A stretch of DNA of 64,000 nt, taken from the NCBI GenBank assembly GCA_041874725.1, contig CP097466.1, forward strand, positions 5,084,001 through 5,148,000, read 5' to 3'. Source of the DNA: Duganella sp. BuS-21. Its GTDB lineage: Bacteria > Pseudomonadota > Gammaproteobacteria > Burkholderiales > Burkholderiaceae_D. The notes below the pieces were generated by a model that was not told the origin of the DNA, did no database searches, and saw only the letters and a list, made by a program, of their open reading frames with translations. Shown here in pieces: positions 1 to 64,000 of the stretch (positions are counted from its first letter, which is position 1; each line of letters begins with the position of its first letter). The position numbers and the translations under genes are program-made.

Positions 1-1181
1 GCCACCATGAACAGCGCGTTCAGGATGTTCATGCCGGCGATGGTGCGCGAGATGTGGGCCGGATCGCAGCGCAACTGGATCAACGCGAACAGCGGCACGA
101 TGAAGAAGCCGCCGAACATGCCGATCATCAGCACGTCGAACAGGATGCGCCACATGCCATGCTGCGCCAGCAGCGCAAAGGCGTCCAGGTGCAGGCCGGC
201 CGCCAGCGCGCCGGCGCTGCCGGCGTAGGCCAGGCTGGCGAAATACAGATCGATGCCAAACACGGTCAGGCCGATGGAGCCGAACGGCACCAGGCCGATC
301 TCCACCTTGCGGCCCGACAGGCGCTCGCACAGCAGCGAGCCACTGCCTACGCCCAGCGAGAAGATGGTCAGCAGCAGCACAAAGGCGCCGTGGTCGCCGT
401 GCAGATAGTCCTTGGCGTAGACCGGGAACTGCGCCAGCACCAGCGCGCCGTAAAACCAGAACCACGAGTTGCCCAGCATGGACAGGAACACCGTGCGGTT
501 CTTGCGCGAAAAATTGATATTGCGGATCGATTCGCCGACGAAGTTCCAGCTGATCTTGAGCTCGGGCGCCGGCGCTGGCGACACCGGAATGCGATAAGCC
601 GCCAGCAAGCCCAGCACCGCGACCAGCATGGTGGCGGCCGCTTCGAGCATCAGGCCGTGCGGTTGCTGCACCACCAGCACCGCGCCCAGCACCTCGCCCA
701 TCAGGATGCCGACGAAGGTGCCCATCTCGGTCACGCCGTTACCGCCGATCAGCTCTTCCTTGTTCAGCTGCTGCGGCAGGTAGGCATACTTGACGGGGCC
801 GAACAAGGTGGAATGGATGCCCATGCCGACCACGCCGGCGATCAGCAGCCACAGGTGGTGCGTGATCCAGCCGAGCGCCGCCACGCCCATGATGGCCAGC
901 TCCAGCCACTTGATAAAGCGCGTCAGGCCGGACTTCTCGAACTTGTCGGCCAACTGGCCGGCGGTGGCGGAGAACAGCACGTAGGGCAGGATGAACAGGC
1001 CGGGAATCAGGTTGGTCACCAGCGACGGCGACATCGTGGTCCAGCTCAACGCATCGAAGGTGATGATCACCACCAGCGCGGTCTTGAACAGATTGTCGTT
1101 GAAGGCGCCGAGGAACTGGGTCCAGAAAAACGGCGCGAAGCGGCGCTGCTTCAACAGGGAAAACTGGTTGGGCTGGCTCAT
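1..1181 (-). CDS. MFS transporter, LplT-like (3' end outside window)
   Basis: The minus-strand frame stays open from an ATG at 1181 to the window edge, giving 393 codons that begin MSQPNQFSLLKQRRFAPFFW. It has many hydrophobic segments and the FLGAFNDNLFK signature near residue 25, which is typical of lysophospholipid transporter LplT and relatives that move lysophospholipids across the inner membrane. In many betaproteobacteria this MFS domain is fused to or followed by acyltransferase and acyl-ACP synthetase domains for phospholipid repair; that part would lie left of the window. A TATAAT box sits 33 bases upstream. The MFS family is clear, the LplT substrate is inferred. Confidence 0.8.
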   Translation of the reverse strand, partial: MSQPNQFSLLKQRRFAPFFWTQFLGAFNDNLFKTALVVIITFDALSWTTMSPSLVTNLIPGLFILPYVLFSATAGQLADKFEKSGLTRFIKWLELAIMGVAALGWITHHLWLLIAGVVGMGIHSTLFGPVKYAYLPQQLNKEELIGGNGVTEMGTFVGILMGEVLGAVLVVQQPHGLMLEAAATMLVAVLGLLAAYRIPVSPAPAPELKISWNFVGESIRNINFSRKNRTVFLSMLGNSWFWFYGALVLAQFPVYAKDYLHGDHGAFVLLLTIFSLGVGSGSLLCERLSGRKVEIGLVPFGSIGLTVFGIDLYFASLAYAGSAGALAAGLHLDAFALLAQHGMWRILFDVLMIGMFGGFFIVPLFALIQLRCDPAHISRTIAGMNILNALFMV

Positions 1182-1213
1182 GTCGGGCGTGTCCGTTCAG
1201 GAAAGATTGACGG

Positions 1214-1219
1214 ATTATA
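1214..1219 (-). promoter_or_regulatory. Candidate -10 box for the MFS gene
   Basis: A perfect TATAAT on the minus strand lies 33 bases upstream of the ATG at 1181. No convincing -35 box is visible, and the hairpin at 1223-1246 occupies the place where one would be. Confidence 0.4.
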
Positions 1220-1222
1220 ACC

Positions 1223-1246
1223 GCATGCCGGAACCCTCCGGCATGC
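1223..1246. terminator. 9-bp hairpin after the PepSY gene, possible terminator
   Basis: GCATGCCGG and CCGGCATGC pair perfectly around a 6-base loop, six bases past the stop codon of the minus-strand PepSY gene. No T tract follows on either strand, so an intrinsic terminator is only possible; it may instead stabilise the 3' end of the iron-receptor operon transcript. Confidence 0.4.
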
Positions 1247-1252
1247 GTTCCA

Positions 1253-2812
1253 TCAAGCCGCCTGCTGCATCGCCCCCTGCGTCGGCGGCGCCGGGCGCAG
1301 CGACCAAACGCTGTGCGGATCGCCGTGGCGGCCCCGATGCAGAACGGCGCGCGCCATCTTCCAGTACAGGGCGGCGAACAGCAGCGCCACCAGCGCCACG
1401 CCGACCACCACGCCGTCGCCTTGCAGCAGCGCCAGCAGCGGATTGAGGCCGGTGCGCCACCAGTGCGCGAACGGCACGGCCAGGGTCAGCGCCGCGCACA
1501 ACACCAGCAGTTCATGCGCCGCGCGCGCCGGCGGGCGGGCGTAGGCCCACAACACGCACGCGAAGAACACGGCGTAGTAGCTGCGCTCTTCCCACAGCGG
1601 CAGCTGCCCGTCCGGTCCCAGCTTATTGGCCAGGAACACCGCCGCCACGCCCGCCACGCAGCCCAGGCACACCCCCAACGTGGCCTGCGCCATCAGTCTG
1701 CCGCTGCGCGGCTGCACCAGCTTCTGGCGTTTGCGGCGCGCTTCGATCCACAGCAGGTTACCGCTGTAGAACAGGAAGGCGCCCGCCATGCCCAGCACAA
1801 AGTACATCCACTGCACCGCCGCCTCGCCGAAGCTGCCGAAGTGCAGCGTCTGCAAACTGCGCAGGAAGCGCGTGCCGGCGCTGTAGTTGTCCGGCATGAC
1901 CACGCGCTCGACCTTGGCGCTGCTGGCGTTGAGCACCACCGCGCCGACATTGGCCACGGCTTTCTGATGCAGATGGCCGTAGGCCTGCACTTGCGCGTTG
2001 GCGTCGCCGGCGCGATGGTAGACCATGGTTTCGACTTCGATACCGGGCGCCGCGCGCTGCACTTCCGCCAGCAATCGCGTGGCCGGCGCCAGCGCCGCAG
2101 CCACGCCGGCCGGCTTGGGCGGTGCGGCCGCGCTGATATCCGGCCCCACCAGCTGCAGCAGCTTGCCGTCGAATACCAGATACTGGAACGGCGCCAGCAA
2201 CAGCAGCCCCAGTGCCAGCACGGCGCTGCTCCAGGCGTACATCAAATGAAACGGCAGCGACAGGATGCCGATGGCATTGTGCGCGTCCTGCCACATGCGC
2301 TTGATGTTTTTGCCGATGCGCAGCGCGAACAAGTCCTTGAAGAAGGTGGGCGCGTAGATGATCACGCCGCTGGCCAGCGCCAGCCCATATAGCACGCAGA
2401 CCACGCCCAGCACGTAGATGCCCCAGCTGCGCGGCAGGCCGGCCGTGTAATGCAGGCGGTAGATGAAGTCCGTCAGTTGCGAACCTTCCTCGAACTCTTC
2501 CAGCTTGCCGGCGGCGTCCAGGCGGAAGTGGCGCTCGTCGAATTCCAGCACCGTCTCCGGACCGTGACCGGAGGGCAGACGCAGATAGAACGTCTCCCTG
2601 GCCTTGGGCTGCGCCTGCAACACCGCGTCGATCAGCAATTGCGGATCGTGCTGTGGCGCCGCCACCTGGGCGGCCGGCGTCTCCCACGCCCCCAGTTGTT
2701 CATGAAACAGCGTCACCGAACCGGCATAGAAGGCGATGAACAGGCCGAAGCCCGCGATCAGGCCCATCCAGGTGTGCACCGAAATAAAAGTGCGCAAAGT
2801 CGATGCCTTCAT
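1253..2812 (-). CDS. PepSY-associated membrane protein, probable ferric-siderophore reductase
   Basis: A 519-residue membrane protein beginning MKASTLRTFISVHTWMGLIA. The first transmembrane segment carries the conserved HTWMGL of PepSY-associated TM (PiuB/FoxB-like) proteins; further hydrophobic segments follow near residues 145-165, 190-220 and 345-365, with four more towards the C terminus. Proteins of this family are encoded beside siderophore receptors, and some reduce ferric siderophores in the inner membrane. The start at 2812 is chosen over a longer frame reaching 2947 because the extension is Arg-rich and lies in the upstream gene. It overlaps the DUF3649 gene by 4 bases and ends the iron-receptor operon. 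Confidence 0.85.
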   Translation of the reverse strand: MKASTLRTFISVHTWMGLIAGFGLFIAFYAGSVTLFHEQLGAWETPAAQVAAPQHDPQLLIDAVLQAQPKARETFYLRLPSGHGPETVLEFDERHFRLDAAGKLEEFEEGSQLTDFIYRLHYTAGLPRSWGIYVLGVVCVLYGLALASGVIIYAPTFFKDLFALRIGKNIKRMWQDAHNAIGILSLPFHLMYAWSSAVLALGLLLLAPFQYLVFDGKLLQLVGPDISAAAPPKPAGVAAALAPATRLLAEVQRAAPGIEVETMVYHRAGDANAQVQAYGHLHQKAVANVGAVVLNASSAKVERVVMPDNYSAGTRFLRSLQTLHFGSFGEAAVQWMYFVLGMAGAFLFYSGNLLWIEARRKRQKLVQPRSGRLMAQATLGVCLGCVAGVAAVFLANKLGPDGQLPLWEERSYYAVFFACVLWAYARPPARAAHELLVLCAALTLAVPFAHWWRTGLNPLLALLQGDGVVVGVALVALLFAALYWKMARAVLHRGRHGDPHSVWSLRPAPPTQGAMQQAA

Positions 2813-3078
2813 GCGCCTATCCCTATCAGACCGCTGGCCTTGAGAAAATGCAGGGCCGTGAAGCCGATCACGGTGGCGCCGCCCATCCACAGCCAGGCAC
2901 GCAGGCCGGTCTTGAACAGGAAGGCGCCCGTCATCGCGCCTATCCACACCAGGAAGAACACCAGCAGCCAGGGCAAGGTGGTGCTGGCCTGGTCGCCGCT
3001 GAGCAGGGCCGCGAAGCCGACGATCAGCACCGACAGCGGCAAGCCAAGCAAGGCGGCGGCGCTCGATTTACCGAGCAT
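2809..3078 (-). CDS. DUF3649 small membrane protein
   Basis: An 89-residue protein starting MLGKSSAAALLGLPLS with about three membrane segments. It matches the small DUF3649 proteins found between siderophore receptors and PepSY proteins; their function is unknown. The start at 3078 is preferred to an in-frame ATG nine codons earlier because GGAGGG stands five bases before it. The gene overlaps DUF3325 upstream and the PepSY gene downstream, which suggests translational coupling and a shared role in iron uptake. Confidence 0.75.
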   Translation of the reverse strand: MLGKSSAAALLGLPLSVLIVGFAALLSGDQASTTLPWLLVFFLVWIGAMTGAFLFKTGLRAWLWMGGATVIGFTALHFLKASGLIGIGA

Positions 3079-3340
3079 GGCGCCCTCCCTTGCGATACCA
3101 GGCATCCACGTAGGGCAGCGCCACCAGCATGGTCATGCAACCCGACAGCGTGATGCACACGCCGCACCAGAAACCATAGGCGTCGACCGCGCTGGCGACG
3201 GAGCCGGCCAGCAGCGGCACCGACAGCCAGCGCAGGAAGGCCTGGCGCCGCAACGCCGCGCGCCACAGTGTCTGATGCGGCGACGCCAGGTAGAGACAGA
3301 GCGCGGCCAACGCCGCCACGCCGATGCAGATCCAGTTCAT
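3068..3340 (-). CDS. DUF3325 small membrane protein
   Basis: A 90-residue protein (MNWICIGVAALAALCLYLAS) with two or three hydrophobic helices and a basic C terminus. Length and context fit DUF3325, a family of unknown function encoded directly after TonB-dependent siderophore receptors. It lies 13 bases after the receptor stop codon and overlaps the next gene by 11 bases, so it is almost certainly in the same operon. The exact role, perhaps assisting inner-membrane iron release, is inference. Confidence 0.75.
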   Translation of the reverse strand: MNWICIGVAALAALCLYLASPHQTLWRAALRRQAFLRWLSVPLLAGSVASAVDAYGFWCGVCITLSGCMTMLVALPYVDAWYRKGGRHAR

Positions 3341-3353
3341 GTCATGCCTCCGT

Positions 3354-5495
3354 TCAGATAGTGCCCTGCAAGCCGATGCCGAACTGGCGCGCGCTGCCCA
3401 GTGCCGCGTTGTAGCGGCCCGTCACCGAGTCCAGCTTGTTGGCGGTGATATAGCTGCGGTCGGTCAGATTGGAACCGTAGGCGAACAGCTTGAGTCCCCT
3501 GGACAGTTCGTAGGTGGCTTTGCCACCGAGCAGGGTGTGGCCGTCGTTGCGGTCGGTATTCTGCGAATTCATGTAGGTGCCGCTCGAATGCACAAGGTTC
3601 ATATTCAACATCCAGCGCCCCGGCGTCCAGCTGAACCCCACCGACTGGTTCTGGCGTGGCGAACGGGCGAACTGCTTGCCGCTGAAATCACCGGTCGGCG
3701 AAACGAAGTCGATGAATTTGGTGCGCGCCACACCCACCGCGCCGAACAGCTCCAGCTGCGGCGTTACGCGCCCGCGCAGTTCCGCCTCCAGACCCTGCAG
3801 GCGCGAGCTGCCGGCATTCACCAGATAGGTGTCCAGCGAGTTGTTGCCGATGTCGACCTGCTGGTCGGTCCAGTTGACCCGGTAAGCGTTCAGCGCCACC
3901 ATCAAGCCGTTGGCCATCACGCCTTTCAGCGAGGCTTCGTAGTTTTTGGTGTACTCCGGACCAAACGGATGCGGGCCGCGCTGGTAGCTGTAATCGACGC
4001 CGCCGGTGCGGTAGCCGCGCTGCGCGGTCAGGCCGGCCACCCACTCCGGCGCCAGCGCATAGCGCACGCCGAACTTGGGCAGCCACACCGAGTTGTCGGT
4101 AGCGAGGTTCAGCGGGCCGTCCGGTGCGAAAGCGCCGGCGCTGATCAGCTGCGTGAAAATCTGCCGCGCCAGCGGTGAGGTGCCGGACGTCTGCGAATTG
4201 AGCAAGCGGTTCTGGCGCTCGGTGTCGAAACGCATGCCGGCGGTGACGGTCCAGCGCTCGACCACGTAATCGAACTCGCCGTAGGCGGCGCGGGTCTGGC
4301 TGTCGTTGTTCTGCATCTGGCGGCGGCTGATGAAATCCGCGCCGTACATGGCGTCGCACGCGGCCTGCACCTTGCATTGGCCGATCAGCCCCAGGACATA
4401 GGACACCGGCACGATGAAGCCGTCGTCGCCGTCATAGTACTGCTGCGAGTAGTACAGGCCCGCCACGCCCTTCAGCTTGTGGCCGAACAGCTGCGTGTCG
4501 AAGTTGGCGCGCGCCTCCTGCACCCACTGACGGTCGATGTTCTCGCCCTTGCGGTAGCCCTGGTTGAGCTCCGTGCCGTCATAGTCCTGGGTGCGGTTGT
4601 AGCGGTTGTGCGAATAGGTGGTGAGCAGCGTGATGTCGGCGCCGAGGGCGTGGAAGGTCTGCTCCAGCGCCGCCGAGCGTGTCAGGTTCTCAGTGAAGCG
4701 CGGCTCGTTGGAAAAATTCTGGCGCGCGGAAACGGGCACCTTCACCGCCTCCACATTGCCGTAGCCGAGGTCTTGCTGGTCGTGTACCAGCGTCACCAGC
4801 GCCTGGTAATTGTCGCCCCACGGCGTGATGCGCAGCTTGGCGCGCAGGGTGTGGCCGTCGTTGTGGTTGGAGCGCTTGTCGTCGCGGGTGGGATTGTAGA
4901 TATCGCCGTCGCGCTTGCGCTGCTCGAAGCTGATACGGCCAGCCAGCACCTGCTCCACGATCACGCCGCCGCCTGCCAGCGCCACATTGTGCGCATGCTG
5001 GTTGCCGGCGCTGGCGCGGTAGCTGAAGTCGCGCACATCGGACGGATCGCGGGTCTTGAGCACCACGGCGCCGGCCAGCGAATTGCGGCCCTGGTTGGTC
5101 GATTGCGGGCCGCGCAGCACTTCCACACGGTCCGCATCCCATACACTCAGGTTGGCGATGTCCTGGCCGAAGCCGTCCTGCGGTACGCCGTCCACCACCA
5201 GCGTGATGGTCTTGCCGCCGCCGCCAGTAGGGCCGTAGGCTTGCACGCCACGGATCGACAGGTTTTCCGCCGTGCCGACGTTGGCCATCTGGCTGGCCAC
5301 TTCGTCCAGCGAGGTCAGGCCCGACTCATCGATCTGGCGCCGGTTGCGCGCGCCGACGCTGGCGCTGCTATCGATTTCCGTTCGTTTCAGCTTGTCGCCG
5401 GAAATCACCACTTGTTCGATCGGCGCCTCCTCTGCCTGCACCGCCCAGCCAGCCAATCCTCCCGCCAGCGCCACTACCATCACCTTGATACGCAT
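3354..5495 (-). CDS. TonB-dependent siderophore-type receptor
   Basis: A 713-residue outer-membrane receptor. A signal peptide ends near residue 22 (WAVQAEE). The plug follows with IEQVVISGDK, a TonB-box-like start, and typical plug motifs such as NLSIRGVQAYG and DRVEVLRGPQ near residues 77 and 126. The remainder is beta-barrel and ends in an aromatic-poor QGTI. It should import a ferric siderophore using TonB energy. Two Fur-like boxes directly upstream indicate iron repression, and DUF3325, DUF3649 and PepSY genes follow as in siderophore uptake operons. The ligand cannot be read from sequence. Confidence 0.9.
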   Translation of the reverse strand: MRIKVMVVALAGGLAGWAVQAEEAPIEQVVISGDKLKRTEIDSSASVGARNRRQIDESGLTSLDEVASQMANVGTAENLSIRGVQAYGPTGGGGKTITLVVDGVPQDGFGQDIANLSVWDADRVEVLRGPQSTNQGRNSLAGAVVLKTRDPSDVRDFSYRASAGNQHAHNVALAGGGVIVEQVLAGRISFEQRKRDGDIYNPTRDDKRSNHNDGHTLRAKLRITPWGDNYQALVTLVHDQQDLGYGNVEAVKVPVSARQNFSNEPRFTENLTRSAALEQTFHALGADITLLTTYSHNRYNRTQDYDGTELNQGYRKGENIDRQWVQEARANFDTQLFGHKLKGVAGLYYSQQYYDGDDGFIVPVSYVLGLIGQCKVQAACDAMYGADFISRRQMQNNDSQTRAAYGEFDYVVERWTVTAGMRFDTERQNRLLNSQTSGTSPLARQIFTQLISAGAFAPDGPLNLATDNSVWLPKFGVRYALAPEWVAGLTAQRGYRTGGVDYSYQRGPHPFGPEYTKNYEASLKGVMANGLMVALNAYRVNWTDQQVDIGNNSLDTYLVNAGSSRLQGLEAELRGRVTPQLELFGAVGVARTKFIDFVSPTGDFSGKQFARSPRQNQSVGFSWTPGRWMLNMNLVHSSGTYMNSQNTDRNDGHTLLGGKATYELSRGLKLFAYGSNLTDRSYITANKLDSVTGRYNAALGSARQFGIGLQGTI

Positions 5496-5520
5496 TTCCC
5501 AGTTACCCCTAATTATTGAA

Positions 5521-5567
5521 TGAGAATTATTCTTAATCAGGAATAGTAAATGAGAATCGTTTACATT
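5521..5567 (-). promoter_or_regulatory. Two Fur-box-like operators upstream of the receptor operon
   Basis: At 5521-5535 TGAGAATTATTCTTA matches the 7-1-7 Fur palindrome with one mismatch between the arms. At 5551-5565 TGAGAATCGTTTACA is a weaker second copy. They lie 26 to 70 bases upstream of the receptor ATG at 5495, where a promoter is expected. Fur with ferrous iron would repress transcription of the four-gene operon. The gap is shared only with the stop of the histidine kinase gene, so the receptor operon is the target. Confidence 0.8.
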
Positions 5568-5579
5568 AAAAGAGAAATT

Positions 5580-6866
5580 TTATCGAATTGGCATTGCAAT
5601 GCTGATAAGCGTTCCCGCTTCCGGCGAGGTTTCCAGCGCAATGCTGCCGTTGAGCGCATACACCCGCTCGCGCATCCCGACCAGGCCGATGCCGGCCGAC
5701 GCCAGCGCGGCGTCGAAGCCCCGGCCGTTGTCGGCGATCCGAATGCGTAGTTCACCCTGCTCCAGCGCCAGGCTGAGCGACGCCTGCGTGGCCCGCGCAT
5801 GCTTGACGATGTTGGACAAAGCCTCTTGCACGATCCGGTACGCAGAGATAGCAATGTCGCCTTCCAATCGAGAGAAGTCGCCGCGCGCCTGCAGATCGAA
5901 GCGGCAGCCGCTGCGGGCACTGTCGTAGTGGCGCACCAGCTCTTCCACCGCGCCTTCCAGGCCCAGCATGTCCAGCACCTCGGGCCGCAGACGGCGCACC
6001 AGCGAGCGTCCGCTGTTGTACAGCCCCAGCGCCAACTTGATGATGGACTGCGCCTTGTCGCGCACCTCCCCTTCCGGACTGAGGTCGGCAATGCGCTGCC
6101 CCTCCAGCCGCACGGCGATCAGGGTGGCGTTCAATTCATCGTGGATCTCCAGCGCGATGCTCTTGCGCTCATCTTCAACCGCCGTGTTGACTTTGCCGAT
6201 CAGGCGGCGCTTCTCGGCGTCGGCCTCGCGCAGCGCCTGCATCGACGCCTGCAGCGACGCATCCAGGCCCTTGGCCAGTTGCCACGCCAGCAGCACGCAG
6301 GCCAGCAGCCCCAGGCTGCCGACCAACAGTTCGACATAGAAGCGGCGCGTCTGCTTCAGCAGCAGCGCCGAAGGCGACATCGTCACCCGCACATAACCGA
6401 TGGTTTCCACCGTCACGCCGCTGGCCGCCGGCCGGTCCTTCTGGTACGGCTTGCCGTCCGGTCCCAGCATCGCCACCCACATCAGCCGCTTCAGGATGGG
6501 CGCCTCGTAGTAACGCAGCTCCGCCGTGCCACCCGGCGCGCGCGCAGCCGCGGCCACCAGCTCGCGCCGCTGCGCGTCCAGCACGTCGATGCGGTGGATG
6601 CTCGGGTCGGTGCGCAGCAAGCCGTTGATGGTCGGTTTCAGATCGTCATGGCGGCGCGCGATCACACTGAATTCGCTGCTGTCGGCCAGCACCTTGGCCA
6701 CCAGTGGGCCGCGCTCGGCCAGCTCTTCGCGCACCTCGGACAGGCGCGAATGGTAGGCGTACCAGAGGAAGGTGAAGAACAGATAGGCCAGCGGAATGGC
6801 CGTCATCGCCATCAGCCGGTTGCGCACGCTCCAGCGCCGCCACGGCGGCTGCCACCGCCTGACCAT
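5580..6866 (-). CDS. NarX/UhpB-type sensor histidine kinase
   Basis: A 428-residue inner-membrane kinase. TM1 lies at about residues 22-38 and TM2 at 178-198, enclosing a roughly 140-residue periplasmic sensor. A HisKA_3 domain follows with phospho-acceptor His242 in ALEIHDELNATL, then an HATPase domain with DNGRGFD and GIGLVGMRERV. It overlaps its response regulator by one base, so the two are an operon with the regulator first. It stops just before the Fur boxes of the iron receptor, so a link to iron or envelope sensing is possible, but the stimulus is unknown. Confidence 0.9.
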   Translation of the reverse strand: MVRRWQPPWRRWSVRNRLMAMTAIPLAYLFFTFLWYAYHSRLSEVREELAERGPLVAKVLADSSEFSVIARRHDDLKPTINGLLRTDPSIHRIDVLDAQRRELVAAAARAPGGTAELRYYEAPILKRLMWVAMLGPDGKPYQKDRPAASGVTVETIGYVRVTMSPSALLLKQTRRFYVELLVGSLGLLACVLLAWQLAKGLDASLQASMQALREADAEKRRLIGKVNTAVEDERKSIALEIHDELNATLIAVRLEGQRIADLSPEGEVRDKAQSIIKLALGLYNSGRSLVRRLRPEVLDMLGLEGAVEELVRHYDSARSGCRFDLQARGDFSRLEGDIAISAYRIVQEALSNIVKHARATQASLSLALEQGELRIRIADNGRGFDAALASAGIGLVGMRERVYALNGSIALETSPEAGTLISIAMPIR

Positions 6867-7504
6867 CAGGGCTCGATCAGGCCGTGCTTGACCGCCAGCC
6901 GGGTGATGTAGGCCGGGCGGTGCACGCCGAGTTTTTCCTTCACGGCCTGGCTGATGTTGCTGATGGTCTTGGTGGACACGTCCAGCTTCTCGGCGATTTC
7001 AGCGTTGGTCAGGCCGGCCGCCATCAGCGTGAAGATCTCCAGCGCGCGCTCGTCCAGTTGCGATTGCGGCGACAGGTCGCCGCGCACCGACAGATTGGCC
7101 AGGCGCTCGGCGATGTGCGGCAGGAAGTACAGCTCGCCCTGATGCGCGCGCCGCACCGCCGCCGCCAGGTCGGCCGGGTCGCAATCCTTGGTCATGAAAG
7201 CGCGGCCGCCGAGGCGGTAGGTTTCCTTGATCAGGCTGTCCTGGTCGAACTGGCTAAGGAAGATGATGGCGGCCGACGGCTGCTGCGCCAGCATGCGCTT
7301 GGCCACGTCGAGGCCGGTCAACTGGTCGCCAAAGCGGATATCCAGCACGCTCACGTCCGGCTGCAATTGTTCGAACTGCGCCAACGCCTCTTCCGGTGAG
7401 CGTGCCTGCCCCACCACCTCCAGCCCCTGCCCTTCCAGCGACATGGCAAAGCCGGTCATCACGATCGGGTGATCGTCCGCCAGCAACACACGTATTTTCT
7501 TCAT
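6866..7504 (-). CDS. NarL/LuxR-family response regulator
   Basis: A 212-residue regulator. The receiver domain starts MKKIRVLLADDHPIV, with acidic residues 10-11 and phospho-acceptor Asp55 in VSVLDIRF. The C-terminal LuxR helix-turn-helix contains LTNAEIAEKLDVSTKTISN. The start at 7504 is preferred to an upstream ATG at 7537 because MKK places the receiver at its normal N terminus. It is co-transcribed with the kinase and diverges from the TonB gene. Target genes cannot be deduced; the adjacent tonB or iron receptor genes are candidates. Confidence 0.9.
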   Translation of the reverse strand: MKKIRVLLADDHPIVMTGFAMSLEGQGLEVVGQARSPEEALAQFEQLQPDVSVLDIRFGDQLTGLDVAKRMLAQQPSAAIIFLSQFDQDSLIKETYRLGGRAFMTKDCDPADLAAAVRRAHQGELYFLPHIAERLANLSVRGDLSPQSQLDERALEIFTLMAAGLTNAEIAEKLDVSTKTISNISQAVKEKLGVHRPAYITRLAVKHGLIEP

Positions 7505-7625
7505 GATGCGATCCGAAGTACTCGATAACGGAAGCATAACACAAAAAATGTGCTTCTATTTTTCTATTAAGTAGCATAATATTCTTCCACATACTAGCAA
7601 TCTCAACCACCACCAAGGAGCAGGC

Positions 7626-8255
7626 ATGAACCAGAAGAAGAACTTCACCGGCATGGCAACGGTCGTCTTGCTGCACGTGGCGCTGCTCGGCGCTTTTTTG
7701 CAGGGATCTAAACTGACGGTTTTCCATTCGGCGCCGCCGCTGGTGGACTTGATCCCCACACTGGAAGAACCGAAACCGCGCCAACGCGAGCCGCAGATTG
7801 AAGAACCGCAGCTGGCGCGGCCGGAAATCCTGGTGCCGCAGCCGCCCAAAGACATAGTGATCGACAGCCAGCCACCACTGACCACGCGGACGGTGACCGA
7901 CCAGCCGCCGGCTCAACCGCCGCGAGGCCTGGCCGAACCGGGCGAGAAAACGCAGGTAGTGAAAGCGGCGCCGATGGTGGTCGCCGCCGTGGTGGATGCA
8001 CAGGCCTGCAGCAAGCCTGACTATCCCAAAACCGCACTGCGCAACGGTGACACCGGCACCGTCATGCTGGCGTTCCTGATCGGCACGGACGGCAAGGTGG
8101 CCGAGGCGCGCATCGAGAAATCGAGCGGCTTCCGCGAACTGGATCGCGCCGCCCAGGCCGGACTGAGTCTGTGCCGCTTCAAGCCCGGCTCAGTGGACGG
8201 CGTGCCGCAATCCTCCTGGACCAAGATGCAGTATGTGTGGAGCCTGGATAACTAA
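7626..8255 (+). CDS. TonB family energy transducer
   Basis: A 209-residue TonB-like protein. An N-terminal anchor (residues about 9-26) is followed by a Pro/Glu/Lys-rich periplasmic linker (residues 36-100) and a TonB C-terminal domain containing YPKTALRNGDTGTVMLAF. It couples the proton-motive force, through ExbB/ExbD, to outer-membrane receptors such as those in this window. GGAG stands upstream of the ATG (AAGGAGCAGGC). The gene diverges from the response regulator with a short AT-rich gap. No exbB/exbD neighbours it; the ExbB-like gene near 60 kb belongs to another system. Confidence 0.88.
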   Translation: MNQKKNFTGMATVVLLHVALLGAFLQGSKLTVFHSAPPLVDLIPTLEEPKPRQREPQIEEPQLARPEILVPQPPKDIVIDSQPPLTTRTVTDQPPAQPPRGLAEPGEKTQVVKAAPMVVAAVVDAQACSKPDYPKTALRNGDTGTVMLAFLIGTDGKVAEARIEKSSGFRELDRAAQAGLSLCRFKPGSVDGVPQSSWTKMQYVWSLDN

Positions 8256-8272
8256 GGGACTCCTCTAAAGCC

Positions 8273-8303
8273 GTCATTCCGCGCACGCGGGAATCCATAG
8301 GCC
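8273..8303. repeat. REP-like palindrome (single arm)
   Basis: GTCATTCCGCGCACGCGGGAATCCAT is a short palindromic unit also found, as an inverted pair, at 37611-37690. Such CATTCCCGC/GCGGGAATCC units are dispersed intergenic repeats in many beta- and gammaproteobacteria. This copy lacks one C in the left arm and adjoins the broken PIN toxin gene. Confidence 0.65.
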
Positions 8304-8339
8304 GCATGTTTGCTGGCTCGGCATGGGTTCCCGCTTGAT

Positions 8340-8540
8340 TGGCCAGCACTTCGGCCGCTGCCATTTCGCCACGATTGCGTAAGCGTAGCGCCGGGTTTTT
8401 CCGCGTACCGCATGACCTCAAAATGCACCATGTCGGGAATAATGATGCGCGCGCAGCAGCAGTTTCAGCGTATCCAGGGCGTCGGCAACGGCCAGCGTAA
8501 TCAGCGGGCCGGCGTCCGTGACGATGAGCGTGATGGTCAT
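8340..8540 (-). pseudogene. Broken PIN-domain toxin
   Basis: The frame starts MTITLIVTDAGPLITLAVAD, a PIN-type N terminus with its first acidic residue (Asp9), and stops after 40 codons at 8418. In the next frame the fold continues as IIIPDMVHFEVMRYAEKPGA, the expected second part of a PIN/VapC-like toxin, so a single-base shift near 8450 broke it. The rest of the usual ~150 residues is missing and the sequence runs into a REP-like element. It overlaps the antitoxin stop by 4 bases (ATGA), the normal layout of such pairs. The intact toxin would have been an Mg-dependent RNase. Confidence 0.7.
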
Positions 8541-8734
8541 CCGAACACCTGCTCAAACAAGCGCTGTTGAGCTTCATTGAAATGCACACGTGTATCCACG
8601 CGCGGCAGCGGCAAGGAACGGAGCGCCATTTCGGACAATATCTCGCCGAACCACAAACCTGTGGCCCGCTCCAGCTCGCGCCTGCTCATCCGTCCTTCCG
8701 AATAAGCCTTCAACATCGCATCCAGTTCGGTCAT
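8537..8734 (-). CDS. Small antitoxin-like protein paired with the broken PIN gene
   Basis: A 65-residue protein (MTELDAMLKAYSEGRMSRRE) with an N-terminal helical region resembling antitoxins that accompany PIN toxins. The start at 8734 is set by GGAGG nine bases upstream. The frame is intact although the overlapping toxin gene is shifted, so this is an orphan antitoxin. Family assignment rests on size, context and weak similarity. Confidence 0.65.
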   Translation of the reverse strand: MTELDAMLKAYSEGRMSRRELERATGLWFGEILSEMALRSLPLPRVDTRVHFNEAQQRLFEQVFG

Positions 8735-8769
8735 GGCTAACCTCCATGGAATAACTATACACCTACGGC

Positions 8770-9495
8770 CTACGGCTTGACGGCGACCAGGTTGATCAGC
8801 GTTTCCTCGCGCACGGCGGGCGGTTTGATGCGCAGCGCGGTTTCCAGCAGGCCCAGGTCTTCGCGGCTCCACCACAGGAAGGGATAGGACACCGCGCTAT
8901 CCGGCACCGAGAAGCCGGCGGCGCGCACCATTGCCAGGTATTCGGGCGCGGTCTTTTGCACGTCCATCGGGTGGCGGAACAGCAGGCGGATGATCCACGA
9001 GTGGATGTAACGCCGCGTCGATTCGGCAAACAGCAGCACGCCGCCCGGTTTCAGCACGCGGTAGAACTCCGCGATCGCGCGCTCCTGGTCGATCAGGTGA
9101 TGAAAGGTCTGGTGGCAGAACAGCAGGTCGACCGAATTGTCCTCCAGCTTGATGTTGGAACTGGAACAGCAGATGAATTCCACCGGGATGTTCAGCGCCG
9201 CGACTTCTTTGGCCGATGCCTGCAGCATCTCGGGATCGATGTCCATGCCGATCAGGCGCTGCGGCGCGAAGCGCTGGTGCAGCTTGCCCAGCGAACGGCC
9301 AAAGCCGCAACCCACGTCCGCCACCACGCCGAAGCTGCGCGGCGCACCGGCCGGCATCAAACGGTCCAGGTCCGCCAGCGCTCGTTCCAGCACGTGCACG
9401 GTCCAGGTCTCGGTGCGCAGGAACCACTTGCCGAACGCCGTCTCCGGCACATGCGGGTCGCTTGGCGGCTGCATCAAATCCAAATTGGCGCTCAT
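8770..9495 (-). CDS. Class I SAM-dependent methyltransferase
   Basis: A 241-residue methyltransferase of the Methyltransf_11 type. Motif I is VVADVGCGFGRSLG at about residues 55-68, the acidic SAM-ribose residue is in LIGMDIDP, and the later motif is FYRVLKPGGVLLFAES. The start at 9495 precedes MSANLDLMQPP; the longer frame is non-coding in composition. It is divergent from the deacetylase gene and about 0.9 kb from the end of the aryl-polyene cluster. E. coli-type APE clusters contain a methyltransferase (ApeB) and none is present inside this cluster, so it may O-methylate the aryl head; this is inference from position. Confidence 0.85.
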   Translation of the reverse strand: MSANLDLMQPPSDPHVPETAFGKWFLRTETWTVHVLERALADLDRLMPAGAPRSFGVVADVGCGFGRSLGKLHQRFAPQRLIGMDIDPEMLQASAKEVAALNIPVEFICCSSSNIKLEDNSVDLLFCHQTFHHLIDQERAIAEFYRVLKPGGVLLFAESTRRYIHSWIIRLLFRHPMDVQKTAPEYLAMVRAAGFSVPDSAVSYPFLWWSREDLGLLETALRIKPPAVREETLINLVAVKP

Positions 9496-9571
9496 AAGCT
9501 CTCTTCTCTTCAACGTTGTTCGATGCGCGGCGCGGCGGGCGAATTCACGTACAATGTCGGACCCCGTCGAA

Positions 9572-10420
9572 ATGATCCGTATCGTGCCTGTCTTCCGTCC
9601 GCGCCTGCTGCTTGCTGCTTTCTCTCTACTGCTGTGGTGCGCTGGCGCCCTGGCGCAGGCGCCCGTGCGTTTTCTGCTGACCTTCGACGACGGCCCCGCC
9701 GCCGCCGTCAACCACAACCCGACCGTCCAGGTGCTCGAGGTGCTGGCCAGGCGCCGCATCAAGGCCGTGTTTTTCACCCAGACCCGCGCCTGGAACGGCG
9801 GCGGCACCGAAATGGGCCGCTTCCTGATCCGCCGCGAGCACGCCGAGGACCACGTGGTGGCACTGCACTCTGCCACCAAGCTTCACGCCAACCACCGCTT
9901 CATGAACCGCGAAGAGCTGGAGCGCAACCTGCAGGCCGGCGTCGACGACCTGCGGGGCGAAACCGGCGTCGACCCCAAGCTGGTGCGGCCGCCCTTCTGG
10001 GCCTACGACGCCGACACGCTGGCGTCCTATCACGCGCACGGCCTGCAAATGCTGCTGACCGACCTGAATGCCAACGACGGCAAAATCTACGGCATCAACT
10101 TCAGCTGGCACAAGCGCTCCAACATGCTGACCCATCTCGCGGAAACCCGTAAACGCTGGGCCGCCGGCGCCATGCCTTCGGCCGACGGCTACACGCCGGT
10201 GGTGGTCACCTTCCACGACGTCAACACCTACACCGCGCGCCACATCGAGGAATACCTCGACATCCTGCTGGACGTGGCGCGCGAACTGAACGTGCCGCTG
10301 GCCGACCAGCCCTTCTACACCAACCGCGATGAACTGGAACGCGCCGCGCTGGCCGCCAGCGTCAACAGCGCGGACGCCAAGCCGCACCTGCCCGGCCTGT
10401 GGAACTGGCTCTGGCAATAA
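9572..10420 (+). CDS. Secreted polysaccharide deacetylase (NodB domain)
   Basis: A 282-residue protein with a signal peptide (MIRIVPVFRPRLLLAAF... cleaved after GALAQA, about residue 29). The NodB domain begins with FLLTFDDGP, the metal/catalytic aspartate pair. LHSATKLHANH supplies the first metal histidine, RPPFWAYD the arginine-containing motif, and TFHDVN the later histidine. It would remove N-acetyl groups from a cell-surface or wall polymer. An upstream in-frame ATG at 9554 would add six residues; 9572 fits the signal peptide better. It abuts the convergent PPTase gene. Confidence 0.82.
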   Translation: MIRIVPVFRPRLLLAAFSLLLWCAGALAQAPVRFLLTFDDGPAAAVNHNPTVQVLEVLARRRIKAVFFTQTRAWNGGGTEMGRFLIRREHAEDHVVALHSATKLHANHRFMNREELERNLQAGVDDLRGETGVDPKLVRPPFWAYDADTLASYHAHGLQMLLTDLNANDGKIYGINFSWHKRSNMLTHLAETRKRWAAGAMPSADGYTPVVVTFHDVNTYTARHIEEYLDILLDVARELNVPLADQPFYTNRDELERAALAASVNSADAKPHLPGLWNWLWQ

Positions 10421-11041
10421 TTACGGCAGTACGGCCAGCTCGATCTGCGGCGCGCGCGCCAGCGGTAGCGCGCTGCACACCACCACCGACAACTCCGCAT
10501 GCGGCACGGCGACGCAATGCCCATCGGCCGCGCCCAGCTTGAAGCACGCTTCCTTCTCGCTCCACAAACGATAGAAACCGTCGATCCGCTGCTCGTCCGG
10601 CAGTTCCTGGATACGCGCCCACTGCGCCATCTCGCCGGCGTCGAAGGCTTGTGCCGCCAGCGCCGCCAGATCCCGCGTACCGTCGCGCAGTTCGATGTCC
10701 AGCCCCAGCGCGGTCTGCGCGCTGACCGCGCACGCCACCCAGCGCCCGCTGTGCGCAATACTGAAGCCCGGCGTCGGCCCTTTCAGCACCGGTGCCGACA
10801 GGCGCGGCGCCTTGCCCACCTGCTCCTCCAGTTGCACATCCTGCGGCGCCACACCCAGCACGCGCGCCAGCGCCACGCGCAGCAGCACGCGGCCGACGAT
10901 GAACTGGCGCTGCCGCTGTGCACGCACAAAACGCTGATGGCGCGCCATCTCGCTGGCGCCCAGCCAGCCGCGATAGCGCTGCAGATCGGCGTCCGTCACC
11001 GCATCCGCGTCGACCATCCACAACCAGACGGCTGCATTCAT
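10421..11041 (-). CDS. 4'-phosphopantetheinyl transferase of the aryl-polyene cluster
   Basis: A 206-residue Sfp/AcpT-like transferase that installs phosphopantetheine on acyl carrier proteins. The Mg-binding GLDIE and the signature FYRLWSEKEACFKLG are both present at about residues 111-115 and 155-169. It is the last gene of the aryl-polyene operon, one base after the preceding gene, so it is likely dedicated to the two ACPs of the cluster. Its small size is at the low end of the family. Confidence 0.88.
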   Translation of the reverse strand: MNAAVWLWMVDADAVTDADLQRYRGWLGASEMARHQRFVRAQRQRQFIVGRVLLRVALARVLGVAPQDVQLEEQVGKAPRLSAPVLKGPTPGFSIAHSGRWVACAVSAQTALGLDIELRDGTRDLAALAAQAFDAGEMAQWARIQELPDEQRIDGFYRLWSEKEACFKLGAADGHCVAVPHAELSVVVCSALPLARAPQIELAVLP

Positions 11042-11042
11042 G

Positions 11043-11477
11043 TCAGGGCGCGATCTTGACGAAATCGCCCTTCAGCGCGACGCCTGCCATGATGGCGCCT
11101 TCCGCGCATTCGAACTCGGTGGCGCTGGCCATTTCAACGTTGTTGAAATTGCTGACGATGTTGACCACCGCATTGGCGCCGACATCCTGCGCGCGCTTCT
11201 GCAGCGCCAGCATGGCCGACAGGAACACCCAGTTGCACGCCGTCTCGGCCGGCTTGCCGAAGCTGTTGGTGCGCTGGCTGGTTTTGTCGGTGATGACGGT
11301 GGACGTCACCGGCGGCGTCGGCTGGCCGGCGAAGTAGAACTTGACCGAATCGCCCAGGCGCGACTGCGCATTGTTGGCGGCCATGGCGCCGGCGATCGGG
11401 AACTTGAGCATGGTGTCGGCGGCGCCGGCGGAGAACGAAGCGGCCAGCAGCGTAGCGGCAAAAAGCGTTTTCTTCAT
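11043..11477 (-). CDS. Exported small protein of aryl-polyene clusters ('excinuclease'-annotated family)
   Basis: A 144-residue protein with a cleavable signal peptide (MKKTLFAATLLAASFSAGAA) and a conserved GANAVVNIVSNF segment. Similar proteins in APE clusters are often mislabelled as an excinuclease ATPase subunit; nothing here resembles a nuclease or ATPase, and it is predicted periplasmic. It lies between the last ketosynthase and the PPTase. It may help deposit or stabilise the pigment at the outer membrane, but its function is unknown. Confidence 0.75.
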   Translation of the reverse strand: MKKTLFAATLLAASFSAGAADTMLKFPIAGAMAANNAQSRLGDSVKFYFAGQPTPPVTSTVITDKTSQRTNSFGKPAETACNWVFLSAMLALQKRAQDVGANAVVNIVSNFNNVEMASATEFECAEGAIMAGVALKGDFVKIAP

Positions 11478-11486
11478 GGAGTTTCC

Positions 11487-12719
11487 TTAGTTGGCGTAAC
11501 GTTTGAAAATCAGCGAGGTGTTGATGCCGCCGAACGCGAAGTTATTCGACATGACGTACTCGCATTGCAGCGCACGGCCTTCGCCGGCGATGTAGTCCAG
11601 CGGCGCGCACTCCGCATCGACCGCGTCCAGGTTGATGGTCGGTGCGAACCAGCCCTCGCGCATCATCTCGATGCTGATCCACGCTTCCAGCGCGCCGCAC
11701 GCGCCCAGCGTGTGGCCCATATAACTCTTCAGCGAACTGATAGGCGTGGCGCCGCCGAACACCGCCAGCGTCGCCTGCGATTCGGCGATATCGCCCTGCT
11801 GCGTGCCGGTACCGTGCGCGTTGACGTAGCCGATATCCGACGGCTGCAGCCCGGCGTCCTGCAACGCCAGCTGCATCGCGATCTGCATGGTGGCCGCATT
11901 CGGCTGGGTGACGTGGCAGCCGTCGCTGTTGGTGCCGAAGCCCACCAGCTCCGCATGGATGACGGCGCCGCGCGCCTGCGCGTGCTCCAGGTCTTCCAGG
12001 ATCAAACAGCCCGCGCCCTCGCCGATCACCAGACCATCGCGACCGCCGTCGAAGGGACGCGGCGTGGTGCCACCGGCGTCGTTGCGGGTGCTGGTGGCGA
12101 ACAGCGTATCGAACACCGCCGCCTCGGTGGCGCACAATTCCTCGGCGCCGCCGGCCACCATGGCCACCTGCTTGCCGCCCTTGATCGCCTCGTAGGCATA
12201 GCCGATGCCTTGGCTGCCCGAGGTGCACGCGCTGGAGGTCGTGATCACACGCCCGGTAATCCCGAAAAATACGCCGATGTTGACCGGCGCCGTGTGCGCC
12301 ATCATCTTGATGTAGGTGGTGGCGTTGATGCCCTTGGTGGTGCGCTCTTCCATCATGCGGCCGAAGTCGCCGATGGCGCTCGGCGTGCCGGCCGAGGAAC
12401 CGAAGGATACGCCCATGCCGCCGTTCTTGAGCAGAGGATGCTCCAGCAGGCCGGCATCGGCCAATGCCAGCTCGGTGGCGCGGGTCGCCATCAGCGCCAC
12501 CCGGCCCATGCTGCGGATCGCCTTGCGGTTGTATTTTTCATTCAGCTCGAACGGCGCGGCCGGTGCGCCCAGGCGCGTATTCAGGCCTTCGTAGTCTTCC
12601 CACTCCGCCATGCGCACCACGGCGTTGCGGTACTCGCCGAGGCGTTCGCGAATTGCAGCCCAGTCATTGCCGATCGGGCTGATGCCCGCCATGCCGGTCA
12701 CTGCGACGCGGCGGCTCAT
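11487..12719 (-). CDS. apeR: Beta-ketoacyl-ACP synthase (KAS II type), aryl-polyene
   Basis: A 410-residue FabF-like condensing enzyme with an intact catalytic triad: Cys165 in SSACTSGSQ, His302 in AHGTGT and His336 in MGHTLGA. It performs decarboxylative condensation of malonyl-ACP with the growing chain. The gene order lipoprotein, KS, DH, KR, KS matches the ApeN-O-P-Q-R order of E. coli-type clusters, which is why this copy is called ApeR. It overlaps the KR gene by 4 bases (ATGA). Enzyme class is certain; O versus R rests on order. Confidence 0.88.
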   Translation of the reverse strand: MSRRVAVTGMAGISPIGNDWAAIRERLGEYRNAVVRMAEWEDYEGLNTRLGAPAAPFELNEKYNRKAIRSMGRVALMATRATELALADAGLLEHPLLKNGGMGVSFGSSAGTPSAIGDFGRMMEERTTKGINATTYIKMMAHTAPVNIGVFFGITGRVITTSSACTSGSQGIGYAYEAIKGGKQVAMVAGGAEELCATEAAVFDTLFATSTRNDAGGTTPRPFDGGRDGLVIGEGAGCLILEDLEHAQARGAVIHAELVGFGTNSDGCHVTQPNAATMQIAMQLALQDAGLQPSDIGYVNAHGTGTQQGDIAESQATLAVFGGATPISSLKSYMGHTLGACGALEAWISIEMMREGWFAPTINLDAVDAECAPLDYIAGEGRALQCEYVMSNNFAFGGINTSLIFKRYAN

Positions 12720-13453
12720 GCCAGACCGCCGTTGACGGAGATGACCTGGCGCGTGATGTAGCCCGCTTCCTCGCCGACCAGGAAGCTGACGGCGGCCGCC
12801 ACCTCTTCCGGCTTGCCGACGCGCCGCGCCGGTATCATCTTCAGCACTTCGTCCATCGGCACATCCTCGATCATGTCGGTGTCGATCAGCCCCGGCGCCA
12901 CGCAGTTGACGGTGATGGCGCGTTTGGCCAGCTCCAGCGCCAGCGCCTTGGTGGCGCCGATGATGCCGGCCTTGGCCGCGCTGTAGTTGACCTGCCCGCG
13001 ATTGCCGATCAGTCCCGACACCGACGCCAGCGTGACGATGCGTCCCGGCTTGCGGCGCTGGACCATCGGCATGACCAGGGGATTGAGCACGTTGTAGAAG
13101 CCATCCAGGTTCGTTTGCAGCACGATATCCCAGTCCTCGCCGGACATGGCGGGGAAGGCATTGTCGCGCGCCACGCCGGCGTTGCACACCACGCCGTAGT
13201 AGCAGCCGTGCTGCCCGATGTCCGCCTCCAGCGCTGCGGCTGTCGCCGCGCGGTCGCTGATATCGAACTGCAGCACGCGCGCGGCGCGGCCCATGGCCCC
13301 GATCTCCTGGGCCACCGCATCGGCTTCGGCGCGCTGGCTGCGGCAATGCAGCACCACGTCATAGCCGTCGCGCGCCAGGCGCAGCGCGATCGCCTTGCCG
13401 ATGCCGCGCGACGATCCGGTCACCAGAACGCTCATGGATTTATTCTGATTCAT
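12716..13453 (-). CDS. apeQ: 3-oxoacyl-ACP reductase (FabG-like), aryl-polyene
   Basis: A 245-residue short-chain dehydrogenase. NADPH-binding TGSSRGIG is at residues 12-19, NNAG-equivalent CNAGVA at 90-95, and the catalytic Ser144/146, Tyr157 and Lys161 in YSAAK. It reduces the beta-keto group after each condensation so that the dehydratase can create a double bond. The start at 13453 overlaps the dehydratase stop by 4 bases; the longer frame runs through that gene and is not used. Confidence 0.92.
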   Translation of the reverse strand: MNQNKSMSVLVTGSSRGIGKAIALRLARDGYDVVLHCRSQRAEADAVAQEIGAMGRAARVLQFDISDRAATAAALEADIGQHGCYYGVVCNAGVARDNAFPAMSGEDWDIVLQTNLDGFYNVLNPLVMPMVQRRKPGRIVTLASVSGLIGNRGQVNYSAAKAGIIGATKALALELAKRAITVNCVAPGLIDTDMIEDVPMDEVLKMIPARRVGKPEEVAAAVSFLVGEEAGYITRQVISVNGGLA

Positions 13454-13923
13454 CCTACGTTTCCATCTTTGAGAAATTGATTGACATTCGCCGGCTGGAA
13501 CACCGTCACCGTGGCCGTCGCCGCAGCAGCCATGCCGCCGGCGATATCGATGCGGCACTCGAACGCGCCCAGGCCATTCTCGGCCTGCAGCACGCGGTGC
13601 ACATGCACGTGCAGCACCTCGCCCAGCGCGAACTGCGATACCTTGGCCTCGTACTTGCGCGATCCTAGCAGGAAGCCGACTTTGACCTCCCCGCCGCGCT
13701 GCAACGCCAGCCATCCCGCATGCGCGGCGATGGCCTGCGCCATGTATTCGATGCCGACCCAGGCGCCGACGCCGGTTTCATCCGCGAGCACGCTGCCCGG
13801 ATGGACGCGCACTTCGGCGCACAGCATGTCGGTGTCCGCGCTCAGCGCGCGGTCGAGCATCACCATCTGGCCGGAGTGCGGCACCAGCGTGCGTATGTCG
13901 GGCATATGCGCAGGCACGTTCAT
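13450..13923 (-). CDS. apeP: 3-hydroxyacyl-ACP dehydratase, aryl-polyene
   Basis: A 157-residue hotdog-fold protein beginning MNVPAHMPDIRTLVPHSGQM. The segment GAWVGIEYMAQAIAAHAG at about 54-71 matches the central helix of FabZ/ApeP-like dehydratases, with His16 and Glu near residue 60 as candidate catalytic residues. In characterised aryl-polyene systems ApeP works as a heterodimer with ApeI; here the ApeI-like domain is fused to the adenylation enzyme at 23549-25342. Four-base overlaps on both sides show tight coupling. Confidence 0.87.
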   Translation of the reverse strand: MNVPAHMPDIRTLVPHSGQMVMLDRALSADTDMLCAEVRVHPGSVLADETGVGAWVGIEYMAQAIAAHAGWLALQRGGEVKVGFLLGSRKYEAKVSQFALGEVLHVHVHRVLQAENGLGAFECRIDIAGGMAAAATATVTVFQPANVNQFLKDGNVG

Positions 13924-15110
13924 GCCGACCTCCCCAGCACCAGTACCGCGTTCGATCCGCCGAAGGCGAAGGAGCTGCTCAACACACGGCGCAGCGGCCG
14001 GCCCAGCGTGGCGCCCACCGGCGCCAGATTCAGGGCCGGCAGCGCGCCGTCGGCGGCGCCGTCCCACAGATGCGGCGGCAGCCTGCCTTGCGGATTATCG
14101 TCCTGCATCGCCAGCCAGCACAGCGCCGCCTCGATCGCGGCCGCAGCGCCCAATGTGTGGCCGGTGAACGGCTTGGTCGAGCTGACCGGCACCTCGCAGC
14201 CGAACAGTCCCGCGATGACCTTGGACTCCATCGCGTCGTTCTGCGGCGTGGCAGTGCCGTGCATATTGACATAGTCGATCTGCGACGGCTGCAGGCCGGC
14301 GCGCTGCAAGGCCTGCGTCATCGCCAGCCGCGCGCCTTCGCCGGCCGGATCAGGCGCCGACATATGGTGACCGTCGGACGACTCGCCCCAGCCCAGCAGC
14401 GCCACCGGCGCAGAATCTGCTTCTGCGGTCATGAGGAACAGCGCCGCACCCTCGCCGATATTGATGCCGCGCCGGTTGGCGCTCATCGGATTGCACTGCT
14501 CCGGGCTGACCGACTCCAGCGCCGCGAAACCGGCCACCGTAAAACTGCACAGCGAATCGGCGCCGCCGGTGATGACCGCATCGCACAAGCCCATGCGGAT
14601 CAGGCGCGCGGCGCTGGCTATGGCCTTGGCGCTGGACGAACAGGCGCTCGAATGCACGTAGGCCGGGCCGCACAGGCCCAGCTCCTGCGCCAGCATCTCG
14701 GCCGGCGATCCCATCTCCTGCATCGCATAATGAAAATCCACCGGCAGCGACCCAACTGCCGCATGCCGGCCCACCGCCAGCTCGGTCTCGCCGATGCCGG
14801 AGGTGCTGGTGCCGAGCACCACGCCGACGCGCTGCGTGCCGTAGCGTGCGATCGCCGCCTCCACTGCGGGCCGGATCTGCGCCAGCGCCGCCAGCACCAG
14901 CGCGTTATTGCGACTGCGCTGATGCGGCGGCAGGTGCGCCACCGAAGGCAATTCCGCCTGCACGGCGCCCAGCGGCAGCTCGCGTCCCGACGACCAGCGG
15001 CTGGTCGCCGCCACGCCGGTTTCACCGGCATACAGGCGTGCCTTGACCTGCGCGTGGCTGGCGCCCAATGCGCAGATGATGCCGCAATCGTTCAGGTAGA
15101 TATTCAACAT
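13920..15110 (-). CDS. apeO: Beta-ketoacyl-ACP synthase, aryl-polyene elongation
   Basis: A 396-residue ketosynthase with Cys157 in HSSACSSSAK, His284 in NMHGTATPQ and His318 in TGHTLGA, so it is catalytically competent. By gene order it corresponds to ApeO, the ketosynthase that pairs with the truncated chain-length factor ApeC. The first ~95 residues are more divergent than in FabF, as is usual for this subfamily. It starts immediately after the stop codon of the DUF3261 lipoprotein gene. Confidence 0.88.
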   Translation of the reverse strand: MLNIYLNDCGIICALGASHAQVKARLYAGETGVAATSRWSSGRELPLGAVQAELPSVAHLPPHQRSRNNALVLAALAQIRPAVEAAIARYGTQRVGVVLGTSTSGIGETELAVGRHAAVGSLPVDFHYAMQEMGSPAEMLAQELGLCGPAYVHSSACSSSAKAIASAARLIRMGLCDAVITGGADSLCSFTVAGFAALESVSPEQCNPMSANRRGINIGEGAALFLMTAEADSAPVALLGWGESSDGHHMSAPDPAGEGARLAMTQALQRAGLQPSQIDYVNMHGTATPQNDAMESKVIAGLFGCEVPVSSTKPFTGHTLGAAAAIEAALCWLAMQDDNPQGRLPPHLWDGAADGALPALNLAPVGATLGRPLRRVLSSSFAFGGSNAVLVLGRSA

Positions 15111-15689
15111 TCAGGTCTCGGGTGCAAACTGTATCGTGAGCTTATAGTGATATCGCAGGTTTTCCAACACCACCGTGCCGCTCCAGCGCGGCGTGCCGCT
15201 GTAGGCGATCTCCATGATAGGCTCATCGGCCAGGTACAGGGTGCGCTTGCTGCCCTGCTCCGCCACCCGCCAGCCGGCCGGCAGCGTGGCGGCGATGGCC
15301 TCGGCCGGCCACAGCGTCAGCTGCATGTCCTCCAGCACATCCTCGGCGCGCACCTGCGACGGCAGCATCACATGCCGCCACGAGGTCAACTCCTTGCCGT
15401 CGTAGCGCAGCGTCAGCACGCGCTGGCCGAAGGCCAGGCCGACGACATCGATGGCGTCCGGTTCCACCTGCAGGGCAACGTCCAGTTCATCAATGCGGCC
15501 GTTTCGTTCCACCTTCAGGTGCTGCTGCACGCTGATGGATGCGCCCAACGTGGCCGGCGCCAGCTTGAGGCCGAGCCGCGCCTGCGGCGGCGGCGCGGTG
15601 CTGGCACAGGCCCCCAGCAGCAGCGTCAACGCCACAGCGGCAATCTTCGCCGGCGCCCGCAAGTGACGTGACGTCAGGCCGGCGAACAT
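15111..15689 (-). CDS. DUF3261 outer-membrane lipoprotein of the aryl-polyene cluster
   Basis: A 192-residue protein with a lipobox LLLGACAS (lipidated Cys at about residue 28) after a basic N terminus. The rest is beta-rich. Its place between the export/oxidoreductase genes and the ketosynthase corresponds to apeN in enterobacterial clusters. Together with LolA-like and MMPL proteins it probably forms the route that inserts the polyene lipid into the outer membrane. It overlaps the flavoprotein gene by 16 bases. Confidence 0.8.
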   Translation of the reverse strand: MFAGLTSRHLRAPAKIAAVALTLLLGACASTAPPPQARLGLKLAPATLGASISVQQHLKVERNGRIDELDVALQVEPDAIDVVGLAFGQRVLTLRYDGKELTSWRHVMLPSQVRAEDVLEDMQLTLWPAEAIAATLPAGWRVAEQGSKRTLYLADEPIMEIAYSGTPRWSGTVVLENLRYHYKLTIQFAPET

Positions 15690-16927
15690 AGGGCCTCCAG
15701 CGCCGCCAGCCGGCGCGACGTTTCCTTCACCAACGGATTGCTCAAGTCCCAGGCATAACCGGCCAGGATGGACGCGATCATGCGCTTGACCTCGGGCTGC
15801 TTCTGCTCATGGAACAGGATCTTCTGGAAACCGCCCGCGTACCACGACTCGACGAAGGCGCGGAAGGTGTCCACGCCCTTGCGCAGCGGCGCGCCGTAAT
15901 CGGCCTGCCAGTCCACCGTCTCGCCGGCGAACTGGCGCTGCAGCGCGGCTGCCGCCAGGCTGGCCGATTTGAAGGCGATGGTGACGCCCGACGAAAACAC
16001 CGGATCGAGGAATTCGCCGGCGTTGCCCAGCAGCGCGTAACCCTGGCCCCACAGTTTTTCCACATTGGCCGAATAGCCGGTGATCTGGCGCGCGGGCGTG
16101 TCCCACTTGGCGTTGCCCAGCAAGGCGTGCAGCGACGGCTCTTCCGCCACAATGGCCTGCAGGCGCTCGGTCGGCGTGCCTTGGTAGCGGTCGAGGAAGC
16201 TGGTCTCCGCCACCACGCCCTGCGAGCAGCGGCCGCCGGCGAACGGAATGGTCCAGAACCAGACGTCGCAATGCTTGGGATGTACGGTTACACGGATCTT
16301 GTTGCGGTCGAAACCGGCGTCGCGGATGACGTCTTCGACGTGAGTGAAGATGGCGCCGCGCACCGGGAAATTGGACGGCGTCTCCAGCTTCAGCAAGCGT
16401 GGCAGGATGCGACCAAAGCCGCTGGCGTCGAGAATGAAGCCCGCATCGACTGCGTACTCATGGCCGTCCGCATGGCGCACCGTGACGCGCGCGCCGCCGT
16501 TGGCGCCCTGCCCCAGCTCGATGTTCAGCACCTCATGGCGATAGCGTACTTCCGCGCCGAAGCGCTCGGCCTCTTTTGCCAGGATGTGGTCAAAGTCGGC
16601 GCGCTGCACCTGGTAGGTGGTGCCCCAGCCTTCCGAGTGCTTATCGCGGAAATCGAAATCGGTGTAGCAGCCGTCGCGCATGAAGGCGGCGCCGTTCTTG
16701 AACTGGAAGCCCGCCTCCACCACCGCGCGCAGCATGCCCGCCTGCTCAAGGTAGGCCATACTTTGCGGCAGCAGGCTCTCGCCGATGGAAAAGCGCGGGA
16801 ACTGCTCGCGCTCGATCACCAGCACCTGCCGGCCCTGCTGGCGCAGCAGGGCCGCAGCCACCGCGCCCGCCGGCCCGGCACCGACAATCAGGATTTCAGC
16901 TGTTTCGATAGGCGATGCGTCAGTCAT
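15674..16927 (-). CDS. FAD-dependent oxidoreductase, tryptophan-halogenase-like
   Basis: A 417-residue flavoprotein. The Rossmann motif VGAGPAGA is at residues 15-22, FPRFSIGESLLP at 43-54, and GFQFKNGAAF at 73-82. Lys77 sits where flavin-dependent halogenases have their catalytic lysine. WFWTIP at 223-228 fits the halogenase WxWxIP motif. Related genes occur in flexirubin and xanthomonadin clusters, where halogenated pigments are known. It could halogenate or hydroxylate the aryl head group. It is embedded in the operon with 8- and 16-base overlaps. Confidence 0.8.
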   Translation of the reverse strand: MTDASPIETAEILIVGAGPAGAVAAALLRQQGRQVLVIEREQFPRFSIGESLLPQSMAYLEQAGMLRAVVEAGFQFKNGAAFMRDGCYTDFDFRDKHSEGWGTTYQVQRADFDHILAKEAERFGAEVRYRHEVLNIELGQGANGGARVTVRHADGHEYAVDAGFILDASGFGRILPRLLKLETPSNFPVRGAIFTHVEDVIRDAGFDRNKIRVTVHPKHCDVWFWTIPFAGGRCSQGVVAETSFLDRYQGTPTERLQAIVAEEPSLHALLGNAKWDTPARQITGYSANVEKLWGQGYALLGNAGEFLDPVFSSGVTIAFKSASLAAAALQRQFAGETVDWQADYGAPLRKGVDTFRAFVESWYAGGFQKILFHEQKQPEVKRMIASILAGYAWDLSNPLVKETSRRLAALEALCSPA

Positions 16928-19286
16928 GTGTTCTTTCTGGTGGATGTGAGGCGAAGCACGGAACGATCAGCCAGACCAGCGCGGTCCCCAGCAGCATGGT
17001 CAAGCCGAAGGCCTGCAACGCCGGCGTGGCGCTCAGGCCGAGCAGGCCGAAGGAAAGTATCGTATTGGCCGCCGACATGCCGACCGCCAGCCACGGCGTG
17101 TGGTCGCGTCGGTCCGGGTGTTCCTGCATGAAGATGCCGTAGTCGACGCCGACGCCCAGCAGCAGCATCAACGCCAGCACATGGAACAGTTGCAGCTGCT
17201 GGCCGCCGTAGCCCAGCAGCGCCAGCGTCGCCAGACTGGCCAGCGCGGTCGGCGCCAGCACGCGCCAGGTGCGGCTGCGATAGCGGCGGAACAGCAGCGC
17301 GAACACCACCAGATAGGCGCCCGCCACCACCCAGCTCATATACGCGCGGTAGCGGCCCAGCACCGAGGAAATCTCGGCCACCTTGTCGACCCACTGCACG
17401 CCGTCCAGACCCTCGGCCGCCATCAGCACCTGCGGCGCCGCAGCGCCGCTCAAGCCGCGCAGCGCGACGATGCTGGCGACCACGCGGCCGCCGGCGTCCT
17501 GGCTTTCGCCCAACCACAGATGGCGCCACGGCTCGCTGGCCGGCGATGCCAGGAACGCATCCAGCGTCAGTGGTGTAGCGGCGGCCAGCAGGCCGTCGCG
17601 GGTAGCCGCGATCCATTGCGCATCCTCGCCTGCCTGCGCGGCCACACCTTGCAGCGGACCGTCTGCGGCCAGCAGCTTTTGCTCGACCAACGCGCGGCGC
17701 GCGGCCTGCGTGCGCGCCGACGGCACCCAGTTGGATACGGCCTGATAGCCGGACAAGCGCTTGGCCGCGATCAGCGAATCGAGCCGCGCCTTGATCTGCT
17801 CCTCGCGCTGCAGCACCATCTCGGCCGAGTCGCCGCGCACCAGGAAGTACTGCACCGGCGTCGGCGCATCCAGCAGCCGGCTCAATTTGATCTGGTCGTC
17901 GATCAGATGCTTGGGCGGATTTTGCAGCAGGCGGATATCGTCGTTGGCGCCCAGGCGGCCGATGCCGTAGCCGGCGGCCAGCACGAACACCACGGCCGCC
18001 ACCAGCGTGGCGCGGTTGAAGCGCAGCAGCGGCCAGCGCTGCAGGGCAGCGCCATACGCGCGCACCAGGCCACCGCTGTTCAAGCTCCGGCCGCCGATCA
18101 GCAGCGGGAACCAGAACACCACCGTCAGCCATGCAAACACCAGTCCCAGCGCCGAGAACACCGCCATCTGGCGCAGGCCGGGGAACGGCGTCAGGCCCAG
18201 GCCCATATAGCCGATCACCGCCGCCAGCAACGTCAGGCTCAGGCCCGGCAGCAGGCGCTTCAGCAGCGCCGGCGAGTCGGTCTTTTCATCGGCGGAGAGG
18301 CGATTGCAGAGGAAGTAGATGCCGTAGTCCTGCGCCACGCCGATCAGGCTAGCGCCGAACACCAGCGTCATGAGATGGACATGCCCGAACAACATCCAGC
18401 ACACCGACAGCGCGCCCAGGAAGCCGATGCCGATCGACAGCAGGATCAGCGAAATCGGTTTAAAGGAATGGAATACGAACCACATCAGCACAATGATGCC
18501 GAGCAGCGAGCCGATGCCGATGGTGGACGCCTCGGCACTGGCCTTGCCGCTGGCGCTGGCCGCGTGCAGGATCACACCGGCCTCGATCAGCTCCACTTTC
18601 GGCGTGGCCTTGCGCGCGGCGTCGCCGGCCTGCCGCAGCAGCGGCAGCACGGTGTCCTGTGCCGTCATCGACAGCGCCGGCACTTTCAGCGTCAACGGCA
18701 GCAGCACGTACTGGCGAGCGCCGTCGGCCACGAACAAATGGCCGTCGCGCGGCCGCACCGGCGTTTCCTGCGCGCGCTCCTGCACCCAGCCGGCGAACAG
18801 GCCGAATGGATCGTCCTGCCAGGCGCCGAGCTTGGGACCGCCGAACGGCGCATACAGCCTGGCCAGCGCGGCGTCCAGCCAGAACTGCGAAGGCTGATCG
18901 CGCAGCTGCGCTTCCTGCTGCGCCGTCAACAGCGTCAAGCGGTGCTGCTGGAACAGCGCCAGCCAATCGCTCTGCGTCTGCTCACCGATCGGCGTCGCGG
19001 CGAAGATATCCTTGCGCACTGCCAGTACGGCGCTGTAGGCGTCGGCGGCGCGGGTGGCGCTCTGCCAGTCGTCTGCGCCCACCAGCACGATCAGCCGCTG
19101 TTGCGCGGCATCGACCATGTGGCTGAACGAGGCTTGCAGCACCGGGTCGCGCTCCTGCACCGGCAGCAGCGCCATGATGTCGGTGTCCGGCGCGATGCGC
19201 TTGACCGCCCATAGGTAGACGTTATGCCCCAGCAGCAGGCAAACGGCCAATAGCCAAAGCAGCGCGAGTTGGCGGGTACGGGTCAA
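16920..19286 (-). CDS. apeM: MMPL/RND-family exporter of the aryl-polyene cluster
   Basis: A 788-residue inner-membrane transporter with a first TM at residues 7-27, a large periplasmic domain, a block of TM helices at about 250-390, a second periplasmic domain and a final TM block from about 620 to 780. GVDYGIFMQEH in the second half is the conserved acidic/GD motif of RND proteins. It is predicted to move the polyene lipid from the inner membrane to the LolA-like carrier. It overlaps its neighbours by 4 and 8 bases. Confidence 0.88.
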   Translation of the reverse strand: MTRTRQLALLWLLAVCLLLGHNVYLWAVKRIAPDTDIMALLPVQERDPVLQASFSHMVDAAQQRLIVLVGADDWQSATRAADAYSAVLAVRKDIFAATPIGEQTQSDWLALFQQHRLTLLTAQQEAQLRDQPSQFWLDAALARLYAPFGGPKLGAWQDDPFGLFAGWVQERAQETPVRPRDGHLFVADGARQYVLLPLTLKVPALSMTAQDTVLPLLRQAGDAARKATPKVELIEAGVILHAASASGKASAEASTIGIGSLLGIIVLMWFVFHSFKPISLILLSIGIGFLGALSVCWMLFGHVHLMTLVFGASLIGVAQDYGIYFLCNRLSADEKTDSPALLKRLLPGLSLTLLAAVIGYMGLGLTPFPGLRQMAVFSALGLVFAWLTVVFWFPLLIGGRSLNSGGLVRAYGAALQRWPLLRFNRATLVAAVVFVLAAGYGIGRLGANDDIRLLQNPPKHLIDDQIKLSRLLDAPTPVQYFLVRGDSAEMVLQREEQIKARLDSLIAAKRLSGYQAVSNWVPSARTQAARRALVEQKLLAADGPLQGVAAQAGEDAQWIAATRDGLLAAATPLTLDAFLASPASEPWRHLWLGESQDAGGRVVASIVALRGLSGAAAPQVLMAAEGLDGVQWVDKVAEISSVLGRYRAYMSWVVAGAYLVVFALLFRRYRSRTWRVLAPTALASLATLALLGYGGQQLQLFHVLALMLLLGVGVDYGIFMQEHPDRRDHTPWLAVGMSAANTILSFGLLGLSATPALQAFGLTMLLGTALVWLIVPCFASHPPERTHD

Positions 19287-19906
19287 AACAGCGCCGCCTC
19301 TTCCTTGCTCATCGCGCCTTCACCGGTCTGGATGGCCGAGAACACGATGGTGGTGCGGTCGCCGCCGGCCTCGTTCATCACGATGGACTTGACGTAGCTG
19401 CCGCCTTCCAGCTTGATGGTGCCGATAGCTTTTTCCAGCGCCGCCTGGCGCGGCTTGAGCGAGACGTTCCAACTGTTGGCATCGACGCTGCCCTCGCCGT
19501 CGAACAGCGTGTCCAGCTGGCCCAGGTCGCCGGCCAGCAGCGAGAACAGCACGTTATTGATGACGCGGACCGTCGGTTCGGTCCTGGCGTCCAGGCGCAT
19601 GGCTACGCGGTCGCCCTGGTAGTTGACGATTTCGTCGCGCGTCAGGCGCAGCGTGCTGGGGAAAGGCTTGAGGGTGCGCCACAACACGCCCTTGCCGGCC
19701 ACCACACAGAAGCGGCCTTCGGAAGCCAGCGGTTTCTTCATGCCCGCCAGATTCTTGGTCTGGTCGAAGCGGCCGCACATGATGGGCGGCTTGGCCAGCA
19801 TGGCCTGGATCTTCGCGGCCGGCACGACGGCTTGCGCCGGCTGTGCCAAGGTCAGGGCAAGAGCGGCCAGCGACAGCGCGGCCGGCGCGTACTTAATCTT
19901 GTTCAT
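19283..19906 (-). CDS. apeL: LolA-like periplasmic lipid carrier, aryl-polyene
   Basis: A 207-residue protein with a signal peptide (MNKIKYAPAALSLAALALTL, cleavage near AQAVV) and a beta-rich domain of the LolA_3 type seen beside MMPL exporters in APE clusters. It should carry the amphipathic pigment lipid across the periplasm. I chose the ATG at 19906, where a GGGA motif precedes it, over an ATG seven codons upstream. Either start overlaps the thioesterase gene. Confidence 0.82.
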   Translation of the reverse strand: MNKIKYAPAALSLAALALTLAQPAQAVVPAAKIQAMLAKPPIMCGRFDQTKNLAGMKKPLASEGRFCVVAGKGVLWRTLKPFPSTLRLTRDEIVNYQGDRVAMRLDARTEPTVRVINNVLFSLLAGDLGQLDTLFDGEGSVDANSWNVSLKPRQAALEKAIGTIKLEGGSYVKSIVMNEAGGDRTTIVFSAIQTGEGAMSKEEAALF

Positions 19907-20330
19907 GTTCGATTCCCAGTTTTTCAAACAGCACGGGTGGCGACACGTAGCACATCTCCTTGGTCGCCATGTCGACGGCGACCATGGTGGTCGTGGCGCG
20001 GTTCAGGCGCTTGCCGGTGTCGGCGTCGGTAATCAGATAATCGATCTTCAAACGGTTTTCCCACTCGACGATGTCGGCGCGCAGCTTGAGCTTCTGGCCG
20101 AAGGTGGCCGAGCCTACATAACGCAGTTGCATGTCGATCACCGGCCAGGCGTAGCCCGACGCCTTCATCTGCGGATAGTTGTAGCCTATCTTGTCGAGCA
20201 AGGCGCAGCGTACTACTTCCAGGTATTTGACGTAGCGCCCGTGCCAGACGATTTCCATCGGGTCCAGGTCGAAGAACTGCACCTGCATCTCGACTTCCGC
20301 GAACCAGCGGCTTTCTTTCGGCTTACGCAT
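19893..20330 (-). CDS. apeK: Acyl-CoA/ACP thioesterase (hotdog), aryl-polyene
   Basis: A 145-residue 4HBT-type hotdog protein. VQFFDLDPMEIVWHGRYVKY at residues 17-36 contains the Asp and the following WHGRYVKY helix typical of YbgC/4-hydroxybenzoyl-CoA thioesterases. It may release the finished polyene or hydrolyse stalled intermediates. It overlaps the ammonia-lyase gene by 8 bases. Confidence 0.85.
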   Translation of the reverse strand: MRKPKESRWFAEVEMQVQFFDLDPMEIVWHGRYVKYLEVVRCALLDKIGYNYPQMKASGYAWPVIDMQLRYVGSATFGQKLKLRADIVEWENRLKIDYLITDADTGKRLNRATTTMVAVDMATKEMCYVSPPVLFEKLGIEHEQD

Positions 20331-21888
20331 ACAGATCCCATGCCTTGTTGCGGATGCGCTGCAGCAGCAGGCGCAGGTCCGGTTCCAGCCGGCGGTCTTC
20401 CTCCACCGGCGCGATGTCGGCGGCCAGCGCTTCCTGCATCGCGGCCAGCGCAGCCTGCGGCTGCAGTTCCGGGCTGACGCGGCCGCGCAGCCAGACGCCC
20501 TGGCGCACGGTGATCAGCAGCGCCGCGACCACCTGTTCGGTCAACTCCAGCACGCGCAGGCAGTCACGCGCGGCGATGGTGCCCATGCTGACCTTGTCCT
20601 GGTTATGGCATTCGGTCGAACGCGAGAACACCGACGCCGGCATGGTCAGCTTGAGCGCTTCCGCCGTCCACGCCGAAGCGCTGATCTGCAACGCCTTCAA
20701 TCCATGATTGATGGGCGCACGCGCGCCGATGGCGCCGGACAGGTTGGCCGGCAGGCCATGGTTGTAGCGGCTGTCGACCAGCAGCGCCATCTGGCGGTCC
20801 AGCAGGTCGGCCAGGTTGGCGACGGCGTTCTTCATGCCGTCCATGGCGAAGGCGATATGACCGCCGTAGAAATGGCCGCCGTGCAGCACGCGCTCGTTGT
20901 CGGCGTCGATCAGCGGATTGTCGTTGGCGCTATTGAGTTCATTCTCGATGCCGCTGCGGAAGAACGGCATGGCGTCGGCCAGCACGCCGATCACGTGCGG
21001 CGCACAGCGGATCGAATAGCGGTCCTGCAGGCGCTTGCCGTTGCGTTCCCAGGTGTCGGTCGGCAGGTCGCTACGCAACCACGCCGCCACCTGCTGCATG
21101 CCGCCGTGCGGCTTGGCCGCGAACAGCACTTCGTCGAAGTGGTGGGCATTGCCGTCCATCGCGTAGGAAGCCATGGCGGTAATGCGGGTGCTCAGGCGAA
21201 CCAGGTAGTCGGCGCGGTCGTAGGCCAGGCAGGCCAGCGCCGTCATCACGGCGGTGCCGTTCATGATGGCCAGGCCTTCCTTCGGGCGCAGGCGCAGCGG
21301 CGTGATGCCGGCGTCTTGCAAGGCCTGCGCGGCCGGCACCTGCACGCCGTCGCGCCACACTTCGCGCTCGCCGCACAGCACCGCCGCCAGGTAGGACAGC
21401 GGCGTCAGGTCGCCGCTGGCGCCGACCGAACCTTCCGACGGAATCAGCGGCAGCAGGCCGGCGTCCAGCAGACGGGTGATCTGCAGCAGCAGTTCGACGC
21501 TGACACCGGAGTAGCCCTTGCTCAGCGACGCCAGGCGCGAAGCCAGGATGGCGCGCGTCTGCGCCGGCGTGAAGTATTCACCAAGGCCGACGCCGTGATA
21601 GGTGTACAGGTGGTGCGGCAGCTCCGCCACCAGCTCCGGCGGCACGGTCACGGTGCAGGAGTCGCCGTAACCGGTGGTGACGCCGTAGATGGTGCCGTCC
21701 TCGCGCAGCAGGCGTTCGAGGAAGTCGGCGCCGCGGGCGATGGCGGCGCGGAATTCCGGATCGTCCGACAGCGCGGCGCCGGCGCGGCCGTGCGCGATGT
21801 CGACGATGTCTTCGATGGTCAGGCGGTTGCGGTCGAAGCGCACCGTGCGTGACGGCTGGTCAAGTTGGGCAATGTCAGCGAGATGCAT
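20323..21888 (-). CDS. Aromatic amino acid ammonia-lyase (HAL/PAL/TAL family)
   Basis: A 521-residue lyase with the Ala157-Ser158-Gly159 triad that cyclises to the MIO cofactor (EGSVGASGDLTPL), catalytic Tyr68 in IYGVTTGYG, and the NSANDNPL and HNQDKVSMGT motifs. In the inner selectivity loop it has His93-Leu94 (ELPHHLYT), the His-Leu pair associated with tyrosine lyases, rather than the Ser-His of histidase. Two extra residues follow in the loop. It probably makes 4-coumarate (or cinnamate) as the aryl starter for ApeH. Start at 21888 overlaps the acyltransferase gene by 14 bases. Confidence 0.88.
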   Translation of the reverse strand: MHLADIAQLDQPSRTVRFDRNRLTIEDIVDIAHGRAGAALSDDPEFRAAIARGADFLERLLREDGTIYGVTTGYGDSCTVTVPPELVAELPHHLYTYHGVGLGEYFTPAQTRAILASRLASLSKGYSGVSVELLLQITRLLDAGLLPLIPSEGSVGASGDLTPLSYLAAVLCGEREVWRDGVQVPAAQALQDAGITPLRLRPKEGLAIMNGTAVMTALACLAYDRADYLVRLSTRITAMASYAMDGNAHHFDEVLFAAKPHGGMQQVAAWLRSDLPTDTWERNGKRLQDRYSIRCAPHVIGVLADAMPFFRSGIENELNSANDNPLIDADNERVLHGGHFYGGHIAFAMDGMKNAVANLADLLDRQMALLVDSRYNHGLPANLSGAIGARAPINHGLKALQISASAWTAEALKLTMPASVFSRSTECHNQDKVSMGTIAARDCLRVLELTEQVVAALLITVRQGVWLRGRVSPELQPQAALAAMQEALAADIAPVEEDRRLEPDLRLLLQRIRNKAWDLYA

Positions 21889-22816
21889 CTGGGCGTTCCA
21901 ATTGGGGTGAGTGCCAAAAATCGTAATAGTTAAACCACTGCAGCGGCGCGCGCAGGCAGTAGTGTTCCAGCCGCTGCGCGTAATCGGCGGCCAGCGCGCT
22001 GAAGGCTTCCTCGCGGCCGACGCGCGGTATGCGCACCGACTCGCGGAAGCGTTCGAAGTACACCGCCGCACGACGGCCCTCGCGGATCGAGAACAGCAGG
22101 TAGACCGGGCATTGCAGCACGCTGGCCAGCACAAACGGCCCGACCGGAAAGGCCGCCGGTGCGCCCATGAAGTCCGCCATGGCGGTGCGCGGATTGTGAG
22201 ATACCGGTACGCGGTCGCCGGCGATGACGACGAACTCGCCGCGCGCCACGCGCTCCGACAGCAGTATCGCGGTGGCGGGCGACATCTCGGTCACCTGCAT
22301 CAGGTTCAGCTGGCTGGCCGGATTGAGCTTGCCCAGCATGTCGTTGAAGGCTTGCGCGTGACGCGTGTGCACCAGCACCGTCAGCTTGATGTCATGGCGC
22401 TGGCGCGACAGCACGCGGCACAGTTCCAGGTTGCCGAGATGGGCGCAGATCAGCAACCCGCCCTTGCCCGCCGCGACGGCGTCGCTGATCATTTTTCCGC
22501 CGTGGAGTTCGACGCTGTCGACGTCATACAGGCCGCCCCACAGCAGCATCTTGTCGAGGATGCTTTCGCCGAAGGCGGCGAAGTGGTGCAGCACGCCGGG
22601 CAGCTTGCGGCCGGTGTGGGCGGTCACTCGGGCCAGGTAGTCCTGCGACGCGCGGCGCGGCAGCGGCTTGGTCATCACGTACCAGCACAGCACCGGATAC
22701 AGCACCACGCGGAACGGCCAGCGGCCACACACGCGGGCGATCCAGAACAGCAGGCGCATGCCGGCCACGAAGCTGATTTCGTTGATCGAGGCCCAGTGCA
22801 GTCCGCGCGCACTCAT
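21875..22816 (-). CDS. apeJ: LpxL/HtrB-like lipid acyltransferase, aryl-polyene
   Basis: A 313-residue membrane-associated acyltransferase. The catalytic motif is CAHLGNLELCR at about residues 119-129, and GDRVPVSHNPR matches the second substrate-binding block of LpxL-like enzymes. It should transfer the polyene or a fatty acyl chain to a lipid or sugar acceptor. In enterobacterial clusters a glycosyltransferase and an acyltransferase are fused in ApeJ; here they are two genes joined by a 4-base overlap, and this is the acyltransferase half. Confidence 0.83.
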   Translation of the reverse strand: MSARGLHWASINEISFVAGMRLLFWIARVCGRWPFRVVLYPVLCWYVMTKPLPRRASQDYLARVTAHTGRKLPGVLHHFAAFGESILDKMLLWGGLYDVDSVELHGGKMISDAVAAGKGGLLICAHLGNLELCRVLSRQRHDIKLTVLVHTRHAQAFNDMLGKLNPASQLNLMQVTEMSPATAILLSERVARGEFVVIAGDRVPVSHNPRTAMADFMGAPAAFPVGPFVLASVLQCPVYLLFSIREGRRAAVYFERFRESVRIPRVGREEAFSALAADYAQRLEHYCLRAPLQWFNYYDFWHSPQLERPDASR

Positions 22817-23562
22817 CGGGTCTGCCACTTTCGCGCCAGCAGTTGCGGAATGCGCGGCAGCATACCGAAGAACAGTTTGGTGTGCATCCACGTAATCATG
22901 ACGTTGTCGCGCCAGACGCGGAAGTGCGAGACGCCGTCCGTCGGGTAGGACACGCGCGTACCGAGATTGATCACCTGCGTACCGTCCCAGAACAGGCGGA
23001 CCATGATGTCGGTGTCGAAGTTCATGCGCCGCCCGATACTGCGGCGTGCCGCCAGCGCGGCGACCGGCGCCACCGGGTACACGCGGAAGCCGCACATCGA
23101 ATCCTTGATGTCGAACGACAGGGTATTGATCCATACCCAGATGTGGGTGGCGTAGCGGCCGTAAAGGCGCGCCTTCGGCACCGATTCGTCGTAGATCGGA
23201 TGGCCGCAAATGATGGCCTGCGGATGCGCGGACGCCAGCGCCAGGAAGGCTGGGACGTCGGCGGTCTGGTGCTGGCCGTCGGCGTCGATTTGCAGCACGT
23301 GACTATAGCCAAACGCCTGTGCGCGGCGGAAGCCGGCCAGCACGGCGGCGCCTTTGCCCTGGTTGTGCGGCAGGCGCACCAGCGTGACCTTGCCGGCATA
23401 CGTGCTTGCCAGGTCGTCCAGCACGGCGGCGCAGGCAGCGGTGCTGCCGTCGTCCACCAGGATCACCGGCACGTTGTGGCGCAGCAGACCATCCACCACC
23501 GCGCCGATGGCGTGTTCGTGGTTGTAGACCGGGACCACGATGCAGGGCTTAAACATCGCCAT
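22813..23562 (-). CDS. apeJ: Family 2 glycosyltransferase, aryl-polyene
   Basis: A 249-residue GT-A glycosyltransferase. The nucleotide-sugar binding core is CIVVPVYNHEHAIG at residues 7-20, followed by LVDDGST and the metal-binding DXD in LQIDADGQHQ. CGFRVYP matches polyprenol-type GT2 enzymes. It is the glycosyltransferase half of ApeJ and likely puts a sugar on the lipid anchor of the pigment. Start may be 23562 (MAMFKP) or 23556 (MFKP). It overlaps the adenylation gene. Confidence 0.83.
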   Translation of the reverse strand: MAMFKPCIVVPVYNHEHAIGAVVDGLLRHNVPVILVDDGSTAACAAVLDDLASTYAGKVTLVRLPHNQGKGAAVLAGFRRAQAFGYSHVLQIDADGQHQTADVPAFLALASAHPQAIICGHPIYDESVPKARLYGRYATHIWVWINTLSFDIKDSMCGFRVYPVAPVAALAARRSIGRRMNFDTDIMVRLFWDGTQVINLGTRVSYPTDGVSHFRVWRDNVMITWMHTKLFFGMLPRIPQLLARKWQTR

Positions 23563-25342
23563 CCTCCAGTTGCACGCGGCCGCTGGCGTGTTGGCCGGCG
23601 TCGGACATGTAGCGGAAATTCAGGCCGCCCTTGGCCGCGTCGTGTACCAGTTCCAGCTGCACCGCTGTCTCCGGCTGGATCACCTGCTGGAACTTGAGCG
23701 CGTTGATACCCTTGAAGCGGGCCGCCAGCGTGAAGTACTGGCGGCCGTAATGCATGGCCCAGTCAACTTGCACCACGCCCGGCAGGATGGGTGCGGCGTC
23801 GAAGTGGCCGTCGAAATACAGCAGGCTGGCCGGCGCCACGATTTCCAGCAGCACGCGCTGCGCATCGCGTTCCAGCTCGCGCACGCGCGGCAAACGCGGG
23901 CGATGGCCGCTTGCCTCGCTGTTGCCGATGCAGCCGCCCTCGCCGCCTTCCAGCAAGGCCTGCAGCGCGGCCAGCGTGACCTTGCCTTGCGCGTTGACCG
24001 GCATCTGCTCGATATAGCGCCAGCGACGCGGCAACGCTACCGCTTCCACCGTCGTTGCCAGCACCGCGCGCAGTCTGGCGTTGAGGGCATGCTTGCCTGC
24101 GCCGTCCAGCAGCGCACGGCCGGACGCCGACGGCACGGCCAGCACCGCCAGGCGCTGACGCTCACCGGCCACAGGCTCGCACAGCACCACGCGCGCCTCG
24201 GCCACCAGCCCGGATGCCATCAGCGCAGCTTCCATGGCGCTCAACGAAATGCGCTTCTCTTCAATTTTCACGATGCGGTCGGCGCGCCCCAGCAGCAGGA
24301 AACGCTGCACGCCGCCGTGCTCCACGCGCGCCGCGCGGTCGGCCAGCGCCAGCCAGTCATCATCCGGCAGGTGCGGCGAACGCACTTCCAGCGTGCCGTC
24401 TTCGGCGCCGATACGCCAATCGACCGTGGGGAAAGGCAGCCATGAATCGTCACCGCAGCGACTGCGCTGGCGCCAGGCGATGCCGCCGGTTTCGGAGCTG
24501 CCGTAGACTTCCACCGGCACTTCGCCCAGCAGGCCGCCAACGGCGATCGCGGTTTCCGGCGCCAGCGGGCCGCCGGACGAAAACACGCCGCGCAGCATGC
24601 GCGCTGCGCCGCTCCAGTCCAACTGGTCCGGCAGGCGCTTCAGGTGTGCCGGGCTGGCGATCAGCAGGCACGGGCCGGCGGCCATGGCCGGCGCCAGTTC
24701 TTCAGGGAAGGCGATACTCAATGCGTGAATGGGGCGCGTACTGCTCAGGGGCCACAGCACCTTGAACAGCAGGCCGTAGATGTGCTGGTGCGAGACCGTC
24801 GCCAGCACGGCTGCTTCGCCGGCGGCGCGGCCGAACAGCCGCTCCAGCGTTGCGACTTCGTTTGCCACCTGCGACAACTTTTTAGGGATGGCCTGTGCCG
24901 CGCCGGTGCTGCCGGAGGTGAACACCACCAGCGCCGGCAAGTCGACCGCCAACGGGCCAACCGGCAGCGCGCCCTGCCCTTGCGCCGGAGCCGGAGCCGA
25001 AGCCGCAGTCCGCTGCAGCGGCGCCAGCGACGCCGGGAACTGGCCGAGGAAACCATCGACGACGGCGCGCAGCGCGGCGCAGGTGGCCTCCAGCGTGTCG
25101 GCGCTCAGCCAGATGGTTTTCCCTGCATGCCAGGCGCCCAGCAAGGCCGCGCCGAACTCGATGCTATCGTCCAGGTACAGCGCAAAGTTGCGCCCCGCAT
25201 GCGCCGCCAGCAGCGCGTGCCAGCCGCGCACCCGCGCCAGGAATTCAGCATTGTCGACCGCCACGCCGGCACACCAGCCGACTAAGCCATCGGCCGGCCG
25301 CGCCACCATGGCGCCATACAAATCCTCGATGCGATCAGACAT
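23549..25342 (-). CDS. apeH: Aryl/acyl-ACP ligase fused to a 3-hydroxyacyl-ACP dehydratase (ApeH-ApeI)
   Basis: A 597-residue two-domain protein. Residues 1 to about 470 are an adenylate-forming enzyme: ATP-binding VFTSGSTGAAQAIPKK, YGSSETGGIAWRQRS, and the C-terminal catalytic lysine in NAQGKVTLAAL. Residues about 485-597 are an ApeI-like hotdog dehydratase with FDGHFDAAPILPGVVQ, the FabA/FabZ-type active-site loop with its histidine. In E. coli-type clusters these are separate genes. The first domain should activate the aryl acid and load it on an ACP. The fusion places starter loading and dehydration on one chain. Confidence 0.87.
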   Translation of the reverse strand: MSDRIEDLYGAMVARPADGLVGWCAGVAVDNAEFLARVRGWHALLAAHAGRNFALYLDDSIEFGAALLGAWHAGKTIWLSADTLEATCAALRAVVDGFLGQFPASLAPLQRTAASAPAPAQGQGALPVGPLAVDLPALVVFTSGSTGAAQAIPKKLSQVANEVATLERLFGRAAGEAAVLATVSHQHIYGLLFKVLWPLSSTRPIHALSIAFPEELAPAMAAGPCLLIASPAHLKRLPDQLDWSGAARMLRGVFSSGGPLAPETAIAVGGLLGEVPVEVYGSSETGGIAWRQRSRCGDDSWLPFPTVDWRIGAEDGTLEVRSPHLPDDDWLALADRAARVEHGGVQRFLLLGRADRIVKIEEKRISLSAMEAALMASGLVAEARVVLCEPVAGERQRLAVLAVPSASGRALLDGAGKHALNARLRAVLATTVEAVALPRRWRYIEQMPVNAQGKVTLAALQALLEGGEGGCIGNSEASGHRPRLPRVRELERDAQRVLLEIVAPASLLYFDGHFDAAPILPGVVQVDWAMHYGRQYFTLAARFKGINALKFQQVIQPETAVQLELVHDAAKGGLNFRYMSDAGQHASGRVQLEDGDV

Positions 25343-25889
25343 GATGCAAACGCTTGAAACGCAAGCGCACCAGATACTCGGCGCCGAACAACAACGCCAT
25401 CAAACCATACGACACCACGCCGGTGTACAACGACCACACCGCCTCAGACGCCCAGATCGCCGTGCCCAACGCGATCGCGCCGTTCATCACGAAGAAGCCG
25501 CACCACACCTGCGTCACCTTGCGCATATAGGCCTGCGCCACCGGCGGAAAGTCGTCGCCGCGCAGACGCGCCATCCGTTCGACCGCCGACACCGGCGTGG
25601 TCAGGCTATAGCCGAAACCAGCCAGCAGCGCGACATTCACCAGCACAGGATATAGCTTCAAGGGCAGCAGCAGATTGCTCCAGATGGCGCACGCCACCAG
25701 CACCAGCGCACCGGCCACCGACCAGCGCGCAACGCCGCTCAGCTTCAGCGCCGGCAGGCGCGTGGCGGCCGCCAGCAAGAGAAGGCCAGCCAGCCAGCGC
25801 GGCTCCACCTGGCCGTGCCCGAACCAGATCGCCAAGGGATACAGCAGCGTAATGGCCGCCGTCAGAACAGTCATCGGCATCGTGCGCAT
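25335..25889 (-). CDS. Aryl-polyene cluster membrane protein (COG4648, ApeG-like)
   Basis: A 184-residue integral membrane protein with about five hydrophobic helices and a basic C terminus (FKRLHHV). It matches the COG4648 membrane protein always found between the ACPs and the ligase in APE clusters, where it is called ApeG. Its function is not established. It overlaps the ligase gene by 8 bases and follows the second ACP by five bases. Confidence 0.78.
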   Translation of the reverse strand: MRTMPMTVLTAAITLLYPLAIWFGHGQVEPRWLAGLLLLAAATRLPALKLSGVARWSVAGALVLVACAIWSNLLLPLKLYPVLVNVALLAGFGYSLTTPVSAVERMARLRGDDFPPVAQAYMRKVTQVWCGFFVMNGAIALGTAIWASEAVWSLYTGVVSYGLMALLFGAEYLVRLRFKRLHHV

Positions 25890-25894
25890 CGTGC

Positions 25895-26164
25895 TTATGC
25901 TGCCTGCTCCGTCATGCCGGCCAACGCCTCGACGACGTCGCCGATGGTGCGGATAGTCTTGAACACTTCCGGCGCCAGGCGCTTGCCGGTCAGCTGCTTG
26001 AGCTTCACCGCCAGGTCGACCGCGTCGATGCTGTCGATATCAAGATCGGTGTACAGGTTCGATTCGGCCGTCAGCGTGGCCTGGTCGAGTTCAAACATCT
26101 CTGCCAGCAGCTCGACCACCCAGGCCTGCAACTGCTGCTTGTTCATTTCATTCAAGTCGATCAT
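25895..26164 (-). CDS. apeF: Acyl carrier protein 2, aryl-polyene
   Basis: An 89-residue carrier protein. Phosphopantetheine attachment Ser45 lies in DLDIDSIDAVDL. The start at 26164 is preceded by GGGGAAG; the longer frame to 26197 runs into the upstream gene's end. One of two tandem ACPs that tether the aryl starter and growing polyene; in studied systems one ACP carries the starter and the other the elongating chain. Confidence 0.9.
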   Translation of the reverse strand: MIDLNEMNKQQLQAWVVELLAEMFELDQATLTAESNLYTDLDIDSIDAVDLAVKLKQLTGKRLAPEVFKTIRTIGDVVEALAGMTEQAA

Positions 26165-26174
26165 GTACTTCCCC

Positions 26175-26429
26175 TTACTTTTTTCTATGGCTTTCAATCA
26201 TTGCCGCCAGCGCCTGCACCGAGGCGAAATGGCGGCGGGTATCTTCGGAGTCTGCAGACAATGAGATACCGTACTTCTTTTGCAGCGCCACGCCCAATTC
26301 CAGCGCGTCGATCGAATCGAGGCCCAGGCCGTCGACAAACAACGGCGCCGCGCTATCGATTTCGGCAGGCGTGATGTCCTCCAGCTGGAGCACATCGATA
26401 ATCAAGTCCTTCACTTCCTGTTCAAGCAT
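26175..26429 (-). CDS. apeE: Acyl carrier protein 1, aryl-polyene
   Basis: An 84-residue carrier protein with Ser39 in DGLGLDSIDALELG as the phosphopantetheine site and an acidic profile. It overlaps the ApeD gene by 8 bases and is 10 bases upstream of the second ACP. The different helix II sequence (LDSIDALEL against IDSIDAVDL) suggests that the two ACPs have distinct partners. Confidence 0.9.
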   Translation of the reverse strand: MLEQEVKDLIIDVLQLEDITPAEIDSAAPLFVDGLGLDSIDALELGVALQKKYGISLSADSEDTRRHFASVQALAAMIESHRKK

Positions 26430-27204
26430 GGCTTTGACACTTCCCCGTAAAATAATTTTGTAAAAACTCGGTCAACCTGCGCGCCGCCATCACTTCGCTG
26501 GCGTCGCCGGTGAAGCCCTGTATCGCCAGGTCGTCCTGGACCTCGATCCGTATCAGCACCCGGCGCGGCGGCACGCGCCACCATTTCTCCCCCTTGCCCA
26601 GCGTGAGCGGCTCGCAGCGGATCAGCACCGGCGTCATATCGCGCGACCCGCGCACCGCGATATTCGCGGCGCCGCGCTTCATGCTGATGACGCCATTGGC
26701 CGGCGTGCGCGTCCCCTCCGGGAACACGATCAGGTTATTGCCGCGCCTCAGGGAAGCGATGCAATCGTCCACCAACTGCGCGCCGCCCTCGTTGTTGATA
26801 TAGCCGGCCGCACGCACCGGACCGCGCGTGAACGGATTGTTCCACAGCGCTCCCTTGACGATACAGTCGGCGTTGCGGACAAACGCCATCAGGAACACGG
26901 TGTCGATCAGCGTCGGATGGTTCGCCAGGATCAGCAAACCGCCGCGCTCCAGCTTTTCCAGGCCTCTGATTTCGTAACGCAGCACGCCCAGCGCGCGCAT
27001 CAGGTCCACGTAGGCGCGGAAGGCGCGCCGGATCACCATGCGCGCCGCCACCACCCGGCGTTCCGGCTGCCGCACCATCAGGTTCAGCGCCGGGAACACG
27101 GCCACCCGCAGCAGCAGGCCGCCGACGCCGAACACCACAAAACTCAGGCCGGTGGCGAACACCCGCCAGTACAGCGAAGCGCGCATCCGCAGCGCTTCAA
27201 GCAT
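26422..27204 (-). CDS. apeD: PlsC-like acyltransferase, aryl-polyene
   Basis: A 260-residue membrane-anchored acyltransferase. TM segment at about residues 15-37; HX4D motif in ANHPTLIDTVF at about residue 97; and FPEGTRTPANG for glycerophosphate-type acceptor binding. It belongs to the 1-acylglycerol-3-phosphate acyltransferase family and could attach the aryl-polyene carboxylate to a glycerol-based lipid. Start at 27204 overlaps the chain-length-factor gene by 8 bases. Confidence 0.85.
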   Translation of the reverse strand: MLEALRMRASLYWRVFATGLSFVVFGVGGLLLRVAVFPALNLMVRQPERRVVAARMVIRRAFRAYVDLMRALGVLRYEIRGLEKLERGGLLILANHPTLIDTVFLMAFVRNADCIVKGALWNNPFTRGPVRAAGYINNEGGAQLVDDCIASLRRGNNLIVFPEGTRTPANGVISMKRGAANIAVRGSRDMTPVLIRCEPLTLGKGEKWWRVPPRRVLIRIEVQDDLAIQGFTGDASEVMAARRLTEFLQNYFTGKCQSHA

Positions 27205-27928
27205 CGCGGCTCCAGTGCCAGCGCAGGCGGCCGTCGCAGCGTTCCATGCTGCGCGCACCGCCCTGCTGGAAGGCCGCCACCTGCAGGCCGCCCGGCATGC
27301 CGCCGGCCGGCGCGTCCTCGCAGGCGCTCCAGTTCAACGCGACCGCGTCGGCGTCGGCGGCCGTCATCAGCCATGCCCACGCATAGGGCTGTTCCTCGCA
27401 TTCCTGGAACGCTTCAAACAGTTCCGGCAGCGGACAGTCGCAGGCCACCAGCAGTACCGCCGGCGCACCGTCGGCCAGCAGGCCGCAGGCTTCGATCACC
27501 GCATGTTCGATGGTCGCCGCACCGGAGGCCAGCGCGATGTGGTTGGCGCGGTCGCCACGGGCGATGGTGAACAGGCCCGGTATCGCGTTGTGCACCGCCA
27601 TGCCGAAAGCGGTCGGCGACAGCGGCTCGCCGTTGGCCAGGTCGGTCAGCAGTTCCACCGCGCGCGCCACGTCGCCATGACGTGAACAAAACACGGTGGG
27701 GATATCGCTGCGGCCATCGAGGCATGCGTAAGCCACTTCCAGCGCCATCTTGCCGAGGAAGCCGGCGCGCCGGCGCAGCATCGGCGGCATCGGCTTCACG
27801 CCCGGCTCCTCGCCGGCGACGATCGGATAAGGCGCCTGCGCCCACGCGGCCCATGCCTCGGCAGTGGTCAAGCCCGGCGCCCATTGGGCATGCCGGGCGA
27901 TAGAAAAACGAACGCCATGAGTGCGCAT
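27197..27928 (-). CDS. apeC: Chain-length factor, truncated ketosynthase (ApeC family)
   Basis: A 243-residue protein related only to the N-terminal half of ketosynthases (ketoacyl-synt_2). There is no Cys in the active-site position (LASGAATIEHAV replaces the usual Cys motif) and no HGTGT or C-terminal His, so it cannot condense by itself. In characterised systems ApeC pairs with ApeO and sets chain length. It is the first gene of the minus-strand cluster. Start at 27928 (MRTHGVRFSI) is chosen; no strong Shine-Dalgarno is visible. Confidence 0.85.
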   Translation of the reverse strand: MRTHGVRFSIARHAQWAPGLTTAEAWAAWAQAPYPIVAGEEPGVKPMPPMLRRRAGFLGKMALEVAYACLDGRSDIPTVFCSRHGDVARAVELLTDLANGEPLSPTAFGMAVHNAIPGLFTIARGDRANHIALASGAATIEHAVIEACGLLADGAPAVLLVACDCPLPELFEAFQECEEQPYAWAWLMTAADADAVALNWSACEDAPAGGMPGGLQVAAFQQGGARSMERCDGRLRWHWSRDA

Positions 27929-28011
27929 GTTGAAAAAATATCCAGAGCAGAGTGAAAAAAGGGACGAACTCGCGCTCACATGCCGCAAAATGCAGCCGGC
28001 GTACTTTTCAA

Positions 28012-28017
28012 ATTATA
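28012..28017 (-). promoter_or_regulatory. Candidate -10 box of the aryl-polyene operon
   Basis: A perfect TATAAT on the minus strand 84 bases upstream of the apeC ATG, in an AT-rich stretch. No good -35 hexamer is seen at 16-18 bases, so an activator may be needed. It is the only consensus -10 close to the first gene of the 20-gene operon. Confidence 0.5.
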
Positions 28018-28142
28018 AACGAGCGATCTGTGCCGCACCTAAAAAAATAGACTCCGGGCAACTATTTTATGGATATTGCTCTAATCTTGTGCACACATCC
28101 TGCTGAATGCACGCCAAAAGTTAAGGTGTTTTGACCAAGCAC

Positions 28143-28173
28143 AAAAAAACGGCGCCGTATGATTGCGGCGCCG
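28143..28173 (-). terminator. Intrinsic terminator pointing towards apeC
   Basis: CGGCGCCG (28166-28173) and CGGCGCCG (28150-28157) form an 8-bp GC stem with an 8-base loop, followed on the minus strand by seven T. No minus-strand gene lies just upstream, so it ends either read-through or a short unannotated RNA, or acts as an attenuator ahead of the aryl-polyene operon. Confidence 0.8.
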
Positions 28174-28263
28174 CTCGGGGGCTGTTATCAACGAAACAAT
28201 GTTAGAACACCCAGAGCTTCGACACGGTAAAATAGACATATTCCGCCTACTCTCAGGTGCATC

Positions 28264-28674
28264 ATGAGCGAGCAACACACACGCTGGCTGCAACGACTGT
28301 CGAACTATCAGCGGGCGCTAGCTCAACTGAGGAAGTTCATCGACAAGGCGGAACTGAACGAGCTTGAGCAGCAAGGCATGATCAAGGCATTTGAGTTCAC
28401 CCACGAGCTCGCCTGGAATGTCATGAAAGACTATTGTCATTATCAGGGCAATTACAACATCCACGGCTCGCGCGACGCCACCCGCGAGGCATTTCAACTT
28501 GGCCTGATCGGCGACGGCGAGGTGTGGATGGGCATGATTCAAAGCCGCAATCAGTCCGCCCACACTTACAACAAGCACACGGCCGATAAAATTGCCGCCC
28601 TCATCCCCATTAGTTATTTCCCGTTGTTCTGCGATTTCGAGCAACGGATGGTGGCACTGTCCCATGCGCGCTGA
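28264..28674 (+). CDS. hepT: HEPN toxin-like protein (nucleotidyltransferase substrate-binding, HI0074 type)
   Basis: A 136-residue helical protein of the HI0074/HepT family. RNQSAHTY near residues 97-104 fits the RX4HXY motif of HEPN RNases exactly, so the catalytic residues are kept. Such toxins cleave RNA and are neutralised when the paired MNT enzyme adds AMP groups to the motif tyrosine. The MNT gene follows with an 11-base overlap. Length and motif spacing are normal for the family. Confidence 0.85.
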   Translation: MSEQHTRWLQRLSNYQRALAQLRKFIDKAELNELEQQGMIKAFEFTHELAWNVMKDYCHYQGNYNIHGSRDATREAFQLGLIGDGEVWMGMIQSRNQSAHTYNKHTADKIAALIPISYFPLFCDFEQRMVALSHAR

Positions 28675-28996
28675 CTCCATAGCCTCGTCACACGGTTTGC
28701 CGGCTCACATGGTAGCCGCCATCGCTACTGTGCTGGCGAGTTTCCCGCAGGTCGAGCAAGCCATTTTGCACGGCTCACGCGCGCGCGGCGACTTCCGGCT
28801 CGGCTCCGATATTGACCTGTGCCTGGACGGAAACGGCCTGTCGTTGTCACTATTGTTTAAAATAGAGCACGCGCTGGATAAGCTGCTGCTACCTTATAAG
28901 ATCGATCTGGCAGTACGTGACCAGATCGACAACCCCGAACTGCTGGCCCAGATTGAGCAATTGGGCGCCAGCTTCTACCGTCGCTCCAAGGAATGA
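28664..28996 (+). CDS. mntA: MNT nucleotidyltransferase antitoxin
   Basis: A 110-residue minimal nucleotidyltransferase. GSRARGDFRLGSDID matches the GSX10DXD active site, and a further acidic residue follows in YKIDLAV. With the HEPN gene before it, it forms a HepT/MntA-type toxin-antitoxin pair in which the antitoxin modifies the toxin. The start at 28664 (MRADSIASS) overlaps the toxin stop by 11 bases. Confidence 0.85.
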   Translation: MRADSIASSHGLPAHMVAAIATVLASFPQVEQAILHGSRARGDFRLGSDIDLCLDGNGLSLSLLFKIEHALDKLLLPYKIDLAVRDQIDNPELLAQIEQLGASFYRRSKE

Positions 28997-28999
28997 AAC

Positions 29000-29341
29000 A
29001 TGATTAGCAAAGAAGAAATGGTCACGCTGTTCGATGACATGAAAGCCAACGCCCCGTGGGATCTCAGCAAGCCGCTGCTGTGGGGCTATTTTTTTGCCGA
29101 CGCCGACAAGGCCAAGCTGGAGGCCGCGCAAGTGCCGCTGAAAGCCCAAGGCTATCAAATCGTCGGCATCTACGACTCCAAGCCGGAAGCCGGCGTGGGC
29201 GCGCTGTGGTGGCTGCATATCGAAAAGGTCGAGAAGCACACCGTCGAAACGCTACACGCGCGCAACCAGGAGTTCTACAAGTTCGCCGACGAGCACCAGC
29301 TTGAATCCTACGACGGCATGGACGTCGGCCCGGCCACATGA
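29000..29341 (+). CDS. rraB: RraB-like regulator of RNase E
   Basis: A 113-residue acidic protein (MISKEEMVTLFDDMKANAPW) of the RraB family, with conserved WGYFFADADKAKLEAA and LWWLHIEKVEKHT segments. E. coli RraB binds RNase E and changes degradosome composition. It starts three bases after the mntA stop and overlaps the following decayed gene by 4 bases, suggesting a common transcript. Family is fairly clear; in vivo role here is inferred. Confidence 0.78.
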   Translation: MISKEEMVTLFDDMKANAPWDLSKPLLWGYFFADADKAKLEAAQVPLKAQGYQIVGIYDSKPEAGVGALWWLHIEKVEKHTVETLHARNQEFYKFADEHQLESYDGMDVGPAT

Positions 29342-29962
29342 AGCGCCTGCTGCTGGCGACCCTGCTGGCAGGCGAAGCGTTCAGTATCCGCGCCGCAGCG
29401 CCAAGCATCGAAGTCCACAGCATCGCGCGCGATTTCGCCACCTTCTGGGACGCCACCCAGGACTTGCCGCCGGCACAACGGATTGCCGCTTTCAAGCAGC
29501 AGGTGGTGCCTAAGTTTCCCGCTTTCTAAGGCCTAGAACGCTACCAGGGCGTACGCACCCAGCAGATCAAGATCAATTCATCGGCGCCGCACTGGCCAGT
29601 TTCGGCAAGCAGCGCTCCGCCTACCTGGACAAGGTGGCAAGCTTCGACGCCGACCTGCCGCGCCATGTTGCCAGCTTCGTCGCCACCTTCACCGACTTCC
29701 GTCCCAGCGTCGAAACCTGGCCAGTCTGGCAGACCTGGGGAAAGTGCTCGATAGCGGCGACGAAAAATACTATGGCCCGCTGTTCAATACAGCCGCCGAC
29801 GATACCGGCCTGGCGCCGCGCCGCAGCTATTACTTGGGCTACCTGGTGGCCGCCGAAATCGGCAAGACGCGCGATCTGCACAGCATGGTCAGGCTCAGTT
29901 GCGGCGAAGCGCACCCATGGGTCTTGGACGCGCTTCGCAAGCTACAACAACCAGGCCTATGA
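29338..29962 (+). pseudogene. Decayed gene for an exported protein
   Basis: The first 63 codons (MKRLLLATLLAGEAFSIRAA) encode a signal peptide and mature start, then a TAA at 29527 interrupts. Coding similarity continues in a second frame (ASFGKQRSAYLDKVASFDAD) and then a third (SGDEKYYGPLFNTAADDTGL to a stop near 29962). One stop and at least two frameshifts make it a pseudogene. The ancestor looks like a secreted protein of about 200 residues or more; I do not recognise a family with confidence. Confidence 0.75.
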
Positions 29963-31879
29963 CAGCAGGCGCTTCCGGCCGGCACGTGGTCCGCTGTGCT
30001 GGCCACTGTCGTCCAGCTTGAACACGCTGACCACCTGCTGCAGGTTGGCCGCCTGTTCCTGCAAGGAGCCGGCGGCGGCGGCGGCCTGCTCCACCAGCGC
30101 GGCGTTCTGCTGCGTGGTGCTGTCGATATCGGTCACCGCCAGGTTGACCTGGGCGATGCCGGCGCTCTGCTCGCGGCTGGCCTCGACGATCTCGCCCATG
30201 ATGCTGGTCACCTGCTGCACCGACTGCACCACCCGGCTCATGGTCGCGCCGGCCTCGTCCACCAGCACGCTGCCGGCATCCACCTTCTGCACCGAATCGC
30301 TGATCAACTCCTTGATCTCCTTGGCCGCCGCCGCCGAGCGATGCGCCAGCGTGCGCACTTCCGACGCCACCACCGCGAAACCGCGTCCCTGCTCGCCGGC
30401 CCGCGCCGCCTCCACCGCCGCATTCAAGGCCAGGATATTGGTCTGAAACGCAATCCCGTCAATCACGCCGATGATGTCGGAAATCTTGCGCGAGCTGTGC
30501 TTGATCGATTCCATGGTCTGCACCACGCGCCCGACCACGGCGCCGCCTTCGGACGCGATCCCGGCCGCCGACTGCACCAACTGGTTGGCGTGCTGCGCGT
30601 TCTCGGCGTTCTGCGTCACGGTGGCGGTCAGCTGCTCCATGGCCGACGCCGTCTCTTCCAGGCTGGAGGCCTGCGCCTCGGTGCGCGCCGACAAATCCAG
30701 GTTGCCGCTGGCGATCTCGCTCGACGCGGTGGCGATGGTCTCGGTACTGTCGCGCACCTGGCGGATGGTGCCGTTGAGCGAAGCGACAAAGCGGTTGAAG
30801 CCATCGGCCAGTGCGCCGACCTCGTCCTTGCTCTCGACCGTCATGCGGCGGCTCAGGTCGCCGTTGCCGTCGGCGATCTCGCCCAGCATCTGCGCCGCGC
30901 GCGCCACCGGCGCGGCAATCGCCGCGCTCACCAGGAACACCACGAACATGCCGATGCCGCCGCCCACCAGTCCGCCCACCAGGGCCGAAATCGTCAGCGA
31001 GCGCGTCACATCGCCCAGCACCTCGGCTTCCGGCACCTCGGCGATCACATACATATTCAGTTCCGGCACGAAGGAGGCCGCCACCAGGCGCTTGCCGTCC
31101 GGCGCCGAATAGCTGTCGCTGGCGTAGCGCTCGCCGCCCAGCAGCTTGCCGGTCAGTTCAGCGTTGAAGCCCGGCAGATCCTTCATATTGTGCTTGCCGT
31201 CGGCCAGCGCGGTGTCGCGGTGGATGATCAGCACGCCGTTCGGCCGCACCAGATACACGAAGCCGGACTTGCCGACCTTGTAGCTGCGGATGGTTTCGGC
31301 CAGCTTGTCGACTGCCAGCCCCAGGCTGCTGGTGCCGATCTTGCCATCGCCGGCGTCGAAGCGGACGTTGACGAACACGCTATACGTGTCGTAGCCCTTT
31401 TCCTTGTCCAGGTTCAGCGTGTACGGCTTGCCGGAGGCCAGGAAGCCGTAGAACCACTGGTCGCCGGCGGCGCTCTTGTCGAGCGTGCGGCGATAGCCGT
31501 TGTGGTCGTGATACTTGCCGGTGGTGGCCGATACCCACGACACCGTGGCGGCGCCGGTCATCTTGCGCATATTGTCGCCGAAGGCCTTCCACGCCGCCAC
31601 GCCGTCTTCCGGCAGGCCGTCCCGTTCCCACGTCAACAGGAAGGTGTTGGCGGCGATGGCGCGCGCGGTGGCCAGCGGCACGCTGATCTGGCGCTGGATG
31701 TCGTTGCGGATCTCGCCCACCTCGGCCGGCAATTCCTGCGTGATGACGCGCTCGCGGATGGTATTGCCGGTCATTACCACGCTGAGCGTGGCGGAAATGG
31801 CCAGGAACAACAGCAGGCAGAACGCCATGCTCAGCATCAGCTTGTTGCGGATGGACAGGCTACGCAAAAAATTCGGCAT
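29957..31879 (-). CDS. Methyl-accepting chemotaxis protein
   Basis: A 640-residue chemoreceptor. TM1 lies at residues 12-34, a cache-type periplasmic sensor fills about 35-290 ([20 protein letters not shown] is a typical cache segment), and TM2 at about 300-325. A HAMP domain and a methyl-accepting domain follow, with the hairpin tip [20 protein letters not shown](G)EQGRGF. The start at 31879 is set by GAGGA upstream. The ligand is unknown. It is convergent with the decayed gene and overlaps it by six bases. Confidence 0.92.
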
Positions 31880-32022
31880 GGATTCCTCTGGTTGAATGAC
31901 AGGCGGTTCAATCCAGCGTAATCGAACCACGTAGCAAAATGCAACTAAATCGCGCCAATCGAACAGGCGACTGCGGCTGTTTGGCCATATTATTCAGTCA
32001 ATATAGCCACTCTCCTACTACG

Positions 32023-33453
32023 ATGCTCTCGAAACTCTCGTTTCGCCAGCTGCTGTTGGGCGTCTTTTTGCTGATCGCCTTGCTGTTGAGCGCCGCCTCG
32101 CTGCATGCCCTGTGGACCCTGGACCGCCTGGCCGCCCACAGCCGCGACGGCGGACGCCACGCCCTGGCCCTGACCGAAAACACCCAGCAACTGGCCGAAC
32201 GCAGCGTCGCCATGACGCGCAGCGCCCGCCAGTACCTGGTGCTCAACGACCCGGCCTTCCGCCTGCGCTACGCCGATGCCTGGCGCGACGCCCAGCTCGC
32301 GCTCGACGCCATGGCCGCCGCCCTGCCGCACACCCAGGACGCGCTGTTCGCGCGCTGGCGCCAATCCGGCCAACAAGCCTGGGACATCCTGCAGACGCCG
32401 CCACGGCCGTTTGCCACGCGCGGCACCCGCCAGCAGGCGCTGGAACGCGCGCTGGCGCCGCTGCCCGATGTCAACGACCAGCTGGCCGACGAGGTCAATC
32501 AGGAAGTCGAGCGCCGCAACAGCGCCCTGCTCGCCGAACTCGACCAACGGCGTGCCGTGCTCAAGGCGCAGGTGATCGCCTCCATCCTGCTGGCCGCCGC
32601 GCTGGCCTCCGGCTTCGGCCTGTGGCTGTCGCGGCCGCTGGCGCAGATCGAGCAGGCCATCGACACCCTGGGCGAAAGCCGCTACGACCAGACCATCGCC
32701 GTGCGCGGCCCCAGCGACCTGCAACGCGTGGGCCAGCAGCTGAACTGGCTGCGCCAGCGCCTGGCCGACCTGGAGGCCGACAAGGCGCGCTTTCTGCGCC
32801 ACATCTCGCACGAACTGAAGACGCCGCTGGCGGCCCTGCGCGAGGGCGTGGCCTTGCTGGAAGACGGCGTGGCCGGCGCGCTCTCGCCCGACCAGCGCGA
32901 AATCGCCGGCATCCTCAACCAGAACACCGTGGCCCTGCAGTCGCAGATCGAAGCGCTGCTGCGCTACAACGCCGCCACCTTCGACGCCCAGCACCTGCAC
33001 CGCCAGCAGGTCGACCTCGCCGCCCTGCTGGCGCAATGCATCGACGGCCAGCGCCTGCAATCGCAGGCCGCGCGCCTGACCGTGGTGTGCGAAGGCAAGG
33101 CCCGCCCGATCGCCGCCGACGCCGACAAGCTGGCGACGGCGGTCGGCAACCTGCTGTCGAACGCCGTGCGCTTCAGCCCGCCCGGCGGCCTGATCAGCTT
33201 CCGCCTCGGCGAACGCAACGACAAGCTGCTGCTCGACTGCGTCGACCAGGGCCCCGGCGTGGCGCCGGACGACGCCGAACACATCTTCGAGCCGTTCTAC
33301 CAGGGCCGCCGCCAACCCGCCGGCGCGCGGCGCGGCAGCGGCATCGGCCTGTCCATCGTGCAGGAATATGTGGCCGCCCATGGCGGCCTTCTCAAACTGC
33401 TGTCCACCGAACGCGGCGCCCACTTCCATATCGAACTACCTTATGAACACTAA
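32023..33453 (+). CDS. glrK: Sensor histidine kinase GlrK (QseE)-like
   Basis: A 476-residue membrane kinase. TM1 at about 8-30, periplasmic domain to 180, TM2 at 183-203, HAMP, then HisKA with His263 in FLRHISHELKTPL and an HATPase domain with GSGIGLSIVQEY. The gene order kinase, lipoprotein, sigma-54 regulator is the GlrK-QseG-GlrR arrangement. It probably senses cell-envelope stress and phosphorylates GlrR. Start at 32023 (MLSKLSFRQLL) is chosen because an earlier ATG lacks membrane-protein character. Confidence 0.87.
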   Translation: MLSKLSFRQLLLGVFLLIALLLSAASLHALWTLDRLAAHSRDGGRHALALTENTQQLAERSVAMTRSARQYLVLNDPAFRLRYADAWRDAQLALDAMAAALPHTQDALFARWRQSGQQAWDILQTPPRPFATRGTRQQALERALAPLPDVNDQLADEVNQEVERRNSALLAELDQRRAVLKAQVIASILLAAALASGFGLWLSRPLAQIEQAIDTLGESRYDQTIAVRGPSDLQRVGQQLNWLRQRLADLEADKARFLRHISHELKTPLAALREGVALLEDGVAGALSPDQREIAGILNQNTVALQSQIEALLRYNAATFDAQHLHRQQVDLAALLAQCIDGQRLQSQAARLTVVCEGKARPIAADADKLATAVGNLLSNAVRFSPPGGLISFRLGERNDKLLLDCVDQGPGVAPDDAEHIFEPFYQGRRQPAGARRGSGIGLSIVQEYVAAHGGLLKLLSTERGAHFHIELPYEH

Positions 33454-34009
33454 GCTCGCTGCCCTCCTGCTGGCCTGCCTGTCATTGGCCGCCTGCACCC
33501 TGAACTCGCCGATCCCGGACGGGCCGGCGACGGCGCCGGCGCCGCCGCCGCCCGTGGTGGACGTGCAGGCGCCGCCACTGCCGCCGCCCGACGAAGTCGG
33601 TCCCCTGCTCGGCTACCACCAGGCGCTGCGGCGCATGAGCCAGGGCGAGCTGCTCAAGGAACTCAGCGGCCTCGGCCTGCAACAGCGCAGCCCGCGTGTG
33701 GCGCTGCAGATGGGCATGGCGCTGATGCTCACGCGCGGCGGCGGCGACCTGGCGCGCGCGCAAGCCCTGCTCGACAGCGTCGGCAGCTCGGCCGAAGTCG
33801 AGGCCGCGCCGTTCCGGCCGCTGGCGCAGCTGCTGTCGAGCCAGTGCGCGGAAATGCGCCGGCTGTACGACCATGCCGACCGCCTGAGCGCGCAACAGAA
33901 GGACAACCAGCGCCGCATCGAACAACTGAACGAGATGCTCGAGGGCCTGAAGGCCATCGAGCGTACCTTGCCGGTGCGCCCGGCGTCTGCCCCACAGGTG
34001 AACAAATGA
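33443..34009 (+). CDS. qseG: QseG-like outer-membrane lipoprotein
   Basis: A 188-residue lipoprotein with lipobox SLAAC (lipidated Cys18), a Pro/Ala-rich linker (residues 24-50) and a helical C-terminal half with coiled-coil character around QQKDNQRRIEQLNEML. In enterobacteria QseG is an outer-membrane lipoprotein that interacts with and activates the GlrK kinase. Overlaps of 11 bases with glrK and 4 bases with glrR show an operon. Confidence 0.78.
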   Translation: MNTKLAALLLACLSLAACTLNSPIPDGPATAPAPPPPVVDVQAPPLPPPDEVGPLLGYHQALRRMSQGELLKELSGLGLQQRSPRVALQMGMALMLTRGGGDLARAQALLDSVGSSAEVEAAPFRPLAQLLSSQCAEMRRLYDHADRLSAQQKDNQRRIEQLNEMLEGLKAIERTLPVRPASAPQVNK

Positions 34010-35415
34010 GCCCGCCAACCACGCCCCAGGGCCAGGGCGCCCACCTGCTGCTGGTGGACGATGACGACGACCTGCTGCGCCTGCTGTCGATGCGGCTGAC
34101 CGCCAACGGCTACCGCGTCACCGCCGTCGGCAGCGCCGAGGCGGCGCTCACGCGGCTGTCGATGGAACTGCCACGTCTGGTGATCAGCGACATCCGCCTG
34201 CCCGAGCGCGACGGCATGTGGCTGTTCCAGGAAATCCGCCGCAGCTATCCGGCGCTGCCGGTGATCCTGCTGACCGCGCACGGCACCATTCCGGACGCGG
34301 TGGAAGCCACCACGCTGGGCGCCTACGCCTATCTGACCAAGCCGTTCGAGGCCAAGGCCCTGCTGGAACGCATCGCCCAGGCGCTGAGCCTGGCCGCGCC
34401 GGCCGCGCGCACCGACGAAGGCGATCAGGACTGGCGCTCCGCCATCATCAGCCGCAGCCAGTGCATGGACGAGTTGCTGGCCGAAGCGCGCCTGGTGGCG
34501 GCCTCCGACGCCAGCATCCTGATCCGCGGCGAAAGCGGCACCGGCAAGGAATTGCTGGCGCAGGCCATCCACCGCGCCAGCCGCCGCGCCGAGGCGCCCT
34601 TCGTCGCCGTCAACTGCGGCGCGATTCCCGAAGCGCTGCTGGAGTCGGAACTGTTCGGCCACGTCAAGGGCGCCTACACCGGCGCGGTGGCGGCGCGCGA
34701 AGGCCTGCTGCAGGCGGCGGACGGCGGCACCCTGTTCCTGGACGAGATCGGCGACATGCCGCTGCTGCTGCAGGTCAAGCTGCTGCGGGTGCTGCAGGAG
34801 CGCGTGGTGCGCCAGCTCGGTTCGGACGTGGCGCGGCCGGTGGACGTGCGCATCCTGTCGGCCACCCACCGCGACCTCGACGCCGCCATGCTGGAAGGCC
34901 AGTTCCGCGAGGATTTGTATTACCGCCTGAACGTCATTACCCTGACCCTGCCGCCGCTGGCGCAGCGGCGCGAGGACATCGCCCCCATGGCCACCCAGTT
35001 CCTGCATGCGCTGGCGGCCAAGTACGGCAAGACCGTGCGCGGCTTCGCGCCCGATGCGCTGGAAGCGCTGACCACCTCGGCCTGGCCGGGCAATGTGCGC
35101 CAGCTTTATAACGTCATCGAGCACGTGTGTGCGCTGGCGACCGCGCCGTTGGTGCCCTTGTCGCTGGTACAACGGGCGCTGCGCGTGCCCTCGCTGGAGG
35201 TGCTCAGCTACACCGAGGCGCGCCAGCGTTTCGAGCGCAACTACCTGGTACAGCTGCTGAAACTCACCGATGGCAACGTGGCCGACGCCGCCCGCCTGGC
35301 TGAACGCAACCGTACCGAGTTCTACCGTCTGCTGCAAAAGCACGAACTGGACGCCAGCCTGTTCCGCGCCGATGTCGCCAGCGAGCGACAGGAAGATCCC
35401 CTTAAAAATCAATGA
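34006..35415 (+). CDS. glrR: Sigma-54-dependent response regulator GlrR-like
   Basis: A 469-residue activator: receiver with phospho-acceptor Asp62 in LVISDIRLPERDG; AAA+ domain with Walker A GESGTGKE, the sigma-54 contact loop GAYTGA and Walker B LFLDEIGD; and a C-terminal Fis-like helix-turn-helix in DGNVADAARLAERNRTEFYR. It activates sigma-54 promoters after phosphorylation by GlrK. A matching operator, IHF site and sigma-54 promoter lie directly downstream, ahead of the BON-domain gene. Confidence 0.92.
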   Translation: MSPPTTPQGQGAHLLLVDDDDDLLRLLSMRLTANGYRVTAVGSAEAALTRLSMELPRLVISDIRLPERDGMWLFQEIRRSYPALPVILLTAHGTIPDAVEATTLGAYAYLTKPFEAKALLERIAQALSLAAPAARTDEGDQDWRSAIISRSQCMDELLAEARLVAASDASILIRGESGTGKELLAQAIHRASRRAEAPFVAVNCGAIPEALLESELFGHVKGAYTGAVAAREGLLQAADGGTLFLDEIGDMPLLLQVKLLRVLQERVVRQLGSDVARPVDVRILSATHRDLDAAMLEGQFREDLYYRLNVITLTLPPLAQRREDIAPMATQFLHALAAKYGKTVRGFAPDALEALTTSAWPGNVRQLYNVIEHVCALATAPLVPLSLVQRALRVPSLEVLSYTEARQRFERNYLVQLLKLTDGNVADAARLAERNRTEFYRLLQKHELDASLFRADVASERQEDPLKNQ

Positions 35416-35502
35416 CTTGGCTGGAACAGGCCCAGGGTTGTCGCCATTTCCCGACAAATCCTATGGTTTCCCATTAGAAAATATCTTGTAAGTCATTGAT
35501 TT
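35406..35502. repeat. 13-bp perfect inverted repeat containing two IHF-type sites
   Basis: AAATCAATGACTT (35406-35418, spanning the glrR stop codon) and AAGTCATTGATTT (35490-35502) are exact reverse complements 71 bases apart. Each contains the IHF consensus WATCAANNNNTTR. The second lies between the GlrR site and the sigma-54 promoter, the normal place for a bending site. The same 13-mer occurs again at 49592-49604. Confidence 0.6.
35439..35456 (+). promoter_or_regulatory. GlrR operator (TGTC-N10-GACA)
   Basis: TGTCGCCATTTCCCGACA matches exactly the TGTC-N10-GACA sequence known for GlrR/QseF upstream sites at enterobacterial glmY. It lies 24 bases past the glrR stop and about 64 bases upstream of the -24 element. 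Confidence 0.8.
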
Positions 35503-35518
35503 ATAACGAAATTAAGAG

Positions 35519-35535
35519 CTGGCATGGCGCTTGCA
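35519..35535 (+). promoter_or_regulatory. Sigma-54 promoter of the BON gene
   Basis: CTGGCATGGCGCTTGCA fits the -24/-12 consensus, with GG at 35521-35522 and GC at 35533-35534 in correct spacing. Transcription should begin near 35547, giving a 46-base leader to the ATG at 35593. Together with the upstream GlrR and IHF sites this is a complete enhancer-dependent promoter. Confidence 0.85.
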
Positions 35536-35592
35536 AAGGATAAGGCAACGTCACAGACGTTTTATCCTCAAACTCGATAAAGGAAACAAATC

Positions 35593-35916
35593 ATGATGAC
35601 CACTCAACTGATCGCCCGCCTGATGGTAGCCACCGCCCTGACCGCCGCCGCCGCAACCGGCGCCTATGCCCAGCAGGAAGGCGCACTGGCCGGCGCAGCC
35701 AAGACCGGCGCCGCGAGCAATGACGAGGCGATCACCAGCAAGATCAAGGCATCGCTGGCCGATCTGAAACAAGTCGGGGTGACCACCGCCGACGGCGTCG
35801 TGACGCTGAGCGGCGCCGTCGCCAGCACCGAAGTCGGCACCAAGGCTATTCAGGTAGCATCGGCTGTGCCAGGTGTGAAGGAAGTGAAGAGCGAACTGAC
35901 CGTCGCGACGAAGTAA
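35593..35916 (+). CDS. BON-domain periplasmic protein (OsmY-like)
   Basis: A 107-residue protein. A signal peptide ends near residue 26 (TGAYAQQE), then one BON domain: NDEAITSKIKASLADL, TTADGVVTLSGAVAS and VKEVKSELTV. BON proteins such as OsmY bind phospholipids and protect the envelope. AAAGGAAAC provides a ribosome site. The upstream sigma-54/GlrR elements indicate that it is a target of the adjacent GlrK-GlrR system, consistent with an envelope-stress function. Two tandem terminators follow. Confidence 0.88.
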   Translation: MMTTQLIARLMVATALTAAAATGAYAQQEGALAGAAKTGAASNDEAITSKIKASLADLKQVGVTTADGVVTLSGAVASTEVGTKAIQVASAVPGVKEVKSELTVATK

Positions 35917-35941
35917 GCAGCACCGTAGGAACACCGCAGTA

Positions 35942-35975
35942 CCGGGCACATTGGAGTGCTGCCCGTTCTTTTTTC
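35942..35975 (+). terminator. Intrinsic terminator 1 after the BON gene
   Basis: CGGGCA (35943-35948) pairs with TGCCCG (35960-35965), followed by TTCTTTTTTC. The stem is short but the T tract is good. Confidence 0.7.
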
Positions 35976-35977
35976 AA

Positions 35978-36014
35978 CCGGGCCGTGTGCGTAGACACAG
36001 CCCGGCTTTTTTTT
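35978..36014 (+). terminator. Intrinsic terminator 2 after the BON gene
   Basis: CCGGGC pairs with GCCCGG, with an inner TGTG/CACA pairing, followed by eight T. The tandem pair would insulate the highly induced BON gene from the convergent hom gene. Confidence 0.8.
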
Positions 36015-36265
36015 GGTTCTTCACGGATTACCGGGAAATGCGCGGCCGCGCGGAGTCGTACCGCCCAGGGTGCTCGCGCTGAATTCTCGTTGGCGACTCA
36101 ATAGTCGTCCTTCAGAGTACCCCTAACGAAAGGGTCAGCCCCCTGCGGGGTGACCCTGGCCGCAGCGGTGTGCGGGTTGGGTTGGTGCCGCTTGCTTGGA
36201 CAGCGACAAGCAACGTCAAGCCCCGCCAAACCTCATCCCGTAAATCCGTGATGAACCTTTTTTGT
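36015..36265. other. Gene-free stretch with a strong hairpin
   Basis: No supportable gene. AGGGTCAGCCCC and GGGGTGACCCT at 36131-36157 form a stem of about 11 bp with a one-base bulge and a CTGC loop. No T tract follows on either strand. It may mark the 3' end of the minus-strand hom transcript or be part of an unidentified RNA. Confidence 0.5.
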
Positions 36266-37588
36266 CTAGCTCAGGTTTTCCAAGCGAATCTTGGTCACGC
36301 TGCCGCACACCGTCGACAAGCCTTCCATCTTGGCGATGGCGGCGGTGACGTTTTTCTCCTGCGTCTGGTGCGTCAGGAAGATGATGTCGGTACGGGTTTC
36401 GCCTTCGGCCGGCTCTTTCTGCAACATGGCGTCGATCGAAATGCCGGCGTCGGCCAGGATGCGCGTCAGGTCCGCCAGCACGCCGGGCTGGTCGCTGACG
36501 TTCATGCGCAGGTAGTAGCTGGTGGTGACTTCCGACATCGGCAAAATCTCGATGTTGCTCATGGCGTTGGGCTGGAACGCCAGGTGCGGCACGCGGTGGC
36601 CCGGATCGGCCGTGGCCAGGCGGGTGATGTCGACCAGGTCGGCGATCACGGCCGAGGCGGTCGGCTCCGAGCCGGCGCCCTTGCCGTAGTACAGCGTGGC
36701 GCCGACGGCGTCGCCCTGCACCAGCACCGCGTTCATCGCTCCTTCCACGTTGGCGATCAGGCGCTTGGACGGGATCAGCGTCGGGTGCACGCGCAACTCC
36801 ACGCCCTCCTTGCCGTTGACCGTGGCGCGCTTGGCGATGCCCAGCAGCTTGATGCGGTAGCCCAGCTGCTCGGCGTACTTGATGTCCACCGCGTTCAGCT
36901 TGGAGATGCCTTCCACGTGCGCCTTGTCGAACTGCACCGGAATGCCGAAGGCGATGGCCGACATGATGGTGGCCTTGTGCGCCGCGTCCACGCCTTCGAT
37001 GTCGAAGGTCGGGTCGGCTTCCGCGTAGCCCAGTTCCTGCGCCTGTTTCAGCGCGGTGCCGAAGTCCAGGCCCTTGTCACGCATCTCGGACAGGATGAAG
37101 TTGGTGGTGCCGTTGATGATGCCGGCCAGCCATTCGATGCGGTTGGCGGTCAGGCCTTCGCGCAGCGCCTTGATGATCGGGATGCCGCCGGCCACGGCCG
37201 CTTCGAACGCCACCATCACGCCCTTGGCGTGCGCCGCCGCGAAGATTTCATTGCCGTGCACGGCCAGCAGCGCCTTGTTGGCGGTGACCACATGCTTGCC
37301 GTTGGCGATGGCTTGCAGCACCAGCTCGCGCGCCTGCTCGTAGCCGCCGATCAGCTCGACGACGATGTCGATTTCCGGATCGTTGACGATGTCGAACGGA
37401 CTGGCCACCACCTTGACCTTGCCGCCGGTGCGCTGCTGCGCGCGCTCCAGGTTGCGCGCCGAGACGGCCACCACTTCGATGCCGCGACCGGCACGGCGGC
37501 GGATTTCTTCCTGGTTGCGTTCCAACACATCGAACGTTCCACCGCCGACATTGCCGACGCCTAACAGGCCTACTTTGATTGGTTTCAT
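36266..37588 (-). CDS. hom: Homoserine dehydrogenase
   Basis: A 440-residue enzyme reducing aspartate semialdehyde to homoserine for threonine and methionine synthesis. NAD(P)-binding GLLGVGNVGGGTF is at residues 8-20, the catalytic region includes GIINGTTNFILSEM with ELGYAEADPTFD and the substrate lysine region VQFDKAHVEG. A C-terminal ACT domain (SYYLRMNVSDQPGVLADLTR, about residue 350 on) indicates feedback control by threonine. It follows alaA, the usual burkholderial order; thrC, often next, is not here. Confidence 0.95.
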   Translation of the reverse strand: MKPIKVGLLGVGNVGGGTFDVLERNQEEIRRRAGRGIEVVAVSARNLERAQQRTGGKVKVVASPFDIVNDPEIDIVVELIGGYEQARELVLQAIANGKHVVTANKALLAVHGNEIFAAAHAKGVMVAFEAAVAGGIPIIKALREGLTANRIEWLAGIINGTTNFILSEMRDKGLDFGTALKQAQELGYAEADPTFDIEGVDAAHKATIMSAIAFGIPVQFDKAHVEGISKLNAVDIKYAEQLGYRIKLLGIAKRATVNGKEGVELRVHPTLIPSKRLIANVEGAMNAVLVQGDAVGATLYYGKGAGSEPTASAVIADLVDITRLATADPGHRVPHLAFQPNAMSNIEILPMSEVTTSYYLRMNVSDQPGVLADLTRILADAGISIDAMLQKEPAEGETRTDIIFLTHQTQEKNVTAAIAKMEGLSTVCGSVTKIRLENLS

Positions 37589-37610
37589 AAATTCCCTGAT
37601 ATCTAAACCG

Positions 37611-37690
37611 TGTCATTCCCGCCCAAGCGGGAATCCATACTGAACAGCCGAAGCCCGCGCGCCATGGATTCCCGCCTGCGCGGGAACGAC
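37611..37690. repeat. REP-like inverted pair between alaA and hom
   Basis: TGTCATTCCCGCCCAAGCGGGAATCCAT (left unit) and ATGGATTCCCGCCTGCGCGGGAACGAC (right unit) are palindromic units in opposite orientation with about 25 bases between. The unit recurs near 8273. It fills most of the alaA-hom gap and may stabilise or tune the mRNA. Confidence 0.75.
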
Positions 37691-37694
37691 GGCG

Positions 37695-38927
37695 CTAAAA
37701 GCTGGCGCCGTGGCGCTTGCGGTAGCTTTCCATGAACTTGGCCATGCGGCCGAAAGCGTCCACCATATCGTCCGAGTTCGGCAGGAACACGACGCGGAAG
37801 TGATCCGGCGCGATCCAGTTGAAGCCGCTCCCCTGGACGATCAGCACTTTGGTTTCGGCCAGCAGCTCGTAGGCGAACTGCTGGTCGTCCGCGATCGGAT
37901 ATATCTTCGGATCAAGGCGCGGGAACATGTACAGCGCCGCTTTCGGCTTGACGCAAGTGACGCCCGGTATCTCGGTCAACAACTTGTAAGCCAGATCGCG
38001 TTGCTTCAACAGGCGCCCGCCCGGGCCCACCAGGTCGTCGATGGACTGGTAGCCGCCGAGCGCGGTCTGGATCGCAAACTGCCCCGGTGCGTTGGCACAC
38101 AAACGCATCGAGGCCAGCATGTTGAGGCCCTCGATGTAGTCTTTGGCGTGCGATTTCTCGCCCGAGACCACCATCCAGCCGGAACGGTAGCCGCAGGCGC
38201 GGTAATTTTTCGACAGGCCGTTGAAGGTCACGAACAGCAGGTCGTCGCAAAGCGAGGCGATCGACACGTGCTGGGCCTCGTCGTACAGCACCTTGTCGTA
38301 GATTTCATCGGCGTAGATGATCAGGTCGTGCTCGCGCGCCAGATCAATGATCTGCAGCAGCAGCTCGACCGGGTACAGCGCACCGGTCGGATTGTTGGGA
38401 TTGATGACCACGATCGCGCGCGTGTTCGGCGTGATCTTGCGGCGCATGTCCGCGATGTCCGGGAACCAGTCCTGCTGCTCGTCGCAGATGTAGTGCACCG
38501 GTTTGCCGCCCGACAGCGACACGGCGGCGGTCCACAGCGGGTAATCGGGCGCCGGCACCAGCACTTCGTCGCCGTTGTTGAGCAGCGCGTTCATCGACAT
38601 CACGATCAGCTCGGACGCGCCGTTGCCGAGGTAGATATCGTCGATGGTCACGCCACGGATATTCTTGCCCTGGGTGTAATGCATCACCGCCTTGCGCGGC
38701 GCGAACATGCCTTTGGAGTCGGTGTAGCCGGCCGCGTTGGACAGGTTGACCTTCATATCCTGGACGATCTCATCCGGCGGATCGAAGCCGAAGACGGCCA
38801 GATTACCGATGTTGAGCTTGGTAATTTTGTGGCCTTCTTCCTCCATTTGCCGGGCTTTTTCAGGTACCGGGCCGCGGATTTCGTAGCAGACTTCCGCCAG
38901 TTTGTTCGATTTTTTAATCGGTCGCAA
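37695..38927 (-). CDS. alaA: PLP-dependent alanine aminotransferase
   Basis: A 410-residue class I/II aminotransferase, the same length class as E. coli AlaA. It has NPNNPTGALYP for cofactor binding, YADEIYDKVLYD, and the PLP lysine in TFNGLSKNYRACGYRSGW. It interconverts glutamate and pyruvate with 2-oxoglutarate and alanine. It is upstream of hom with a REP pair between. The N terminus MRPIKKSNKLAEVCYEIRGP is that of AlaA. Confidence 0.9.
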   Translation of the reverse strand: MRPIKKSNKLAEVCYEIRGPVPEKARQMEEEGHKITKLNIGNLAVFGFDPPDEIVQDMKVNLSNAAGYTDSKGMFAPRKAVMHYTQGKNIRGVTIDDIYLGNGASELIVMSMNALLNNGDEVLVPAPDYPLWTAAVSLSGGKPVHYICDEQQDWFPDIADMRRKITPNTRAIVVINPNNPTGALYPVELLLQIIDLAREHDLIIYADEIYDKVLYDEAQHVSIASLCDDLLFVTFNGLSKNYRACGYRSGWMVVSGEKSHAKDYIEGLNMLASMRLCANAPGQFAIQTALGGYQSIDDLVGPGGRLLKQRDLAYKLLTEIPGVTCVKPKAALYMFPRLDPKIYPIADDQQFAYELLAETKVLIVQGSGFNWIAPDHFRVVFLPNSDDMVDAFGRMAKFMESYRKRHGASF

Positions 38928-39103
38928 AATAAAATCCTGTTTATGTGAGGCAAACTTCCCTGACCTGCCAAAACTCCCGGCGCCGGTCCGTGCTGCAATG
39001 CGAAAAGAACCATTCTGCCGAAAGGCCCTGATTTAATCAACCTTTCATCCTTAAAACGCTACAATGATGCTTCTTATGCTGTCTAAAATCCGCGATTTCC
39101 ACT
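38928..39103. other. Divergent promoter region alaA / Mth938-like gene
   Basis: A 176-base gap between divergent genes. On the plus strand TACAAT at 39060-39065 could be the -10 box of the Mth938-like gene and arn operon. No clear operator was recognised. Confidence 0.4.
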
Positions 39104-39490
39104 ATGAAGCTCCACCAAAGCGATACCCAAAAATACCAGACCATCACCGGCTACGATGAAACCGGCGTCGAAATCAATGCCGAGCGCTATCACTACAGCC
39201 TGATCGTGCTACCCGAATCCCCGCCGCGCGCGTGGAATGCGCCGACCTTTGAATCCATTACCGCAGAGCATTTCGCGCTGATCGGCCAGGACGACCCGGA
39301 CGTGGTCATCCTCGGCACCGGCGCGCGCCAGCGTTTCATCCACCCACGCCTGAGCGCCGCGCTGACGATGCGCCGCATCGGCGTCGAATGCATGGACAGC
39401 CAGGCCGCCTGCCGCACCTACAACATCCTGATGGGAGAAGGCCGCAAGGTCACCCTGGCCCTGGTGATCGACGCCAGCGAAGCACCATAA
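39104..39490 (+). CDS. Mth938-like (DUF498) domain protein
   Basis: A 128-residue protein of the Mth938/NDUFAF3-like family, with the conserved VVILGTGARQRFIHPRL and IGVECMDSQAACRTYNIL. Bacterial members are uncharacterised. It sits 20 bases before arnT and may be co-transcribed with the Ara4N operon, although the family is not known to act in that pathway. Confidence 0.82.
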   Translation: MKLHQSDTQKYQTITGYDETGVEINAERYHYSLIVLPESPPRAWNAPTFESITAEHFALIGQDDPDVVILGTGARQRFIHPRLSAALTMRRIGVECMDSQAACRTYNILMGEGRKVTLALVIDASEAP

Positions 39491-39510
39491 AAACCCAAAA
39501 AAATCTCCTG

Positions 39511-41166
39511 ATGAACGATTTGTACAATTCGAAGCGATTCCTGTGGTCGCTGGGGGCGCTGTTCGCCCTGCTCTGGCTGTACGTGCTGGACCTGCGCAGC
39601 CTGGTGCCGCCCGATGAGGGCCGCTACGCTGAAATGGCGCGCGAGATGTGGCTCAGCGGCGACTGGATCACCACCCGCCTGAACGGCATCAAATACTTCG
39701 AAAAACCGCCGCTGCAAACCTGGATGAACGCGCTGTCCTTCGGCGCCTTCGGCCTGGGCGAATGGCAGGCGCGCCTGTGGACCGGCCTGTGCGGCCTGGG
39801 CGGCGTGCTATTCAGCGGCTATGCCGCGCACCGTGTATTCGGCACGCGCGCCGGCTTCTACGCCGCACTGGTGCTCGGCTCCAGCCTGTTCTGGGTAGCT
39901 GCGGGCCAGGTCAATTCGCTCGATATGGGCCTGGCCGGCATGATGACTATGGCGCTGGGCGCGCTGCTGATCGCCCAGCGCGACGCCGCCACGGCGACCG
40001 AACGGCGCAACTGGATGCTGCTGTGCTGGGCCGGCATGGCGCTGGCGGTGCTGGCCAAGGGCCTGATCGGCGTGGTGCTGCCGGGCGCGGTGCTGGTGTT
40101 GTACAGTCTGCTGGCGCGCGACGTCGGCATCTGGCAGCGCCTGCACCTGGGCAAAGGCCTGCTGCTGTTCTGCGCCATCGCGGCACCATGGTTCGTGCTG
40201 GTGGCGCTGAAAAATCCGGAGCAGCCCTACTTCTTCTTCATCCACGAACACTGGGAACGCTTCCTCCTCAAGACCCACCGCCGCGAAGGCGGCTGGTACT
40301 ACTTCCTGGTGCTGCTAGCGCCGGGCGCCCTGCCGTGGCTGGGCGTGCTGCCGCAGGCGCTGTGGCACGGGGCGCGCCGCGCGCCGGGCATGTTCCAGCC
40401 CAGGCTGTTGCTGCTGGTCTGGGTCGTGTTCATCACCTTCTTCTTCAGCGCCTCCAGCTCCAAGCTGCCCGGCTATATCGTGCCGGTGTTCCCGGCGCTG
40501 GCGATCCTGATCGCGGTCCACCTGGAACACGCCTCGCGCATGCAACGCATGCTGGCCGCCGGCGTGCTGATCCTGGTGGGCGTGGCCGGCATCGCCGCGC
40601 TGCCGCACATGATCGAGACGGCGGTGGCCCATCCCGCCGAACGGGCGCTGCTGGAAGCGTTCCAGCCGTGGGTGCTGACGGCCGCCATCGTGGCCGCCGC
40701 CGGCGGCGCGCTGGCCATCCTGCATGCGCGCTACCGGCGCCGCGACCTCAGCGTGTTGTCGCTGGCGGTGGCCGGCTTCCTCGCGGTGCAAATCATCCTG
40801 GCCGGCTTCGAGCCCTACGGCGACATGCGCTCCGGCAAGACGGTGGTGCAAAAGATCCTGCCCCACCTCCAGCCCGACACGCGCATCTACTCGGTCTTCA
40901 TGTACGAGCAATCGATGACCTACTACCTGAACCGCGAAGTCACGCTGGTCGAATACTGGGACGAATTCACCTTCGGCCTGCGCCAGGAACCGGAGAAGTC
41001 GCTGCCGTTCCAGGGCTTCGTCGAACAATGGGCCTACCTGACGGCGCAGCGGACCAAGGCCGTGGCCATCGTCGGCGACCAGACTTATGAAGTGCTCAAA
41101 GCCCGTGGCCTGTCGGTACACGTGCTGTCGCAAGACCCGCGCCGCATCGTCATTACCAATCTGTAA
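39511..41166 (+). CDS. arnT: Ara4N transferase ArnT (GT83)
   Basis: A 551-residue inner-membrane glycosyltransferase with about 12 TM helices in the N-terminal two thirds. The first periplasmic loop has the catalytic LVPPDEGRYAEMA motif. It transfers 4-amino-4-deoxy-L-arabinose from undecaprenyl phosphate to lipid A, lowering negative charge and causing polymyxin resistance. The start at 39511 gives MNDLYNSKRFLWSL before the first helix. The following arn genes support the assignment against a generic GT83. Confidence 0.88.
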   Translation: MNDLYNSKRFLWSLGALFALLWLYVLDLRSLVPPDEGRYAEMAREMWLSGDWITTRLNGIKYFEKPPLQTWMNALSFGAFGLGEWQARLWTGLCGLGGVLFSGYAAHRVFGTRAGFYAALVLGSSLFWVAAGQVNSLDMGLAGMMTMALGALLIAQRDAATATERRNWMLLCWAGMALAVLAKGLIGVVLPGAVLVLYSLLARDVGIWQRLHLGKGLLLFCAIAAPWFVLVALKNPEQPYFFFIHEHWERFLLKTHRREGGWYYFLVLLAPGALPWLGVLPQALWHGARRAPGMFQPRLLLLVWVVFITFFFSASSSKLPGYIVPVFPALAILIAVHLEHASRMQRMLAAGVLILVGVAGIAALPHMIETAVAHPAERALLEAFQPWVLTAAIVAAAGGALAILHARYRRRDLSVLSLAVAGFLAVQIILAGFEPYGDMRSGKTVVQKILPHLQPDTRIYSVFMYEQSMTYYLNREVTLVEYWDEFTFGLRQEPEKSLPFQGFVEQWAYLTAQRTKAVAIVGDQTYEVLKARGLSVHVLSQDPRRIVITNL

Positions 41167-41197
41167 TGAACGACACTGCAATGAACCAGACCAAACC

Positions 41198-41569
41198 ATG
41201 AATCCAGCGACTTTTCTCTTCATCGTCACCGGCGTGCTGCTCAACGCCGTGGCGCAATTGCTGCTCAAGGCCGGTGCCCGCAACGTCGGTGAAATCCATC
41301 TGAGCTTGAACAATCTGTTCAGCGTCGCCTGGCGCGTCGGCACGCAGTTGCCCATTATTGGCGGGCTCGCCTGCTATGTGCTGTCGGTGGTGCTGTGGAT
41401 TATCGCGCTGTCGCGGGTTGATGTGTCGATCGCCTATCCGATGCTGTCGCTGGGCTATGTGGTCACCGCTTTCGGCGCTTGGTATCTGTTCGGCGAAGCA
41501 CTGTCGGTGCAGCGTTTGCTGGCCATTGTCGTCATCCTGGTCGGCGTCGCATGGCTGGCGCGCACCTGA
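41198..41569 (+). CDS. arnE: SMR-type flippase subunit ArnE-like
   Basis: A 123-residue protein with four TM helices and an EamA/SMR fold (NPATFLFIVTGVLLNAVAQLLLKAG at the start is typical, quoted in part). In enterobacteria ArnE and ArnF form a heterodimer that flips Ara4N-phosphoundecaprenol to the periplasm. Only one such gene is present, so it may work as a homodimer or with a partner elsewhere. It is between arnT and arnB. Confidence 0.82.
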   Translation: MNPATFLFIVTGVLLNAVAQLLLKAGARNVGEIHLSLNNLFSVAWRVGTQLPIIGGLACYVLSVVLWIIALSRVDVSIAYPMLSLGYVVTAFGAWYLFGEALSVQRLLAIVVILVGVAWLART

Positions 41570-41629
41570 CGAACGCTTTAGAATTGCGACCTGACATATC
41601 CTATAAAAAACACCAGCGAGTATTCATCC

Positions 41630-42769
41630 ATGTCGACCGACCTGCCCTTCCTGCCGTTCTCCAAGCCTTCCATCGATGAAGCCACGATCGCCGCCGTCGG
41701 CGAGGTGCTGCGCTCGGGCTGGATCACCAGCGGCCCCAAGGTGGCGGCGTTCGAGGCGCAGATGTCGGCATATTTCGGCGGCCGTCCGGTGCGTACCTTT
41801 AATTCCGGCACCTGCACCATGGAGATCGCGCTGCGCATCGCCGGCATCGGTCCCGGCGATGAAGTCATCACCACGCCGGTGTCGTGGGTGGCCACCGCCA
41901 ACGTCATCATCGAGGTCGGCGCCACGCCGGTGTTTGCCGATATCGATCCACTGACCCGCAACCTCGACCTCGACAAGCTGGAAGCGGCCATCACGCCGCG
42001 CACCCGCGCCATCATTCCGGTTTACCTGTCCGGCCTGCCGCTCGACATGGACCGTTTGTACGCCATCGCCGACCGGCACCAGCTGCGCGTGGTGGAAGAT
42101 GCGGCGCAAGCCTTCGGCTCGGAATGGAAAGGCCGGCGCATCGGCGCCTTCGGCGACTTCGTCTCCTTCAGCTTCCAGGCCAACAAGAACATCACCACCG
42201 GCGAAGGCGGCGCGCTGGTGCTGAACAACCTGGAAGAAGCCAGGCTGGCCGAGAAGTACCGCCTGCAAGGCGTGAGCCGCAGCGGCGTGGACGGCATCGA
42301 CGTCGATGTGCTGGGTGGCAAATACAATATGAGCGACATCATGGCGGCGATCGGCCTGGGCCAGTTTGCCAACGTCGACCACATCACCGCGCAGCGCCGC
42401 GCGCTGGCACGCCGCTACTACGAAGCCTTCGGTCCGCAGTTCGAAGCGCAGTCCGGCGCCCAGCTGCCGCTGCAGGCCTTCGACAGCAGCAACTACCACC
42501 TGTTCCAGATCGTCCTGCCCGACCACGGTCCCGGCACGCGCGCCGATTTCATGCGCGCCATGCAGGAACGTTTCAACATCGGCACCGGCTACCACTATGC
42601 GCCGATCCACTTGTTCACGCTGTACCGCGAGCGCGGCTTCAAGGAAGGCATGTTCCCGGTCGCCGAAAAGGTCGGCCGCCTGACCGTCACCCTGCCGATG
42701 TTTTACGCCATGAGCGTCGCCGACGTCGAGCGCGTGGTGGCCGCCGTGAAAGCGATCCTGATCAAATGA
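41630..42769 (+). CDS. arnB: UDP-Ara4O aminotransferase ArnB
   Basis: A 379-residue DegT/DnrJ/EryC1 aminotransferase. PLP-binding Lys186 is in SFQANKNITTGEGG, with EDAAQAFGSEWKGRRIG upstream. It converts UDP-4-keto-pentose to UDP-4-amino-4-deoxy-L-arabinose using glutamate. Length equals that of enterobacterial ArnB and the neighbours are arn genes. It overlaps arnC by 4 bases. Confidence 0.9.
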   Translation: MSTDLPFLPFSKPSIDEATIAAVGEVLRSGWITSGPKVAAFEAQMSAYFGGRPVRTFNSGTCTMEIALRIAGIGPGDEVITTPVSWVATANVIIEVGATPVFADIDPLTRNLDLDKLEAAITPRTRAIIPVYLSGLPLDMDRLYAIADRHQLRVVEDAAQAFGSEWKGRRIGAFGDFVSFSFQANKNITTGEGGALVLNNLEEARLAEKYRLQGVSRSGVDGIDVDVLGGKYNMSDIMAAIGLGQFANVDHITAQRRALARRYYEAFGPQFEAQSGAQLPLQAFDSSNYHLFQIVLPDHGPGTRADFMRAMQERFNIGTGYHYAPIHLFTLYRERGFKEGMFPVAEKVGRLTVTLPMFYAMSVADVERVVAAVKAILIK

Positions 42770-43797
42770 GCGCCACGCTGAACCTGCCGGCCACCGGAGC
42801 GGCGCCGGAAATCTCGGTAGTCATCCCGATCTACAACGAGCAGGCCGGCCTGGCAGCGCTGTTCGCGCGCCTGTATCCGGCGCTCGACCTGCTGGGCGCA
42901 TCGTACGAGATCGTGTTCGTCAACGACGGCAGCCGCGACAACTCGGTGTCGATCCTGGCCGAGCAGTTCCGCATCCGTCCCGACGTCACGCGCGTGGTGC
43001 TGTTCAACGGCAACTACGGCCAGCACATGGCCATCCTGGCCGGCTTTGAAGCGGCGCGCGGCCAGATCATGATTACACTCGACGCCGACCTGCAAAACCC
43101 GCCGGAAGAAATCGGCAAGCTGGTGCTCAAGATGCGCGAAGGCTACGACTACGTCGGCTCGATCCGCCGCAAGCGCCAGGACGCGGCCTGGCGCACCTAC
43201 GCCTCCAAGGCCATGAACCGGCTGCGCGAGCGCATCACCAACATCAAGATCACCGACCAGGGCAATATGCTGCGCGCCTACGGCCGCAACGTGGTGGACC
43301 TGATGAACCAGTGCGCCGAGGTCAACACCTTCGTGCCGGCGCTGGCCTACCGCTTCGCCCGCAACCCGACCGAGATCGTGGTCGAGCACGAGGAACGCGC
43401 CGCCGGCGAATCGAAGTATTCGCTGTACAGCCTGATCCGCCTGAACTTCGACCTGGTCACCGGCTTCTCGCTGGTGCCGCTGCAGTTTTATTCCATGCTG
43501 GGCATGCTGATGTCGGCCGCCTCGGCGCTGCTGGTGGTGGTGCTGCTCGGACGTCGCCTGTTCCTGGGCGCCGAAGCGGAAGGCGTGTTCACGCTGTTTG
43601 CGATTTCCTTCTTCTTCATGGGCGTCATCCTGTTCGGCATCGGCCTGCTGGGCGAATATATCGGCCGTATTTTCCAGCAGGTGCGCGCCCGCCCGCGCTA
43701 CGTGGTGCAAACGATTTTGCAGCAGCAAGCGGGCGGCGCCGCCGCCGAGCTGCCCTCCACGGTGGAAAAACGCACCGTCGGCTGTCCGTATGAATAA
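42766..43797 (+). CDS. arnC: Undecaprenyl-phosphate Ara4FN transferase ArnC
   Basis: A 343-residue GT2 glycosyltransferase. The GT-A domain has EISVVIPIYNEQAGL, FVNDGSRDNS and the metal-binding ITLDADLQNPPEE; two C-terminal TM helices lie at about 235-265 and 275-305. It links 4-formamido-arabinose to undecaprenyl phosphate at the inner membrane. It overlaps the next gene by 8 bases. Confidence 0.9.
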   Translation: MSATLNLPATGAAPEISVVIPIYNEQAGLAALFARLYPALDLLGASYEIVFVNDGSRDNSVSILAEQFRIRPDVTRVVLFNGNYGQHMAILAGFEAARGQIMITLDADLQNPPEEIGKLVLKMREGYDYVGSIRRKRQDAAWRTYASKAMNRLRERITNIKITDQGNMLRAYGRNVVDLMNQCAEVNTFVPALAYRFARNPTEIVVEHEERAAGESKYSLYSLIRLNFDLVTGFSLVPLQFYSMLGMLMSAASALLVVVLLGRRLFLGAEAEGVFTLFAISFFFMGVILFGIGLLGEYIGRIFQQVRARPRYVVQTILQQQAGGAAAELPSTVEKRTVGCPYE

Positions 43798-44749
43798 GCA
43801 CCACGACGCACAGGACGCGCGCCCGCGCGCGGTGGTGTTCGCCTATCACAACGTCGGCGTGCGCTGCCTCAAGGTCCTGCTGGCCGGTGGCGTCGACGTC
43901 GCGCTGGTGGTCACGCATGAAGACAGCGCCGGCGAGAACATCTGGTTCGAATCGGTGATCTCGCTGTGCCAGGCCGAGGGCATTCCCTACCTCACGCCGT
44001 CCGACGCCCGATCGCCGGAGCTGCTGGCGCAGGTGCGGGCCGCACAGCCCGACCTGATGTTCAGCTTCTACTACCGCTACATGCTGCCGGCCGAGCTGCT
44101 GGCGGTGGCGCCGGCCTACAATATGCACGGCTCGCTGCTGCCGGAATTCCGCGGCCGCGCGCCGGTCAACTGGGCGGTGCTGCACGGCGCCACCGTCACC
44201 GGCGCCTCGCTGCACGAGATGACCGTCAAGCCCGACGCCGGCGCCATCGTGGCGCAGATGGAAGTGCCGATTCTGCCGGACGACACCGCACACGAAGTGT
44301 TCGGCAAGGTCCAGGTGGCGGCCGAGCAGGCGCTGTGGCGCGTGCTGCCGTCGCTGCTGGACGGCACGGCGCCGCGCCTGCACAACGATCTGCGCCAGGG
44401 CGGCTACTTCGGCGGCCGCAAGCCCGAAGACGGCCGCATCGACTGGAACCAGCCGGCCCAGCAGGTCTACAATCTGCACCGCGCGGTGGCCCCGCCCTAC
44501 CCTGGCGCGTTTACCGAGATCGGCGGCGTGCGCTATGTAATCGAGCGCGCGCGCCTGGCGGCCAACCTGGTCGGCATCGGCCTGCCACCCGGCCTGGCCG
44601 TGGTGGACGACGGCATTTTCGGCGTCTGCGGCGATGGTCGCATGCTGACGATTTTCTCGCTGACTGCCGACGGACTTGCCATCACACCAGCACAGTTGCA
44701 AGCCCGCCTGGCTGCGGCCGCATCACCATCACCGGAAAACACACAATGA
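43790..44749 (+). CDS. arnA: UDP-Ara4N formyltransferase (ArnA N-terminal domain as separate gene)
   Basis: A 319-residue formyltransferase with Asn111, His113 in NMHGSLLPEFRGRAPVNW and Asp149 in VKPDAGAIVAQ, the conserved triad of formyl-THF enzymes. It formylates UDP-Ara4N. In enterobacteria this domain is fused to the decarboxylase; here it is separate, with a 4-base overlap to the decarboxylase gene. Confidence 0.9.
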   Translation: MNKHHDAQDARPRAVVFAYHNVGVRCLKVLLAGGVDVALVVTHEDSAGENIWFESVISLCQAEGIPYLTPSDARSPELLAQVRAAQPDLMFSFYYRYMLPAELLAVAPAYNMHGSLLPEFRGRAPVNWAVLHGATVTGASLHEMTVKPDAGAIVAQMEVPILPDDTAHEVFGKVQVAAEQALWRVLPSLLDGTAPRLHNDLRQGGYFGGRKPEDGRIDWNQPAQQVYNLHRAVAPPYPGAFTEIGGVRYVIERARLAANLVGIGLPPGLAVVDDGIFGVCGDGRMLTIFSLTADGLAITPAQLQARLAAAASPSPENTQ

Positions 44750-45786
44750 AAAAAGTCCTCATCCTTGGCGTCAATGGTTTCATCGGCCACCACCTGTCGA
44801 AGCGCATCCTGGAGACCACCGACTGGCACGTGTACGGCATGGACATGAGCACCGACCGCATCCCGGACCTGCTCGACCACCCGCGCATGCATTTCTTCGA
44901 AGGCGACATCACCATCAACAAGGAATGGGTGGAGTACCACGTCAAGAAGTGCGATGTGATTCTGCCGCTGGTGGCGATTGCGACGCCGTCGACTTATGTG
45001 ACCGCGCCGCTGCGCGTATTCGAACTGGACTTCGAGGCCAACCTGCCGATCGTGCGTTCGGCCGCCAAATACGGCAAGCACCTGGTGTTCCCGTCGACCT
45101 CGGAAGTGTATGGCATGTGCCACGACGAGGAATTCGATCCCGAGCATTCGGAGCTGATCTGCGGCCCGATCAACAAGCCGCGCTGGATCTATTCGAACGC
45201 CAAGCAGCTGATGGACCGCGTGATCTGGGGCTACGGCATGGAAGGCTTGAACTTCACGCTGTTCCGTCCGTTCAACTGGATCGGCGCCGGCCTCGATTCG
45301 ATCCACACGCCGAAGGAAGGTTCTTCGCGCGTGGTGACGCAGTTCTTCGGCCACATCGTGCGCGGCGAGAATATCTCGCTGGTGGACGGCGGCTCGCAGA
45401 AGCGCGCCTTCACCGACATCGACGACGGCATCGATGCGCTGATGAAGATCATCGCCAACAAGGACGGCACGGCCAGCGGCAAGATCTACAACATCGGCAA
45501 CCCGGTCAACAACTATTCGATCCGCGAACTGGCCGGCATGATGCTGGAACTGGCGCACCACTATCCTGAATACGCGGCTGGCGCGGCCCAGGTCAAGATC
45601 GTCGATACGACCGCCGGCGCCTACTACGGCGCCGGTTACCAGGACGTGCAGAACCGCGTGCCGAAAATCACCAACACCTGCGAAGAGCTGGACTGGAAGC
45701 CGTCCACCACCATGGCCGACGCGCTGAAGAAAATCTTCGACGCCTACCGCGGCCAGGTCGCCGCCGCACTAGCGCTGATGGACTAA
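44746..45786 (+). CDS. arnA: UDP-glucuronate oxidative decarboxylase (ArnA C-terminal domain as separate gene)
   Basis: A 346-residue extended SDR. NAD-binding ILGVNGFIGHHL is at residues 5-16, VFPSTSEVYGM supplies the Ser/Glu, and the catalytic Tyr/Lys pair is in WIYSNAKQLMD. It converts UDP-glucuronate to UDP-4-keto-arabinose with CO2 loss, the first committed step. ugd, which makes UDP-glucuronate, is not in the window. Confidence 0.92.
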   Translation: MKKVLILGVNGFIGHHLSKRILETTDWHVYGMDMSTDRIPDLLDHPRMHFFEGDITINKEWVEYHVKKCDVILPLVAIATPSTYVTAPLRVFELDFEANLPIVRSAAKYGKHLVFPSTSEVYGMCHDEEFDPEHSELICGPINKPRWIYSNAKQLMDRVIWGYGMEGLNFTLFRPFNWIGAGLDSIHTPKEGSSRVVTQFFGHIVRGENISLVDGGSQKRAFTDIDDGIDALMKIIANKDGTASGKIYNIGNPVNNYSIRELAGMMLELAHHYPEYAAGAAQVKIVDTTAGAYYGAGYQDVQNRVPKITNTCEELDWKPSTTMADALKKIFDAYRGQVAAALALMD

Positions 45787-45789
45787 GCC

Positions 45790-46767
45790 GTGACCGCGCC
45801 TCTACCTACCGCGCCACTGATGGTGCTGAAGATCGACGTCGACACCTGGCGCGGCACCCGTGAAGGCGTTCCCCATCTGGTGCGCATGCTCAAGGCGCAC
45901 CAGGCCGGCGCCACCTTCCTGTTCTCGCTCGGGAAGGACCATACCGGCTGGGCGCTGCGCCGCGCGCTGCGCCCCGGCTTTTTCAGCAAGGTATCGCGCA
46001 CCTCGGTGGTGGAACACTACGGCCTGAAAACACTGATGTACGGCGTGCTGCTGCCGGGACCGGACATCGGCCGCGAGTGCGCCGCCGAAATGCGCGCCGT
46101 GCAGGACGCCGGCTTCGAATGCGGCATCCACACCTGGGACCACGTGCTGTGGCAGGACAACGTCGCCAGGCGCGACGCCGCCTGGTCGACCGCCATGATG
46201 CGCAAGGCCGCCGCCCGCTTTACACAGGTGTTCGGCGTGGCGCCGCGCACCCACGGCGCGGCCGGCTGGCAGATGAACAACGGCGCCTTCGCCGAGCACG
46301 ACAACGCCGGCTACGCCTACGCCTCGGACGGCCGTTGCGTGCTCAAGGAAGACGGCACGCTGGCCGATGCGGCCGACGGCCCGCACCGCCTGGCCGATGG
46401 CGACAAGCAGCTGTCGCACATCCAGATGCCCACCACCCTGCCCACGCTGGACGAATTATTGGGCTGCGAAATTAACGGTTTGACCATTACAACTGGTAAT
46501 ATAGCCGCCTTTTTGCTGCAGTTGACGGCCGGCGCCACGCGCGACCACGTTTATACTTTGCATGCAGAACTTGAAGGGCAGAAACTTGCCCCCATATTCG
46601 AGCAGTTATTGGCAGGATGGCAAGCACAAGGATACCAACTGGCGTCCATGGCCGACTACCATCAAAAGCTTCAACACCTGCCTTTGCCGGTTTGCCCCAT
46701 CACCTGGGGCGAGCTGCCGGGACGTTCGGGCCGGTTGATCGTACAAGGCCCCGCCCGAGCCAGTTAA
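45790..46767 (+). CDS. arnD: Ara4FN-phosphoundecaprenol deformylase ArnD
   Basis: A 325-residue NodB-type deacetylase. KIDVDTWRGTREG carries the acidic metal/catalytic residues and GIHTWDHVLWQD the metal histidines. It removes the formyl group after transfer to undecaprenyl phosphate. The start is GTG at 45790, three bases after the previous stop. It ends the arn operon; bcp follows after 18 bases. Confidence 0.9.
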   Translation: MTAPLPTAPLMVLKIDVDTWRGTREGVPHLVRMLKAHQAGATFLFSLGKDHTGWALRRALRPGFFSKVSRTSVVEHYGLKTLMYGVLLPGPDIGRECAAEMRAVQDAGFECGIHTWDHVLWQDNVARRDAAWSTAMMRKAAARFTQVFGVAPRTHGAAGWQMNNGAFAEHDNAGYAYASDGRCVLKEDGTLADAADGPHRLADGDKQLSHIQMPTTLPTLDELLGCEINGLTITTGNIAAFLLQLTAGATRDHVYTLHAELEGQKLAPIFEQLLAGWQAQGYQLASMADYHQKLQHLPLPVCPITWGELPGRSGRLIVQGPARAS

Positions 46768-46785
46768 ACCCTCCAGGAGACGCCT

Positions 46786-47241
46786 GTGGCTGACGTAGTA
46801 ACCGATTTTTCCGCGCCGATGACCGGCGGCCAGACCTTCCAGCTGTCCGGCCGCCCGGCGCGTTACACCGTGCTGTTCTTCTACCCCAAGGACAACACCC
46901 CAGGCTGCACCACCGAAAACATCGCCTTCCGCGACCTGCATGACAAGTTCGCCGCCGCCGGCGCCGAAGTCTACGGCATCAGCCGCGATTCGCTGCGTTC
47001 GCACGAAGGCTTCAAGACCAAGCTGGGCCTGCCGTTCGAGCTGATTTCCGACCCGGACGAGGCGGTGTGCCTGCAGTTCAATGTCATGAAGATGAAGCAA
47101 ATGTACGGTAAGACTGTACGCGGCGTTGAGCGCAGTACGTTTGTGATTGACGCTGATGGTCAATTAGTGAAAGAATGGAGAGGCGTGAAGGTAGCGGGTC
47201 ACGTCGATGAAGTGCTGGAATTTGTAGCGCGTCAGGCTTAG
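46786..47241 (+). CDS. bcp: Peroxiredoxin, Bcp/PrxQ type
   Basis: A 151-residue thiol peroxidase with the peroxidatic Cys in KDNTPGCTTENIAF at about residue 44. The resolving Cys five residues later found in E. coli Bcp is replaced here by Ile, so it may work as a 1-Cys enzyme or use the distant Cys in DEAVCLQF. GTG start at 46786 with AGGAGA upstream. It may be read from the arn transcript. Confidence 0.9.
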   Translation: MADVVTDFSAPMTGGQTFQLSGRPARYTVLFFYPKDNTPGCTTENIAFRDLHDKFAAAGAEVYGISRDSLRSHEGFKTKLGLPFELISDPDEAVCLQFNVMKMKQMYGKTVRGVERSTFVIDADGQLVKEWRGVKVAGHVDEVLEFVARQA

Positions 47242-47489
47242 TTTCGGGATGCGCGTTGCAGCTTCCAGTTTGCTCAACCGTAGCAGAACCGAGCGTATCC
47301 AGTTATTTTGAGTCAGCACTGTAACCTCTCCCACCCTACATGGTGGCCAGCCGGCCGCCACGCGGTACCTTCACCGGGCTTGATGAGCGCCCGTCGGCAG
47401 TCTTATATCCCTTTTTACCCAGCATCCACCCCATCCGGGACGTTTCCCTATGGGCGGATTCCTCCAGATATCTTTCGATTGAGATCCTG
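47242..47489. other. Long untranslated leader of phoH
   Basis: A 248-base gap. It contains a GTGGC/GCCAC hairpin around 47341-47362 and a second GC-rich fold near 47375-47400. No known RNA family is recognised and no terminator is seen. The length suggests that phoH has its own promoter and perhaps a structured leader. Confidence 0.4.
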
Positions 47490-49325
47490 ATGCCACTGCC
47501 AAAAATACCAAGTAAGCCAGCGACTATACTACTGGCAAAAGATTACCCAAAGGCCACCGGCCCACGTCCAGCGCCCGCCCTCGCGGCAGTCGCGGACCTC
47601 GCACCGGAGCCGGCACCCGTGCCGAAGAAAGCGGCAACCGTTAAAGCAGTCCCAACCGCCAAAAAACCCGCCGTGGCCAAGACCCCGGCATCGGCACCGG
47701 CACCGGCACCGGTGCAAGCCAAATCCAAGGCCGTCGCGGCCGTGCTGAAGGCCGCCCCGGCGGTCCTGAAAGCTGCCGCCGACACGGTCGAGGCCAAAGG
47801 CAAATCTTCGCCGCGCAACAAGGTCACGCCGATCACGGCCGAGGCGCCGCATCCGGCCAAGCACAAGGCCAACGAGGTGGCGATCAAATCGTCCACCAGC
47901 CGCCAGGCCGACCGCACCGGCACCACCAAGATGTTCGTGCTCGATACCAACGTGCTGATGCACGATCCATCGTCGCTGTTCCGCTTTGAAGAGCACGACG
48001 TCTACCTGCCGATGATGACGCTGGAAGAACTGGACAACCACAAGAAGGGCATGACCGAGGTGGCGCGCAACGCCCGCCAGGTCTCGCGCACGTTGGATGC
48101 GCTGGTCTCCAACACCGACGACGACGCCATCGAGAACGGCATCCCGCTGTCCAAGCTGGGCAACAAGGACGCCAAGGGTCGCCTGTTCTTCCAGACGCGG
48201 CTGCAAACGGCCGAGCTGCCGGTGGGCCTGCCTTCGGGCAAGGCCGACAACCAGATCCTGTCGGTGGTGCGTTCGCTGGAATCGGAACAGGATGGCCGCG
48301 CCATCGTGCTGGTGTCGAAAGACATCAACATGCGCATCAAGGCGCGCGCGCTGGGCCTGCCGGCCGAGGATTACTTCAACGACCACGTGATGGAAGATAC
48401 CGACCTGCTGTACTCGGGCATCCTTCAGCTGCCGGACGATTTCTGGAACAAGCATGGCAAGGACCTGGAATCGTGGCAGGAAAATAAAAACAGCCAGAGC
48501 GCCACGTTCTACCGCGTCACCGGTCCGTTCGTGCCGTCGATGCTGGTGAACCAGTTCGTGTTCCTGGAGCCGAAGAATGGCGAAGCGCCGTTCTACGGCC
48601 AGGTCAAGCAGATCAACGGCAAGACCGCCGTGCTGCAAACCCTGCGCGACTTCAGCCACAACAAGAACAATGTGTGGGGTGTCACCGCCCGCAACCGCGA
48701 GCAGAACTTCGCCTTGAACCTGTTGATGAATCCGGAATGCGACTTCGTCACCCTGCTCGGCCAGGCCGGCACCGGTAAAACCCTGCTGGCCCTGGCGGCC
48801 GGTCTGGCGCAAGTGCTGGAAACCAAGCTCTACAACGAAATCATCGTCACCCGGGTGACGGTGCCGGTCGGTGAGGACATCGGTTTCCTGCCGGGTACCG
48901 AGGAAGAGAAGATGTCGCCATGGATGGGCGCCTTCGACGACAACCTCGAAGTGCTCAACAAGTCCGATTCGGATGGCGGCGAGTGGGGCCGCGCGGCCAC
49001 GCAGGATCTGATCCGTTCGCGCATCAAGATCAAGTCGCTCAACTTCATGCGCGGCCGTACCTTTGTCAACAAGTTCCTGATCATCGACGAAGCGCAGAAC
49101 TTGACGCCGAAGCAGGTCAAGACCTTGGTGACGCGCGCCGGTCCTGGCACCAAGATCATCTGCCTGGGCAATATCGCACAGATCGACACGCCGTATCTGA
49201 CCGAAGGTTCGAGCGGCCTGACCTATGTGGTGGACCGTTTCAAGGGCTGGTCGCACAGCGGCCACGTCACCCTGGCGCGCGGCGAACGCTCGCGCCTGGC
49301 CGACCACGCCAGCGAAGTACTGTAA
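47490..49325 (+). CDS. PhoH-family ATPase with N-terminal PIN domain
   Basis: A 611-residue PhoH2-type protein. After about 145 residues of low-complexity Ala/Pro/Lys sequence comes a PIN RNase domain (MFVLDTNVLMHDPSSLFRF to about residue 290) and then a PhoH ATPase with Walker A LLGQAGTGKTLLAL and Walker B FLIIDEAQNLTP. PhoH2 proteins are RNA helicase/nucleases. The disordered basic N-terminal extension is much longer than usual. The ATG at 47490 is preferred; an upstream ATG at 47340 would add 50 residues without coding character. A terminator follows. Confidence 0.9.
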   Translation: MPLPKIPSKPATILLAKDYPKATGPRPAPALAAVADLAPEPAPVPKKAATVKAVPTAKKPAVAKTPASAPAPAPVQAKSKAVAAVLKAAPAVLKAAADTVEAKGKSSPRNKVTPITAEAPHPAKHKANEVAIKSSTSRQADRTGTTKMFVLDTNVLMHDPSSLFRFEEHDVYLPMMTLEELDNHKKGMTEVARNARQVSRTLDALVSNTDDDAIENGIPLSKLGNKDAKGRLFFQTRLQTAELPVGLPSGKADNQILSVVRSLESEQDGRAIVLVSKDINMRIKARALGLPAEDYFNDHVMEDTDLLYSGILQLPDDFWNKHGKDLESWQENKNSQSATFYRVTGPFVPSMLVNQFVFLEPKNGEAPFYGQVKQINGKTAVLQTLRDFSHNKNNVWGVTARNREQNFALNLLMNPECDFVTLLGQAGTGKTLLALAAGLAQVLETKLYNEIIVTRVTVPVGEDIGFLPGTEEEKMSPWMGAFDDNLEVLNKSDSDGGEWGRAATQDLIRSRIKIKSLNFMRGRTFVNKFLIIDEAQNLTPKQVKTLVTRAGPGTKIICLGNIAQIDTPYLTEGSSGLTYVVDRFKGWSHSGHVTLARGERSRLADHASEVL

Positions 49326-49362
49326 CGAGCACAGCAATCAGCTAAACCGTTTATACCGTTCT

Positions 49363-49401
49363 CAGCCCCACCCGCAGCAATGCCGGCGGGGCTGTTTTTT
49401 T
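49363..49401 (+). terminator. Intrinsic terminator after phoH
   Basis: AGCCCC (from 49364) pairs with GGGGCT (to 49392), enclosing a further CCCGC/GCGGG-like pairing, and is followed by seven T. Confidence 0.85.
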
Positions 49402-49640
49402 GTCGCTGTCGGACTGTGGCAACAACGTCCATGGCGCAAGACCGCGCGCGCTGACGGCGCAGCGTCATAGAGGGGACGGCATGGGCAGGTAATTTCAGGC
49501 AGCAACACCTGTTATCAATGAGGCAAACCAGTTTGAGATCCATCAAAATAGTGCTTGAAACCAGCAGCGACCTGTATAACACTAAACACCCAAGTCATTG
49601 ATTTTGCCCGTCTTTCGCGCTATCGCTGAGGTAAGACATC
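49402..49640. other. Gene-free stretch before the hicB-like gene
   Basis: I find no gene, repeat family or known RNA here. The 13-mer AAGTCATTGATTT, also present upstream of the BON gene, occurs at 49592-49604 and matches the IHF consensus. Confidence 0.4.
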
Positions 49641-49928
49641 ATGGACATACCTATCCTGATCCAGAAGACGGCAGGCGCCAAGAAATACGGCGTCACGGTG
49701 CCGGACATCCCCGGCTGCGTCACCACCGGCGAGACCGTGGACCGCGCCATGAGCAACGCCACCAAGGCCATCTACGGCCACCTGGGCCAGTTGATCGAGC
49801 AAGGCAAGGCCTTCGAACTGAAAGCATCGGAAGTGGAAAACCTCGCGCAAGAACCCGACTACGCGGGCGGCATCTGGGCGCTGGTCAGCCTGGACCTGGC
49901 GCGGCTGGATGATCCGCCTGAGGATTAA
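49641..49928 (+). CDS. HicB-like antitoxin domain protein
   Basis: A 95-residue protein with the HicB RNase H-like fold: KKYGVTVPDIPGCVTTGETVDRA is the characteristic strand-strand-helix start (quoted in part). GAGGTAAG precedes the ATG. No HicA toxin is next to it. The C terminus lacks an evident DNA-binding domain. Its last 44 bases overlap a convergent second HicB-like gene. Confidence 0.82.
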   Translation: MDIPILIQKTAGAKKYGVTVPDIPGCVTTGETVDRAMSNATKAIYGHLGQLIEQGKAFELKASEVENLAQEPDYAGGIWALVSLDLARLDDPPED

Positions 49929-50148
49929 TTTCAACCATCACCCAAAAGCCATCGCGAAATTGAGCATCGCGACGCCAGTGATCGATACTCGTAGCGTGCG
50001 GCAAGTGCTCATCGGCGTCCAAATACATCGCCAACACTGCCTGTTGTGCCATGGCAGGCAAATCATTCAACTCATCGGCGGCGGTGGAAATGCCGGGCAC
50101 ATCGGGGAAACTCCCGCCATAAGCGATCCTCCTATCCGACACCCTCAA
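49885..50148 (-). CDS. Second HicB-like protein, start uncertain
   Basis: An 87-codon frame with AYGGSFPDVPGISTAADELN, the HicB signature, and a C-terminal DGFWVMVEINP like that of the convergent gene (GGIWALVSLDL). The only start codon giving this frame nearby is TTG at 50148; AGGAGG at about 50122 is inside the frame and no ATG follows it in frame. The gene may be 5'-truncated or start at a rare codon. No HicA is adjacent. Confidence 0.6.
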   Translation of the reverse strand: MRVSDRRIAYGGSFPDVPGISTAADELNDLPAMAQQAVLAMYLDADEHLPHATSIDHWRRDAQFRDGFWVMVEINPQADHPAAPGPG

Positions 50149-50311
50149 GTAGAAAATGATGCGCGGGTCTGCCCTCCTCGTCGCATTGTCGGAATGTTTG
50201 ATATTTTCATTTCAGCAAACTGGTATCCTGTGGCCTTGGGCCGCGATCGGCCAACTGCAGACATTGAAAACGTAAAAGTCAGGCGAGGTTCAATGCTCCA
50301 AGAGGGAAATC

Positions 50312-50548
50312 ATGGCAGGAAAATTTTTGAGTCGAGGCGCGCTTGTTGACCTTATTAAGAGTCAGGAACGAACTAATGCTATTCAGAAGCGAAATGGATT
50401 AACCCAGCACCCAGTGCGAACAACCGTCTGCGGTTGCCCGGACCCCAATTGCGGTGGCTGGCATACCATACTTACTGAGAAGAATGTGCCGACCGAAGAC
50501 GAGTGCAGGTCGATTTTTCAACACGAAAAAACCAAAAGAAAAGGCTAG
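50312..50548 (+). CDS. Small cysteine-containing protein, unrecognised
   Basis: A 78-residue protein (MAGKFLSRGALVDLIKSQER) with a CGCPDPNCGGWH motif in its middle that could bind zinc. GAGGG lies seven bases upstream of the ATG. Base composition is clearly AT-richer than the chromosome around it. I do not recognise a family; a phage- or island-derived origin is likely. Confidence 0.6.
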   Translation: MAGKFLSRGALVDLIKSQERTNAIQKRNGLTQHPVRTTVCGCPDPNCGGWHTILTEKNVPTEDECRSIFQHEKTKRKG

Positions 50549-50613
50549 TTGCGTTTGGCCGAGCCCGGCCATTAGCGGCCGTCCAAAAATATAATTTTTT
50601 AGAATCGAAATCT

Positions 50614-51072
50614 ATGCCCTTAAGAAGTTCGCATCTTGAAATTATTTTTAGTGTGATTTGTGCGCTCCTGATTTCAAATGCAAATGCCCAATTGACGGTC
50701 AGTGAGGAAAATTGCGTGCTTCAACACCCTCCCAGCGACGCTGGTGAGAACGTCACGCATGGATTGAAACTAAAAGTGTTTCCGATGGCATCCAAGATAC
50801 CCCGAAGGTACTCAGGCTGCCAGATTGCTTGGATACAGGAAAACGATGGCTGGACCATTTTCTCTAGATTTCAATTCGAGAATGGTCAAGTAGTGGTGAT
50901 TTGGGCGCCTGAAATAGAGTGTAGATACTCAAATGGTTTGCTAAGTCAGGGAAGCTCGGATGAGTGTTCTCCTGAGCCACCCTCGGCTATGCTATCAATG
51001 CCAAAGGAATGTTTAAACGCGGCCAAGGATGGCCCTGGCTCTATGGCAGAAAAATGCGCGTTCGACAGATAG
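50614..51072 (+). CDS. Exported protein of unknown function
   Basis: A 152-residue protein with a signal peptide (MPLRSSHLEIIFSVICALLI, cleavage near ANAQL) and six or more cysteines in the mature part (NCVLQH, GCQIAW, IECRYS, SDECSP, KECLNA, KCAFDR), suggesting disulphides in the periplasm. The codon use is AT-rich as in its neighbours. No family is recognised. Confidence 0.6.
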   Translation: MPLRSSHLEIIFSVICALLISNANAQLTVSEENCVLQHPPSDAGENVTHGLKLKVFPMASKIPRRYSGCQIAWIQENDGWTIFSRFQFENGQVVVIWAPEIECRYSNGLLSQGSSDECSPEPPSAMLSMPKECLNAAKDGPGSMAEKCAFDR

Positions 51073-51143
51073 CGGCCATAAACGGACATCGACGGTAGCT
51101 GAGTTGAGTTCGAAGAAATCAAATATAAAAATTGGATTTATTC

Positions 51144-51713
51144 ATGATGACAACTAACCGCGATAGTATCTTTCCTTATGTAGTACCCAGTAGCTGGGTC
51201 GCTCATACTGGTTTGGAATCACTGATTTCTTGGGAAATTTCATCAGATGTCTTTGTTGTTCTAGTGTTTGATGGCGAAGGTGCAGTGCGTAATGTTCGCC
51301 CTGAAGATCTCTCAGTATTAGATTTGGATGAAGGTGAAGCATTCCAGGTTGCTGCACACAACCTGGATAAAGCTTGGCACGCTGGTGGCATCGACCTTGG
51401 GTCCGCCACTCTCTTAGATGGAACGCAAGTTGGATGTGCTCGTGGAAGTTGGATGGCGCCAGCAGCAGCTCTGATACTTGGTGATTTCCACGCGGCCCTC
51501 TCTGAGGAATTTGGCACATCCGAGTTTGTAGCCGTCGCCGTAAATCAGGAATGCCTCTTTGCCTTCCCAATAGATGACCATACGCTGGCATCAGAGTCCT
51601 TGCGTATTGCACTCGATGACGAATTCAATGGCCATCGAAAGCCAATTTCTAGGCAATGGTTATATCTGAATGGTGAATGGCCGCAGCCATATAGCGGTGC
51701 GCAGTTATTTTGA
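51144..51713 (+). CDS. Hypothetical protein, possibly YtpQ/DUF1444-like
   Basis: A 189-residue soluble acidic protein with no signal peptide. Start is ATG 51144 or 51147. RPEDLSVLDLDEGEAFQVAA and MAPAAALILGDFHAALSEEF weakly recall DUF1444/YtpQ proteins. It lies in the AT-rich patch and could be an immunity-type protein, but there is no toxin partner nearby, so no function is assigned. Confidence 0.5.
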   Translation: MMTTNRDSIFPYVVPSSWVAHTGLESLISWEISSDVFVVLVFDGEGAVRNVRPEDLSVLDLDEGEAFQVAAHNLDKAWHAGGIDLGSATLLDGTQVGCARGSWMAPAAALILGDFHAALSEEFGTSEFVAVAVNQECLFAFPIDDHTLASESLRIALDDEFNGHRKPISRQWLYLNGEWPQPYSGAQLF

Positions 51714-51891
51714 ATCGAGGGTAATTGCCAAACTATTCGATGCAACGGCCCGCAGATTGGCGCTGCCGACCGTTCAATATATCCCCACGGTCCGCTTAGG
51801 GGCGGAAGCAGCCCTTCGCCGCAGGATAGGCTGAGGACATTCAACCACCGTGAACGGCTGACCAAAACGTGGAACAAGCTGATAAAAAGAC

Positions 51892-51922
51892 TTGACCTTC
51901 CTATCGCGGGAAGGAATACAGT
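51892..51922 (+). promoter_or_regulatory. CueR-type copper promoter of copZ
   Basis: TTGACC (51892-51897) and TACAGT (51917-51922) are separated by 19 bases, the over-long spacer typical of MerR-family promoters. Inside is the perfect dyad CCTTCC-N7-GGAAGG (51896-51914), as in CueR operators. The CueR-like regulator is encoded at 61051-61437. Confidence 0.85.
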
Positions 51923-51953
51923 GCAGGCATCGAAACCGCTTCAGGAGTAGGGA

Positions 51954-52154
51954 ATGTATCAGCTTCAAGTACAAAACATGAGCTGCGGCCACTGTGTTGG
52001 CGCGGTGACCGAGGCGGTGCAAGCAGTGGACGCAGCAGCCAAAGTAGAAATCGACCTGGCCACCAAGTCCGTCCAAATCGACAGCGCCACGCCGCTGGCG
52101 GCATTGCAATCAGCCATCGCCGACGCAGGCTACCCGGTCGCTAGCGCCGCCTGA
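51954..52154 (+). CDS. copZ: Copper chaperone CopZ
   Basis: A 66-residue heavy-metal-associated domain (MYQLQVQNMSCGHCVGAVTE) with the metal-binding CGHC at residues 11-14. AGGAGTAGGGA precedes the ATG. It would carry Cu(I) to the CopA ATPase, encoded 9.5 kb away. The CueR-type promoter directly upstream supports copper over other metals. Confidence 0.9.
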   Translation: MYQLQVQNMSCGHCVGAVTEAVQAVDAAAKVEIDLATKSVQIDSATPLAALQSAIADAGYPVASAA

Positions 52155-52208
52155 GCAAAGTGGTTGGCCGTAAGCGAGGCGGCGGTGTCAGCTTCCCTTA
52201 CAACGACA

Positions 52209-52931
52209 TTATTTATCCAGCTCTGGATAGCGGCGGAAGATGCCGGTTTCGTTGAAGGGGATGCGGCGTTTGGAGTTGAGGTAGGCGGCGATGTTGGGGC
52301 GGGCTGCTACTTTGTCGTGCAGAGCGATCAGGCCGGGATAGGATGGCTCCAGCCGCGCCATCGTCTTCGGGAAGGCGTAGCGCAGGCCTTCTATCAGCTG
52401 GAACAGCGACAAGTCCACATACGTCAGCCGCGAACCCACCGCGTAGCCGCCACGCCCTGGATTGCGCTGCACGATGCCTTCAAAATAGTCGAGAAACTTC
52501 GGAATGCGATGCTCGCGAAAATCCTTGGAGCGCGCCTTGGCTTCCTTCTTCTGATCTTCGTAGTACTTGTTGGTGGAAATCGGATGGTGCGTGTCGTGCG
52601 CTTCGTTGACGATGTCGGCGATGGTCAGCTGCAGTTGGTTGGCCCACAAGCGTCCCGCTTCCGCACGCGGCGCCAGGCCGTGCTTCGCGCCGAGGTACAT
52701 CAGGATATTGGCCGTCTGCCCGATCAGCAAATCCCCCGCCCGCAGCACCGGTGGCGCGAACGATGGATGCTCAACCTCGCCGCCATCCAGGCTGGCCTCG
52801 ATTTTCGGCATGCCGCTTTTCTGCTTGGCCAGATCTTCATACGGCACGCCGGCTTCCTCCAGCGCCAGCCGGATGAATTCACCGCGACCTTGCAGGCCGG
52901 GCCAGTAAAGCAGTTGGTAGGTCGTTGTCAT
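52209..52931 (-). CDS. Glutathione S-transferase
   Basis: A 240-residue GST. The thioredoxin-like N-terminal domain has the tyrosine-rich start TTTYQLLYWPGLQGRGEFIR of alpha/mu/sigma-type enzymes and QTANILMYLG for glutathione binding; the helical C-terminal domain follows from about residue 88 with YVDLSLFQLIEGL. The substrate is unknown. It diverges from the TauE/SafE gene. Confidence 0.88.
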   Translation of the reverse strand: MTTTYQLLYWPGLQGRGEFIRLALEEAGVPYEDLAKQKSGMPKIEASLDGGEVEHPSFAPPVLRAGDLLIGQTANILMYLGAKHGLAPRAEAGRLWANQLQLTIADIVNEAHDTHHPISTNKYYEDQKKEAKARSKDFREHRIPKFLDYFEGIVQRNPGRGGYAVGSRLTYVDLSLFQLIEGLRYAFPKTMARLEPSYPGLIALHDKVAARPNIAAYLNSKRRIPFNETGIFRRYPELDK

Positions 52932-52977
52932 GCGGGCATGGTAGCATCAGGTTCGCCCTCACGTCGCACCCTAGCTC

Positions 52978-53727
52978 ATGTCCCTTGAACCGCACACCGT
53001 CCTGATGATCGCCGCTGCCGGCTTGTTTGCCGGCGTCCAGAACGCGCTGGCCGGCGGCGGCTCGTTCATCACCTTCCCCGCCCTGCTGCTGGCCGGCCTT
53101 AATCCGCTGGCCGCCAACATGACCTCCACCATTGCCATGTTTCCCAGCCAGACCACCACCGCCTACGCCGGCCGCAATCTGGCCGGCGATGTCGGCTCGC
53201 TCGGCTTCCGCAACCTGTTCCTCATCAGCCTCGCGGGCGGCATCGCCGGCGCGCTGCTCCTGCTGCACACGCCTGCATCGTTCTTCGAAAAACTGGTGCC
53301 ATGGCTGGTGCTGTTCGCCACCAGCGTGTTCGCGTGGGGCAGTTTCCGCCGCAAGCCGCTGCATACGGCCAGCAGCATGCCGACCTGGGTGCTGGTGCTG
53401 GCGCAAACCTGCATCGCCATCTACGGCGGCTATTTCGGCGGCGGCATCGGCTTCCTGATGCTGGCCGCGCTGACCATCGCCGGCCAGCAGGTGCGCATCG
53501 CCACCGCCACCAAGAACGTGCTGGCGATGGCCATGAACGCCGCCGCCACCCTGATCTTCGCCACCTCGGACCTCATCAGCTGGCCCGCCGCGCTGGCGCT
53601 GTGCGCAGGCGGCATCGCCGGCGGCTTGTGCGGCGGCTGGCTGGTGCATCGCCTGCCCGAAAAGATCATGCGCGGCTTCGTGGTGACGGTCGGCGCCGTG
53701 CTGACCGTCTGGATGTTCGTGCGTTAG
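52978..53727 (+). CDS. TauE/SafE-family membrane permease
   Basis: A 249-residue protein with seven or eight TM helices. The repeated half signature AGVQNALAGGGSFITFPALL and IAIYGGYFGGGIGFLMLAAL is diagnostic of the TauE/SafE family, which exports sulfite, sulfonates or related anions. Substrate cannot be set from sequence. Its end overlaps the convergent TonB receptor gene by 4 bases. Confidence 0.88.
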   Translation: MSLEPHTVLMIAAAGLFAGVQNALAGGGSFITFPALLLAGLNPLAANMTSTIAMFPSQTTTAYAGRNLAGDVGSLGFRNLFLISLAGGIAGALLLLHTPASFFEKLVPWLVLFATSVFAWGSFRRKPLHTASSMPTWVLVLAQTCIAIYGGYFGGGIGFLMLAALTIAGQQVRIATATKNVLAMAMNAAATLIFATSDLISWPAALALCAGGIAGGLCGGWLVHRLPEKIMRGFVVTVGAVLTVWMFVR

Positions 53728-55766
53728 AACACCGCCTTCAGCGTCACACGAAAACTACGACGCTCCGCCGGATGGTAGTGGATATCGTCCACGCCGTCCG
53801 CCGGCTCGCCCGGCAGCCGCGAGGCGTAGTAGTAGTCGATGTCGCTGACCTTGCGGTCGAACAGGTTGAACGCGTCCAGCTGCATCGACCAGCGCCGATT
53901 GAACTTGTAGCCCACGCGCGCATAAGCAATCGCCGTGCTGGCCGAACGCACGCTGTTATCCTCGATCAGCGGACGCGGACCGAAGAAACGCATCTGGAAC
54001 GCCCCCGACCACGGGCCAAGATCCATCACCGTCGCACCGAACGACGCCACCTTGCCGATCGCGCCCGGAATGTAGTCGCCCGCCTCGTCATGCTCGGTGT
54101 AGTGCCCGCGCGAATACGCCAGGTCCAGATCGAACAGCAGCCACGCACTGGCGATGTAGTGATTGTTCCATTCGATACCCGAACGATAGCTGCCACGACT
54201 GGCCGAGGTGTCGCCGGCATCGCCGGAGAACACCAGCTCGGACTGTGAACGCAGCTTCCATACCGCGAGAGAGCTTTGCAAACCGGGCAGGAATTCGGTG
54301 CGTGCGCCGATCTCCGCACCGCGCGTCTTCACCAGCGGCGTCACCGGATCGATAGGCTCCAGCTCCTTCGGCGTCAGGTGAACGGTGGTGCCGCGCGCGT
54401 CGTTGCTGTGGAAACCCTCGCCGTAGTTGACGAAGAATTCGGTCTTGGCCCAAGGCCCCAGCACCACCGAGATTTTCGGCGAGGTGGTGCCGGCGCTGAC
54501 CTTGCCCGAGTTCTCGGCGATATTGCTGCTGACGTCAAAGCGATAGCGGTCGTAGCGCAGGCCCGCGATGGTGCGCAGCCATTCCTGCCACTGCACCGTG
54601 TTCTCCAGATACGCAGCGAGACTGCCCTCTTTCACCGTCGATTCCGAAATGCTGCGTAGCGGCTGCTGGTTGCGCGTGGCGGTCAGCGACAGCGGCGACA
54701 GGTAGTCGTACCGCCCCTGCACACCGAGCTTGTTGCTGACATCCAGTCCGCCCCAATGACTGAACCATGTCTGCCCCACATCGAAGCCGCCCATGCGGCG
54801 CTTCTCGGTCTGGCGCGCCTGATCGCCGTTGACGGGATCATCAAGGAAGTAGGTGAAGTCGTTAAACAGCGTCAGGCTCGATTGCACCAGATAGGCATTG
54901 GCCTGCAACAGCGTATCGCTGCTGCGCTTGCGCATGGCGGCGGACAGGCTGTAACGCGATGTCCGTCCCGCATCGCTCGCGTCGATGGTGCCGAATGGAT
55001 CGAGCTCGCCGGCCTGCACCGCGCGCAGCGGAATCTGGCTGCTGGCGCGCCAGGCGCCCTTGTAGAACATGCCGGTCACGCTGAACTGGTCGTCGCTGGC
55101 GCCTTGCGCGTAACGCAGCACGCCCAGGCTTTTGTGGAAGGCTTCCGGCACCTGCCACGGACCGTCGTTGTGGCCCAGTTCCGCACCGTACACCAGGTTG
55201 CCGGCAGCCAGCGGCGTGGAGCCGGTGAGCACCGAGCGGAGGTAGCGGTTCTCGCCCAGGGTGACGCTGGCGGTGGTGTCGGCCAGCTTGTTCGCCAACG
55301 TCATGCGCGCCGCGCCGGCGGAGGCGAAGTCGCCTTCATCAGCGTAGTACGGACCCTTTTTGTAGTTGATGCGGTCTACCAGCTCCGGGATCAGGAAGTT
55401 CAGGTCGGTGTAGCCCTGGCCGTGTGCGTGGGTGCGCATATTGATCGGCATGCCGTCGACAAAGGTCGCGAAGTCGGTGCCGTGATCGAGGTTGAAACCG
55501 CGCAGGAAGTATTGGTTGGCCTTGCCGTCGCCGCTGTGCTGCGTCACGATTACGCCTGGCACAAACTCCAGCAACTCGCCGGGACGCAGCGCCGGGCGAT
55601 TGGCGATCAGTTCCGCCGTTACCGCGCCCTGACTGGCGGCGCCGGAAGTACCGACGCCATTGTCGTAGTGACCGCGCACCTCTACCTTGTCGACGTTTTC
55701 TATCGTTTCAGCATGGCCTGCCAGAGGCAGAACGGCGGCCAATGCGACGATGGTTTTACTGATCAT
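53724..55766 (-). CDS. TonB-dependent receptor of the B12-riboswitch operon
   Basis: A 680-residue outer-membrane receptor. The signal peptide ends at GHAET (about residue 19); the TonB box may be VDKVEVRG; the plug contains LEFVPGVIVTQHSGDGKANQ and RGFNLDHGTDFATFVDG. It is the last gene of the operon headed by a cobalamin riboswitch and overlaps the CobN-like gene by 4 bases. By context it should import a corrinoid, cobalt complex or similar tetrapyrrole. The RGFNLDHGTDFA plug is the type annotated as carboxypeptidase-regulatory-like TonB receptors, not classical BtuB. Confidence 0.88.
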   Translation of the reverse strand: MISKTIVALAAVLPLAGHAETIENVDKVEVRGHYDNGVGTSGAASQGAVTAELIANRPALRPGELLEFVPGVIVTQHSGDGKANQYFLRGFNLDHGTDFATFVDGMPINMRTHAHGQGYTDLNFLIPELVDRINYKKGPYYADEGDFASAGAARMTLANKLADTTASVTLGENRYLRSVLTGSTPLAAGNLVYGAELGHNDGPWQVPEAFHKSLGVLRYAQGASDDQFSVTGMFYKGAWRASSQIPLRAVQAGELDPFGTIDASDAGRTSRYSLSAAMRKRSSDTLLQANAYLVQSSLTLFNDFTYFLDDPVNGDQARQTEKRRMGGFDVGQTWFSHWGGLDVSNKLGVQGRYDYLSPLSLTATRNQQPLRSISESTVKEGSLAAYLENTVQWQEWLRTIAGLRYDRYRFDVSSNIAENSGKVSAGTTSPKISVVLGPWAKTEFFVNYGEGFHSNDARGTTVHLTPKELEPIDPVTPLVKTRGAEIGARTEFLPGLQSSLAVWKLRSQSELVFSGDAGDTSASRGSYRSGIEWNNHYIASAWLLFDLDLAYSRGHYTEHDEAGDYIPGAIGKVASFGATVMDLGPWSGAFQMRFFGPRPLIEDNSVRSASTAIAYARVGYKFNRRWSMQLDAFNLFDRKVSDIDYYYASRLPGEPADGVDDIHYHPAERRSFRVTLKAVF

Positions 55767-58700
55767 ATAAAGCCCTTCAATTTACGGAGTTTGTTGCGGC
55801 GGCCGACGTAGCCGGCACCGACCAGCGCAGCGGCCAGCGCCAGCAGGGCCAGCGAGCCGACGGTCTTTTGCACCGGTGTCAGATTGCTGAGTGTTTGCAT
55901 TTCGAAGCCGCTAACCTTGTCGGCGGCTTCGGATTTGACCGCCGGCTTGGGCGCCGGTTTCGCCGCCGGCTTCGGCGAGGGCGATGCAGCAGCAGCAGGC
56001 GTTGGAGCAGGCTGCGCCTCCGCCTTGGCTTGCAGCGCCTGCAGCTCGGCGGCCGCGTTCTGCATCGCCGCCTGTGGCGACGGCGCAGCGCCGCCGGCAC
56101 GCGCTGCGGTCGCCGCGCCACGCACCACGGCGGCATTGGAGCCGACATTGGGCACGAAGTCCGCATTGAATTGCGGCGCCACTTTCAGGGTCGCCTTGCT
56201 GCACGAATCGGCGCTGCACGACACGCCGGCATCCTTGATGGCCTGCGCATTCATCTGCGCCAGCTTGCTGCGCACCGCGTCGCTCGGCTTCCAGTAACCG
56301 CGTTCGATGGCGCTCAGCATGCGGTCGGTCACGGCCTGGAAGGCGCGCAGGTTGCCCGCATTGGCAAAGCGCTCGCGCACCTTCAGGCCGTGGCGGTCTT
56401 CCACATAGGTGTCGTACATGCGCTGCCACTTGCCGTCGTCCACCACCTCCGGCACCGTGACCTGCCACGCCCACAGGTAGTCCACCACGCGGCTGATGTA
56501 GCGTGCTCCGGAATAGCCCTCCTTCAGCATGCCGTCCGCCCAGCGCGGATTCAGGTAGCGCGCCTGCATCTCCTGGCCCATGTACTGCTCCAGCGTCTTG
56601 TGCGTGGCGCGGCGCGGATTGGCCAGGTCGCTGACCATCACTTCCGGCGTCTTGCCGTCCACGCTGCGGATCGCCATCGCCGTGCCACCCAGGTACTGGA
56701 AAAAGTCGTCATTATCCAGCGTCGCGAACAGATTGCTGGAACGGCTGTGCAGCGCGATCTGGCTACCCGACAGCGCCGCCTTGAACAAGGCTCGGCGCTG
56801 CTCGGGATTGGCTTTGTCGTCGCCCCAGTAGCCGGCGCCGAACGGATGACTCATGCGGTTGATGAAGACGTCCGCCACTTCCTTTTCATTCTTCCAGGCG
56901 TTGGTGAGCGGGATCAGCTTTTCGATCTGCGTGCCGTAGGCGCCGCTCGGCACGCCGAAGATGCGTACCGACGCCATGCGCTGCGCTTCTTCCGGCGTGA
57001 TGCCGCGCGCACTCAGCGCGGCGGCGGTCTTGCGGCTGTTGGCCGCCATCACGTTGCCGCCTTCGTCATCCTGTCTCTGCGCCAGTTGCGCCGCCTGGTC
57101 CATCAGCACCAGCAGGTTGGGGAACAGATCGCGGAACAGGCCGGACGACACCAGCGTCACGTCCACACGCGGACGGCCAAGCTGCTTGCGGCTCAGCGCT
57201 TCCACGCCGGTCACGCGGCCGCGCTCATCCCAGGTCGGGCGGATGCCCATCAGCGCCATCGCCTGCGCTTCCATCACGCCTTCGTGGCGCGAGGTCTCCA
57301 CGCCCCACAGGTTCATGCTGAGCTTTTGCGGATAGGCGCCGTGACGCTTACGGTAATCGTCGGCCAGTTGCTGCGCCAGTTTCGCGCCTGCTTCATAGGT
57401 CGTCTTGCTCGGAATGCGCGACGGATCCAGGCCGAAGAAATTGCGGCCGGTCGGCAGCGCGTTCGGATTGCGCACCAGGTCCGCGCTGGCGCCGCTCGGG
57501 ATGTAGCGGCCGGACAGCGCCTGCATCAGGCGGTCCAGCTCCAGCTGCGCGCTTTGCTCGATGTCCGCTTCCAGCTGCGCGATGCGCGCGGTCTTCTGCT
57601 CGGGCGTGGACACGCTATCGAGACTGACGACGGCGCGTGCAGTCGCGTTGCGCTGTTCCGCGTTCGGCGCCACGCCGAAGGTGTGCAGGCCGAACGGCGT
57701 CAGCTTGTTGCCGGTATCGTCCAGATACTCTTCCAGCGCTTCCATGTCGGCTTCCGATTTCAGCGCGGTTTTCTTCATGTCCTTCAACACGCCGCTCTTC
57801 GCGGCCAGGCGGTTCAGCGCCACCAGATGGCTGCTGGCCAGCAGCGGACTCTTTTGCTCGGCCACTCGGTAGTCGTTCAGCAACGCGAGCAGTTCGCGCA
57901 GGTCCGGATTCAGGCCGGCCGTATCGAACGGTGGCGTCATGTGGTCGATGATGGTCGCCATGCCGCGCCGCTTCGCTTGCAGACCCTCGCCCACGTCGTC
58001 CATCACGTAGGGATAGATGTTAGGCATGGCGCCGATCAGCGCTTCGGTCGGATCGCTTTCGGACAGGCCGGCCTCCTTGCCGGTCAACCATTCCTGCGTG
58101 CCGTGGGTGCCGATGTGCATAACGGCGTTGGCCTGAAAGTCCTTCTGCAGCCACAGATAGAAAGCGATGTACTCGTGCGAGGGCGGCATGCTCACTTCAT
58201 TGTGCAGCTTCTCCAGGTTCTGCTCCCATGCGCGGCCCGGCTGCGGCGCCATCAGCACATTACCGAAGCGGCGCGCTGGATAGACGAAGAACGCTTCGCC
58301 CTTGGCGTTGCGCCACAGGACCGGCGCCTTTTCCGGTCGGCCCCACGATTGCTCGATCGAGGCGCGCAGCGGCTGCGGCAAGGCCGCGAACCACTTCTGG
58401 TAATCGGCCAGAGGCACCAGCAAGGCCTGGCCGCTTTCGGCCAGATGCTTCAGGCCCGCCATATAATCGCCCTTGGATTTGCCAGGGTAGTTGCCCCACT
58501 TCTGGATCTCGCCTTGCAGCGCGCCTTCCGAATCCGGCAGCGCCTCGCCGATGCGGTAACCGTCGCGCTTGAGGCGCTGGACGATCTGCCACAGGCTTTC
58601 CGGCAGCACGTTCAGATAAGCCGCGCCGATGGTCTCGGAACCGTGCGGGTAGTTAAAGTAGATCATGGCGATGTGCTTGTCGCCGTTGCCCTGCTTGCGC

Positions 58701-59803
58701 AGCGCCAGCCAGGCTGCAACGCGCTCATTGAGGCGCTCGATGCGTTCCGCGATCGGCGTCTCTTCAACGTAGGCCAGGCCGGTCTGCGCATCGCTGATGC
58801 GTTCGCGGCTGGCGACCACGGTCGGCTGGATCAGGCCAGCCGCTTCGGCGCCGGCCAGCTGCCAGGTGCGCTCGATGATATCGAGGCCGGTCTTGGACTC
58901 CTGCCACTGCGTCAGCGTTTGCTGGCTCAGGGTGATGGCGTTAATCGCCGGCACGCCGATCTTGTCGAGGATGGCGCCCACGCTGGCGGTGCCGCCAACC
59001 TTCATGCCCAGCGCGACGATCAGCTCCACGCGGCTTTTGCCGGCTTCATCGAGCAGCAGCTTGAGCGGCGTTTCGTAGGGATAGCCGAACACCGGCAGCG
59101 CGTTATAGCCGCTGGCCTCCAGCCGTGCCACGATGGCCGCCAGCGGCAGCGTTTGTCCCGCCACCAGGCTGGCGCGGTAGAACGGCACGGCGATCCACGG
59201 CGCACCGGGCTTGTGATGTGCGTAGCCGAGCACGTATTCGTCGTAGGTGTTGACGGTGCGGTTGGCCTGCACATCGTACAGGCCCGATTCCGGCATCGCA
59301 TGCACCGGCGCCACGCCGACGCTGGAGCCGAAGCTGTTGCGCAGGATGTAGCGCAGCAGGTTGCCGATATTTTCCACACCGCCTTCGGCGTGATAGGCCT
59401 GTATGGTTTTGTCGTCGCGCACGCCCAGCTCGCGCAGGCTGTCATCGATGGCGCCAACCGCAAACACCTGCTTGCGCGCCTTTTGCAGCGCTTGCAGTTC
59501 TGCGGTCAGCCCCGCCATGGCCTGACGGCCTTTGACGCTGACCACCGCCACGTCGGCGGCGGCCAGCGCAGCGCGGTCGGCCGGCGTCAGGCCGTTCACC
59601 GGGATGATGCGGATGGCGACGTTCAGCTGCTTCAGCTCATCCTGCAATCCGCGCACTGCCAGCACGGTCGGTCGTGATTCCACATCGCCCAGCATCAAGG
59701 CCAAGGTGCGCGGCGCCGGTGCGGTGCGCGCAACGCCGCCCAGGCCAAGCGACAGCAATGTCAGCAAACACAGGGCCGCAGCCCATAACTTATTCCGGAA
59801 CAT
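55763..59803 (-). CDS. Exported, membrane-anchored CobN/HmuS-like chelatase
   Basis: A 1346-residue protein of the CobN/BchH/Mg-chelatase large-subunit family. Unlike cytoplasmic CobN it begins with a signal peptide or anchor (LWAAALCLLTLLSLGLGG, residues 6-23) and ends with a TM helix (SLALLALAAALVGAGYVG) and basic tail, after an Ala/Pro/Lys linker at about 1225-1300. Core motifs include MHIGTHGTQEWLTGKEAGLS and MNLWGVETSRHEGVMEAQ. The topology matches HmuS of Bacteroidetes, which removes iron from haem. No CobS/CobT partners are in the window. Riboswitch control suggests corrinoid or cobalt handling. Confidence 0.88.
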   Translation of the reverse strand: MFRNKLWAAALCLLTLLSLGLGGVARTAPAPRTLALMLGDVESRPTVLAVRGLQDELKQLNVAIRIIPVNGLTPADRAALAAADVAVVSVKGRQAMAGLTAELQALQKARKQVFAVGAIDDSLRELGVRDDKTIQAYHAEGGVENIGNLLRYILRNSFGSSVGVAPVHAMPESGLYDVQANRTVNTYDEYVLGYAHHKPGAPWIAVPFYRASLVAGQTLPLAAIVARLEASGYNALPVFGYPYETPLKLLLDEAGKSRVELIVALGMKVGGTASVGAILDKIGVPAINAITLSQQTLTQWQESKTGLDIIERTWQLAGAEAAGLIQPTVVASRERISDAQTGLAYVEETPIAERIERLNERVAAWLALRKQGNGDKHIAMIYFNYPHGSETIGAAYLNVLPESLWQIVQRLKRDGYRIGEALPDSEGALQGEIQKWGNYPGKSKGDYMAGLKHLAESGQALLVPLADYQKWFAALPQPLRASIEQSWGRPEKAPVLWRNAKGEAFFVYPARRFGNVLMAPQPGRAWEQNLEKLHNEVSMPPSHEYIAFYLWLQKDFQANAVMHIGTHGTQEWLTGKEAGLSESDPTEALIGAMPNIYPYVMDDVGEGLQAKRRGMATIIDHMTPPFDTAGLNPDLRELLALLNDYRVAEQKSPLLASSHLVALNRLAAKSGVLKDMKKTALKSEADMEALEEYLDDTGNKLTPFGLHTFGVAPNAEQRNATARAVVSLDSVSTPEQKTARIAQLEADIEQSAQLELDRLMQALSGRYIPSGASADLVRNPNALPTGRNFFGLDPSRIPSKTTYEAGAKLAQQLADDYRKRHGAYPQKLSMNLWGVETSRHEGVMEAQAMALMGIRPTWDERGRVTGVEALSRKQLGRPRVDVTLVSSGLFRDLFPNLLVLMDQAAQLAQRQDDEGGNVMAANSRKTAAALSARGITPEEAQRMASVRIFGVPSGAYGTQIEKLIPLTNAWKNEKEVADVFINRMSHPFGAGYWGDDKANPEQRRALFKAALSGSQIALHSRSSNLFATLDNDDFFQYLGGTAMAIRSVDGKTPEVMVSDLANPRRATHKTLEQYMGQEMQARYLNPRWADGMLKEGYSGARYISRVVDYLWAWQVTVPEVVDDGKWQRMYDTYVEDRHGLKVRERFANAGNLRAFQAVTDRMLSAIERGYWKPSDAVRSKLAQMNAQAIKDAGVSCSADSCSKATLKVAPQFNADFVPNVGSNAAVVRGAATAARAGGAAPSPQAAMQNAAAELQALQAKAEAQPAPTPAAAASPSPKPAAKPAPKPAVKSEAADKVSGFEMQTLSNLTPVQKTVGSLALLALAAALVGAGYVGRRNKLRKLKGFI

Positions 59804-60125
59804 AGATCACCTTCCCATCCGGCAGCTGATATGCCGTGCCCAAACGTTTGCCGGCGCCGGACAGCGGCTGGTCGCTCACCTTGCTCACCTTGATTTCCGC
59901 GCCCTTCTTGGTCAGCACTTCCACGCGACCGTCGGCGGTTTTCTTGGCGATGGTGACTTCGGAATTCGGATCCAGCAGATCCATCATGTTCCAGGCCGAG
60001 AATAGCGCCAGCATCATGGCCACGATGAACACGATGCTGGCGTCGAACAGGTTGGCCACACCGGACAGCGGGTCTTCCGCGTGCTCGCCGATGCGGCTGT
60101 AGCGGTGTTTGTTCAGATAGCGCAT
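59790..60125 (-). CDS. DUF2149 membrane protein (HmuT/ExbD-like partner)
   Basis: A 111-residue protein with one TM helix (FDASIVFIVAMMLALFSAW, about residues 27-45) and a periplasmic tail ending KVIYVPE. DUF2149 proteins co-occur with MotA/TolQ/ExbB-like and CobN-like genes, probably as the ExbD-like half of an energising complex. The start at 60125 (MRYLNKHRYS) is one base after the ExbB-like stop. It overlaps the CobN gene by 14 bases. Confidence 0.85.
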   Translation of the reverse strand: MRYLNKHRYSRIGEHAEDPLSGVANLFDASIVFIVAMMLALFSAWNMMDLLDPNSEVTIAKKTADGRVEVLTKKGAEIKVSKVSDQPLSGAGKRLGTAYQLPDGKVIYVPE

Positions 60126-60126
60126 C

Positions 60127-60693
60127 TCAACCCTCCGACGCCAGCAGCGATTCGGCGGCAAACGCGATCTCGGTCAGGTCGCTGCGCAGCCAGTGTTCGC
60201 GTACCAGCGTCAGCACGTAGGCGGCAACGCTGCAGGCCAGCCCCACCACAGTGGCGGTGAAGGCGGTGGTCATCGACTCGGCCATCTTGGGCAGGTTGCC
60301 CTGTGCCAGACCGGCCAGCGAGATGCCCATCGGGATCAGGGTGCCCATCAGGCCCAGCGCCGGGCCGACGCGCACCACGAAGCGCACGCCGTCCAGGCGC
60401 CGCACGCCGCTGGCGTCGGCGCGCTGCACCACGCGCTCCAGCCGCACATCGAGTCCGGGCTCGCCCGGCAGCGCGGTCACGGCGGCGGCCATCTGCTGCC
60501 TGGCGGTGGCGACCAGTATGTGTACGCCGCGCCGGCGTTCCAGCCATTCGGCGCCGAAGATGCCGAAGCACACCAGCACGTGCAGCACCAGCGCGGCGAT
60601 GCCGAGCAAGACCGGCAGGTAAAGCACATTGGAAATGGAATACAGCAGTGTCTCGATAGAGTGGATGGCTGCGTCGGCGGGCTGGTTTAACAT
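60127..60693 (-). CDS. MotA/TolQ/ExbB-like proton channel protein
   Basis: A 188-residue protein with TM1 at about 26-46, then a cytoplasmic loop, and two TM helices at about 112-135 and 147-170. FVVRVGPALGLMGTLIPMG is the MotA/TolQ/ExbB signature. First gene of the riboswitch operon. It probably harvests the proton gradient together with the DUF2149 protein to drive the CobN-like protein or receptor. It is not the canonical ExbB partner of the TonB at 7626. Confidence 0.88.
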   Translation of the reverse strand: MLNQPADAAIHSIETLLYSISNVLYLPVLLGIAALVLHVLVCFGIFGAEWLERRRGVHILVATARQQMAAAVTALPGEPGLDVRLERVVQRADASGVRRLDGVRFVVRVGPALGLMGTLIPMGISLAGLAQGNLPKMAESMTTAFTATVVGLACSVAAYVLTLVREHWLRSDLTEIAFAAESLLASEG

Positions 60694-60764
60694 GGACGGG
60701 TCCTGAAAAGGCAGCGCGCAACGACGCACGGACGGCACAGCCGCGTCGCGCTGAATAGGTGCAT
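60687..60764 (-). CDS. Possible 25-residue leader peptide overlapping the exbB-like start
   Basis: ATG at 60764 opens a 25-codon frame (MHLFSATRLCRPCVVARCLF) whose stop TAA overlaps the ATGTTAA at the exbB-like start by seven bases. It lies between the riboswitch and the first gene. Such overlap could couple translation. No strong Shine-Dalgarno is seen, so it may be chance. Confidence 0.25.
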   Translation of the reverse strand: MHLFSATRLCRPCVVARCLFRTRPC

Positions 60765-60784
60765 AAAATGATTTGACTACAGAT

Positions 60785-60816
60785 GCAAACCGCTCACCTC
60801 CCCGTGAGCGGGTTGA
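60785..60816 (-). promoter_or_regulatory. Hairpin in the riboswitch expression platform
   Basis: Between the B12 box and the first gene, CCGCTCAC and GTGAGCGG form an 8-bp stem with a GGGGAG loop. Only three T follow, so it is a weak terminator; it may be one of two alternative folds used by the riboswitch. Confidence 0.45.
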
Positions 60817-60829
60817 ACAGAAACGCCTG

Positions 60830-61022
60830 CGGCATTTCCACCTGTTTGGCCGGTATCCGGGCTGACAAGCATTCCCGCCTGACCTTCCCATGCACGAGGC
60901 ACAGTGGCATAGCGAAGCGGAGTGTCGTGTGAACGACGCTTGTTTACCGTTGCGGGGGCAGCACAGGTTGGCCGGTGAAGGCTCCCTGTTTCCCGTTTAA
61001 CTGCGCATCCGGACGGACGCGC
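60830..61022 (-). ncRNA. Cobalamin riboswitch
   Basis: On the minus strand the conserved elements occur in order: GGTGCC at the 5' end, TTAAACGGGAA, GCTGCCCCCGCAACGGTAA, CATGGGAAGG, and the B12 box GTCAGCCCGGATACCGGCC (60848-60866). This is a complete adenosyl/methylcobalamin aptamer. It should lower expression of the downstream ExbB, DUF2149, CobN and receptor genes when cobalamin is abundant. A TATAAT box at 61043-61048 lies just upstream, directly after the cueR stop codon. Confidence 0.93.
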
Positions 61023-61042
61023 GGGCACCAAAACGTGGCAGG

Positions 61043-61048
61043 ATTATA
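61043..61048 (-). promoter_or_regulatory. Candidate -10 box of the riboswitch operon
   Basis: A perfect TATAAT on the minus strand about 20 bases upstream of the aptamer. It lies three bases beyond the cueR stop codon, so the -35 region is inside cueR. No consensus -35 is seen. Confidence 0.55.
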
Positions 61049-61050
61049 CG

Positions 61051-61437
61051 TTAGTTGGCCAGGCTTTGGAGTATCGGGCAGTCGGGGCGATCATCGCCGT
61101 GACAGCCGCCGGCCAGTGTTTGCAAGGTGTCGCGCATTTCGGTGAGTTCGGCGATGCGCTGGTTGAGCTGCTCCACGTGCCCCAGCGCGATGGTTTTGAC
61201 GTCCGCGCTGGCGCGCGCTTTGTTCTGCCACAAGGACAGCAGGTCGCGGATCTGGTCCAGCGAAAAGCCCAGTTGGCGCGCGCGTTTGACGAAGCGCAGC
61301 GTGTGCAGGTCGTTCTCGCCAAAGATGCGGTAACCGGCGTCGGTGCGCCTGCCCGCCGGGATCAGGGCGATGCTTTCGTAGTAGCGGATCATTTTCGCGG
61401 AAATGCCGGTCGCCGCTGCTGCCTGTCCGATGTTCAT
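61051..61437 (-). CDS. cueR: MerR-family copper regulator CueR
   Basis: A 128-residue regulator. The winged helix begins [20 protein letters not shown], followed by a dimerisation helix and a C-terminal metal loop with two cysteines, [13 protein letters not shown], as in CueR/Cu(I) sensors. It activates copper-efflux promoters by untwisting a 19-bp spacer. It overlaps the copA stop by 4 bases, so it is in the copA transcript. Its operator-type sequence is found at copZ (51.9 kb). Confidence 0.92.
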
Positions 61438-63641
61438 GTGGTCTGCTCCGGTTTCCAGCGCCGCAGCAGCAGCGCGTTGCTGATCACGCTGACGGAGCTG
61501 AGCGCCATGGCGCCGCCGGCCACCATCGGGTTGAGCAGCCCGCACACCGCCAGCGGAATGCCGATCAGGTTGTAAATGAAGGCCCAGAACAGGTTCTGGC
61601 GGATCTTGTTGTAGCTGCGGCGCGAGATCGAGATGGCCGCCGCCACCAGGGCTGGATCGCCGCGCATCAGGGTGATGCCGGCGGCGTGCATGGCGACGTC
61701 GGTGCCGCTGGACATGGCGATGCCGACGTCCGCCGCCGCCAGTGCCGGCGCATCGTTGATGCCGTCGCCGACCATGGCGATGGTGGCGCCGTCGCGCTTG
61801 AGGGCGGCGATGGCCAGGGCTTTATCGGCAGGCAGCATGTTCGCGACGATACGGCGCACGCCGAGCTGCTGGCCGACCGCGTCGGCGCTGCCCTGGTTGT
61901 CGCCGGTGAGCAGGACGGTGTCGATGCCCAGGGCGTGCAACGCTTCGATGGCGGCGCGGGCTTGTGGTTTGATGCGGTCGCCGAAGGCCAGTAGGCCGAG
62001 CAGTTGGCGGGTGTCGGCGTCGGCCAGCCAGGAGATGGTGTAGCCGGCGCGTTCCAGCACTTCGGCGCGCGCGGCAAGCGCTTGCAGGGAGATGCCCTGC
62101 TCCTGCATCAGGCGTGTGCTGCCCAGCACCAGCCGCACGCCGTCGACGGTCGCCGCCACGCCGCGTCCGGGCAAGGCGGCGACATCGGATGCATGCGGCG
62201 CCGCGCCAGCGCCGGCGGCTTGCACCACGGCGCGTGCCAGCGCATGTTCGCTGCCGCGCTGCACGGCGGCGGCCAGTTGCAGCAATCGCGCCTCGTCCAC
62301 GCCCGGCGCCGCCGCCATGTCGGTCAACGATGGCTTGCCTTCGGTCAGCGTGCCGGTCTTGTCGAAAGCGACGGTGGTGATGCGGTGCGCCAGCTCCAGC
62401 GCTTCGGCGTCCTTGATCAGGATGCCGTGGCGCGCCGCGACGCCGGTGCCAGCCATGATGGCGGCCGGCGTCGCCAGTCCCAGCGCGCACGGACAGGCGA
62501 TCACCAGCACCGCCACCGCGTTGATGATGGCTTGCTGCGCATCGCCGCCGAACAGCCACCAGCCGCCAAAGGTCAGCAGCGCCAGCACCAGCAACACCGG
62601 CACGAAGACTGCGCTCACGCGGTCCACCAGATGTTGTACCGGCGCCTTGGCGGCCTGCGCATCTTCCACCAGGCGGATGATGCGCGCCAGCGTGCTTTCC
62701 GCGCCGACGGCGCTCACGCGCACCAGCAGCAAGCCTTCGCCATTGATGGCGCCTCCTGTCACCCGCTCGCCCACATGGCGCGCCACCGGCAGGCTCTCGC
62801 CGGTGATCAGGGCTTCATCGACATGGCTGGCGCCTTCGGTGATCTCGCCATCGGCCGCGATGCGCTCGCCGGGACGGATCACGATGATGTCGCCCACGCC
62901 TACCTGGTTGATGGCGACATCGACATCCTGCCCGCCGCGCCGTACCCGGGCCGCTTCGGGACGCAGCGTTTGCAGGGCGCGAATGGCTTCGGCGGTTTGC
63001 CGCTTGGCGCGCGTCTCCAGCCATTTGCCCAGCAGGACCAGGGTGATGACCACGGCCGAGGCTTCGAAGTACAGATGCGGCATGGGGCCGGCCGCGACCA
63101 GCTGGAAGACGCTCAGGCCATAGGCGGCGCTGGTGCCGATGGCCACCAGCAGATCCATATTGCCGCTACGAGCGCGCGCCGCCAGCCAGCCGGCGCGATA
63201 GAAACGCGCGCCCAGCCAGAATTGGACCGGCGTGGCGAGCAGCCATTGCAGGCGACCGTCCAGCATCCAGTGGATGCCGGCCAGTTCCAACAGCATGGGC
63301 GTCACCAGCGGCAGGGAGAACAGGGCCGCCAGCAGGACGGCGAGGCCGCCGCGCGGCGCGACTAATGCAGCGGGACGGGACGGGTCGGCAGCGGAGGTGG
63401 TTGCGGCGGTGGCAGGAGCGGCAAAGGCCGGCTCGGGTTGCGAGGCCTGGTAGCCGGCTTTGTCGATGGCCTGCGCCAGCAGTGCAAAGTCCAGCACCTG
63501 GGCCGACTCCACCCGCGCCATCTCGGTGGCTAGATTGACGCTGACCTTGTCCACGCCCGGCACGGCCGCCAGCACGCGCTCCACCCTGCCGACGCAGGAG
63601 GCGCAGCTCATGCCTTCAATTTTGATCGCTTGCTGATTCAT
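61434..63641 (-). CDS. copA: Copper-exporting P1B-type ATPase CopA
   Basis: A 735-residue ATPase. One N-terminal metal domain with GMSCASC (residues 10-16); eight TM helices; the copper channel motif ACPCALG; phosphorylation loop [11 protein letters not shown]; and [10 protein letters not shown]. The family usually has one or two metal domains, so a single one is normal. It exports Cu(I) from the cytoplasm and would receive it from CopZ. Confidence 0.95.
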
Positions 63642-63671
63642 AGGACACCCAACGCTGTTTTCACCAACTAC

Positions 63672-63702
63672 AGCATCAAGTATCCCACGATAGCAAGGTC
63701 AA
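63672..63702 (-). promoter_or_regulatory. Candidate CueR-type promoter of copA
   Basis: Minus-strand TTGACC at 63697-63702 begins a CCTTGC-TATCGTG-GGATAC segment that resembles the copZ operator (shared CTTGACCTT and TATCG) but with a degenerate right arm. The -10 at 19 bases is poor (GATGCT). The -35 lies eight bases past the next gene's stop. Confidence 0.55.
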
Positions 63703-63709
63703 GACATTT

Positions 63710-64000
63710 TTAGCGGACTTCGCAATCCACGTCGTTGCTCTTGGACTTGCTGGCGCCGCTGCCGGATGCTGCGGTGGTCGAGGAAAAAGTCGACGGCAGC
63801 GTGAACGGTATGCCCGGATTCGACGGCAGCATGACCGGCGGCTGCTTGAAGCTTGGCGTAAAGCCGAACTGACCTGGCGCGAAATTCAGGTTGCCGCTCG
63901 GGTTGGCCACGTTGATCAGGCCGTCGATCACATGCACGTAAAGGCCGGGCGGCAGCGGCGCCGGCCCGCCTGGAATCGCTAGCGGAATATTCGCTTGCGC
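63710..64000 (-). CDS. C-terminal part of an unidentified protein (FecR-domain-like tail)
   Basis: The minus-strand frame runs from the window edge to a TAA at 63710, 96 codons. The visible part has a beta-rich segment (GLYVHVIDGLINVANPSG, NFAPGQFGFTP) and a Ser/Lys-rich end closing in DVDCEVR. This resembles the tail of FecR-domain surface proteins of Oxalobacteraceae, but the main part is outside the window. Confidence 0.5.
   Translation of the reverse strand, partial: AQANIPLAIPGGPAPLPPGLYVHVIDGLINVANPSGNLNFAPGQFGFTPSFKQPPVMLPSNPGIPFTLPSTFSSTTAASGSGASKSKSNDVDCEVR

Follow-up and report, generated by a model that had tools for sequence, protein, structure and literature searches.

A cobalamin riboswitch-linked operon encoding a CobN-like chelatase, a candidate envelope system for corrinoid salvage in Duganella sp. 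BuS-21

Described systems with CobN-like chelatases

The chelatases CobNST and CbiK/CbiX are cytoplasmic enzymes. In B12 synthesis they insert cobalt in an ATP-driven and an ATP-independent manner, respectively (PMC7689651). A non-cytoplasmic, membrane-anchored chelatase, HmuS, is encoded in the Hmu operon of Bacteroides thetaiotaomicron together with a TonB receptor and the ExbB-like HmuU (PMC12583661). HmuS, the studied exported relative, has the six-domain class I chelatase fold with its chelatase histidine and acts in the removing direction (PMC12583661). The operon analyzed here lies in a 64,000-nucleotide stretch of the Duganella sp. BuS-21 genome (the window) and is built from the same kinds of parts, which bears out the parallel with Hmu operons drawn in a preliminary description of this DNA. 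It differs from the Hmu operon in its B12 riboswitch, in the separate clade of its chelatase and in the btu/cob/cbi neighbors of its relatives.

Other described systems are also similar. In the passages of PMC6460266 on the CobN-related family BtuS (named by Rodionov et al. 2003, as cited there), BtuS resembles CobN, stands apart from the de novo pathway and is proposed for metalloporphyrin salvage, and BtuS of B. fragilis differs from the window protein in being tied to haem iron. The cobN-exbB-exbD-tonB cluster of Geobacter lovleyi pSZ77 shares a CobN without CobS/CobT near ExbB/ExbD/TonB-like and cobalamin genes; in the passages of the 2012 article on this cluster, its authors leave the role open, the host makes cobalamin de novo, which ours seems unable to do, and a riboswitch is not named (PMC3403914). 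A Trichlorobacter thiogenes locus (L139) lies in the window’s clade, in a tree built without the Geobacter lovleyi CobN. The part of a 2023 study that concerns Bacteroides fragilis NCTC 9343 describes a B12 riboswitch ahead of an Hmu-like operon, thought to be cobalamin-related, as an example of a few exceptions in Bacteroidetes (PMC10100974). PA1922–PA1925 of Pseudomonas aeruginosa share a TonB receptor, a CobN-like protein, an ExbD-like protein and a fourth gene but are controlled by Zur and zinc (PMC4542158, PMC11761036), a likeness at the level of the gene set. Cytoplasmic CobN (7c6o, 9uk9), in contrast, is ATPase-driven, lacks a C-terminal TM segment in the four classical CobN examined, and has a longer insert where window residues 700–760 align. 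The window operon is a variant of the Hmu/BtuS kind, and related cases have been published before (BtuS; the 2012 Geobacter lovleyi cluster; the 2023 Bacteroides fragilis operon).

Operon layout and riboswitch association

The preliminary description of a complete cobalamin aptamer followed by four coupled genes holds: the full RF00174 model is covered, and the four genes, each identified by Pfam, overlap or are tightly packed.

61043..61048, minus strand: TATAAT where the aptamer starts (5' side), a putative -10 box found in 12 of 13 compared loci
60831..61046, minus strand: cobalamin riboswitch aptamer (RF00174; cmscan 81.3 bits, E 1.8e-18, model 1-189)
60127..60693, minus strand: MotA/TolQ/ExbB-like membrane protein (PF01618, MotA_ExbB, 36.7 bits)
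59790..60125, minus strand: DUF2149 protein (PF09919, 107.2 bits)
55763..59803, minus strand: CobN-like subunit of a class I chelatase, 1346 aa (CobN-Mg_chel, 989.8 bits)
53724..55766, minus strand: TonB-dependent outer-membrane receptor (PF00593 barrel 75.5 bits, PF07715 plug 62.7 bits)

The aptamer scores above the RF00174 gathering score of 31.5 and was recovered by a genome-wide RF00174 search of the host. The DUF2149 and CobN genes overlap by 14 nt, and the CobN and TonB genes by 4 nt. The listed open reading frame of the MotA/ExbB-like gene extends back to 60891, within the aptamer; we took the start at 60693, where relatives align from residue 1. A consensus promoter scan did not find a -35/-10 pair at the TATAAT. 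In the search for an expression platform, the sequence at 60860–60680 did not fold better than shuffles (z -0.69), and no clear terminator was found in 53500–61600 (10 terminator-like sites versus 6.1, sd 3.0, in shuffles).

To follow the operon across the host’s bacterial family, 21 loci of the window’s CobN clade were collected via DUF2149 and not via CobN motif patterns. A riboswitch lies within 5 kb upstream in 20 of them, while the 21st belongs to a btu/cob cluster, where a riboswitch is found 11 kb upstream. Of the 36 family loci with a strong DUF2149 match, 20 carry a riboswitch on the same strand no more than 5 kb upstream, against 0.05 expected by chance; as the family loci are akin to each other, a Poisson p for this excess is not to be taken literally. 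The association of riboswitch and operon is not due to chance, and its conservation supports the B12-linked control proposed earlier. The MotA–DUF2149–CobN triad is intact in 21/21 family loci, and a receptor related to that of the window is present in 11 and absent in 10 that retain the triad, which suggests that CobN and the stator belong together. One locus without the window-type receptor (L059) has another receptor-like match.

We further examined 79 distant loci gathered with the patterns YPYVMDD and DNDDFFQ (best 80 of 128); since DNDDFFQ was a search pattern, motif conservation among them is partly by construction. Riboswitches and neighbors were counted in 38 distant loci (L131–L169, 39 loci, minus L143, a Massilia relative); those in L108–L130 are regular-expression matches kept out of the counts, and the archaeal loci L170–L186 lie outside the Rfam scan. 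RF00174 was found upstream in 17 of the 38 and not found in 21, some of which are short contigs; none was found in eight Bacteroidota loci with 7 kb of upstream sequence. Genes of the cob/btu type are close to the operon in 11/38 loci, and homologues of the CbiM/N/Q/O cobalt importer in 6/38, with CbiM and CbiQ verified by Pfam in two of these six. A TonB protein is encoded adjacent to some distant operons. A loose plus-strand scan for Zur boxes near 16 sister-clade loci gave scattered weak matches and no consistent pattern.

The CobN-like protein and its stator partners

In a tree rooted on classical CobN and ChlH, with identical proteins dropped (138 to 122), the window protein falls in a clade of 66 tips (support 1.0) that extends into other phyla and contains neither HmuS nor classical CobN; HmuS branches on the window clade’s side of the root (support 0.92). 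Whole-protein closeness is about equal, with the clade profile scoring 505 bits for CobN and 487.7 for HmuS, and in the C-terminal part HmuS (256.8 bits) is ahead of CobN (249.5 bits). A PDB fold search gave CobN, ChlH and HmuS as the sole clear matches, CobN being the closest. The window protein scores below the NCBIfam CobN equivalog cut-offs (831 of 1248, 732.4 of 1619 and 622.3 of 822.05 bits, etc.).

The chelatase histidine, His567 (HIGTHG), matches that of the superfamily motif HFG(T/A)HG (HmuS His538) and is present in 66/66 clade members. The second motif is of the CobN type, D-x-D-D-[FY]-[FY]-Q: Asp1033 and Gln1036 are retained in 65/66 clade members and in 4/4 classical CobN, at places where HmuS has His1209 and Glu1212. 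Among the papers listed by a literature search, none dealt with the corrin-binding residues of CobN. In place of the HmuS motif LSLDHxxEFMGG, the window protein reads TLDNDDFFQYLGG. The Met-rich insertion of HmuS (~120 residues) is absent, with fewer than 10 residues between the matched blocks versus ~215 in HmuS, and the region of window residues 700–760 has a median of 60 residues and 0 Met across the 66 members. Of the HmuS site-1 haem ligands, Met79 is replaced by Lys91 and His254 by Met267 (HMMER) or Gly266 (MAFFT). Across the clade the Met79-equivalent place holds Met in 23/66 and Lys in 24/66, and no member (n=66) pairs Met there with His at 266/267. Assignment to HmuS was rejected on the insertion, the Met79/His254 pair and LSLDHxxEFMGG.

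These differences bear directly on whether the operon encodes an HmuS-family haem dechelatase over which a B12 riboswitch gained control by chance. Such an enzyme would account for the Hmu-like parts and the roughly equal HmuS score; the three missing HmuS features and a riboswitch association maintained across phyla make it very improbable. The separate clade, the CobN-type motif and btu/cob/cbi neighbors in several phyla instead favor corrinoids or cobalt over haem, as the preliminary description had suggested, and we consider a corrinoid-directed role of the operon likely.

Hydropathy peaks occur at both ends of the window protein, as do the predicted terminal membrane segments of HmuS. The C-terminal peak of 2.13 compares with -0.19 to 0.38 in 4/4 classical CobN of related genomes and reaches at least 1.6 in 62/66 clade members, two of the remaining four being cut by contig ends. 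The N-terminal peak (2.12) does not separate the clade, in which 8/66 are under 1.6, from classical CobN (1.36–1.91). Thus, of the two terminal segments first proposed to set the protein apart from cytoplasmic CobN, the C-terminal one is distinguishing, while the N-terminal one is present and is not. Judged from these profiles, the protein has a C-terminal membrane anchor and is probably exported to the periplasm.

The best solved relatives of the MotA/ExbB-like protein are ExbB, weakly at E 0.14. Its DUF2149 partner has an ExbD-like layout of one hydrophobic helix and a soluble part, with a low-confidence structure prediction (pLDDT 62). Asp28, within the hydrophobic stretch, is invariant in 23/23 aligned sequences. 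In relatives, PF09919 additionally yields weak matches below its cut-off; we read these as ExbD. The pair thus combines the MotA_ExbB domain and the partner’s membrane aspartate of an ExbB/ExbD-type stator, and proton drive by these two proteins is plausible. For the TonB receptor, BtuB entries are the only solved relatives at E 0.001 by sequence, in the plug region; its score for the BtuB model TIGR01779 (39.9 of 599.7 bits) is below those for models of siderophore and haem receptors (60.8, 56.4, 52.3).

Host B12 capacity and proposed function

The host seems, from its gene content, unable to build the corrin ring of B12. No CobH/CbiC match was found in its genome, and its single PF02514 gene is that of the window. 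CobT was found in none of 41 genomes searched, the host included, and the host’s best match to the ATPase-partner model TIGR02442 is at most 43.4 bits. This model scores at least 303 bits in 5/21 carriers (above its own cut-off in 2), each time adjoining a classical CobN. The host encodes MetH, and a corrinoid-salvage operon follows its second cobalamin riboswitch. Synthesis of B12 by an aerobic pathway of the host was rejected on the missing CobH/CbiC, CobT and strong TIGR02442 match. Close database relatives carry the name cobaltochelatase subunit CobN, which would suit a cytoplasmic subunit of such a pathway. This role is almost certainly incorrect given the C-terminal anchor, the absence from the host of CbiC, CobT and a strong AAA+ partner match, and the second, classical CobN that five of the 21 carriers own beside its ATPase.

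Given these features, we hypothesized that the operon encodes an envelope system that salvages corrinoids and is repressed by B12, the best explanation as a whole and one to which we give an even chance. Within a corrinoid-directed role, metal insertion or exchange is a tentative assignment, somewhat short of even. The riboswitch, by analogy with its family, would permit expression when adenosylcobalamin is scarce, and corrinoids would enter the periplasm through the TonB receptor. Anchored in the inner membrane, a CobN-type chelatase would bind the corrin ring, and the MotA/ExbB-like protein and ExbD-like DUF2149 would form a proton-driven stator supplying the work given to cytoplasmic CobN by the ATPases CobS/CobT or ChlI/ChlD. 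Most likely, the chelatase would (re)metalate imported corrinoids, inserting cobalt into those that lack a metal or carry the wrong one before BtuFCD uptake; we assume that such corrinoids are available as a nutrient. In its full form, a proton-driven periplasmic cobalt chelatase whose stator replaces the AAA+ motor and which inserts cobalt into scavenged metal-free or mis-metalated corrinoids, this proposal is doubtful. CobN receives its cobalt from the cytosolic CobW (PMC7689651), which would be out of reach of a periplasmic chelatase. This counts against our explanation, as do the metal-removing direction of HmuS, the near-equal CobN and HmuS scores, the position of HmuS on the clade side of the tree and the 21 distant loci in which no riboswitch was found.

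The main rival is that the chelatase runs in reverse, like HmuS, and strips cobalt from imported cobalt tetrapyrroles or damaged corrinoids; importers of the CbiMNQO type would take up the ion, and B12 control would signal cobalt demand. HmuS together with Feo is the precedent for iron (PMC12583661, PMC6460266), the similar set PA1922–1925 is Zur-controlled (PMC4542158, PMC11761036), and CbiM/N/Q/O homologues adjoin the six distant operons, with CbiC in all five of these genomes tested. Against it, 14/21 family carriers (the host plus 13 further ones) lack a CbiC/CobH match, so free cobalt would be unusable there for B12, and a match is also missing in 12/13 Bacteroidota carriers, drafts included (L160, labelled as a Marinifilum MAG, is excluded, as its CobN clusters among those of Nitrospirota). 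The second motif is CobN-type rather than HmuS-type. Furthermore, we know of no mild chemistry for taking cobalt out of an intact corrin. We consider this reading unlikely, and cobalt salvage, one of the functions first suggested, fits the host badly. The importer genes in 6/38 distant loci keep it alive elsewhere. CbiC was found in 7/21 family and 18/32 distant carriers, so absent ring synthesis is not a rule, which weakens our own explanation too.

The machine could also be non-catalytic, with the CobN-like protein acting as a stator-worked corrin shuttle from the receptor to BtuF, or with the stator merely energizing the receptor. The operon’s occurrence in btu clusters, the resemblance of class I chelatase head and neck domains to periplasmic binding proteins (PMC12583661) and the TonB protein beside some distant operons would agree with this. 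Retention of the catalytic residues in 65–66 of 66 members and of the triad in the 10/21 family loci without a window-type receptor (L059 with its other match among them) speaks against it, and we regard it as quite unlikely.

A riboswitch-marked, widespread CobN clade bearing membrane anchors, occurring also in apparent non-makers of the corrin ring, points to metal chemistry on corrins in the envelope. The label cobaltochelatase subunit CobN on such genes can falsely credit auxotrophs with B12 synthesis. The operon and its carriers offer concrete genes and hosts, and His567, Asp1033 and DUF2149 Asp28 concrete residues, for asking whether Hmu-type machines adapted to different metals and rings. 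If insertion is correct, an extracytoplasmic, proton-powered cobalt chelatase would be spread over several phyla under B12 riboswitch control, and organisms without ring synthesis could turn otherwise dead B12 analogues into usable ones.

The riboswitch operon and its host

A cobalamin aptamer is followed in the window by genes encoding a MotA/ExbB-like protein, DUF2149, a CobN-like protein and a TonB receptor, in this order.

61046-60831, - strand: RF00174 cobalamin aptamer, 81.3 bits

The last three genes overlap (DUF2149 and CobN-like by 14 nt, CobN-like and TonB receptor by 4 nt). The preliminary description of a cobalamin aptamer before four coupled genes is confirmed. TATAAT lies at the 5' end of the aptamer in 12 of 13 compared loci, suggesting that the operon may have its own promoter. 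A consensus scan found no full promoter, and nothing visible in the sequence indicates how the aptamer acts on expression. Immediately ahead of the riboswitch end cueR and a copper P-type ATPase gene (61051-63641, - strand); a CopA-CueR-like pair, read from sequence, also lies ahead of the operon in L070, L071 and L073. Elsewhere in the window, a match to the Burkholderia sRNA Bcj11 in Rfam (402-523, - strand, 60.8 bits) may be coding sequence.

The host genome (6.49 Mb, one contig) contains two cobalamin riboswitches, the first preceding the studied operon and the second a salvage operon with the order TonB receptor ORF, btuC, btuD, cobO, cbiA, cbiB, cobD, btuF, cobQ, bluB; cobV lies upstream. 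The receptor ORF was named btuB by position. The exemplars behind the names CobO, CbiA/CobB, BluB, CbiB, CobD, CobQ and CobV scored above NCBIfam cut-offs. Those for BtuF, BtuC and BtuD were best or among-best matches yet below equivalog cut-offs, and these three are therefore family-level names. The window's CobN-family gene is the only one in the host, and the nearest named protein to its product, from Duganella, is 97% identical. In the host genome, CbiC/CobH gave no match, CobT was not found, and TIGR02442, the AAA+ cobaltochelatase subunit model, reached at most 43.4 bits. Because these are lacking or weak while the salvage operon and MetH are present, the host can use B12 but seems unable to build the corrin ring.

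Distribution of the gene set

Strong DUF2149 matches (>80 bits) numbered 36, in 35 of 392 genomes searched in the host's family. A same-strand riboswitch lay within 5 kb upstream in 20 of the 36 loci (chance expectation 0.05, but the loci are related). Window-type CobN (64-91% identical to the window's) is carried by 21 loci, all with the gene order MotA-DUF2149-CobN; every one of the 20 riboswitch loci is among them. The twenty-first, L079, sits in a cluster that also encodes homologues of BtuC, BtuD, CobO, CobQ and BtuF; a riboswitch lies 11 kb upstream of it. L076 has the order CbiB-CobD-BtuF-CobQ-BluB-riboswitch-receptor-MotA-DUF2149-CobN (CobQ read from sequence). A small protein after its CobN (L076:13956-14315) matches thioredoxin-like [2Fe-2S] ferredoxin below the cut-off (21.7 against 24.8 bits) and is a possible electron donor.

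Twelve of the remaining 15 DUF2149 loci carry a CobN ~30-33% identical to the window's; the other three (L084-L086) had no CobN match in the DNA examined. The 5 kb upstream of these 15 loci contain no riboswitch; in genome G486 one lies 7.1 kb upstream, and in G387 one sits just downstream of DUF2149.

A named-genome scan gave 79 loci (from the best 80 of 128), and 38 distant loci were scanned with Rfam. RF00174 scored above its gathering score, on the same strand and 1.6-5.2 kb upstream of the CobN frame, in 17 of the 38. Record titles place these in Nitrospirota, in Thermodesulfobacteriota and further deltaproteobacterial groups, in Trichlorobacter, in Bacteroidota and elsewhere, and many are MAGs. 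No upstream riboswitch was seen in the other 21; some of these are short contigs, and eight are Bacteroidota loci (L149-L152, L155, L159, L161, L164) with 7 kb of upstream DNA. Homologues of CobQ, CobD, CbiB, CobO or BtuF lie near the operon in 11/38 distant loci, frequently on the opposite strand. The predicted transporter DUF2162 (PF09930) joins distant operons, and in some loci so does a TonB protein.

Phylogeny and partners of the CobN-like protein

In a FastTree phylogeny of 122 distinct proteins, with the root placed by us on classical CobN and ChlH, the window protein and those of distant loci L131-L169 with a sufficiently full frame belong to a 66-tip clade (support 1.0). Classical CobN and B. 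theta HmuS (joined pieces) fall outside it, with HmuS on the clade's side of the rooted tree (support 0.92). The sister clade (18 tips, support 1.0) comprises the 12 family loci whose CobN is ~30-33% identical to the window's, and six others.

Residues 1196-1201 of the window's CobN-like protein: C-terminal CX4C pair

A CX4-5C pair near the C-terminus occurs in 65/66 clade members, 1/18 of the sister clade, 0/9 of a third branch and 0/4 classical CobN, and also in 21/22 archaeal relatives. In the clade, the two cysteines could form a disulfide or bind a metal.

The sister clade (L063, L067, L069, L072, L080-L083, L087-L092, L095-L098) has the motif MLTTDDPFQYLGG, and its family loci mostly the order CobN-MotA-DUF2149; a riboswitch was not found within 5 kb upstream of DUF2149. 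In L087 (G486:C3) the CobN is split across two frames. The third branch (L099-L107, L190) has a C-terminal TM, the motifs LLDNNDAFDYLGG and HLGRHST, and weak DUF2149 matches. Cobalamin riboswitches occur near it: L101 and L102 each have an Rfam match ~8 kb upstream, L190 (G523:C11:195309-195526) has one directly ahead of the CobN-like gene, and in L104-L107 the only matches are by regular expression.

The MotA-DUF2149-CobN triad is kept in 21/21 family loci, whereas a receptor related to the window's is present in only 11 (L059 has a different receptor-like match), which suggests that the stator may serve CobN rather than the receptor. L149 is a distant counter-example: its CobN is accompanied by a receptor, yet neither MotA nor DUF2149 was matched in the DNA examined. 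In DUF2149, an Asp within a hydrophobic stretch is invariant (23/23), as one would expect of a proton path like that of ExbD.

Corrin synthesis and the proposed role

CbiC was present in 7/21 family carriers and in 18/32 distant carriers tested; among the latter, it occurred in 1/13 Bacteroidota. TIGR02442 scored at least 303 bits in 5/21 family carriers, always beside a second, classical CobN. The clade's CobN is thus found both with and without de novo synthesis, and what both kinds of carrier share is the uptake of corrinoids rather than cobalt for synthesis. Separately, G734:C18:546084-551073 holds classical CobN and split ATPase matches beside two divergent riboswitches, in a genome without a CbiC match.

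The main rival, that cobalt is taken out and then imported, gains strength in lineages with CbiMNQO genes. Homologues of CbiM, CbiN, CbiQ or CbiO lie near the operon in 6/38 distant loci (CbiM and CbiQ of L131 and L134 are confirmed by Pfam, which gave no match for the CbiN candidate), and CbiC was present in 5/5 tested distant carriers with such cobalt-importer genes.

A corrinoid-directed role of the operon is probable. Within it, we tentatively favor the insertion of cobalt into imported corrinoids or an exchange of their metal, a reading to which we give somewhat less than an even chance, on the basis of the shared uptake and three further features. The conserved catalytic residues speak for a chemical reaction and not just binding, the second motif, which resembles that of cobaltochelatase, speaks for a corrin ring, and a proton-driven stator would power the probably periplasmic CobN-like protein, being the natural source since the periplasm lacks ATP.

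In earlier work, HmuS is established (PMC12583661), the BtuS family is credited to Rodionov et al. 2003 (per PMC6460266), and a Geobacter lovleyi plasmid carries a cobN-exbB-exbD-tonB cluster near cobalamin genes, its role left open by the authors (PMC3403914). Also described are a few Hmu-like operons in Bacteroidetes that have a cobalamin riboswitch (PMC10100974) and zinc control of PA1922-PA1925 (PMC4542158, PMC11761036, PMC8456098). Our search, which covered few subscription papers, returned no work on the reaction that this clade carries out or on its riboswitch operon in Proteobacteria. The operon is real and conserved, and is a B12-linked relative of the Hmu/BtuS systems.
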